DNA of 34,827 bases from Acidobacteriaceae bacterium (GTDB lineage: Bacteria > Acidobacteriota > Terriglobia > Terriglobales > Acidobacteriaceae). Below, piece after piece: positions 1-34,827 of this stretch (position 1 is the stretch's first letter; each line of letters opens with the position of its first letter). The translations under genes and the position numbers were made by a program. Location of the stretch: the NCBI GenBank assembly GCA_013361705.1, contig JABFXN010000409.1, positions 1 through 34,827 on the forward strand. The letters are read 5' to 3'. Under the pieces are notes generated by a model. It was not told the origin of the DNA. It searched no databases and was given only the letters and a program-made list of their open reading frames with translations.

Positions 1-1
1 C

Positions 2-508
2 GGCAAGCGCCGTGGGCTAAACTTCGATCCTGAGCTTCTCTATGCGGGAGCGATGTTTCATGACATCGGCCTGATGCCCTCTCACAGCAGCACTCACGAC
101 CGCTTTGAGGTAGACGGAGCCAATGCTGCCCGCGAATTCTTGCGCAGCCACAAGATCCCGGAGCAGGACATCGATCACGTCTGGACAGCCATCGCACTGC
201 ACACCACGCCAGGCATTCCGCAGTATATGCATCCAGTTGTTGCCCTGCTGACAGCCGGCGTCGAGATGGACGTGCTTGGCATCGACTACACCAGCTTTGC
301 AGACGCTGACCGTGAGTCCGTCGTCAGCGCCTTTCCGCGTACGCCACACTTCAAGGAAGATATCCTCCAGGCCTTCTACGACGGCATCCATCACAAGCCG
401 GAGACTACCTTTGGCAATGTGAAGGCCGATGTGCTCGCCGATAAGGACCCGAACTTCAAGCGCGGCAACTTCTGCAGTGTGATCCGCAACTCGATGTGGC
501 GTGGTTAA
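2..508 (+). CDS. HD-domain phosphohydrolase-like protein (cyanamide hydratase-like), 5' truncated by window start
   Basis: Frame is open to the window edge (GKRRGLNFDPELLYAGAMFHDIGLMP...); HDIG motif; downstream HTTPG and HKPETTFGNV typical of small HD hydrolases. Confidence 0.8.
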   Translation, partial: GKRRGLNFDPELLYAGAMFHDIGLMPSHSSTHDRFEVDGANAAREFLRSHKIPEQDIDHVWTAIALHTTPGIPQYMHPVVALLTAGVEMDVLGIDYTSFADADRESVVSAFPRTPHFKEDILQAFYDGIHHKPETTFGNVKADVLADKDPNFKRGNFCSVIRNSMWRG

Positions 509-560
509 GCTGTTTGCCACCGGAGGAACGACGATCGCGCTTCCTAGTTAGAATCGGAGT

Positions 561-1514
561 ATGAGGAAGGTTGTGATCGTCGGTCCTCCTCCGGTGCAGA
601 TTCTCGATGTTGCCGGGCCGCTGGAGGTTTTCAGCAATGTCCCCGGATACGAGGTGCAGCTTGCCCACCCGGGAGACGGCGATATGCTTCCGACTCACCG
701 CGGCTTCGCCCTCACCAACGCTATTCCCATCCGCGAGATCACGGGGAAGATCGACACTCTGGTCGTCGTCGGAGGTCCCGGAGCGGAGAACGGGGTCTAT
801 GACGAAGCCTTCATCTCCTGGATCGCCGAGGCAGGCGCCAAAGCAAGGCGTGTCGCCGCCATCTGCACGGGAGCCTTCCTTCTCGCCAAGGCTGGTCTGT
901 TGGATGGAAGAAACGCCGTCACGCACTGGAACTTTTGTGACCGGCTGGCCAAAGAGTTTCCTGAAGTCACCGTAAAAGCCGAATCTATCTTCCTTAAGGA
1001 CGGACCGATCTATACCTCCGCGGGCATCACCGCCGGTATCGATCTATGCCTGGCACTTGTTGAGGAAGACAACGGACACGAAGCTGCGCTGCGGGTAGCC
1101 CGCCTGCTGGTCATGTTCCTGGTGCGGCCGGGCGGACAATCGCAGTACAGCCACATGCTGTCGCACCAGGCGGTTACCTCTCAGCCGCTGCGCGAGTTGC
1201 AAGTGTGGATGCTGGAGCACCTGCGCGAAGACCTCACTGTCGAAAAGCTTGCCGAGCGCATGGGGATGAGTGCGCGGAACTTCACTCGCGTTTGCCTGCG
1301 TGAGACGCGTATGAACCCGGGACAATTTGTTGATCGCATGCGGGTTGAAGCCGCACAGCAGATGATCGACAGCTCGTCGATGGGATTGAAGGAGATTGCG
1401 GATGCCTGCGGCTTCCGCTCAGCCGATGCCATGCGGCGCACGTTTCTTCGTGTGTTGGGTGTAACGGCGGGTGAGTATGTAAATCGGTTTCGGCGGGACG
1501 CCACGGAAGCATAG
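561..1514 (+). CDS. GlxA-family transcriptional regulator (DJ-1/PfpI domain plus AraC HTH)
   Basis: PfpI-like N-terminus (VVGGPGAENG, AAICTGAFLLAKAGLLDG) and AraC C-terminus (LTVEKLAERMGMSARNFTRVCLRETRMNPGQFVDRMRVEAAQQMI). Confidence 0.92.
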   Translation: MRKVVIVGPPPVQILDVAGPLEVFSNVPGYEVQLAHPGDGDMLPTHRGFALTNAIPIREITGKIDTLVVVGGPGAENGVYDEAFISWIAEAGAKARRVAAICTGAFLLAKAGLLDGRNAVTHWNFCDRLAKEFPEVTVKAESIFLKDGPIYTSAGITAGIDLCLALVEEDNGHEAALRVARLLVMFLVRPGGQSQYSHMLSHQAVTSQPLRELQVWMLEHLREDLTVEKLAERMGMSARNFTRVCLRETRMNPGQFVDRMRVEAAQQMIDSSSMGLKEIADACGFRSADAMRRTFLRVLGVTAGEYVNRFRRDATEA

Positions 1515-1602
1515 CCGTCTTAACACCGACGGTCGGCTGCCGGGCAAAAATTAGGGGAGCCTTTGTGGCCCCCCTGAGTGTGTGCAGCAGCGAAATGTGG
1601 AA

Positions 1603-3195
1603 TTAGAACTCCACAAAGTTTGCGTCGTTGCCGGCTCCGGCAGCGACCGGAACGGGGACCGCCATCGGACGGATCATTGGTTTTACAGGCTTTGCGGCAG
1701 ACTTTACGGCAGGCTTCGACGAAAAGCTCTTCGCGCTTTGACGAGCCATTGCACCAGACGAGGTCTGCACGCCAACCATGGCTCCAAGGCGGCCGGCCAG
1801 TTCGTAAAGCGCACCTGACTGTGCATTGAGCTGCTCAGCGGCCGCGGCCGACTCCTCGGCGTTCGCGGCGTTCTTCTGCGTCACCGACTCCATACGGCCG
1901 ATGGCGCGTGCGATCTGATCGACACCGCCGACCTGCTCCGAGGATCCATCGCCGATCTGGTCGACCAGCGACTTGATCTCAGTAAAGGAACCTTCAAGTT
2001 TGGCTCCAGCCTCAACCATCGATTCGATCTTGGTGCGGCCGTCTGCGGCGTTGGTTAGCGCTGCTCCGATCAGAGCCGAGGTCTCCCGCGCCGCTTCCGC
2101 CGAGCGCTGCGCAAGGTTGCGCACCTCTTCGGCGACGACTGCGAAGCCAGCTCCTGCCTCTCCGGCACGGGCTGCTTCCACGGCGGCGTTCAGAGCCAGG
2201 ATATTGGTCTGGAACGAAATCTTGTCGATGACACTGATGATCTTCGCAATCTGCTGCGAGCTCTCATTGATGCTGGTCATCGAGTTGACGCATTCCTTCA
2301 CGGCTGCGGCGCTCTGATGGGAGGTAACAACAGCAGTGCTCACAATTCCCATCGCCGAGCGTGCATTGTCGGCGTTGCGCTTCGCCATGGACGAGATCTC
2401 TTCCGAGGAGGCTGACGTCTCTTCAATCATCGCCGCCTGCTCCGAGCTGTCGCGAGCCAGGTTCTGGCTGGAGGACGAGATCTGGGAAGCTGCAGAGGCA
2501 ATCTGTTCCGCACCCTGATTGAGGTCAAGTACGTTCTTGCGCAGGTCGCGTTCCAGGCGAATGACGACCCAGATCACGGCGCCGGCGGCGGCAAGGGCAA
2601 AGACGAGCAGCGTCCAGGCGGCCGTGTCTGAGGCCATGATCGCGCTGTGTGCCTCCTGGTTGGCTTCTGCCATGACACCTTTTTGGTGCTCGAGGATCTG
2701 GGCGCTGAGGGTATCTGCTTCTTGAAGCGGCTGCACCAGCTCGCTCAGGTTCACCGCCTGGGCCTGCTTCACATCATGCGCATTGATAGCAGCAGCAAAG
2801 CGTGCATAGATGGGGTCCACCTGATCCAGTTTCGCCTCTGCCTTCTCCAGCAACGCGGCCCCGGCCGCGCCTACGCCGATTTCGCGAATCGACTTAATCG
2901 ATTTACGAAATGTTGCTTCGTGCTGCGCATATTCTTGTTCCCGCTTGGCCGCGACATCCCAGCTATCCAAGGCTGCTTGCGCCAGTATTCCTCTTTGAGC
3001 GGCAAGCATCTCGGCTCCGGCAGCATCCGCCAGGCCGGCTAAATAAAACTTCTGCGCATCGGCAACACCAAGGGTCTGAATTGTTTCGCCGAGAGTGCTG
3101 ACTCGATACACAAAGGCAACTCCAAGAACTGCTGCCAGGAGGGTCAAAGCGCCGGTGGCGCTCAATAGCTTCTGCTTAATGGTGAGATGTTTCAT
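1603..3195 (-). CDS. Methyl-accepting chemotaxis protein
   Basis: 4HB-like periplasmic N-terminus, two TM segments, hallmark signalling hairpin ([52 protein letters not shown]). Confidence 0.95.
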
Positions 3196-3425
3196 CGTGG
3201 GAACGCCTGGTCACTCTCTCCTACCCAAGTAGGAACATGTCGTAATCATCGACAAGGTGGAGGAAAGCAATAGCGCCCGGCCTTATGTCCCGGGGGTTAC
3301 TTTTGGCCGTACACGTAACTTTTCAAGTAACTTATTCTTCAATGGTTTATGTAATCCCGCGCACATAGGCCCTCCGCCGCGGCACACTACGGTGAAGGGC
3401 CGTTGGTTGCTCCTGAAGTGACCTG

Positions 3426-3806
3426 TTACTTGGTTTTGCTGGCGTCGAAGGTGCCGCTGACGCCAAAGGGATCAACCGTCGTATTCCCGGAGATCTTTTC
3501 GCCGTCGAGTTTTCCGTCAAAGCTCAGTAGAAGCGCGGTGCCGTTATAGTCGCCAGGCTGCGACCACTTGACCTGCTGGCCGTCAATCTTTCCGGTCACC
3601 TTGGCCTCTCCAGCTTCGCCCTTGCAGGTACCTGACAGGTCCGCTCCGGCCTGGACGAAGTTGCACTCCATTTCGCTGTCGCTGCCGCCGACCGACAGGT
3701 GAAGCTTCCATTTGCCGCTGGCGTCGGGCGCGGCGGCGGTCTGGGCAACGGTCTGGGCGAACGAGAGGGTGGAGAGCAATGTGAGCGAGGCGACGAGAAG
3801 TTTCAT
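3426..3806 (-). CDS. Small secreted protein of unknown function
   Basis: Signal peptide MKLLVASLTLLSTLSFAQ followed by a beta-rich ~100 aa domain; start chosen at the internal Met preceding the signal peptide. Confidence 0.7.
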   Translation of the reverse strand: MKLLVASLTLLSTLSFAQTVAQTAAAPDASGKWKLHLSVGGSDSEMECNFVQAGADLSGTCKGEAGEAKVTGKIDGQQVKWSQPGDYNGTALLLSFDGKLDGEKISGNTTVDPFGVSGTFDASKTK

Positions 3807-3840
3807 GAAGGGATTGACCTTTCCGGTGCACATGAATTAC

Positions 3841-3858
3841 ATACGTGTGAACACGCAT
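3841..3858. promoter_or_regulatory. Putative TetR operator copy 1
   Basis: ATACGTGTGAACACGCAT, imperfect palindrome in the divergent 3806/3927 intergenic region; near-copy at 4849-4866. Confidence 0.55.
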
Positions 3859-3926
3859 TAATCTATACCGCCGGATTTCGATACTGTCCAGCGGAAATTC
3901 TTTTTCTCCTCGTGGAGGCTTTTCCC

Positions 3927-4658
3927 ATGACCCTGGCAGGCTTTGAGGCGGTTCCCCCGGCTCACGTACCATCGTTGGTGATGAAGCAGGATAGACCGCT
4001 AACCAAACACGCCATCAAGAGCAAGGCCACCCGCGATGCCCTGCTGAAGGCGGCCGAACAGATCTTTGCGCGTGACGGATACGAGCGGGCGCAGATCGAT
4101 GAGATCGCACAGCTTTCAGGGCGGACTCGCGGAGCCGTCTACGCGCAGTACAAGACCAAGGAACAGCTCTTCTTCGCGGTGCAGGAACAGCAAATCGAAA
4201 GCGCGAAGGCGGAGCTGCAGACGTTGCTCTCGAAGATCCATGCAGAGGACTATGCCGGCAAGCTTGCCGCACTGCGGGAGTATTACAGCAACCTCCGCGA
4301 ACCTCGCTCCGGCATTCTGGATCTGGAGCTGAAGCTCTATGCTTTGCGTCATCCAGAGTCGGCCGCGGCCTGGGCGGAACGCTATACCAAAATCTTTGCC
4401 CCCGGCAGGTTTGCCAAAGACTTCAGCCTTGTCCAGCTGCCAGGACACTCCAAACTCAGCAGCCGGATCCTTGCCCTGCCGGCCGTCAAAACGGCGCTGA
4501 TCCTCGCGATGGAGTTCCTTCCGGATCATCTGCCGCAGAGCGAAGGGAAGTTGTTGCTTAAGGAGATTTTCGATGGACTTTTTCCGCCGGAATCTGTTCG
4601 CAGCAGTTCGCCGAAGGAGAAAGCACGGGCCCTTCGTAAGAAGACGGTTGGTACGTAG
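3927..4658 (+). CDS. TetR/AcrR-family transcriptional regulator
   Basis: TetR HTH: TRDALLKAAEQIFARDGYERAQIDEIAQLSGRTRGAVYAQYKTKEQLF. The longer ORF from 3699 runs antisense to the neighbouring gene; start placed at 3927 (3981 also possible). Confidence 0.88.
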   Translation: MTLAGFEAVPPAHVPSLVMKQDRPLTKHAIKSKATRDALLKAAEQIFARDGYERAQIDEIAQLSGRTRGAVYAQYKTKEQLFFAVQEQQIESAKAELQTLLSKIHAEDYAGKLAALREYYSNLREPRSGILDLELKLYALRHPESAAAWAERYTKIFAPGRFAKDFSLVQLPGHSKLSSRILALPAVKTALILAMEFLPDHLPQSEGKLLLKEIFDGLFPPESVRSSSPKEKARALRKKTVGT

Positions 4659-4661
4659 ATC

Positions 4662-4782
4662 TTTTTGTTTGTCATTTCGTAGCGAAGCGGAGAAATCTGC
4701 TTTTGAGCGAGAACGAACGGTATGGGTCGGGAAGCAGATTTCTCCGCTCCCTTCGGTCACTACGAAATGACAAAACAAAAAA
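4662..4782. repeat. Long inverted repeat (TTTGTcATTTCGTAG...GGAGAAATCTGCTT family)
   Basis: Left arm 4662-4704 and right arm 4731-4782 are near reverse complements; partial copies near 25621 and 30832. Confidence 0.8.
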
Positions 4783-4848
4783 GGAACGAACGTGGCATGC
4801 AGGAAAAGAAGCCCGCTCACAAACGAAATAAGCAATCGGCCAATTTAC

Positions 4849-4866
4849 ATCCGTGTAAGCACGCAT
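4849..4866. promoter_or_regulatory. Putative TetR operator copy 2
   Basis: ATCCGTGTAAGCACGCAT, 15/18 identical to 3841-3858 (20/23 with flanks TTAC...T), 49 bp upstream of the GH79 start. Confidence 0.55.
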
Positions 4867-4914
4867 TTAGTGTGGTTGCCCACATCGCAAATCGTCCCTC
4901 CGGAGTACTCACTC

Positions 4915-6462
4915 ATGACACACATACGGCTCACACTCGTTCCTAGCGCCCTTGCAGGCTTCCTCGTTGCCGCCTGCACGTCTCTTCATGCCCAGGTCGC
5001 TCTCCAGCCGAAGTCGATGCCTCGTGTCGCGCAGGTTGATCCGCGGTATGTCTCGTTCAATGTCGAAGCCATCGAGATTACCGGCGGCCGCTTCTGGAAG
5101 CCTTTCCCGAAGAAAGATCAGCCGCCCGCAGCTCCAGGAACAACCACCGATCCCTATCAGTACCGTCCACCGATTGACCTGAGCCGCACAAAGCTCCGTA
5201 AGCTCGCCAGCGCACTTGCTCCCAGCTACATGCGCGTGAGCGGCACGTGGCGGAACAGCACTTACTTCCAGGATGACGATGCTCCGCAGATGTCGACACC
5301 GCCGGCAGGCTTCAAGGGCGTGATGACGCGGGCGCAGTGGAAGGGCGCAATCGACTTTGCCCATGCCGTCGGCGCGGACCTGGTAACCTCAGTCGCCATC
5401 AGCGACGGCACACGAGATGCGAACGGCGACTGGACCACAGCCCAGGCCAAGGCCTTCTTTTACTTCACCCGCAAAGCCGGTGGACAGATTGCCGCAACCG
5501 AGTTCCTCAACGAGCCGACCTTTGCAGCCCACGGGGCAGCACCGAAGGGCTACGACGAAGTAGCCTTCGCGAATGACGTAAAGGCCTTCCGCACTTTTCT
5601 GAAGGCTGAGTCGCCAGACACCATCTATCTCGGGCCGGGAAGCATCGGCGAAGGTGTTCCCATGATCGTGGGCATGCCCATGCCGAAGATGCTCTCTACT
5701 GAGAAGATGCTGCAGGCCTCTGGCCCTGTCTTCGATGCGTTTTCCTATCACGTCTACACCACGCTCTCGCCCCGGTGCGTCGGCAAGATGGGCCTCTCGT
5801 GGGAGAAGGTGCTCACGCCCGCCTATCTTGATCGCAACCCCGATACGGAAGCCTTCTATGCAAAGCTCCGCGATACGTACATGCCCGGCAAGCAAATCTG
5901 GCTGACAGAGACAGGAGAGGCCGGCTGCGGTGGAAGCCCGTGGGCCTCATCTTTCATCGACACCTTCCGCTTCGCCGATCAGCTCGGCTCGCTGGCTCGT
6001 AGAAATGTGCAGACCGTGATGGTCAATACGCTGGCCTCCAGCGACTATGGTCTGCTGAACGAGGAAACCCTCAACCCGCGTCCTGATTACTGGCTTGCCC
6101 TGCTATGGAAGCGGTTGATGGGAACCACGGTTCTCAATCCCGGCCCGGCGCCCGATGCGACGCTGCGGATTTATGCGCACTGCATGAAAGATGCTCCGAG
6201 TGGAGTCAGCGTGGTTGCGCTGAATATCGATAAGAATGCCGAGCATGCCATCACACTTCCAGCGGCAGAACGCTATACGCTGACGGCTCCGGAGTTGTTG
6301 AGCGAGAGCATGATGCTGAATGGCAAGCCCTTGCAGGCCGGTGACGATGGAACATTGCCTGCGATCGCAGGTGAGCGAACGAAGGCCGGAGAGCAGAAAT
6401 TACCACCGGCGTCGATCACGTTCTTTACGGTGCGTGGTGCAGGCAATGCGGCGTGCCGTTAG
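4915..6462 (+). CDS. Secreted glycoside hydrolase family 79-like (beta-glucuronidase/heparanase-like)
   Basis: Signal peptide MTHIRLTLVPSALAGFLVAACTSLHAQ; acid/base-like TEFLNEPTF and nucleophile-like WLTETGEAGCGG; TIM-barrel layout of GH79. Confidence 0.8.
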   Translation: MTHIRLTLVPSALAGFLVAACTSLHAQVALQPKSMPRVAQVDPRYVSFNVEAIEITGGRFWKPFPKKDQPPAAPGTTTDPYQYRPPIDLSRTKLRKLASALAPSYMRVSGTWRNSTYFQDDDAPQMSTPPAGFKGVMTRAQWKGAIDFAHAVGADLVTSVAISDGTRDANGDWTTAQAKAFFYFTRKAGGQIAATEFLNEPTFAAHGAAPKGYDEVAFANDVKAFRTFLKAESPDTIYLGPGSIGEGVPMIVGMPMPKMLSTEKMLQASGPVFDAFSYHVYTTLSPRCVGKMGLSWEKVLTPAYLDRNPDTEAFYAKLRDTYMPGKQIWLTETGEAGCGGSPWASSFIDTFRFADQLGSLARRNVQTVMVNTLASSDYGLLNEETLNPRPDYWLALLWKRLMGTTVLNPGPAPDATLRIYAHCMKDAPSGVSVVALNIDKNAEHAITLPAAERYTLTAPELLSESMMLNGKPLQAGDDGTLPAIAGERTKAGEQKLPPASITFFTVRGAGNAACR

Positions 6463-6489
6463 GGTTCATCGCGTAATCCAACATGATAA

Positions 6490-6688
6490 AAGCGCTGAAG
6501 GCGCGCCCTATACCAGCCTGGGGCGTAGCCCCAGGTTTTTTGCAAGGAAAGTTTAAAGGGCTGAAGGCCCGTTCTATAGGACCCCGAATCGGAAGGGCTA
6601 TAGAGCGGGCCTTCAGCCCTTCGCTCATTTGGCGATCCATGACCTGGGGCGTTGCCCCAGGCTGGTATAGAACGCGCCTTCAGCGCTT
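6490..6688. repeat. Nested palindromic repeat element
   Basis: Outer arms 6490-6536/6643-6688 (AAGCGCTGAAGGCGCG..CCAGCCTGGGGCGTAGCCCCAGG) and inner arms 6556-6579/6598-6621 (AAGGGCTGAAGGCCCG..CTATAG), each with its own hairpin. Confidence 0.85.
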
Positions 6689-6703
6689 ATTCTTCCCTTC
6701 CCA

Positions 6704-8164
6704 TTACTTCCAACCTCCGCCCAGCGCTGCATACAACTGCACCAGGGAGTTCGCTTCCTGCGACTGCGCCTGTGCCAACTGGAGTTGTGCATCGTAGAGG
6801 TTGGTATCCGTGGCCAGCACCTCGATGTAGCTCGTGTTGCCGCCGCCATAACGCAGACGCGCCAGACGGACAGCATCCGCTGCCGAAGCTACGGCACGTG
6901 TCTGCTCTTCCCTGCGGCTCTGCGTCTCCTTGTATGCAGTGAGTGAGTTCGACACATCCTTCAGTGCGTTCAGGATTGCCTTCTGGTACTGCACTACCAT
7001 CTCCTGCTGTTGTGCCTGCGAGTACTTGTAGTTACTGCGGATGCGGCCACCGGCAAAGATCGGCTGCGAGAGCGAGCCGGCGGCGTACCAGTAGGCATTG
7101 CCTCCGTCGAAGATCTTCTGCAGCTGGTTGCTTGCAGAACCACCCATGCTGGTCAACGAGATCTGCGGGAAGAACTGCGCCTTCGCCACGCCTACACGTG
7201 CATTCGCCGCCATCAGGGTCGCCTCTGCCTGGCGAATGTCAGGACGGCGTTCCAACAGCTCAGACGGCAGACCGGTCGGGACTTGAGCCGGATGCGGTTG
7301 GTCGTCGATCTTTTGTCCTCGCGCAACATCCTGCGGCGCGTGGCCCAGAAGGACGCTGATAGCGTTCTCCTGCGCGGCGATCTGACGGCGAAGCTCCGGC
7401 AGGTTGGCCTTTGCCGTATAAAGAAGCTCTTCCGCTTGCCGTGTATCGGCGCGGGAACCGGCGCCGTAGTTCTCAAGCGACTGGGTCAGACGCAGCGAGT
7501 CTTCGCGGGCCTGGATGGTGTTCTTCGTGATCTCAAGCTGAGAGTCCAGACTGCGAAGCTGGAAGTACGACAACGCCAGTTCCTGGATCAATGCGATCCG
7601 CGTTGCACGCTGCGCCCACTCGGTCTGCAGCAACTCGGCGCGTGCCGCCTCGGTCTGGCGACGATAGTATCCCCAGAAGTCGAGGTTCCATGCGGCCGAG
7701 GCGCTGAAGCCACCACCGCGGATGAAGTCGTTCTTCGTGCCGTCACTGTTCTGCGGAGCAAGGCCCTGCGGAAGCTGCAATGCCGAGAAGCTGCCACCCG
7801 CATTGACCGAAGGCAACTGCTGTGAGCGCACGATGCCGACAACCGACTGAGCCTCAAGCACGCGCTGCGCCGCAATCTTGAGATCGAGGTTGTTCTTCAG
7901 CGCTTCGGCGATCAGTGCCTGCAGCGCTGGATCGGTAAAGATGCCCTGCCAGTCCTGCTCCGCAATCGAGGTCTGCGAAACGGGCTGCGCAGCAGTTTGG
8001 GTTGTCAGCTCGGGCGCCAGGGCTCCACGATAACTCTGCGGAGCCACGGCATCCGGACGCTTGTAATTCGGGCCGACCTTGCAGCCGGCCACCAGCAGCG
8101 CGAGCATGCCGCCGAGTATGGCGATACCTGCGCCGCGAAGCAGAGACTTAGCGGAGTTCGACAT
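6704..8164 (-). CDS. RND efflux outer-membrane lipoprotein (NodT/OprM family)
   Basis: Lipobox LLVAGCKVGPNYKRPD; OEP repeats; C-terminal ATDTNLYDAQLQLAQAQSQEANSLVQLYAALGGGW. Confidence 0.95.
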   Translation of the reverse strand: MSNSAKSLLRGAGIAILGGMLALLVAGCKVGPNYKRPDAVAPQSYRGALAPELTTQTAAQPVSQTSIAEQDWQGIFTDPALQALIAEALKNNLDLKIAAQRVLEAQSVVGIVRSQQLPSVNAGGSFSALQLPQGLAPQNSDGTKNDFIRGGGFSASAAWNLDFWGYYRRQTEAARAELLQTEWAQRATRIALIQELALSYFQLRSLDSQLEITKNTIQAREDSLRLTQSLENYGAGSRADTRQAEELLYTAKANLPELRRQIAAQENAISVLLGHAPQDVARGQKIDDQPHPAQVPTGLPSELLERRPDIRQAEATLMAANARVGVAKAQFFPQISLTSMGGSASNQLQKIFDGGNAYWYAAGSLSQPIFAGGRIRSNYKYSQAQQQEMVVQYQKAILNALKDVSNSLTAYKETQSRREEQTRAVASAADAVRLARLRYGGGNTSYIEVLATDTNLYDAQLQLAQAQSQEANSLVQLYAALGGGWK

Positions 8165-9395
8165 GTTGGCCCTCACTGAGCAAATCGCCTGGGCTTGCGA
8201 CCAGCGACTCATTTCCCTTAAGTCCGGCAAGGACTTCGACCTCTTTGCCCATGTCCTTACCGATGTTTACCGGTACAAAATGCACCTTCTGGCCGGCATC
8301 GACCGTCACTACGTGCATGCCCGCATGATCGATGACAAGCGAACTGGTGGGAATGATGAGCGATGTATGCTGCTGTGACAGCGTGAAGTGCACCTGCGCA
8401 TACATGCCCGGCAGAAGCGAGGCGTCGTGGTTATCGACCTGCACCTCTGTCCGCATGGTGCGCGCGGTGTCGTTCAGTGCCGATGCATTGCGGGTTACGG
8501 TGCCGGTGTAGTCACGTCCCAGACGCTCAGTGATATCGATGCTTGCCTTCTGCCCGTCACGAATGTTGACCGCCTCGGACTGCGGCACATCAACATAGAT
8601 CCGCAGCATGTCGCTCTGCGCGATACTGAACAGCGGCTTGCTCTGAGCCGATGCGCTGACCAGGTCGCCGCGCTCCACATTGCGCTGCGTAATCACGCCG
8701 TCAAAGGGGGCCACGATGCGTTCGAAGTTCTGCATCTGCTGCAGCCGCGCCACGTTGGCCTGGTTCGCAGCAACGCTGGCTTCGGCCGCCGCAATATTCG
8801 CATTGGCAGCAGAGACATCCGCGACGCGCGCATTGTGGTTTTGCACGGCACTATCCACAATCTGCTGCGAGATGGCATGCTGTTCACCCAGCGGAACATC
8901 GCGCTCACGCGTCAGCCGCGCGAGTTCGGCATTTGCTTTTGCCTGCTCCAGTGCTGCGCGAGCCTGAAGCAATGCCGCCTGCGACTGGGCGAGGGTTGCC
9001 TTTGCCTGGCTCGACTGCTGATCGATCTCAGGCGATGAGATCACCGCCAGCACCTGGCCGGCGTGCACCTTCGTGCCGATGTCGACGTTGCGGCGGTCGA
9101 GGTAGCCATCCACGCGGGCGTAGAGATTCGCCGTATAGAGCGGCTCGATGTTGCCCGGCAGGACAAGCTGCGATGTCGGCTCACCCTTGGTCGCGTGGAT
9201 CACGCTGACAACGGGGTGCGTCACCGGAGCTTCGTTCGTAGCCGCCAGCGCCTCGCGATAACTTGCGATACGAGGCAAAGCGCCGACTGCGCCGAGGGCA
9301 AGAAAAACAACGGCCCCGGCGCCAATCACTTTAGCTTTGCTTCCGGATTTCGCCTGGACACGGTCGCGGGTGGGGGTTTCCTGAGTGCTGATCAT
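8148..9395 (-). CDS. RND efflux periplasmic adaptor (membrane fusion protein)
   Basis: HlyD/AcrA-type barrel-sandwich (ANLYARVDGYLDRRNVDIGTKVHAGQVLAVISSPEID) and PFDGVITQRNVERGDLV. Confidence 0.95.
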   Translation of the reverse strand: MISTQETPTRDRVQAKSGSKAKVIGAGAVVFLALGAVGALPRIASYREALAATNEAPVTHPVVSVIHATKGEPTSQLVLPGNIEPLYTANLYARVDGYLDRRNVDIGTKVHAGQVLAVISSPEIDQQSSQAKATLAQSQAALLQARAALEQAKANAELARLTRERDVPLGEQHAISQQIVDSAVQNHNARVADVSAANANIAAAEASVAANQANVARLQQMQNFERIVAPFDGVITQRNVERGDLVSASAQSKPLFSIAQSDMLRIYVDVPQSEAVNIRDGQKASIDITERLGRDYTGTVTRNASALNDTARTMRTEVQVDNHDASLLPGMYAQVHFTLSQQHTSLIIPTSSLVIDHAGMHVVTVDAGQKVHFVPVNIGKDMGKEVEVLAGLKGNESLVASPGDLLSEGQHVELR

Positions 9396-12300
9396 GCGGC
9401 CTCCTGAGCTGGTTTCTTTCCGTGAATCAGAGTGAACATCAATGGGACAAAGAAGAGGGTTGCAAATGTCGCCATGCTGAGACCACCGATGACGGCGCGG
9501 GCCAGCGGTGCATTCTGCTCACCGCCTTCTCCCATGCCCAGGGCCATCGGCAACATGCCGATGATCATGGCGCAGGCAGTCATCAGAATGGGTCTCAGTC
9601 GAGTAAAGCCTGCCTGCACAGCAGCGCCGATCGCCGTCTCCCCACCGACGCGAAGTTCGTTGGCGAAGGTGACCAGCAGGATGGAGTTCGCCGTCGCTAC
9701 ACCGATAGACATGATGGCGCCCATCAGTGAAGGAACATTGAACGTTGTCTGCGTCAGGAACAAGGCCCAGACGATTCCGCAGAAGGCTCCGGGCAGCGCG
9801 CAGATGATGATGAACGGATCAAGCCAGCTCTGATAGTTCACAACCATCAACAGGTAGACCAGAAGTGCGGCAAAGGTGAGACCGAGACCCAAACGGGTGA
9901 AGGCTTCGTTCATGCTCTCCACCTGACCACGGACCACAATCTTCGTGCCCGGCGGCAGATGCGCACTCTCTTCCTTCACGATGCGGTTGACCTTCGATGC
10001 CACCGAGCCAAGGTCGCTGTTCTGTGTGTTCGCGTAGATGTCATAGACCGGCGCGCCGTTATGGTGGTTTACCACCACGGGCATGATGGCGGGCTTCAAC
10101 GTCGCCATATTGCCGAGCATCTCGGTGCGGTTGGCTAGCGTATGGATCGGGATCGGCGTGTTCTGCAGTGCATTGACCGAGTCGATGCTGTACTGCGGCG
10201 TCTGCGCGGCGACAGCATAGGTAATGCCCATCTTCGGATCGAGCCAGAAGTTCGGCTGCACCGCCGCGCTGGAGCTCAGCGAGATATACAGGCTGTTCGC
10301 CACGTCCTGTTGCGTGAGTCCGAACTGTGCCGCACGCACGCGGTCGATATCGAGATGCAGGTCAGGCGCATTCACCACCTGGTGCATGTGTACGTCGACT
10401 GCTCCGGGAACCGTTGCCAGCCGCTCGCGCAGACGGCGTGCGATCTCGTAGTTGGCAGGATCGTAGCCCTGTATCTGGATATCGATCGGCGCAGGCAGGC
10501 CGAAGTTCAGAATCTGGGTCACCATGTCCGCGGGCTGGAAGAAGAAGGTCGCATCGGGAAACTTCTTTGGAAGCTCCGCACGCAGCCGCTTGATATAGCC
10601 CTCGGTGGAGTGATGCTTTTCATTCAACGCGATCAGAACCTCGCCGTCCGCGCTGCTGATGGTCGATCCGTCACCGAAGGCGTAGTTGAAAGTCTCCGGC
10701 GTGAGACCGATGTTGTCCATCACCAGCTCAGTCTCATTCGCGGGAATGATCTTATGGATCTCATCCTCAACCTGGCTGAAGACCACCTTGGTGCTCTCAA
10801 TGCGGGTGCCGGGACGTGTGCGAATGTGCAGCTTGATCTGTCCGGCGTCGACGCTGGGGAAGAAGTCCCGGCCGATGAAGGGCAGCAACACAAAGGCTGA
10901 CAACATCACTGCCACCGAGGCAAATAAGGCGGCACGGCGATGGGCAAGGAAGCTCTCAAGCGTCGATGTATAGCGATGCTGCAGCCAGGTGTAGCCCTGG
11001 TTGAAGCGGTCGTTGATACGGCGGAAGAACCCACCTGCATTGGCAGTCAGGACCTCGCCGGTTGTCTGGCCCTCAAAGCTGTGCTCAGCTCCCAGCAGAT
11101 AGTTCACCAGCACCGGTACCAGCGTACGAGACAGTACGTAGGAGGCAAGCATGGCGAAGACCACGGCCAGCGCCATCGGGGTGAAGAGAAATTTCGCCGG
11201 TCCGGTAAGGAAGACCACCGAAACAAACACGATGCAGATGGTCAGCGTGGAGATCAGCGTCGGCCCTGCAATTTCGGAGGCGCCAATCAGCACCGCCTCG
11301 CGCAATGTCTTGCCGTGCATGTGGCGGTGAATGTTTTCGATGGTAACGGTCGCGTCATCCACCAGGATACCGATGGCCAGCGCAAGGCCGCCAAGGGTCA
11401 TGGTGTTCATCGTCTCGCCCAGGGCGGAGAGCACGATGATGGAGCTCAGGATCGAGAGCGGGATTGAGACCGCGATAATCAACGTACTGCGCCAGCTACC
11501 GAGGAAGAGAAGGATCATCAATGCCGTAAGAGCTGCGGCGATGACGCCCTCACGCAACACGCCCACAATCGATGCCTTCACAAAGATTGATTGATCGAAG
11601 AGCTCCGTGATTTTCAGTCCGGGAGGCGCGGCAGCACGCGAGGCCGGCAGTACATCGTCCTTGATCTGCTTGACGATGTCGAGTGTCGAGACCGAGCCGG
11701 TCTTCATGATGGTGAGCAGAGCCGCGGGCTTTCCATTCGATCGCGCGACATTCTGCTGCACCGACCATCCGTCACGCACATGCGCCACATCGCGCATGTA
11801 GACCATGGCTCCATTTACTTGTTTGATGGGAACATCGTTCAACGAGAGCGCATCGACCGGGCTGGAGTTGGTACTGACGGTGTATTCCGTGTTCTCAACC
11901 TTGGCCGTACCCGATGGCAGCGTCACGTTCTGTGCATTGATGGCGTTGGTGATGTCGACCGGCGTCAGCCCTTTTGCCAGCAGCGCGTTCTGGTCGAGGT
12001 CGACCATGATCTGGCGAGCCACACCGCCGTAGGGCGTAGGCAACAGCGTGCCGGGAACTTTAGTGAGTTGCTGACGGACGCGGAAGAGACCGTAGTCGTA
12101 GATCTCGGATTCGGAGAGGGTGTCGCTCGAGAGCGACAACTGGATGATGGGTACGGTCGAAGCGCTAAAGCGCAGAATCCAGGGCGGGTTTACGCCCTGC
12201 GGCATGCGGAAGCGGATGGAGTTTACGGCGGCTCCGACCTGCGACATCGCCGCATCGATGCGTACTTGGGGCTGGAACGAGATCTTGATGACGGCAGCAC

Positions 12301-12559
12301 CGCTGGTGGTCTGCGAATCGATGGATTTAACGTCGTTCACGACGGCCATGACGAACTCGCTGAAGGTGGTGATGCGCTGTTCCATCTCCTTTGCCGGAAG
12401 GCCGGAGTAGGACCAGATCACCGTAATCTGCGGGATATCGATATTGGGGAAGATGTCGGTCGGTGTGGTCGCGATCGACGAGAAACCCATGATCAGAATG
12501 AGGATCGACGCTACTATGAAGGTGTAGGGGCGATCGAGAGCAAAGCGGACGATCCACAT
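9392..12559 (-). CDS. RND efflux permease (AcrB/HAE1-like)
   Basis: 1055 aa; N-term MWIVRFALDRPYTFIVASILILIMG; GILVDDATVTIENI; 4-bp ATGA overlap with adaptor gene. Confidence 0.95.
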   Translation of the reverse strand: MWIVRFALDRPYTFIVASILILIMGFSSIATTPTDIFPNIDIPQITVIWSYSGLPAKEMEQRITTFSEFVMAVVNDVKSIDSQTTSGAAVIKISFQPQVRIDAAMSQVGAAVNSIRFRMPQGVNPPWILRFSASTVPIIQLSLSSDTLSESEIYDYGLFRVRQQLTKVPGTLLPTPYGGVARQIMVDLDQNALLAKGLTPVDITNAINAQNVTLPSGTAKVENTEYTVSTNSSPVDALSLNDVPIKQVNGAMVYMRDVAHVRDGWSVQQNVARSNGKPAALLTIMKTGSVSTLDIVKQIKDDVLPASRAAAPPGLKITELFDQSIFVKASIVGVLREGVIAAALTALMILLFLGSWRSTLIIAVSIPLSILSSIIVLSALGETMNTMTLGGLALAIGILVDDATVTIENIHRHMHGKTLREAVLIGASEIAGPTLISTLTICIVFVSVVFLTGPAKFLFTPMALAVVFAMLASYVLSRTLVPVLVNYLLGAEHSFEGQTTGEVLTANAGGFFRRINDRFNQGYTWLQHRYTSTLESFLAHRRAALFASVAVMLSAFVLLPFIGRDFFPSVDAGQIKLHIRTRPGTRIESTKVVFSQVEDEIHKIIPANETELVMDNIGLTPETFNYAFGDGSTISSADGEVLIALNEKHHSTEGYIKRLRAELPKKFPDATFFFQPADMVTQILNFGLPAPIDIQIQGYDPANYEIARRLRERLATVPGAVDVHMHQVVNAPDLHLDIDRVRAAQFGLTQQDVANSLYISLSSSAAVQPNFWLDPKMGITYAVAAQTPQYSIDSVNALQNTPIPIHTLANRTEMLGNMATLKPAIMPVVVNHHNGAPVYDIYANTQNSDLGSVASKVNRIVKEESAHLPPGTKIVVRGQVESMNEAFTRLGLGLTFAALLVYLLMVVNYQSWLDPFIIICALPGAFCGIVWALFLTQTTFNVPSLMGAIMSIGVATANSILLVTFANELRVGGETAIGAAVQAGFTRLRPILMTACAMIIGMLPMALGMGEGGEQNAPLARAVIGGLSMATFATLFFVPLMFTLIHGKKPAQEAA

Positions 12560-12608
12560 AATGTCGTCTTCCCTTTCGAAGGTCGGTTTCCGTTTCGACT
12601 ATTTTGAT

Positions 12609-12651
12609 GCGCGTCGAATTAGTTGGATTCAGCTTTTGCAATCGCGCGTCG
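12609..12651. promoter_or_regulatory. Direct repeat GCGCGTCG x2, candidate regulator site
   Basis: GCGCGTCG at 12609-12616 and 12644-12651 (35-bp period) in the RND/ArsR divergent intergenic region. Confidence 0.3.
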
Positions 12652-12680
12652 TTTTGAGTGGGGAGCACGTCTAATTTCGT

Positions 12681-12965
12681 ATGGGCAAGTTGACAGATAA
12701 AGAAGCTGCACAGATTGCGAAAGCGCTCGGAGATCCGAACCGGCTCGCGATCTATGCACAGATTGCCCGGGGCGAGGAGCTCTACTGCGGCGAGATCTGC
12801 GAGCGGCACTCCATCTCGGCTGCCACGATCTCCCACCATCTGAAGGTGTTGACGGATCTTGGCCTGGTCACGTCGCGCAAGGAGGGCCTGAACGTGTATT
12901 ACCGTTCACAGCCGGAGAAGATTGCGGCGTACCGGAAGTATCTGACGGAGCTTGGTGGGAAGTAG
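12681..12965 (+). CDS. ArsR-family transcriptional regulator
   Basis: LGDPNRLAIYAQIARGEELYCGEICERHSISAATISHHLKVLTDLGLVTSRKEGLNVYY winged-helix signature. Confidence 0.92.
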   Translation: MGKLTDKEAAQIAKALGDPNRLAIYAQIARGEELYCGEICERHSISAATISHHLKVLTDLGLVTSRKEGLNVYYRSQPEKIAAYRKYLTELGGK

Positions 12966-12973
12966 TCGATTGC

Positions 12974-13145
12974 GGTGGGAGCCGTGGGCTTCAGCCCACG
13001 GATGATCTGAGTCTACAAGAAGCGGGCTTTAGCCCTGGGCCTTTCTGACAGAGAAGCCCATTTACTATTACATCTTTATCAGCGGGCTGAAGCCCGCTGA
13101 TCACCCCAGCCAGCGAAGCTGGCCGGGGACCCCGCTGCTCCCACC
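12974..13145. repeat. Composite palindromic repeat bounded by GGTGGGAGC/GCTCCCACC
   Basis: Shares a 28-bp identical block GGTGGGAGCCGTGGGCTTCAGCCCACGG with 20240-20267; internal hairpins TCAGCGGGCTGAAGCCCGCTGA and GCCAGCGAAGCTGGC. Confidence 0.8.
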
Positions 13146-13215
13146 TGGATCGAGCTTCGCTCGAAGCTTCCCACCCATAGCGATGCGGTGGAAAGGGGAA
13201 TCCAATGCATTGCCT

Positions 13216-13857
13216 CTATCGCTTGGCGCGTCTCGCTGATTCGGCTTTCTCGTCTTCTGCGCGGAAGAGGTGCACGATTGCGGCGAAGACTTCGTCCACA
13301 ATCTCGGGCATGGGACGCTTCTGATCTCTTACCCAGATCTCTACGCACATTCCAGTTGCGGTCATCGTGAGGCTGGCGAGAATTCTGTGCTCCAGGGACG
13401 ATTCCTTCGTTGCCCGCTTTGAACGGTTGGCAAACGCCCATGTTACCTCTCGCTCCAGCAGTGGGACCTGAAGAAACTGTGCCATCCGTGCCGCGGGACT
13501 GCGCTCTGCTACCTGGACCACGCGTTCCGTCTGATGCAATGTGGGAGCCAAGACCTGTTTGATGGCGGCTTTCGCTGCCTCCAGCGAACTCAGCTCCGCC
13601 TTCTGATCGCGGATCGCCTGCGCCAGCGCCTCTCCATAGCGCTTTACGGTCGCACCCATTACATCTTCCTTCGACCCGTAGTAACGGAAGAAGGTACGGC
13701 GCGAAACGCCGGCTTTGGCTGCGATCTGGTCGACGTGCACATTGTCGAAGCCATGCTCAAAGAAGAGATCGATCGCCGCGTTCCAGATCTCGCCGCGTAC
13801 AACCTCCTGTTTCTTTGCTTGCAGCGAGTTACGGGGAGAGGTGTCCTGAACTGCCAT
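13216..13857 (-). CDS. TetR-family transcriptional regulator
   Basis: IWNAAIDLFFEHGFDNVHVDQIAAKAGVSRRTFFRYYGSKEDVM; divergent from an RND operon. Confidence 0.93.
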   Translation of the reverse strand: MAVQDTSPRNSLQAKKQEVVRGEIWNAAIDLFFEHGFDNVHVDQIAAKAGVSRRTFFRYYGSKEDVMGATVKRYGEALAQAIRDQKAELSSLEAAKAAIKQVLAPTLHQTERVVQVAERSPAARMAQFLQVPLLEREVTWAFANRSKRATKESSLEHRILASLTMTATGMCVEIWVRDQKRPMPEIVDEVFAAIVHLFRAEDEKAESARRAKR

Positions 13858-13898
13858 ACGGCGATTGTAACCCTGCTCGCCATTTTTGGCACATTAAG

Positions 13899-13927
13899 TT
13901 GACAATGGCACAGTGTGCCATTACGCT
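13899..13927 (+). promoter_or_regulatory. Promoter with embedded palindromic operator
   Basis: TTGACA (13899-13904), 17-bp spacer, TACGCT (13922-13927); spacer is the palindrome ATGGCACAGTGTGCCAT, extended to 19 bp at 13904-13922. Confidence 0.65.
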
Positions 13928-13964
13928 CGAAATCAGACATTCACTTCGAACCGGAAGCTGCCCG

Positions 13965-15272
13965 ATGCCAACGCGCCCTTTGCACGATCTTTCCTCCCGA
14001 TCCAGAAATCTTGCAGCTCTGCTGCTGGTTACGTTGCTGCCTGCCGGCTGCTTCCGCAAAAAAGCAGACAACACTGTCAACGCAGCGACGATGGTGCAGG
14101 TGAACGCGGCACGTGCGATTGGCAAGCAGGTCGCCGTCACGCTCTCTGAGACAGGTAGCTTCGTCGCCGAGGAGTCTTCGGAGGTTGCGCCCGCAGTCTC
14201 CGGCCGCGTGATTCGTACGCCAGTGTCTATCGGAGCCTTCGTCAAGGCCGGCGACGTGATCTGCGAGCTTGACCATCGCGATGCCGAACTGAAGCTGACT
14301 CAGTACAAGGCGCAGCTCGCCGAAGCACAGGCGTCACTGCGTCAGGCGCAGTCACGCATTGGTTTGGGTACGGGTAACTTCGACGCCTCTCGCGTTCCTG
14401 AGGTCGCCGCCGCCAAGGCCACCTATGAGTCTTCCATCGCACAGGCCAGACTCGCCGCGGCAGATGCCAAACGCTATGCCAACCTGGTCGCCACTGGCGA
14501 TGTATCGCAGAGTGTCTACGATAAACAGCGCACCCAGGCCGAGACCGCAGAGGCCCAGGCGAATGCATCGCGGCAGCAGTATGAAGGCGCGCTGAACACA
14601 GCCCGCCAGAGCTACCAGGTGGTCAACTCCTCACAGGCATCGCTCGAAGCCATGCAGGCGCAGGTAGGCCAGGCGGAGAAAGCGCTTGCCGATACCACCA
14701 TTCGCGCGCCCTTCGATGGGTATGTCAGCGCGCGGCCGATTGCGGTGGGTGAGTATGTAACGACATCGAGTTCGGTTGCCACTGTCGTCCGTATGGACAC
14801 GCTCAAGCTCCAACTACAAACACCGGAGAAGAGCGCCGCAGGACTGAAGGTGGGCATGCCGGTCACAGCTCGCGTAGCCGCTTATGGCGACCGTGACTTC
14901 ACAGGCGCGACCTCCGCCCTCAATCCCGCCGTCAATCCTGATTCACGCTCCTTTGTTCTCGAAGCCCGCTTCGCCAACAGTGACAGCACGCTGCGTCCGG
15001 GAATGTTTGCCAGTGCCCGCGTCATTCTGCCGGGGATGGAGAACGCCGTCTTCGTTCCGAAGGCGGCGGTCGTCCGCGATCGCACCACCGATTCCAACCA
15101 AATCTTCGTCGTCGATGGCGGCAAAGCACATCTGCGCGTTGTCACCCTGGGCGAGACCGAGAACGGCTTCCTTCGCGTGCTCAGCGGCCTGACCGCCGGC
15201 GAGATGGTCGCCCTCAACAAACAGTCTGACCTGTACGACGGCGCCTCTGTCGCTGTTCAGGCAGGCCGGTAA
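13965..15272 (+). CDS. RND efflux periplasmic adaptor lipoprotein
   Basis: Lipobox LLPAGCF; GRVIRTPVSIGAFVKAGDVICELDHRDAEL; PFDGYVSARPIAVGEYV. Confidence 0.93.
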   Translation: MPTRPLHDLSSRSRNLAALLLVTLLPAGCFRKKADNTVNAATMVQVNAARAIGKQVAVTLSETGSFVAEESSEVAPAVSGRVIRTPVSIGAFVKAGDVICELDHRDAELKLTQYKAQLAEAQASLRQAQSRIGLGTGNFDASRVPEVAAAKATYESSIAQARLAAADAKRYANLVATGDVSQSVYDKQRTQAETAEAQANASRQQYEGALNTARQSYQVVNSSQASLEAMQAQVGQAEKALADTTIRAPFDGYVSARPIAVGEYVTTSSSVATVVRMDTLKLQLQTPEKSAAGLKVGMPVTARVAAYGDRDFTGATSALNPAVNPDSRSFVLEARFANSDSTLRPGMFASARVILPGMENAVFVPKAAVVRDRTTDSNQIFVVDGGKAHLRVVTLGETENGFLRVLSGLTAGEMVALNKQSDLYDGASVAVQAGR

Positions 15273-15284
15273 GGAGTTCCACTC

Positions 15285-18200
15285 ATGCACGGTTTAGCTA
15301 AACTCTGCGTCCGCCGGCCTGTCTTTGCCACCATGCTGATTCTCTCGCTCATGGTGGTGGGCGCCTTCTCTTACTTCAGCCTCGGCGTCGATCTGCTGCC
15401 CAAGGTCGATGTGCCCACTGTCGCTGTCATGGTCGCTGATCCCGGAGCTTCGCCGGAAGAGATTGAGACCGAGATCAGCAAGAAGGTCGAGGACGCGGTC
15501 AACACCATCAGCGGCATCGACGAGCTGCGCTCTAATTCGTCGGAAGGCCAGGCACAGGTCATCATTACGTTCGACCTGGATAAGAACGGTGACGTCGCGG
15601 CTGAGGAAGTCCAGAACAAGATCAACCTCATCCGTAACGACCTTCCGCAGACGGCGAAGGCGCCGGTGGTGCAGAAGTTCGATCCCGATGCTGCTCCTGT
15701 GCTGCAGATTGCGGTCTCCGCACCGCGGTCGTTGCGTGACCTTACGCTCATCGCCGACAAGCTGCTGCGGCAGAAGCTTGAGAACATCAGCGGCGTCGGC
15801 CAGGTACAGCTCGTCGGCGGAGCCAAGCGCGAGATCCACGTCAACGTCGACCCGGAGCGTTTGCGCGCCTATAGCCTGACGATCACCGATGTTGTGAACG
15901 CCGTGCGCCAGCAAAACCTAGAGCTGCCCGGAGGCTCGCTCAACGCGGGAACACGCGAGTTCACCGTGCGGACCATGGGCCGCATCACCACCGCGGCACA
16001 GTTCAACGACATCGCCATCGCACCTCGACAGGGCTATGTCGTCAAGGTCAGCGACGTAGGCTCTGCTGACGACAGCTACGCAGAACCCAGAACCTCAGGA
16101 CGTCTGAACGGCACACCAGCGGTGATGCTGGTGGTCTCCAAGCAATCCGGAGCGAACTCGGTTGAGGTCGCCACCGAGGTCAAACAGAGGCTCGCGGAGA
16201 TTGCGCCAACGCTTCCGAAGGATGTGCGGACGCAGGTCGTGCAGGACCAGTCCATCTTTATCGAAGCTGCGATTGAGTCCATCAAGCATCACCTGATCGA
16301 AGGCAGCATCTTCGCCTGCGCCATCATCTTCGTCTTCCTCGCCAACTGGCGCACGACGCTGATTGCCGCGATTGCGATTCCCACCTCCATCATCTCGACC
16401 TTCGCATTGATGAAGGCGATGGGCTTTACCCTGAACCAGATCACCATGCTGGCCCTCACGCTGATGGTCGGTATCGTGATCGACGATGCCATCATCGTGC
16501 TGGAGAACATCTACCGCTTCATTGAAGAGAAGGGCATGTCTCCCTTTGAGGCGGCGATCGAAGGCACGCGCGAGATCGGTCTGGCCGTCATGGCGACCAC
16601 GTTGTCGCTGCTCGCGGTCTTTCTGCCGGTGGGCTTCATGGGCGGTATTGTCGGCCGCTTCATGAGCTCCTTTGGGTTTACGTCAGCCTTTGCCATCGCG
16701 GTCTCGCTGCTAGTCTCGTTCACGCTGACGCCGATGCTTTGCTCGCGTTTCATCAAGGTTCCGGCGAAGAAGGACGGCCATCAACACGGGGTTGGACAAC
16801 ACGGGGCTGGACAACAGGGTTACAGTCAACACGGCTCAAAAGACTCGCGCTTCTTCCAGTACATCAACGGCCACTACCTGCGGCTGCTGGAGTGGTCGAT
16901 GGCCCATCGCAAGGCTGTCGTGATGATCTGTGGGGGAACCATCCTGAGCCTGATTCCGCTCTTCATCCTCGTCGGTAAGGACTTCACCCCTGCCGACGAT
17001 CAGTCGCAGTTCAACGTCCTGATCCGCACGCCCGAGGGAAGCTCTCTGGCGGCGACGACACAGGAGACAGAGGCCATTGCGCAGGTCATCCGCAAGCTGC
17101 CCGGTGTAAAGACCACGCTGATGACCGCGGGTGGAGGAACTGACGGAGCCGTGAACAGCGCCAGCATCTACGTCAAGCTGGTGGATGTCGCCGACCGTCA
17201 CAACACCCAAACCGACCTGATGCAGCAGACGCGTAAACTGCTGACCACCTTCCCCAGCAACCTGCACACCAGCGTCGAGCTCGTCGCAACCGTGGGTAAC
17301 GGAGCCAGCAACGCGCAGGTGCAGTACTACATCCAAGGACCGGATCTCGATAAGCTAACGCAGTACTCTGATGAGCTGCTGGCGCGGATGAAGAAGATTC
17401 CCGGCGTGACCGATGCCGACTCTTCCCTGCGCAGCGGTAAGCCTGAGGTTCGCCTGGAGATCGATCGTGCCCGCGCCGCCGATCTCGGCGTCTCCGTCAA
17501 CAACATTGAACAGGCGCTCAATACCCTGGTCGCCGGTGAGACCGCATCGACCTTCAACGCGGGCGATGAACAGTACGATGTGCGTGTCCGCGCCGGTGAG
17601 CAGTTCCGCAGCCGCATCGAAGAGCTAAACAAGATCACGGTTCCTTCGACACGCCAGTTAGGCTATGTCGGGCTGAATGAGGTGGTCGCTACCCAGAACT
17701 CCACCGGCCCATCATCGGTGAATCGCATCGCGCGCCAGCGGCAGGTGACGGTAAGCTGCAATGTTCTGCCCGGTTACTCGCAGTCGCAGGTTCTCGCCTC
17801 GCTACAGAAGGCGGTTGCGGAGATGCGCCTGGACCCCGACTACCGCACCGGTCTCGCCGGTGCCTCCAAAGAGCTTGGCCGCACCGGCTATTACTTCCTG
17901 CTGGCCTTCGCCCTGACCTTCATCTTCATGTACATCGTGCTGGCAGCGCAGTTCGAGTCGTTCATCCATCCGGTTACCATCCTGCTCACACTGCCGCTGG
18001 CTGTTCCCTTCGGCATCCTGTCACTGCTGCTCACTGGGCAGACGGTCAACATCTTCTCCGCGCTTGGCCTGCTGCTGCTCTTCGGCATTGTGAAGAAGAA
18101 TGCCATTCTGCAGATCGACCACACCAACGGTCTGCGCGCTGAGGGTATGCCGCGGTATGAAGCGATTCTGCAGGCGAACCAGGATCGTCTTCGGCCCATC

Positions 18201-18488
18201 CTGATGACCACCCTGGCGCTGGTCGCGGGCATGCTGCCGCTCGTGATCTCGCGCGGTACCGGCTCTGCTACTAACCGGTCGATCGGTGTGCTTGTCGTCG
18301 GCGGTCAATCGCTCTGCCTTTTGCTGACGCTCATCGCGGTGCCGGTCTTCTACTCGCTCTTTGAAGACATCGCTGAGCACCCTATCTGGAGCAAGCCGGC
18401 CCGTATGGCACAGTCTCTCTTCGCTCGCATTCCCAAGTGGAAGCGCAACACCGTCTCCGCGCCGGAAACTTCGAATGAGGTCGTCTAG
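15285..18488 (+). CDS. RND efflux permease (AcrB-like)
   Basis: 1067 aa; LCVRRPVFATMLILSLMVVGAFSYFSLGVDLLPKVDVPTV; GIVIDDAIIVLENIYR; C-term RPILMTTLALVAGMLPL. Confidence 0.96.
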   Translation: MHGLAKLCVRRPVFATMLILSLMVVGAFSYFSLGVDLLPKVDVPTVAVMVADPGASPEEIETEISKKVEDAVNTISGIDELRSNSSEGQAQVIITFDLDKNGDVAAEEVQNKINLIRNDLPQTAKAPVVQKFDPDAAPVLQIAVSAPRSLRDLTLIADKLLRQKLENISGVGQVQLVGGAKREIHVNVDPERLRAYSLTITDVVNAVRQQNLELPGGSLNAGTREFTVRTMGRITTAAQFNDIAIAPRQGYVVKVSDVGSADDSYAEPRTSGRLNGTPAVMLVVSKQSGANSVEVATEVKQRLAEIAPTLPKDVRTQVVQDQSIFIEAAIESIKHHLIEGSIFACAIIFVFLANWRTTLIAAIAIPTSIISTFALMKAMGFTLNQITMLALTLMVGIVIDDAIIVLENIYRFIEEKGMSPFEAAIEGTREIGLAVMATTLSLLAVFLPVGFMGGIVGRFMSSFGFTSAFAIAVSLLVSFTLTPMLCSRFIKVPAKKDGHQHGVGQHGAGQQGYSQHGSKDSRFFQYINGHYLRLLEWSMAHRKAVVMICGGTILSLIPLFILVGKDFTPADDQSQFNVLIRTPEGSSLAATTQETEAIAQVIRKLPGVKTTLMTAGGGTDGAVNSASIYVKLVDVADRHNTQTDLMQQTRKLLTTFPSNLHTSVELVATVGNGASNAQVQYYIQGPDLDKLTQYSDELLARMKKIPGVTDADSSLRSGKPEVRLEIDRARAADLGVSVNNIEQALNTLVAGETASTFNAGDEQYDVRVRAGEQFRSRIEELNKITVPSTRQLGYVGLNEVVATQNSTGPSSVNRIARQRQVTVSCNVLPGYSQSQVLASLQKAVAEMRLDPDYRTGLAGASKELGRTGYYFLLAFALTFIFMYIVLAAQFESFIHPVTILLTLPLAVPFGILSLLLTGQTVNIFSALGLLLLFGIVKKNAILQIDHTNGLRAEGMPRYEAILQANQDRLRPILMTTLALVAGMLPLVISRGTGSATNRSIGVLVVGGQSLCLLLTLIAVPVFYSLFEDIAEHPIWSKPARMAQSLFARIPKWKRNTVSAPETSNEVV

Positions 18489-18489
18489 C

Positions 18490-20202
18490 ATGAAGCAGTT
18501 TGTTATCGCACTCTCTTTCGCTTCGGCAACCGCATTTGCGCAGGAGGTTTCGCCGGCTTCGCCACCGCTGCCGCCGGCTGTTACGTTGCAGATCGCTCCA
18601 CGCATCGGCATCACTGGGGAAGCTCCCATCGCGTTGCCCGATGTAATTCAGGCGGTGCTCGCCAATAATCGCGATATCGAGGTCTCCCATCTCGCGCAGC
18701 GGAAGGCTGTGCTCAACCTGAAGGCAGCCCGGGGGTACTTCGATCCTGTTATCGGCGGCAATGCGCACACCATGCGCCAGGTCACGCCGGTCTCGTCGTC
18801 GCTCGGCGGCGCTACTAAGGGAGCCCTCACACAAAAGGAGCTCTATGCCGATCCGCAGATCAGCGGTAACTCACCCTGGCTAGGCACAACCTACAAGCTC
18901 GACTTTGCTTCTACCCGGAGCAACAGCAACAACACCTACAACACGCTGAACCCTACCTACACCACATCGGCCACAGCGAACTTTACCCAGCCCCTGTGGA
19001 GCGGTCTGCTCTTCGACCAGAACCGCGAACGGCTCAAGGTCGCACGCAAGAACATTGCACAGAGCGATGAACAGTTCCGGCAGCGCGTGATTGAGACGAC
19101 GACGCAGGCGATCCATGCTTATTGGGAGCTCGATTATGCGTTACGCAATCTCGATGTGCAGATCGAGGCCGTGCGACTGGCGGAACAGCAGGACGCCAGC
19201 AACCGCCGCCAGGTGGAACAGGGGACGCAAGCGCCGATCGACGTTATCCAGACGCAGACGCAGATGTCGACCTATCAGCAGAACGTCTTCAACGCGCAGC
19301 AGCAGGTCACCAAGGCTGAGAACTCGCTGAAGGCGTTGATGCTGCCCAATCGCAGCGATCCGCTATGGAGCGTTGCTTTGAAGACCGCCAGCAGCCCTAC
19401 GGAGTCATCGCCTATTCCCACACTGGAGGAGGCAATGCAGCAGGCGCTCGCCGATCGTCCTGACCTCAAGGCTGGGGCCATCGGGGTACAGGTCAGCGGC
19501 CTCGACGCGCGGCTGGCACATGAACAGGCAAAGCCGCAGATTAACCTTACGGCACAGCTCGGCGTGCAGGGGCTCTCGGGCCGCGCTGTACCGCAGTCCT
19601 CCGATCTCTTCGGAAGCTTGTTTGCTCCGGTGATCACGCGCATCAACGATCTTTCGACGCTCGCCGGCCTGGCGCCGATCTCGCTTTCCAGTGGTGGAAG
19701 CTCCAGCTCGATACCATCGTTCTTCGTCGGTGGCTACGACCAGTCGCTCGGCAATCTGCGCGATGGACGTTTCCCGATCGTGAAGGTCGGAGTCCAGATG
19801 TCGTGGCCTATCGGCAACCGCACCGCGCGTGCACAGGCGGCCGTTGCCGATGCGACTAAGAAACAGACCATCGCACAGCAGCAGCAGCTTGAGATGACTA
19901 TCGAGAGCGACGTACGGAATGGCCTGCAGCAGCTTATCAATGCGGATCTTGTCCTGAGTGCCTCGCACCGCGCCGCAATACTCGCGCAACAGCAGTATGA
20001 CAGTGAGCAGCGCCAGTTCAAGGCTGGTACGTCGACGGTTTATCTGGTGCTGCAGCGGCAGAATGAGTTGATCAGCGCCAAGCTGCGGGAGATTCGCGCG
20101 GCTGCGGATCGGGGAGAAGCCGAAGCAGACTTTGATCGCGCGACGGCGAATACGCTGCGGCGGCAGAATATTGATATCGTGGCGGTTTCGAAGAAGCTGT
20201 AG
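18490..20202 (+). CDS. TolC-family outer-membrane protein
   Basis: Signal peptide MKQFVIALSFASATAFAQ; OEP domains; starts 2 nt after the RND stop. Confidence 0.92.
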   Translation: MKQFVIALSFASATAFAQEVSPASPPLPPAVTLQIAPRIGITGEAPIALPDVIQAVLANNRDIEVSHLAQRKAVLNLKAARGYFDPVIGGNAHTMRQVTPVSSSLGGATKGALTQKELYADPQISGNSPWLGTTYKLDFASTRSNSNNTYNTLNPTYTTSATANFTQPLWSGLLFDQNRERLKVARKNIAQSDEQFRQRVIETTTQAIHAYWELDYALRNLDVQIEAVRLAEQQDASNRRQVEQGTQAPIDVIQTQTQMSTYQQNVFNAQQQVTKAENSLKALMLPNRSDPLWSVALKTASSPTESSPIPTLEEAMQQALADRPDLKAGAIGVQVSGLDARLAHEQAKPQINLTAQLGVQGLSGRAVPQSSDLFGSLFAPVITRINDLSTLAGLAPISLSSGGSSSSIPSFFVGGYDQSLGNLRDGRFPIVKVGVQMSWPIGNRTARAQAAVADATKKQTIAQQQQLEMTIESDVRNGLQQLINADLVLSASHRAAILAQQQYDSEQRQFKAGTSTVYLVLQRQNELISAKLREIRAAADRGEAEADFDRATANTLRRQNIDIVAVSKKL

Positions 20203-20239
20203 TTGCGAAGGCATCTATCTTCGAGCGAAGCTCGGACCG

Positions 20240-20391
20240 GGTGGGAGCCGTGGGCTTCAGCCCACGGTTTAGAGGCACAATAGAAGATTGGGCTTTAGCC
20301 CTGGGCTTTTCTGCACGTCGGACAAAAGCCCAGGGCTAAAGCCCAACCTTATTACGCGTATATCAGCGGGCTAAAGCCCGCTGCTCCCACC
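20240..20391. repeat. Composite palindromic repeat bounded by GGTGGGAGC/GCTCCCACC
   Basis: Contains perfect 23-bp arms TTGGGCTTTAGCCCTGGGCTTTT (20288-20310) / complement (20324-20346); shares terminal blocks with 12974-13145. Confidence 0.85.
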
Positions 20392-20461
20392 CATGAACAA
20401 CCCATGAGACCACAAAGCAGGTCCTTCGCTACGCTCCGGATGACACGTAGAGATAGCACTT

Positions 20462-20875
20462 CTACCGCAACTGGCGATCTGCTTCCTTGATCGGCATGTC
20501 GTTGATGCTTGCTTCGCGTCGCTGCATCAACCCAGAGGGTACAAACTCCCATAGCTCATTACCGTAGCTGCGGAACCACTGGCCGCTGTCGTCGTGCCAC
20601 TCATAGAAGAACTTCACCGCGATGCGGTTCTCGCGGAAGGCCCAGAGTTCTTTCTTGAGCTTGTAGTCGAGTTCACGGTTCCACTTCCGCCGCAGGAACT
20701 CGGTCACCGCCTGACGGCCGTCGAGGAACTCCGCACGGTTTCTCCAATGCGTGTTCTCGGTGTAGGCCGCAGCAACGCGCTCCGGATCGCGCGTGTTCCA
20801 CAGATCTTCCGCAAGCTGTACCTTGCGTGCTGCCTGCTCGGGATCGGTAAAAGGCGGGGCGATGATGGTGCTCAT
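20462..20875 (-). CDS. DUF1348 (SnoaL/NTF2-like) family protein
   Basis: [74 protein letters not shown]. Confidence 0.88.
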
Positions 20876-20978
20876 AAGGGAATCTCCTGCTGCAAACATC
20901 GTACAGAGTTGAGATTACGCTCTGAACAAGGGCGATGCACCTGACTGGAGGTCGTGGGGTGGAAGGGATAAAACAAAA

Positions 20979-21036
20979 GCGGTTCACGCACAGCGCGAAT
21001 ACCCACGTCCCAGAAGCGGGACATGGGGCACCCGGT
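20979..21036. repeat. Dispersed repeat of the GACATGGGGCACCCGG family
   Basis: CGGTTCACGCACAGCGCGAATACCCACGTCCC...GGGACATGGGGCACCCGG; relatives at ~25745-25797 and 31101-31160. Confidence 0.6.
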
Positions 21037-21046
21037 ATGGGGCTTG

Positions 21047-21904
21047 CTAAATTGTCGGGTGGCAGAACCATCCGAGCTCTGATGACAGGGCGAAGGTCTG
21101 CTGTATGGTCGCTACCTGTTCTTCACCAGCAATAATCTCTACAGCTTCGGCGATTGTCTTCCTCTCTTGCAGGGCTTTCAACAATCGGAATTCGCTTTCT
21201 TCCAGCGTGCGGTAGTACACCACATCGTCATAGCGGTGCACGGCAAGGTATCGCTGTTCCGGAGCCATCGCGGGCAAGGTGGTTGTGACGTTTGCCTGTC
21301 GCAATTGCGCCGCTCCGCTGGTTACGGCTTTCTCTTCAGGCTTCTTCACAGCAAGCACAAATTCATCGACAGGATAATCAACGGCAAGCAGCCGCAGATG
21401 CGGTTGTAACGCCAGCGTCGACTCCGGTCCGAGCTTGGCTAGCTCATCCGAAGCAAGCGGCTCGATCTCGGCACCATCGAAGGCCTCGACATAGGCCCAC
21501 TCCAGCCGTGCGATATCCACGGCCAGCCGATGTTGCTCACTGGCGAACTCTGCATGCTGTTCCAGGAACTGCGGCAGATGCGCGCTGAGATCCCGCAGCG
21601 TCCACGAGGTGGAAGGGCGCTGCTTCAGATATGCCAGTACCAGCGCATCGAAGCGCTCGTCTCCCAATAGAGCCTGCAGCGCGGGATAGTCTTCTGAGAC
21701 TGCACCGATCACACGAAACCAGTACTGGCGATTGTAGATCTCCAGCCGCTCGAACGAAGTCAGCTCACTATTAGGACGGATATAGGCAGCAGCGATCTCA
21801 TCCATCGACTCACCTTCGGTTGTCCGCGGCTGCATCGTAAGTTCTGCCGTCAGGGGGCGGCGGACATCCTGTTCCATGCGGCGTTGCAGCTCAAGCAGTG
21901 TCAT
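21047..21904 (-). CDS. DUF2063 (HvfC/BufC-like) MNIO partner protein
   Basis: LLELQRRMEQDVRRPLT...RLEIYNRQYWFRVIGAVSEDYPALQALLGDERFDALVLAYLKQRPSTSWTLRDLSAHLPQFL; 4-bp overlap with the DUF692 gene. Confidence 0.88.
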   Translation of the reverse strand: MTLLELQRRMEQDVRRPLTAELTMQPRTTEGESMDEIAAAYIRPNSELTSFERLEIYNRQYWFRVIGAVSEDYPALQALLGDERFDALVLAYLKQRPSTSWTLRDLSAHLPQFLEQHAEFASEQHRLAVDIARLEWAYVEAFDGAEIEPLASDELAKLGPESTLALQPHLRLLAVDYPVDEFVLAVKKPEEKAVTSGAAQLRQANVTTTLPAMAPEQRYLAVHRYDDVVYYRTLEESEFRLLKALQERKTIAEAVEIIAGEEQVATIQQTFALSSELGWFCHPTI

Positions 21905-22755
21905 GCGACTGCCTCCTCCACATTTGAAGGCTGCAGAAACCGATTCGCTTTCAGCGCCTCGGCGTGTACCTCATCGAAGGTTGGAATATTGTCGTCCCAT
22001 TCAAGCAGCGTCGCCGTTGGCCCGCAGCGCTCGATGGCGCGTGCATACAAACTCCAAACCGGATCGAGTACAGGATGGTCATGCGTATCGAGCGTATAAC
22101 GCTCAAACTGAGAGTGACCGGCGATATGGATCTGTGCCACGCGATCCGCCGGGATGCTGTTCACATACTCCATCGGATCGAACTCGTGGTTCCGCGAGGA
22201 GACGTAGATATTGTTCACATCGAGCAGGATGCCGCAGTCGGCGGCATGCACCACCTCGTTCAGGAACTCCCACTCGGTCATCTGTGATTCGTGAAACTCG
22301 GCGTAGCTGCTGACGTTCTCCACTGCGACGGGAATCTCCAGGAAGTCCTGCACCTGGCGGATGCGCTCCGCAGTCGTCCGCACCGCCTCCCACGTATAAG
22401 GCAGCGGCAGCAGATCGTGCGTGTAGCGGCCATCGACGCTTCCCCAGCAGAGATGATCCGAGAGCCATGGCGTTCCGGTACGACGCACTAGGTCCTTCAA
22501 CCGCCGCAGGTGATCGCGGTTCGGTGCTTGTGCGCTGCCGAAGTACATCGACACGCCATGCTGCACCACGCGGTACTGATCGAGGATCTGGTCAAGAATA
22601 CGTAGGGGTCTGCCGCCATCGACCATGTAGTTCTCTGAGATGATCTCGAACCAGTCGACCACCGGCTTACGCGAGAGGATGTGGTCGTAGTGCGGCACGC
22701 GCAGGCCGATGCCGACACCATAGTCCGTATATCCGTTGAAGGGATTTGCAGGCAT
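21901..22755 (-). CDS. DUF692 / MNIO-family multinuclear non-heme iron oxidative enzyme (BufB-like)
   Basis: GVGIGLRVPHYDHIL, WFEIISENYM, WLSDHLCW, AVENVSSYAEF, GILLDVNNIYVSS, IHIAGHSQFERYTLDTHDHPV, TLLEWDDNIPTFDE. Confidence 0.93.
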   Translation of the reverse strand: MPANPFNGYTDYGVGIGLRVPHYDHILSRKPVVDWFEIISENYMVDGGRPLRILDQILDQYRVVQHGVSMYFGSAQAPNRDHLRRLKDLVRRTGTPWLSDHLCWGSVDGRYTHDLLPLPYTWEAVRTTAERIRQVQDFLEIPVAVENVSSYAEFHESQMTEWEFLNEVVHAADCGILLDVNNIYVSSRNHEFDPMEYVNSIPADRVAQIHIAGHSQFERYTLDTHDHPVLDPVWSLYARAIERCGPTATLLEWDDNIPTFDEVHAEALKANRFLQPSNVEEAVA

Positions 22756-22775
22756 AACAGCTCCATCAAGAGATT

Positions 22776-22817
22776 GCCGGTGAAGGCTCGCTATATGGCT
22801 TGCGAGTCTTCACCGGC
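22776..22817 (-). promoter_or_regulatory. Stem-loop between precursor gene and DUF692 gene
   Basis: GCCGGTGAAG (22776-22785) / CTTCACCGGC (22808-22817) plus inner CTCGC/GCGAG; no clear T-tract. Confidence 0.6.
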
Positions 22818-22826
22818 TTGCCACGG

Positions 22827-23120
22827 TTAGTTCTTTGGCTTGGAGCCGTCGGTGGCGCAGTCGCCCTTGCCCTTGCAGGAGTTCTTGCCGGCATTCTTGC
22901 CGCCGCCCTGACCTTTACAGTCGTTCTTGCCCTTGCAGGAGTGCTTGGGCAACTTCTGGTCGTCCTGTGCCGTCATCGCCACACCTGCTGCGATCGCGGC
23001 GCCGGAGACGCCGGCCTCGTGGCCAGATACAGGCTGTGCATTCAAACGAGCTGTGGTGCCGCTCAGCAGTCCGGCGAAGGCTGCTGCGAGTGCGAGATTG
23101 CTTGCCGTCTTGTGATTCAT
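22827..23120 (-). CDS. Putative MNIO RiPP precursor (bufferin-like), secreted Cys/Lys/Gly-rich 97 aa protein
   Basis: Sec-like N-terminus MNHKTASNLALAAAFAGLLSGTTARLNAQ; core HSCKGKNDCKGQGGGKNAGKNSCKGKGDC; directly upstream of the DUF692 and DUF2063 genes. Confidence 0.82.
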   Translation of the reverse strand: MNHKTASNLALAAAFAGLLSGTTARLNAQPVSGHEAGVSGAAIAAGVAMTAQDDQKLPKHSCKGKNDCKGQGGGKNAGKNSCKGKGDCATDGSKPKN

Positions 23121-23208
23121 GGTGAAGTTCCTTTCGAGATATGCACCAGGCTCGGCCTGTGCGGAGGGATGGGGCTCAGGATGCTGTCAACTTTCCCTTG
23201 CCGCTTGG

Positions 23209-23237
23209 TTTGAGACTCCACACTGCATTTGGTTACA
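23209..23237 (-). promoter_or_regulatory. Putative ECF sigma promoter for precursor operon
   Basis: Minus-strand TGTAACC-N15-TCTCAAA; same architecture as 24205-24233. Confidence 0.6.
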
Positions 23238-23255
23238 GGCGGCGGAAGAAATTTT

Positions 23256-24026
23256 TCACTGTTTCACATTGAGCGCGACACTCGTCGCACCAAGAATCTC
23301 TTCCTGATGCGGCGTCTGTGCCAGCAGGACCAGGTGCTGCGCGCCGTGAGCAAGATGCAGGCTCGAAGGTAATGCCAGGCGCACACTCTGTTCACCGTCA
23401 TTGCGAACGGTCGTCACGGTCGTCATCAGCCGCGCCACCGAGACATGCGTGAGCGACCGGCCGGAGTTCTCGCCGCGAAGCACACTGGAGCGGTCCGTAT
23501 CGTCAGTGATCACGGCGACGATCTCTACAGGCTTCGCCTTCTCCAGACCCTGCACGGCGAACTTCAGATCGATCGCCTGCGGCTGTACGTTCGCAGAGGA
23601 GATCGTGACCTCTACGGTCTTCTTTGCCGCCTCGTGGTGCAGTGCATCCTGCAGGGCATGGCTGTCGCTGCCAAGCAACTGGATGTGGCCGTTCAATACA
23701 GCCTGCGGCGTATATGGCTGTCCGTCAGCGAGCCGTGCGGCATACTTCTCCTGGCGTGTCGTAAAGGCCTCCGCGGAGTACGGGTCCTTCCATCCCAGGC
23801 TGTTCCAGTAGGTCACATGCTCGCTGATGCCGATCACCAGTTGGCCATCCTGTGTCGTCCGGCCATGGACCTGCTGCAGCAACACATCCGCGGGAGGACA
23901 GCTGGAGCATCCCTCTGAGGTAAACAGCTCCAGCACGGCCACCTTCTGATTCTGGGGTGGGACCGGTGCGGCATCGCCGCGCAATGTGAGGAAAAGGCCG
24001 GCGGCAAGAAAGACTCGAGCATACAT
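23256..24026 (-). CDS. DUF1223 secreted thioredoxin-fold-like protein
   Basis: VAVLELFTSEGCSSCPPADVLLQQV, VIGISEHVTYWNSLGWKDPYSAEAFTTRQEKYA; N-terminal signal peptide. Confidence 0.88.
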   Translation of the reverse strand: MYARVFLAAGLFLTLRGDAAPVPPQNQKVAVLELFTSEGCSSCPPADVLLQQVHGRTTQDGQLVIGISEHVTYWNSLGWKDPYSAEAFTTRQEKYAARLADGQPYTPQAVLNGHIQLLGSDSHALQDALHHEAAKKTVEVTISSANVQPQAIDLKFAVQGLEKAKPVEIVAVITDDTDRSSVLRGENSGRSLTHVSVARLMTTVTTVRNDGEQSVRLALPSSLHLAHGAQHLVLLAQTPHQEEILGATSVALNVKQ

Positions 24027-24040
24027 ACAACACCTCCATC

Positions 24041-24154
24041 AGAGCATTTTCCCTGTTGCTGGGTAGCCCGGAAGAGGAGTGCAGCGGCGTTTTCATTGCG
24101 GAAAACGCCCATAGATGCGCAAGCCCTACTCTACACCTACAGGGAAAATGCTCA
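24041..24154. mobile_element. MITE-like element copy A (114 bp)
   Basis: TIRs GAGCATTTTCCCTGT (24042-24056)/ACAGGGAAAATGCTC (24139-24153); central hairpin GGCGTTTTC-ATTGCG-GAAAACGCC (24086-24109). Confidence 0.65.
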
Positions 24155-24204
24155 GGCGACTATCTGATGCCCGTCGCGGCAGGAACGTTACAAGTCGCAC
24201 CGGC

Positions 24205-24233
24205 TGTAACCTTTCGCGCTGTGTCTTCTCTAA
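24205..24233 (+). promoter_or_regulatory. Putative ECF sigma promoter for DoxX-sigma-antisigma operon
   Basis: TGTAACC (24205-24211)-N15-TCTCTAA (24227-24233), about 48 nt before the DoxX start. Confidence 0.6.
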
Positions 24234-24281
24234 CGGTGCGGAAAGGGCGGGCTGTACGACCTGCCTCCCACGGGATGGTTC

Positions 24282-24743
24282 ATGGAACCGCTACTTCGTC
24301 TCTATCGCAACGCCGCCGAAGCGCTCTCACGGCTGCAGTCTCCCATGCTGCTGGCTGTCCGCCTCTACTGGGGCTATCAGTTCGCGCAGACTGGCTGGGG
24401 CAAACTCCATCATCTTGCGCGCATTACCGACTTCTTTACCAGCCTGGGCATTCCCTTCCCCGGCCTGAATGCGCACTTTGTCGCCAGCCTGGAGTTCGCC
24501 GGCGGCATCCTGCTGATGCTTGGTTTACTGTCTCGTCCGGTCGCTTTGCTTCTCGCCGGCAACATGTTCGTTGCATACTTGACTGCAGACCGCGAAGCGC
24601 TGTTGGCCATCTTCTCGAATCCCGGCAAATTCTACGTTGCCGACCCATATACGTTTCTCTTCGCCTCCATCATGGTGCTGGTCTTCGGCCCAGGATGGTT
24701 CGCGATCGACACTATCATTCGCAGGAGGCTTGCGAGGCAGTAG
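24282..24743 (+). CDS. DoxX-family membrane protein
   Basis: LLAVRLYWGYQFAQTGWGKLHHLARITDFFTSLGIPFPGLNAHFVASLEFAGGILLMLGLLSRP. Confidence 0.92.
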   Translation: MEPLLRLYRNAAEALSRLQSPMLLAVRLYWGYQFAQTGWGKLHHLARITDFFTSLGIPFPGLNAHFVASLEFAGGILLMLGLLSRPVALLLAGNMFVAYLTADREALLAIFSNPGKFYVADPYTFLFASIMVLVFGPGWFAIDTIIRRRLARQ

Positions 24744-24745
24744 CG

Positions 24746-25369
24746 ATGACGCTCCAGGAACAGCAGGGAGAAGCCGAGCTCATCGCCGCCATTCTGGCCG
24801 GCGAGACGCAGCTCTACCATGATCTGATCCGCCCCTATGAGCGGCCGGTTTATCTGCTGGCGCTCTCGTATATGAAGAACGAGACCGATGCCGAAGATGT
24901 TACGCAGGAAGCCTTCCTCAAGGCGTTTCGGCATCTCTCGTCCTTTCGGGCAGACGCCAAGTTCAGTACCTGGCTCATCAGCATTGCCCTGAACGAGGCC
25001 CGCGGCCGCCTTCGCCGCCAGACGGCAGCTCGTACTGAATCCCTGGACAAAGATCCCGACGAAGAAGGAGCGGTTTCGCCTGCCCTGCTGCGCGACTGGC
25101 GTGAGATCCCCTCGGAGGCGGTCGAGCGCGGCGAGATCCGCGATCTGCTGCGAAAAGCCGTCGAAACACTGCCGGAGATCTATCGCGAAGTATTTCTTCT
25201 GCGGGACGTGGAGGAGCTTAATATCAATGAAACCGCGGAGGCCCTGAACATCAGCGTCTCTGCCGTGAAGGTCAGGCTGCACCGCGCGCGGCTGATGTTG
25301 CAGAAGTATCTCGCGCCGCAGTTGAAGTCGGTGACGAAGCCGAAAAGGAGGTGGTTCGCGTGGTCATAG
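24746..25369 (+). CDS. ECF-type RNA polymerase sigma factor
   Basis: sigma2 YLLALSYMKNETDAEDVTQEAFLKAFRHLSSFRADAKFSTWL; sigma4 LPEIYREVFLLRDVEELNINETAEALNISVSAVKVRLHRARLML. Confidence 0.95.
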   Translation: MTLQEQQGEAELIAAILAGETQLYHDLIRPYERPVYLLALSYMKNETDAEDVTQEAFLKAFRHLSSFRADAKFSTWLISIALNEARGRLRRQTAARTESLDKDPDEEGAVSPALLRDWREIPSEAVERGEIRDLLRKAVETLPEIYREVFLLRDVEELNINETAEALNISVSAVKVRLHRARLMLQKYLAPQLKSVTKPKRRWFAWS

Positions 25370-25608
25370 AATGCAAACACGTCTGGACCTACATCTCCGA
25401 TTACCTTGATGGAACACTCTCTGAGGAGATTCGCGTGACTGTCCAGAAGCATCTCGAACACTGCGAGCTCTGCTCGGCGATCCTGGACTCGACGCGCAAT
25501 ATCCTTGTGCTAACGGCGGATGACCGTGTCTTTGAGCTGCCGGTCGGCTTCAGTGAGCGTCTGCATCAGCGGCTGGAAGAAGAGCTTAAGCAGAAGAAGG
25601 GCTCGTGA
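25351..25608 (+). CDS. Zinc-finger anti-sigma factor
   Basis: CKHVWTYISDYLDGTLSEEIRVTVQKHLEHCELC (zf-HC2-like); overlaps the sigma gene; GTG start at 25351, or at 25360 with AAGGAG spacing. Confidence 0.85.
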   Translation: MVRVVIECKHVWTYISDYLDGTLSEEIRVTVQKHLEHCELCSAILDSTRNILVLTADDRVFELPVGFSERLHQRLEEELKQKKGS

Positions 25609-25618
25609 GGGCGGGCTG

Positions 25619-25797
25619 CCTTTTGTTTGTCATTTCGTAGCGATAGCGGAGAAATCTGCTTTTGAAGCTGTACCTCAGCGGCTAAAAGCCGCGCAATTTT
25701 AGAGCCTGTGCGGGACGGCTGAAGCCGTCCCCTTAAGCAAAACCATTCGCGCTCCCGCGCGAACGTCCCATGTCCCCGAGGGACATGGGGCACCCGA
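25619..25797. repeat. Composite intergenic repeat cluster
   Basis: TTTTGTTTGTCATTTCGTAGCG..GGAGAAATCTGCTTTTGAAGCTG, AGCGGCTAAAAGCCGC, GGACGGCTGAAGCCGTCC, GTCCCATGTCCCCGAGGGACATGGGGCACCC. Confidence 0.7.
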
Positions 25798-25835
25798 TTC
25801 AGGCCTCACCGGAGAGCTAAGGCGCCTTGCCCAAC

Positions 25836-25873
25836 TAGCAACTAGGAACCAGCAACCAGGAACCAGCAACTGC
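25836..25873. repeat. Short 14-nt tandem repeat (~2.7 copies)
   Basis: TAGCAACTAGGAAC / CAGCAACCAGGAAC / CAGCAACTGC. Confidence 0.6.
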
Positions 25874-25875
25874 TT

Positions 25876-26331
25876 TTACGGGACGTGGTGAATGATGTGG
25901 TGCGTTGCAGCCTCGGCGGTCACCAGCACCAGCGTCACCACTGCCAGTGCGATCTGAAAGCGTTCCGACCACAGCGTCTTCGATGTCGGCGGTGTGATGC
26001 GCCACTGGGATGCCGGCCGATCGCGCAGTGATCTAATCCTCCAGATCACGTAGAGATTCACCAGCGAGCCTACGACCGCGATGATCATCATCGGGATGCG
26101 GATCGCATCCTGGTGAAAGCCTGTCGCCGGATGATGGACTCCAGCCGCGGCCGCCAGGGCACTGAGGCCGATCACGACACGTACCCCGCTGATTGCCATC
26201 ACCGCCGTGCATGCACTCTGCAGCACAATGAAGCCAAAGCTGGTCAGCGTTACCAGCCAGTTCGGTTTCGCCTGCTTTTCTATCTCAACCGACACACGTC
26301 CCTCCGGCCTCTTTATCGTACCCGTTCGCAA
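25876..26331 (-). CDS. Putative membrane protein
   Basis: About four hydrophobic segments (FGFIVLQSACTAVMAISGVRVVIGLSALAAAAGV, IPMMIIAVVGSLVNLYVIW, IALAVVTLVLVTAEA), C-term HHIIHHVP. Confidence 0.6.
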   Translation of the reverse strand: MRTGTIKRPEGRVSVEIEKQAKPNWLVTLTSFGFIVLQSACTAVMAISGVRVVIGLSALAAAAGVHHPATGFHQDAIRIPMMIIAVVGSLVNLYVIWRIRSLRDRPASQWRITPPTSKTLWSERFQIALAVVTLVLVTAEAATHHIIHHVP

Positions 26332-26349
26332 TCCGGCAGAGATGAAGAC

Positions 26350-27585
26350 CTAGTGTCTGCGGCGGCGAGGCGCCGGCTTTGCCACGTGGTGCACAGCCCT
26401 CTTTATAACCGGCGGCGGAGGCGGTAACGGCGGCAGGCCCGCCATGGCGAGCAGCAGATCGTTCGCGCCGTAGAAAAGATTGAAGCCCGTACCTACCGGG
26501 CCATCGGTTGCAGCGAGAAATACAGCGGTATGGTGCGCCTGATTGATAGCGATGTAGGTCCGAAAGCCGGCGCCACCGCCGGTCTTCTGGACAATGTGCG
26601 ATGGATCGCCGGCAGGAAGAAGATGAATCCATCCCAGTCCCACGCCGCTGGGTATACCGGCGTGATCCAGGCCGACCTGGCGCACAAGTTTCTCCGGCGG
26701 GAAGTAGACGTCCTGCGCAGCCTTATCCTGAGCCGGCATCCCGTTATCTCCGCTACGGAGCAGATACTTCAGCCAGATCGCCATGTCGGTCGCGGTGGAA
26801 TAAAGGCCGGAGCTGCCCGCGGTATTCTCCGTCACCGTGCATGGACCTTCATCATGCGCGCTGGCCAGCAGCTTGCTGCACTGGACATTGTTCGGAAAGA
26901 AGGTGGTGTTGACCATGTGCAGAGGATTCAGCGTACGTTCCGCCAGCAGCGAGGCGTACTGCTTATGTGTTGCGGACGACAACGCATCACTCAGCAGATC
27001 GAAGCCCACGTTCGAATAGAGCGCCGACGAGCCAGGAGCGTTATGCAGCCGCTGCTTCGGCAGCCAGCGCCAGCGGGTCTTGTAATCCGGATAGGTAAAG
27101 TGCGGCGTATGGGGCGGAGCGCCGGCAATCTCCCGCGACAGTCCGGCGGTGTGCGTTGCCAGGTCAACCAGCGTAATGGGAGAGTCACCACGCGTCGGTA
27201 CGACTGTCCGCTTCGGGGCGTACTGCTGCAGCGGATCGTCCAGACGGACCACTCTGTCCGTTGCCAGCTTGCTGAGCACATCTGTCGTGAAGATCTTCGT
27301 CAACGAGCAGAGCCGCAGCACTGAATCCTGTGCGGGAAGCTGATGCGACCCTGGAGCTGTCTCACCGTAGCCATGAAAGAAGACCTGGTTGTCGCGCACC
27401 ACGACCAGAACCATCCCTACCGAGCCGGAAAGAACGAACAGATCCTGGCCCATCTCTTCCGCGTTCTGCAGGGAGGGTAACGCCGGCGGGGCTGACGCTG
27501 CTTTTGCCGAGGCAGAAGGGACACCGCAGAGAGACAACAAGACAGGCAGTAGATACCGCAGACGTGCGCGACGCATGATTTCCAT
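26350..27585 (-). CDS. Serine hydrolase (beta-lactamase/class C-like)
   Basis: SxxK motif SLTKIF, YSN motif (LYSNVGFDLLSDAL), signal peptide. Confidence 0.9.
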   Translation of the reverse strand: MEIMRRARLRYLLPVLLSLCGVPSASAKAASAPPALPSLQNAEEMGQDLFVLSGSVGMVLVVVRDNQVFFHGYGETAPGSHQLPAQDSVLRLCSLTKIFTTDVLSKLATDRVVRLDDPLQQYAPKRTVVPTRGDSPITLVDLATHTAGLSREIAGAPPHTPHFTYPDYKTRWRWLPKQRLHNAPGSSALYSNVGFDLLSDALSSATHKQYASLLAERTLNPLHMVNTTFFPNNVQCSKLLASAHDEGPCTVTENTAGSSGLYSTATDMAIWLKYLLRSGDNGMPAQDKAAQDVYFPPEKLVRQVGLDHAGIPSGVGLGWIHLLPAGDPSHIVQKTGGGAGFRTYIAINQAHHTAVFLAATDGPVGTGFNLFYGANDLLLAMAGLPPLPPPPPVIKRAVHHVAKPAPRRRRH

Positions 27586-27588
27586 CTA

Positions 27589-27702
27589 AGAGCAATTCTC
27601 CTAATACTGTAGCCTTGGAGAGATCTGCGAATGCCGTTTTCTTCGCCGGAAAACGGCGCAAACAGTCAAAACTCCGCTCTTCTCCATTAGGAGAAATGCT
27701 CT
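27589..27702. mobile_element. MITE-like element copy B (114 bp)
   Basis: TIRs AGAGCAATTCTCCTAAT (27589-27605)/ATTAGGAGAAATGCTCT (27686-27702); central hairpin GCCGTTTTC-TTCGCCG-GAAAACGGC (27633-27657). Confidence 0.65.
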
Positions 27703-27843
27703 CATCCGCAGAGTACAAAAAAGGCGCGGCCCGCGGTGCGGAAAATTGCGGTTTTTCGGGAATGTCTCCAACAAGATACCGCGGCATACCGCGCATCGGG
27801 CCGGGATTATCTCCGCAACTCTCCAGAGCATAAAGGGTTATCT

Positions 27844-27861
27844 GACACTATACTGAGTGTC
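27844..27861. promoter_or_regulatory. Inverted repeat GACACT-N6-AGTGTC overlapping TATACT
   Basis: GACACTATACTGAGTGTC, 26 bp before the histidine kinase start. Confidence 0.4.
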
Positions 27862-27887
27862 GATCAAGCACGAGGAGCACGAAACCC

Positions 27888-29819
27888 TTGTTGAGTCAGA
27901 CTGAAGGTTCCTCGAAAAGCGAAACTCAATGGCCATTTGCCGATAGCGTTATGGCAGAGGCGATTCGCGCCTTTGACTGGTCTTCGACCGAGCTCGGTCC
28001 TATCGACACCTGGCCGGCCGGCCTTCTTTTCGCCATCGACATGATGCTTGGCTGCGCCTTTCCGGCGACGCTGCAATGGGGACCCAACCTCATTCTGTTC
28101 TATAACGACGCATATATTCCCCTGACCGGCACGCATCATCCGTACGCACTGGGACAACCGCTGCTGTCGACCTTTCCCGAGATCGCCGCAATTTATCCAC
28201 CATTCGCTCAGCGTATATGGAATGGGGAACGCATCGTGCTGGAAGATCAGCTCTTCCAGTACACCCGCAACGGTGTCTCCGAAGACCGGTGGTTCAATCT
28301 CTCCTACAGCCCTGTTCATGATCGCGATGGAAGTGTCTGCGGCATCCTTACCGTCGGTCTGGAGACTACCAGGAAGGTGCTGGCGGAGCTGGAGCGCTCC
28401 ACAGCCGACACGCGACTGAAGCGCGTTCTGGAGACCGATGCCGTTGGTGTTATCTTCTTCGACTACACCGGGACCGTCGTTGACGCCAACGATGTCTTCC
28501 TCCGCATGGTCGGTTACTCCAGGGCCGAGATCGAAACCCGGACCGTTACCTGGCGCACCATGACTCCGCCGGAGTGGGTGAAGGTAAGTGAAGAGCAGAT
28601 GCTGAAGTTCGAACAGACCGGACGCATTGGCCCCTACGAAAAGGAGTACATCCTGAAGGACGGCAGCCGGCGATGGATGCTGTTCACCGGACGCGACCTT
28701 GGCGGCGACCGCATCGTGGAGTACGCCATCGACATCACCCGCCGCAAACAGGCGGAAGCGACCTCGCAGGCCATGGAAGAACGCTTCCGCGCCCTGGTCG
28801 AAGCGAGCTCCGATGTGATCTATCGCATGAGCCCCGACTGGCAGGAGATGCGGCAGCTTCAGGGGCGAGACTTTCTTTCGGAAACCGCAGAGCCGGAGAA
28901 AATCTGGCTGGAGAAGTACATCCATCCGGAAGACCAGGCCTTCGTTTGGGCATCGATCCAGGACGCCATCACACACCAGAAGACCTTTCACTTAGAACAC
29001 CGTGTCCTCCAGGCCGATGGAACCATCGGTTGGACCTTTTCGCGCGCGGTCCCGCTGCGCAACAAAGATGGGGAGATCATCGAGTGGTTCGGCGCCGCCA
29101 GCGACGTCACCGCGCGGAAACGGGCTGAAGAGGCACTGCTCCGCAGCGAGAAGCTGGCGACACTCGGCCGCCTGGTGGCCTCGATCGCACACGAGATCAA
29201 CAATCCTCTTGAAGCGATGTCGAACCTTATCTACCTGGCGCATCGCAGCGAAGGTCTTCCCGAAGAAGCCCAGGAGTTGCTGAAACTGGCCGATGCTGAG
29301 TTGAAGCGCATTGCGCATATCACCCGGCAGTCACTCGGCTTCTATCGGGAATCCAACGTTCCGTCCGACATCTCGGTGACGCAATTGCTGGAGTCGTCCA
29401 TCGACCTGCTCCGAGGAAAGATCAACACCCGGCACGCGATGATCGACTGCCGCTGGAAGGATGACATTACCGTCAAGGCCGTTGCCGGCGAGTTGCGGCA
29501 AGTCTTCTCCAATCTGTTGGCGAACGCTCTGGACGCTCTTGAAACAGGCGGGCAGATCACTATCCGGGCAAAGCGTCACCTCGGGAAAGACGGCGCTTAT
29601 GTCAGGATCCTTTTCCTCGACAGCGGGCGAGGCATTCCGCTGGAGACACAGCACAAGATCTTCGATCCCTTCTTCAGTACGAAGGGAAATCTCGGTACGG
29701 GTCTTGGCCTGTGGGTGACGAAGCAGATTGTCGACAAGCATCACGGATCGATTCGTGTGCGGAGTCGCATTCTGCCGCCAACGACCGGAACGGCGTTTCA
29801 GATCACGCTGCCTGCGTAA
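27888..29819 (+). CDS. PAS-domain sensor histidine kinase
   Basis: Multiple PAS/PAC modules, H-box LATLGRLVASIAHEINNPLEAM, HATPase GELRQVFSNLLANALDAL and GTGLGLWVTKQIV; probable TTG start. Confidence 0.93.
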   Translation: MLSQTEGSSKSETQWPFADSVMAEAIRAFDWSSTELGPIDTWPAGLLFAIDMMLGCAFPATLQWGPNLILFYNDAYIPLTGTHHPYALGQPLLSTFPEIAAIYPPFAQRIWNGERIVLEDQLFQYTRNGVSEDRWFNLSYSPVHDRDGSVCGILTVGLETTRKVLAELERSTADTRLKRVLETDAVGVIFFDYTGTVVDANDVFLRMVGYSRAEIETRTVTWRTMTPPEWVKVSEEQMLKFEQTGRIGPYEKEYILKDGSRRWMLFTGRDLGGDRIVEYAIDITRRKQAEATSQAMEERFRALVEASSDVIYRMSPDWQEMRQLQGRDFLSETAEPEKIWLEKYIHPEDQAFVWASIQDAITHQKTFHLEHRVLQADGTIGWTFSRAVPLRNKDGEIIEWFGAASDVTARKRAEEALLRSEKLATLGRLVASIAHEINNPLEAMSNLIYLAHRSEGLPEEAQELLKLADAELKRIAHITRQSLGFYRESNVPSDISVTQLLESSIDLLRGKINTRHAMIDCRWKDDITVKAVAGELRQVFSNLLANALDALETGGQITIRAKRHLGKDGAYVRILFLDSGRGIPLETQHKIFDPFFSTKGNLGTGLGLWVTKQIVDKHHGSIRVRSRILPPTTGTAFQITLPA

Positions 29820-29883
29820 GATACATGGCTTTGTCGCGGAGCGTGACCAAAGACCACGACTCTCGAATCGCAGTCGATGAAAG

Positions 29884-30207
29884 TTAGAGTTCGGATGGTT
29901 CGTCGCGAAAATATCGGATAAAACACCCAGTGACATAAAACAGAAGAGCGTAGAGAATTCCGGACACGAAAAAGCTACAGAATAGGAACAATTTCCAATT
30001 ACCCGCGGGGTGCTCCCATCCCAGCCATGAGAGAATTTTCACCCCCGGGAACGAGACCGCGATCTGAAAGAAAAATCTCAGCAAGTCCCAGCCATTGAAA
30101 AAACCCTCATGGGGACCGGAGCTGTGGATTTGGGAGGAGAACCATGCCGCCATACAGAGCAATCCGGAGATGGTACACGACACCGCTGCTATGGAACGAT
30201 TTTCCAT
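29884..30207 (-). CDS. Small membrane protein of unknown function
   Basis: MENRSIAAVSCTISGLLCMAAWF...; hydrophobic segments; no recognised family. Confidence 0.5.
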   Translation of the reverse strand: MENRSIAAVSCTISGLLCMAAWFSSQIHSSGPHEGFFNGWDLLRFFFQIAVSFPGVKILSWLGWEHPAGNWKLFLFCSFFVSGILYALLFYVTGCFIRYFRDEPSEL

Positions 30208-30256
30208 GTGCGCCGAAGTATAGGGAAAGCCGCTAACCGGCACAATCTTTAAATCA

Positions 30257-30285
30257 AAAGCCGGTCTGCAATGCAGACCGGCTTT
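30257..30285 (-). terminator. Rho-independent-type terminator hairpin
   Basis: Perfect 13-bp stem AAAGCCGGTCTGC-AAT-GCAGACCGGCTTT, 15 bp downstream of the TlpA-like gene stop. Confidence 0.75.
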
Positions 30286-30299
30286 GTTCTTGTACAAAG

Positions 30300-30791
30300 C
30301 TAGAGAAGCGACTGGATCGTCTTCTCAAAGTCTTCCTTGTTGCCGAAGCCCTGCTTCACCGCGCGGATCTTTCCCGTGCGATCGATCAGATACGTAACCG
30401 GCAAAGCATCGGTAATCCCGTACGCTGCAGCAGACTTTCCCTTGTTCACACCCATGGGATACGTGATCTTCAGTTTGCGGGCAACCGGACCGGCGACCTT
30501 CCATCCACCTTCATCCATAGAGACGCCCAGAACCACGAATCCCTTGTCCTTATACTTCTGCGAAAACTCTTCAAACCATGGCATCTCGACTCGACACGGA
30601 GCACACCACGTCGCCCAGAGGTTGAGCAGAATCACCTTGCCCTTGTACTGCGACAGGTTGATGGTCTGCCCGGACTCCGAAACGACCGAAAGCGCGGGAG
30701 CCACTTTGCCCACAGGCAAAGGGTCCGCAAAAAACGGCTGCGCGGAAGCGAACGTAAGTGCTGCGAGAACCGCCGAACGAAGGAGTTTCAT
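30300..30791 (-). CDS. TlpA-like thioredoxin-family protein
   Basis: Signal peptide MKLLRSAVLAALTFASAQPFFA; LLNLWATWCAPCRVEMPWFEEF. Confidence 0.93.
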   Translation of the reverse strand: MKLLRSAVLAALTFASAQPFFADPLPVGKVAPALSVVSESGQTINLSQYKGKVILLNLWATWCAPCRVEMPWFEEFSQKYKDKGFVVLGVSMDEGGWKVAGPVARKLKITYPMGVNKGKSAAAYGITDALPVTYLIDRTGKIRAVKQGFGNKEDFEKTIQSLL

Positions 30792-30828
30792 CGTGTGTTT
30801 ATTGTAGATGGCGTAGTGCGCGGCATGT

Positions 30829-31160
30829 CTTTTGTTTGTCATTTCGCGCTTTTCTAGCTGTGCCTCAGCGGCTAAAGCCGCGTATTTTCTAGCGCTGATA
30901 CGGCATGGCTAAAGCCATGCCCTTAAGCAAGGCGGAGCGCCTTTGGCGCTTCACGATCAGGAAAGCGCGGATCTGGTGGCAAACCATCATTGTAGCGACA
31001 AGGTAGGAGCCGGGTGCCCCATGTCCCTCGGGGACATGGGTGTTCGAGCGAAGCGAGACCGTCTTTCATCCGTTTCGACTCACTCTCGTAAAACAGCAAA
31101 AACCGGTTCGCGCGTAGCGCGAATGCCCACATAAGCTTCGCGTATGTGGGGCACCCGGTG
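30829..31160. repeat. Composite intergenic repeat cluster
   Basis: TTTTGTTTGTCATTTCG, AGCGGCTAAAGCCGC, GGCATGGCTAAAGCCATGCC, CCGGGTGCCCC (31010-31020) with inverted GGGGCACCCGG (31148-31158), CCCATGTCCCTCGGGGACATGGG. Confidence 0.7.
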
Positions 31161-31215
31161 TATCGCAACTCTAGGCTTGTGTCGCCTCGTCATGACGATG
31201 TGCTGGCAGCAGGGA

Positions 31216-34200
31216 CTAGACCACCGGAGTCACGATCAAGCTCAACAGCATCGAGACTACCAGACCGCCGATCACCGCAATTGCCAGCGGCTGCAACATC
31301 TGTGAGCCCGAGCCCAGCGCGAAGGCCAACGGCAGCATGCCGCAGATTGCTGCTGTTGCCGTCATCAGGATGGGACGCAGCCGGCGCTGCGCTGCATGCA
31401 TCATCGCATCGTAGGCTGAACCGCCGTCACGGCGGTAGCGTTCGTCGGCATCGAGCAGCAGGATGCCGTTCTTCGCCACAATGCCGATAACCATAATCAG
31501 GCCCATGAACGAGGCCACGTTGAAGGTCGTTCTCGTCACCAGCAGCGCCAACACCACACCGGAAATCGACAAGACCGACGAGGTAAGAATCGCAATCGGC
31601 GCATACAGATTGCGGAACTCCATCAGCAACACACCGAAGACCAGTGCGAGCGAGAGCAACAGCACCTGCAACAACTGACGGAACGACTGCTGCTGTTCCT
31701 GGTAGGTTCCGCCGTACTCTATGCGCACCGAGGACGGCAGGTGCATGGCATCAACCGTCTGCTGTACGCGCGCGATGGCGCTGCCGAGGTCAGTCCCTTC
31801 GAGCTGTGCTGTCACTGTCACCAGGCGCTGCAGGTTCTCGCGCCGGATCTGGTTTTGTGGCGGAAGCTGCGTCACCTGCGCCAGTGAACCGAGCGTCGCC
31901 AGCTTACCCGTTGCGCTGTTGAAGACCGTGTTCTGCATCGCATCCAGCGACCTGCGGGTCTCGTCGCCCAGGCGAACACGGATGGTGTACGGTCTGCCGT
32001 TTGCGATCAGAGGATCGGTTGTATTGACACCATCGAGGATCGAGGTCGCATCTTCAGCAACCTCCTGCGGTGTGAAACCCAGGCGAGCAGCCACCACGGG
32101 ATCGACCTGGAAGTTGGTTCCCGAACCGCTGATGGTGTTCTCAATTCCGTTCTCCACGCTGACGACACCGGGAATCTTACTGATAGCATCGCCGACGCGC
32201 GGAGCGACATCGTCCAGCACAGCGAAGTTGTCGCAGAAGAGTTTGATCTGGATCGGCTCCGGTGCATTCGACAGATCGTTGATCATGTCCTGCAGCACCT
32301 GGATGAACTCCACATCCAGCTCCGGCTCGGCTTTCTTGATCTGCGCGCGCGCATCGGCGATCACTTCGTCGATGCCGCGGTCACGGCTCTTCTTCAGCCG
32401 CACGGTCATGTCGCCCGTGTTCGCTTCCGTCACAGCGGCCAGGCCCATCTGCAGGCCGGTGCGGCGCGAAGTGCTATCCACCTCCGGCATGGAGTGGAGG
32501 ATACGATTCACATGCTCGAGGACACGATTCGTCTCGGTCAACGAGCTACCTGCGGGCATGATGTAGTCCAGAATGAAGCCGCCTTCATCCATCTCCGGCA
32601 GCAGGTCCGAACCCAGGGCGCGATATCCGGCATACGTGCCTACCACGAGCAGGGCGCAGATACCCAGCAGCATCGCCGGACGTGCCAGGGACCATGCCAG
32701 CACACGATGGTGTGTAGCAATGACACGTGTCATCAGCTTGCCGTGATGTTCTTCGTGACGCTTCCCTTCCTCGCCGTTCTTATGATCGCGCAGCAGAGCG
32801 AGGCTTAACGCCGGGGTCCAGGTGACGGCCAGAAGCAGTGAGGTCAACAGCGCCACCGTCATCGTGATGGCCAGCGCGCGGAAGAAGCTCCCGGTCACAC
32901 CCGTAACCGCGACCAGCGGGAGAAAGACCACCACCGGAGTAATCGTAGAGCCCACCAACGGCGCCGAGATCTCCTTCAGCGCAAGCCGCGCAGCGTTAGC
33001 GCGTGATTGGCCAGTGTCGCGGTGCAGCACGATGTTCTCGACCACCACGATGGCGTCATCGATTACAAGGCCGATCGCCGCCGCCAAGCCACCCAGCGTC
33101 ATCAGGTTGAAGCTCTGTCCGATGGCCCACAGCACCAGCACCGTGATCGCCACGGTTACCGGAATCACCAGACCGGCCACGAGTGACGAGCTCCAGTCGC
33201 CCAGGAAGAGGAACAGAATCACACAGGCCAGCAGCAGGCCGATCATGATGGCGTCGCGCACGCTGCGGATGCTCTCGCGCACCAACTCTGCCTGGTCGTA
33301 GTAGAGCTTCATCTGCACACCGGCGGGCAGGTTCTTCTTCAACTGCTCCACCTGCGCGGAGACAGCATCAGCCACTGCAACCGTATTGCTGGAAGGCTGC
33401 CGCGTGATGTTCATCAACACGGCCGCGTGATTGTCGGCCGTCACCGTCGTATATACGGGCAACACGCCCGGCTGCACCGTCGCGACATCGCTTACACGCA
33501 CGGCGGTTCCACTGGCGGTCGCCTTCACCACCAGGCGCCCTAGCTGGTCAGCATCATGCGCCTGCGCTCCTACCAGGCCAAGGATGAGCTGATGGTTTTC
33601 TTCATAAAGTCCAGGCGAGTCGACGATGTTCGAGGCCTGCACCGCATTCACGATATCCAGGATGGTGACATTGGTCGCCTGCAGCCGCGCCATGTTGGGC
33701 ACGATATGAAACTCCGGCACCTTGCCGCCCTGCACCGTGACCATGCTGACGCCCGAGACACGGTTCAACGGCGGCTTCAACGTATAAGTCGCCAGCTCCC
33801 ATAGCTCAGTCTGCGACAACGTGTCGGAGGTCAGACTGTAACCAATGATGGGAAAGGTGGCAAAGGTCAGCCGATTGGTAGTGATGACCGCCGTTGCCGG
33901 CAGTGTCTGCCGAACCTTGCTTAGCGCTGCATCCACAAGCTGCAGCGTGCGGAACATATCCATGTTCCAGTCGAAGAACAGGCTCACCTCAGCCGATCCG
34001 CGGCTGGTGTTCGAACGCACGGTCGCCAGCCCGGGGACAGAATTCATCGCGTCCTCAATCGGCTTGGTGATCGTGACCTGCATCTGCTCCACCGGCATGA
34101 CGCCGTTGTCTACGCCGATGACGACGCGCGGGAAGTTCGTCTCAGGAAAGACGCTGATCGGCACCTTCTGCGAGGCGTAGATACCGGCCAGCGACAGCAC

Positions 34201-34269
34201 GATCAGAAAGAAGAAGATCGATGAGCGATACCGCTCCAGCCAGAAGGGCTTTTCCGGATGGGAGATCAT
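31216..34269 (-). CDS. RND efflux permease (AcrB/CusA-like superfamily)
   Basis: 1017 aa; YRSSIFFFLIVLSLAGIYASQKVPISVFPETNFPRVVIG; GLVIDDAIVVVENIVLHRDTGQ; C-term RPILMTATAAICGMLPLA. Confidence 0.95.
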   Translation of the reverse strand: MISHPEKPFWLERYRSSIFFFLIVLSLAGIYASQKVPISVFPETNFPRVVIGVDNGVMPVEQMQVTITKPIEDAMNSVPGLATVRSNTSRGSAEVSLFFDWNMDMFRTLQLVDAALSKVRQTLPATAVITTNRLTFATFPIIGYSLTSDTLSQTELWELATYTLKPPLNRVSGVSMVTVQGGKVPEFHIVPNMARLQATNVTILDIVNAVQASNIVDSPGLYEENHQLILGLVGAQAHDADQLGRLVVKATASGTAVRVSDVATVQPGVLPVYTTVTADNHAAVLMNITRQPSSNTVAVADAVSAQVEQLKKNLPAGVQMKLYYDQAELVRESIRSVRDAIMIGLLLACVILFLFLGDWSSSLVAGLVIPVTVAITVLVLWAIGQSFNLMTLGGLAAAIGLVIDDAIVVVENIVLHRDTGQSRANAARLALKEISAPLVGSTITPVVVFLPLVAVTGVTGSFFRALAITMTVALLTSLLLAVTWTPALSLALLRDHKNGEEGKRHEEHHGKLMTRVIATHHRVLAWSLARPAMLLGICALLVVGTYAGYRALGSDLLPEMDEGGFILDYIMPAGSSLTETNRVLEHVNRILHSMPEVDSTSRRTGLQMGLAAVTEANTGDMTVRLKKSRDRGIDEVIADARAQIKKAEPELDVEFIQVLQDMINDLSNAPEPIQIKLFCDNFAVLDDVAPRVGDAISKIPGVVSVENGIENTISGSGTNFQVDPVVAARLGFTPQEVAEDATSILDGVNTTDPLIANGRPYTIRVRLGDETRRSLDAMQNTVFNSATGKLATLGSLAQVTQLPPQNQIRRENLQRLVTVTAQLEGTDLGSAIARVQQTVDAMHLPSSVRIEYGGTYQEQQQSFRQLLQVLLLSLALVFGVLLMEFRNLYAPIAILTSSVLSISGVVLALLVTRTTFNVASFMGLIMVIGIVAKNGILLLDADERYRRDGGSAYDAMMHAAQRRLRPILMTATAAICGMLPLAFALGSGSQMLQPLAIAVIGGLVVSMLLSLIVTPVV

Positions 34270-34827
34270 TCCTTCTCGTCTCCCTCATCGGCTTTACCGA
34301 TCTTTACCTTGGTGCCCTCTTCCAGCGCATAGGCACCGTTGGTGACAACGGTCTCTGAACCGTTCAAGCCCAGTGTGATCTGGATATCTTCGCCGTCGGT
34401 AATACCAGTCTGTACCTTCACCTTGTGAGCGGTGCTGTCGGCCTTGACCACCATCACGGACTTGGTGCCATCCTGCGCCGTGATCACCGCAGCGACGGGC
34501 ACCTTTACGGCCTGCGGCACCGAGCGTCCTGCAATCGCGACCCGTACCGGTGTGCCCGCCTTATACTTGCCGGCTGCATTGTCGACACGCAGCCATACTT
34601 CGATAGTCGTGCTGCCGGGATCGACTGCGGGACTGATCAGCGTCACTTTCGCAGGCACGGGATCGGTCACGCCCGGAACCATAATCTGCGCCTCGTTCCC
34701 GAGAGCCAACCGCTGCACCACGATCTGTGCGAGATGCACCTTGGCAATCAGCGCCGAAGTGTCCATCACTGTGATCAACGGCGAACCGGCGGTCACCGTC
34801 TCTCCGGGAAAGAGAGGACGGTCGGTC
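34266..34827 (-). CDS. RND efflux periplasmic adaptor, truncated by window end
   Basis: ETVTAGSPLITVMDTSALIAKVHLAQIVVQRLALGNEAQIMV...; ATGA overlap with RND gene. Confidence 0.85.
   Translation of the reverse strand, partial: TDRPLFPGETVTAGSPLITVMDTSALIAKVHLAQIVVQRLALGNEAQIMVPGVTDPVPAKVTLISPAVDPGSTTIEVWLRVDNAAGKYKAGTPVRVAIAGRSVPQAVKVPVAAVITAQDGTKSVMVVKADSTAHKVKVQTGITDGEDIQITLGLNGSETVVTNGAYALEEGTKVKIGKADEGDEKE

Follow-up and report, generated by a model that had tools for sequence, protein, structure and literature searches.

Buf2 (BufA2) bufferins are defined by 6 (90%) or 12 conserved cysteines in the sections of a large survey that are cited here (PMC12452194). Thiooxazoles have been demonstrated for Buf1 and for the EGKCG peptides; the same sections describe the chemistry of Buf2 itself as still unsolved, with preliminary data that give Caulobacter Buf2 the same mass loss per Cys and a 305 nm absorbance like that of thiooxazole-bearing Buf1 (PMC12452194). 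Sigma-factor genes are placed there in Buf1 clusters and not in Buf2 clusters (PMC12452194). In Caulobacter, sigma-F controls the DUF2282 bufferin operons and YedY via the motif GTAACC-N16-CGAA (PMC3511200). The ECF/ZAS systems of Neisseria and Haemophilus control a doxX cluster and MsrAB, and the doxX cluster of Haemophilus reportedly includes genes for COG3220 and DUF2063 (PMC2893595, PMC7907618).

Here, we analysed a stretch of 34,827 nucleotides from a soil bacterium of the family Acidobacteriaceae (the window), in which a small precursor gene, bufA, stands before the maturation genes bufB and bufC. The likely product of bufABC is a derived bufferin of Buf2 type with four cysteines, which would be oxidised by BufBC, exported by Sec, bind copper and be driven by an ECF sigma factor. 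The features of the locus are collected in the table.

Table. Features of the bufABC locus and the divergent doxX-ecf-asf operon in the window.
Feature	Position	Strand	Basis or remark
bufC: DUF2063 partner protein	21047..21904	-	PF09836 66.6 bits; 4-base overlap with bufB end
bufB: MNIO maturase (MbnB_TglH_ChrH), EWDD motif	21901..22755	-	NF050167, PF05114
bufA: four-Cys Buf2-type MNIO precursor, 97 aa	22827..23120	-	ORF; NF050166; 28-relative alignment
bufA core KHSCKGKNDCKGQGGGKNAGKNSCKGKGDCATDGSKP	22836..22946	-	C62, C68, C82, C88 = array Cys1, 2, 5, 6
Predicted Sec-type signal region, residues 1-28	23037..23120	-	Probable cleavage past Ala28 (LNA/QP); sequence and alignment
Predicted ECF promoter of bufA, TGTAAC-N18-TCAAA	23209..23237	-	Motif search
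DUF1223 thioredoxin-like protein (CSSC), upstream of bufA	23256..24026	-	PF06764 183 bits
Predicted ECF promoter of doxX-ecf-asf, TGTAAC-N18-TCTAA	24205..24233	+	Motif search
doxX (DoxX; HvfX-like)	24282..24743	+	PF07681 69.3 bits; NF050144 54.9 bits, below cut-off 80
ECF sigma factor	24746..25369	+	TIGR02937 109 bits, cut-off 42.9; PF04542, PF08281
ZAS (zinc-type) anti-sigma factor, asf	25351..25608	+	PF13490 42.2 bits; C-x25-H-x3-C-x2-C

Translated from its ATG start, signal region included, bufA reads MNHKTASNLALAAAFAGLLSGTTARLNAQPVSGHEAGVSGAAIAAGVAMTAQDDQKLPKHSCKGKNDCKGQGGGKNAGKNSCKGKGDCATDGSKPKN, and the purine-rich GAAAGGAA lies immediately 5' of the ATG. The N-terminus has typical n- and h-regions by sequence, A28 is nearly invariant in the precursor alignment, and after the hydrophobic stretch the peptide continues as KHSCKGKNDCKGQGGGKNAGKNSCKGKGDCATDGSKPKN, whose four cysteines form two C-x5-C pairs with 13 residues between the pairs. 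The preliminary description is thus borne out in its outline: the ORF encodes an atypical, Cys-containing MNIO precursor with a Sec-like N-terminus and an intact MNIO gene adjoining, the two pairs are embedded in CKGKxDC motifs, and the repeated EGKCG motif of oxazolin and fontiphorin is absent from the bufA sequence. The NCBIfam BufA2 model NF050166 matched bufA with E=7.6e-6 and 26 bits, which misses its cut-off of 60. Pfam gave nothing above cut-off (a lantibiotic match at E=0.014 was weak and was set aside), and PF10048 (DUF2282, Buf1) did not match at E<=1. The AlphaFold model of the peptide was disordered and of low confidence (mean pLDDT 49), hence uninformative. A second BufA2-like gene was not found in the 5.17-Mb genome, nor an Rfam match within 20.5-26.5 kb of the window.

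For comparison, we drew on one family sample (108 of 301 genomes with a match over the cut-off), the nearest 80 named GTDB loci and a thin phylum sample. The usual precursor at about 150 distinct loci of the same type is a six-Cys Buf2 bufferin, HSCKGKNDCKGQGGCKSSDNGCKGKNSCKGKGGC, with the spacing 5-5-6-5-5. Four-Cys cores occupy the same place before bufB at 37 other distinct BufB loci, 38 including the window, all within one family, the Acidobacteriaceae, in this sample; named carriers are Bryocella elongata, Granulicella mallensis and Edaphobacter lichenicola. The MAFFT alignment and the HMM match (E=7.6e-6) show that the core of the window peptide is homologous to Buf2, and by this sequence relationship it should work alike. 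It is not a formal member of Buf2/BufA2, because its cysteine number is four instead of 6 or 12 and the NCBIfam cut-off is missed. The preliminary description had named membership in a standard, well-described subfamily as the finding that would overturn it; the kinship with Buf2 is there, while the Buf2 cysteine number and the NF050166 cut-off are not reached. The four-Cys form may already stand among the precursors left unclassified in the survey, as far as its cited sections go (PMC12452194).

Three precursors (L057, L167 and L004) were read by hand and added to the set called by script, and an odd precursor in L097/L147 was discarded as an overlapping unrelated ORF. Upstream of bufB in L004 stands an odd precursor, KHSCNGKSGCNGQKSKSDKHSCKSKSGCNGKSSCNGKSAKS, off the usual Buf2 pattern. 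Genome G184 carries both a four-Cys and a six-Cys Buf2 cluster with a separate MNIO each (L070 and L019), and genome G142 a Buf1-like precursor (EKCYGIVKAGQNDCFGVGNSCGG) together with a six-Cys Buf2 cluster (L040 and L084).

The doxX-ecf-asf operon is divergent from bufA. Its anti-sigma factor has the ZAS motif C-x25-H-x3-C-x2-C, found at 85 of the 87 loci possessing the gene, with a spacing equal to that of NMB2145 and RsrA. Gene neighbours across loci were counted by tblastn with the window proteins as queries, and the ECF/ZAS pair was near bufABC at 23/29 four-Cys, 29/63 six-Cys and 0/5 five-Cys loci. The motif TGTAAC-N18-TCWAA precedes bufA and doxX alike, and its only 2 exact matches in the 5.17-Mb genome are both at this locus. 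Among four-Cys loci, 11 of 36 have the perfect motif before bufA, where shuffles expect 0, and 23 of 29 have it before doxX, where they expect 0.05; the spacer across loci is nearly always 18 bases. With at most one mismatch the motif is found ahead of bufA at 30/36 four-Cys and 44/101 six-Cys loci. A genome search allowing one mismatch lost its specificity (23 matches as against 52 for the backward control), so we used the exact two-site result alone. In a family-wide search the pattern with TCTAA matched at many places in other genera that are not near buf loci; across the family the motif is therefore not confined to bufferin genes.

This arrangement suggests that bufA is under the control of a stress sigma factor of its own. 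The ECF factor of the divergent operon would drive bufA expression, and under thiol oxidation or metal stress the ZAS protein should let the factor go, which would turn both units on; the inducer is uncertain because neither peroxide nor diamide nor singlet oxygen triggered a comparable ZAS system in Neisseria meningitidis. The pair might instead be unconnected with bufABC and regulate nothing beyond itself and doxX. It is not nearby at 6/29 four-Cys and 34/63 six-Cys loci, L068 lacks the motif before bufA, and two loci without bufABC (L233 and L234) have the motif ahead of the ECF gene and another unit. However, bufA in the window is also preceded by the motif, again with a spacer of 18 bases, and within the genome the motif is confined to this locus; we regard this alternative as unlikely.

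L233 and L234 belong to congeners (genomes G290 and G232) that lack bufABC yet keep the ECF/ZAS pair and the same motif. Both have one motif site ahead of the ECF gene; the L233 ECF factor is 71% identical to that of the window, and the second site of L233 heads an operon of molybdopterin oxidoreductase and cytochrome b561. In L235 (genome G116, genus g64) the same motif precedes the MsrA and MsrB genes (PMSR, SelR) and also a gene pair for a molybdopterin oxidoreductase and a cytochrome b561. The DUF1223 gene was present at 12/29 four-Cys loci as compared with 1/63 six-Cys loci and also stands beside the ECF gene in the bufABC-free L233, so that, judged by its distribution, its link seems to be with the ECF module and not with bufA as such. 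Between the two promoters, positions 24041-24155 hold a palindromic element of about 112 bp, REP- or MITE-like, with the ends GAGCATTTTCCCTG and CAGGGAAAATGCTC and at least 40 further copies in the genome at 89-96% identity. In L068, which lacks the bufA motif, an element of similar build precedes bufA.

The maturation enzymes point to what may happen to the peptide. The intact bufB gene lies directly downstream of bufA, after a gap of about 70 bases, scores 355.9 bits against the bufferin-maturase model NF050167 (cut-off 310) and 364.9 bits against PF05114, and encodes the sole MNIO found in the genome. BufC matches the HvfC model NF050145 with E=5.9e-14, under the cut-off of that model. The order precursor-MNIO-DUF2063 with a bufferin-type MNIO is thus present in the window, and BufB and the DUF2063 partner stand directly behind bufA at 29/29 four-Cys and 63/63 six-Cys loci with enough flank. 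The substrate-side motif of the window BufB is LLEWDDN, in which an Asp adjoins the catalytic Asp; 37 of 37 four-Cys BufBs scored and 99 of 102 six-Cys BufBs have this Asp, whereas the Lys-Cys (EGKCG) enzymes have Phe after the catalytic Asp, as in 3BWW (ERDF). We assign the position to Asp249-Phe250 of FonB by our own reading of the motif. Asp in place of Phe is the reported mark of the Cys-Lys (BufA2) MNIOs, with a modelled contact to the substrate Lys (PMC13097082), and, judged by its motif, the EWDD of BufB is the substrate signature of a Cys-Lys captophorin MNIO.

We propose that the bufA product is made as a precursor with a Sec signal and that BufB with BufC would oxidise its Cys-Lys cysteines, probably to 5-thiooxazoles with the loss of 4 H each, before Sec export. 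The mature peptide would then be exported to the periplasm, where it would bind copper and perhaps other soft metals; by analogy, periplasmic copper binding or buffering via Cys-derived thiooxazoles is the most likely function. In the window peptide Lys follows Cys1, Cys2 and Cys5 and Ala follows Cys6, so our best guess is three modified cysteines, with the fourth (C88) uncertain. On the alternative that BufB leaves the four cysteines unoxidised, the exported peptide would be a dithiol/disulfide redox partner or a simple thiolate chelator. The C-x5-C pairs could form disulfides, thiol chemistry in the envelope is suggested by the adjoining DoxX and by the thioredoxin-like DUF1223 protein with its CSSC, and Buf1 retains one unmodified disulfide according to the cited part of the survey (PMC12452194). 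However, the constancy of BufB and DUF2063 behind bufA, the Cys-Lys substrate residue kept in BufB and the Cys-modified nature of the tested products of its enzyme group make this quite improbable.

The origin of the four-Cys core follows from its relatives. Six-, five-, four- and three-Cys precursors all occupy the same place before bufB, with spacings of 5-13-5 in the window, 5-13-5, 5-15-5 and 5-10-5 in four-Cys relatives, 5-5-8-5 in five-Cys relatives, which have lost Cys4, and 5-5, a single module, in three-Cys relatives. A MAFFT alignment of 29 precursors (the window and 28 relatives, six-Cys forms included) has 20 invariant columns, and in it the cysteines retained by four-Cys forms are positions 1, 2, 5 and 6. 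These four- and five-Cys forms have invariably lost either both Cys3 and Cys4 or just Cys4, and all of them keep Cys1, 2, 5 and 6. NF050166 scores are 32-42 bits for six-Cys Acidobacteriaceae relatives, 26 for five-Cys, 19-24 for the other four-Cys and 18 for three-Cys forms. By alignment, the window peptide is a six-Cys array in which Cys3 is replaced by Gly and Cys4 is lost, and it would have evolved from such an array with Cys1-Cys2 and Cys5-Cys6 kept. In L214, from another family of the same phylum, a 10-Cys precursor joins a full six-Cys module to a module with exactly this Cys3/Cys4 loss. Where the signal ends, two Buf2 precursors (L213 and L217) show a Cys like that of a lipobox (GMLTGCSAE, GIMAGCSSN), and they bear additional CGGKDGC / CKGPEGC tails.

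The preliminary description had taken the two CKGKxDC motifs for a duplication, and a recent duplication that gave two identical modification or metal sites would be the corresponding explanation. The heptads are indeed alike, and each pair could still serve as a site of its own. Aligned with six-Cys relatives, however, the heptads are non-equivalent: in the array, CKGKNDC holds Cys1-Cys2 and CKGKGDC holds Cys5-Cys6. The counterpart of CKGKGDC is the CKGxGGC element (Cys2-Cys3 type) and not the CKGKNxC element, and many relatives have GGC or GAC where it has its second Asp (GDC). Because the heptads correspond to positions 1-2 and 5-6 within a longer array, we read them as the remnant of a lost middle and not as a new duplication; their likeness is best traced, from the alignment, to an old two-module array. 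The four-Cys forms are also nested in a tree that consists mostly of six-Cys forms; the latter reach Verrucomicrobiota as well, and a recent duplication is very unlikely.

The tree comprised 153 distinct BufB proteins, 38 of them with a four-Cys precursor. Thirty of the 38 form one group, whose support is 92 once two long rows are left out of the tree; 4 lie in another part of the tree, and the 4 whose linker is shortest fall in two more places. The four-Cys state needs 4 label changes, at least 2 of which are forced by strongly supported branches. In AU tests, a single origin of all four-Cys forms was rejected at the borderline (p=0.049) and a single origin of the forms with 13- and 15-residue linkers was not (p=0.44), so we do not claim repeated loss for the latter alone. 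Judged by the tree as a whole, Cys3/Cys4 loss probably happened more than once.

Over 25 unique four-Cys cores of 37 codons pN/pS was 0.13, indicating purifying selection, and the cores of three congeners (L023, L068 and L053) differ from the window by 3, 4 and 6 synonymous codons and by 0, 0 and 1 amino-acid changes. With a conserved core and genus-level differences that are almost all synonymous, bufA is, by these comparisons, a functioning gene. That it is a decaying precursor heading for loss, as the disappearance of 2 of 6 cysteines and the absence of bufABC altogether from several congeners could suggest, is extremely improbable in view of this selection, the four-Cys cores at 38 distinct loci, the conserved promoter and the intact enzymes.

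Relatives with 3, 4, 5, 6, 10 and 12 cysteines make up a natural deletion series for asking which Buf2 cysteines are modified and how many metal ions each peptide holds, and the four-Cys form is a simple member of this series that is conserved across many species. More tentatively, Cys3-linker-Cys4 could be a separable unit that was dropped repeatedly, giving a different metal ratio or choice, with a private two-promoter stress regulon at this locus. New here is the divergent doxX-ECF-ZAS operon that shares a promoter motif with bufA; ECF/ZAS pairs next to Buf2 clusters extend the sigma link, which the cited sections of the survey confine to Buf1, and the promoter is testable.

Among the closest known systems is Buf2 (Buf_6/12Cys; NF050166 BufA2; the Cys-Lys captophorin group), with which the locus shares a precursor of predicted Sec type, CKGK/CKGQ motifs, the A-B-C order, a BufB above the family cut-off, the EWDD substrate-side residue, the DUF2063 partner and doxX. 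It differs in having four cysteines as compared to 6 or 12, with Cys3 and Cys4 missing, in scoring 26 bits where the cut-off is 60, though its six-Cys Acidobacteriaceae relatives reach just 32-42, and in having an ECF/ZAS module beside a Buf2-type cluster. With the Caulobacter Buf1 (DUF2282) system under sigma-F/NrsF it shares four cysteines, an MNIO with DUF2063 and DoxX, and ECF control, which is predicted in the window, and the sigma-F motif GTAACC-N16-CGAA resembles the -35 element of the window motif (PMC3511200). In contrast to Buf1, its core and spacing are different and there is no DUF2282 match, and its anti-sigma factor is a small ZAS protein, whereas that of Caulobacter is the membrane protein NrsF. 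The EGKCG systems (oxazolins, fontiphorin and gonophorin; Neisseria SigE-MseR and Haemophilus RpoE2-HrsE) likewise combine doxX, precursor, MNIO and DUF2063 with an ECF/ZAS pair, and the Neisseria -10 element TCTAA matches that of the window doxX motif, while the window peptide is without EGKCG repeats and BufB has Asp where 3BWW has Phe beside the catalytic Asp. Since the circuit matches those of Caulobacter, Neisseria and Haemophilus, the ECF wiring is of a known kind.
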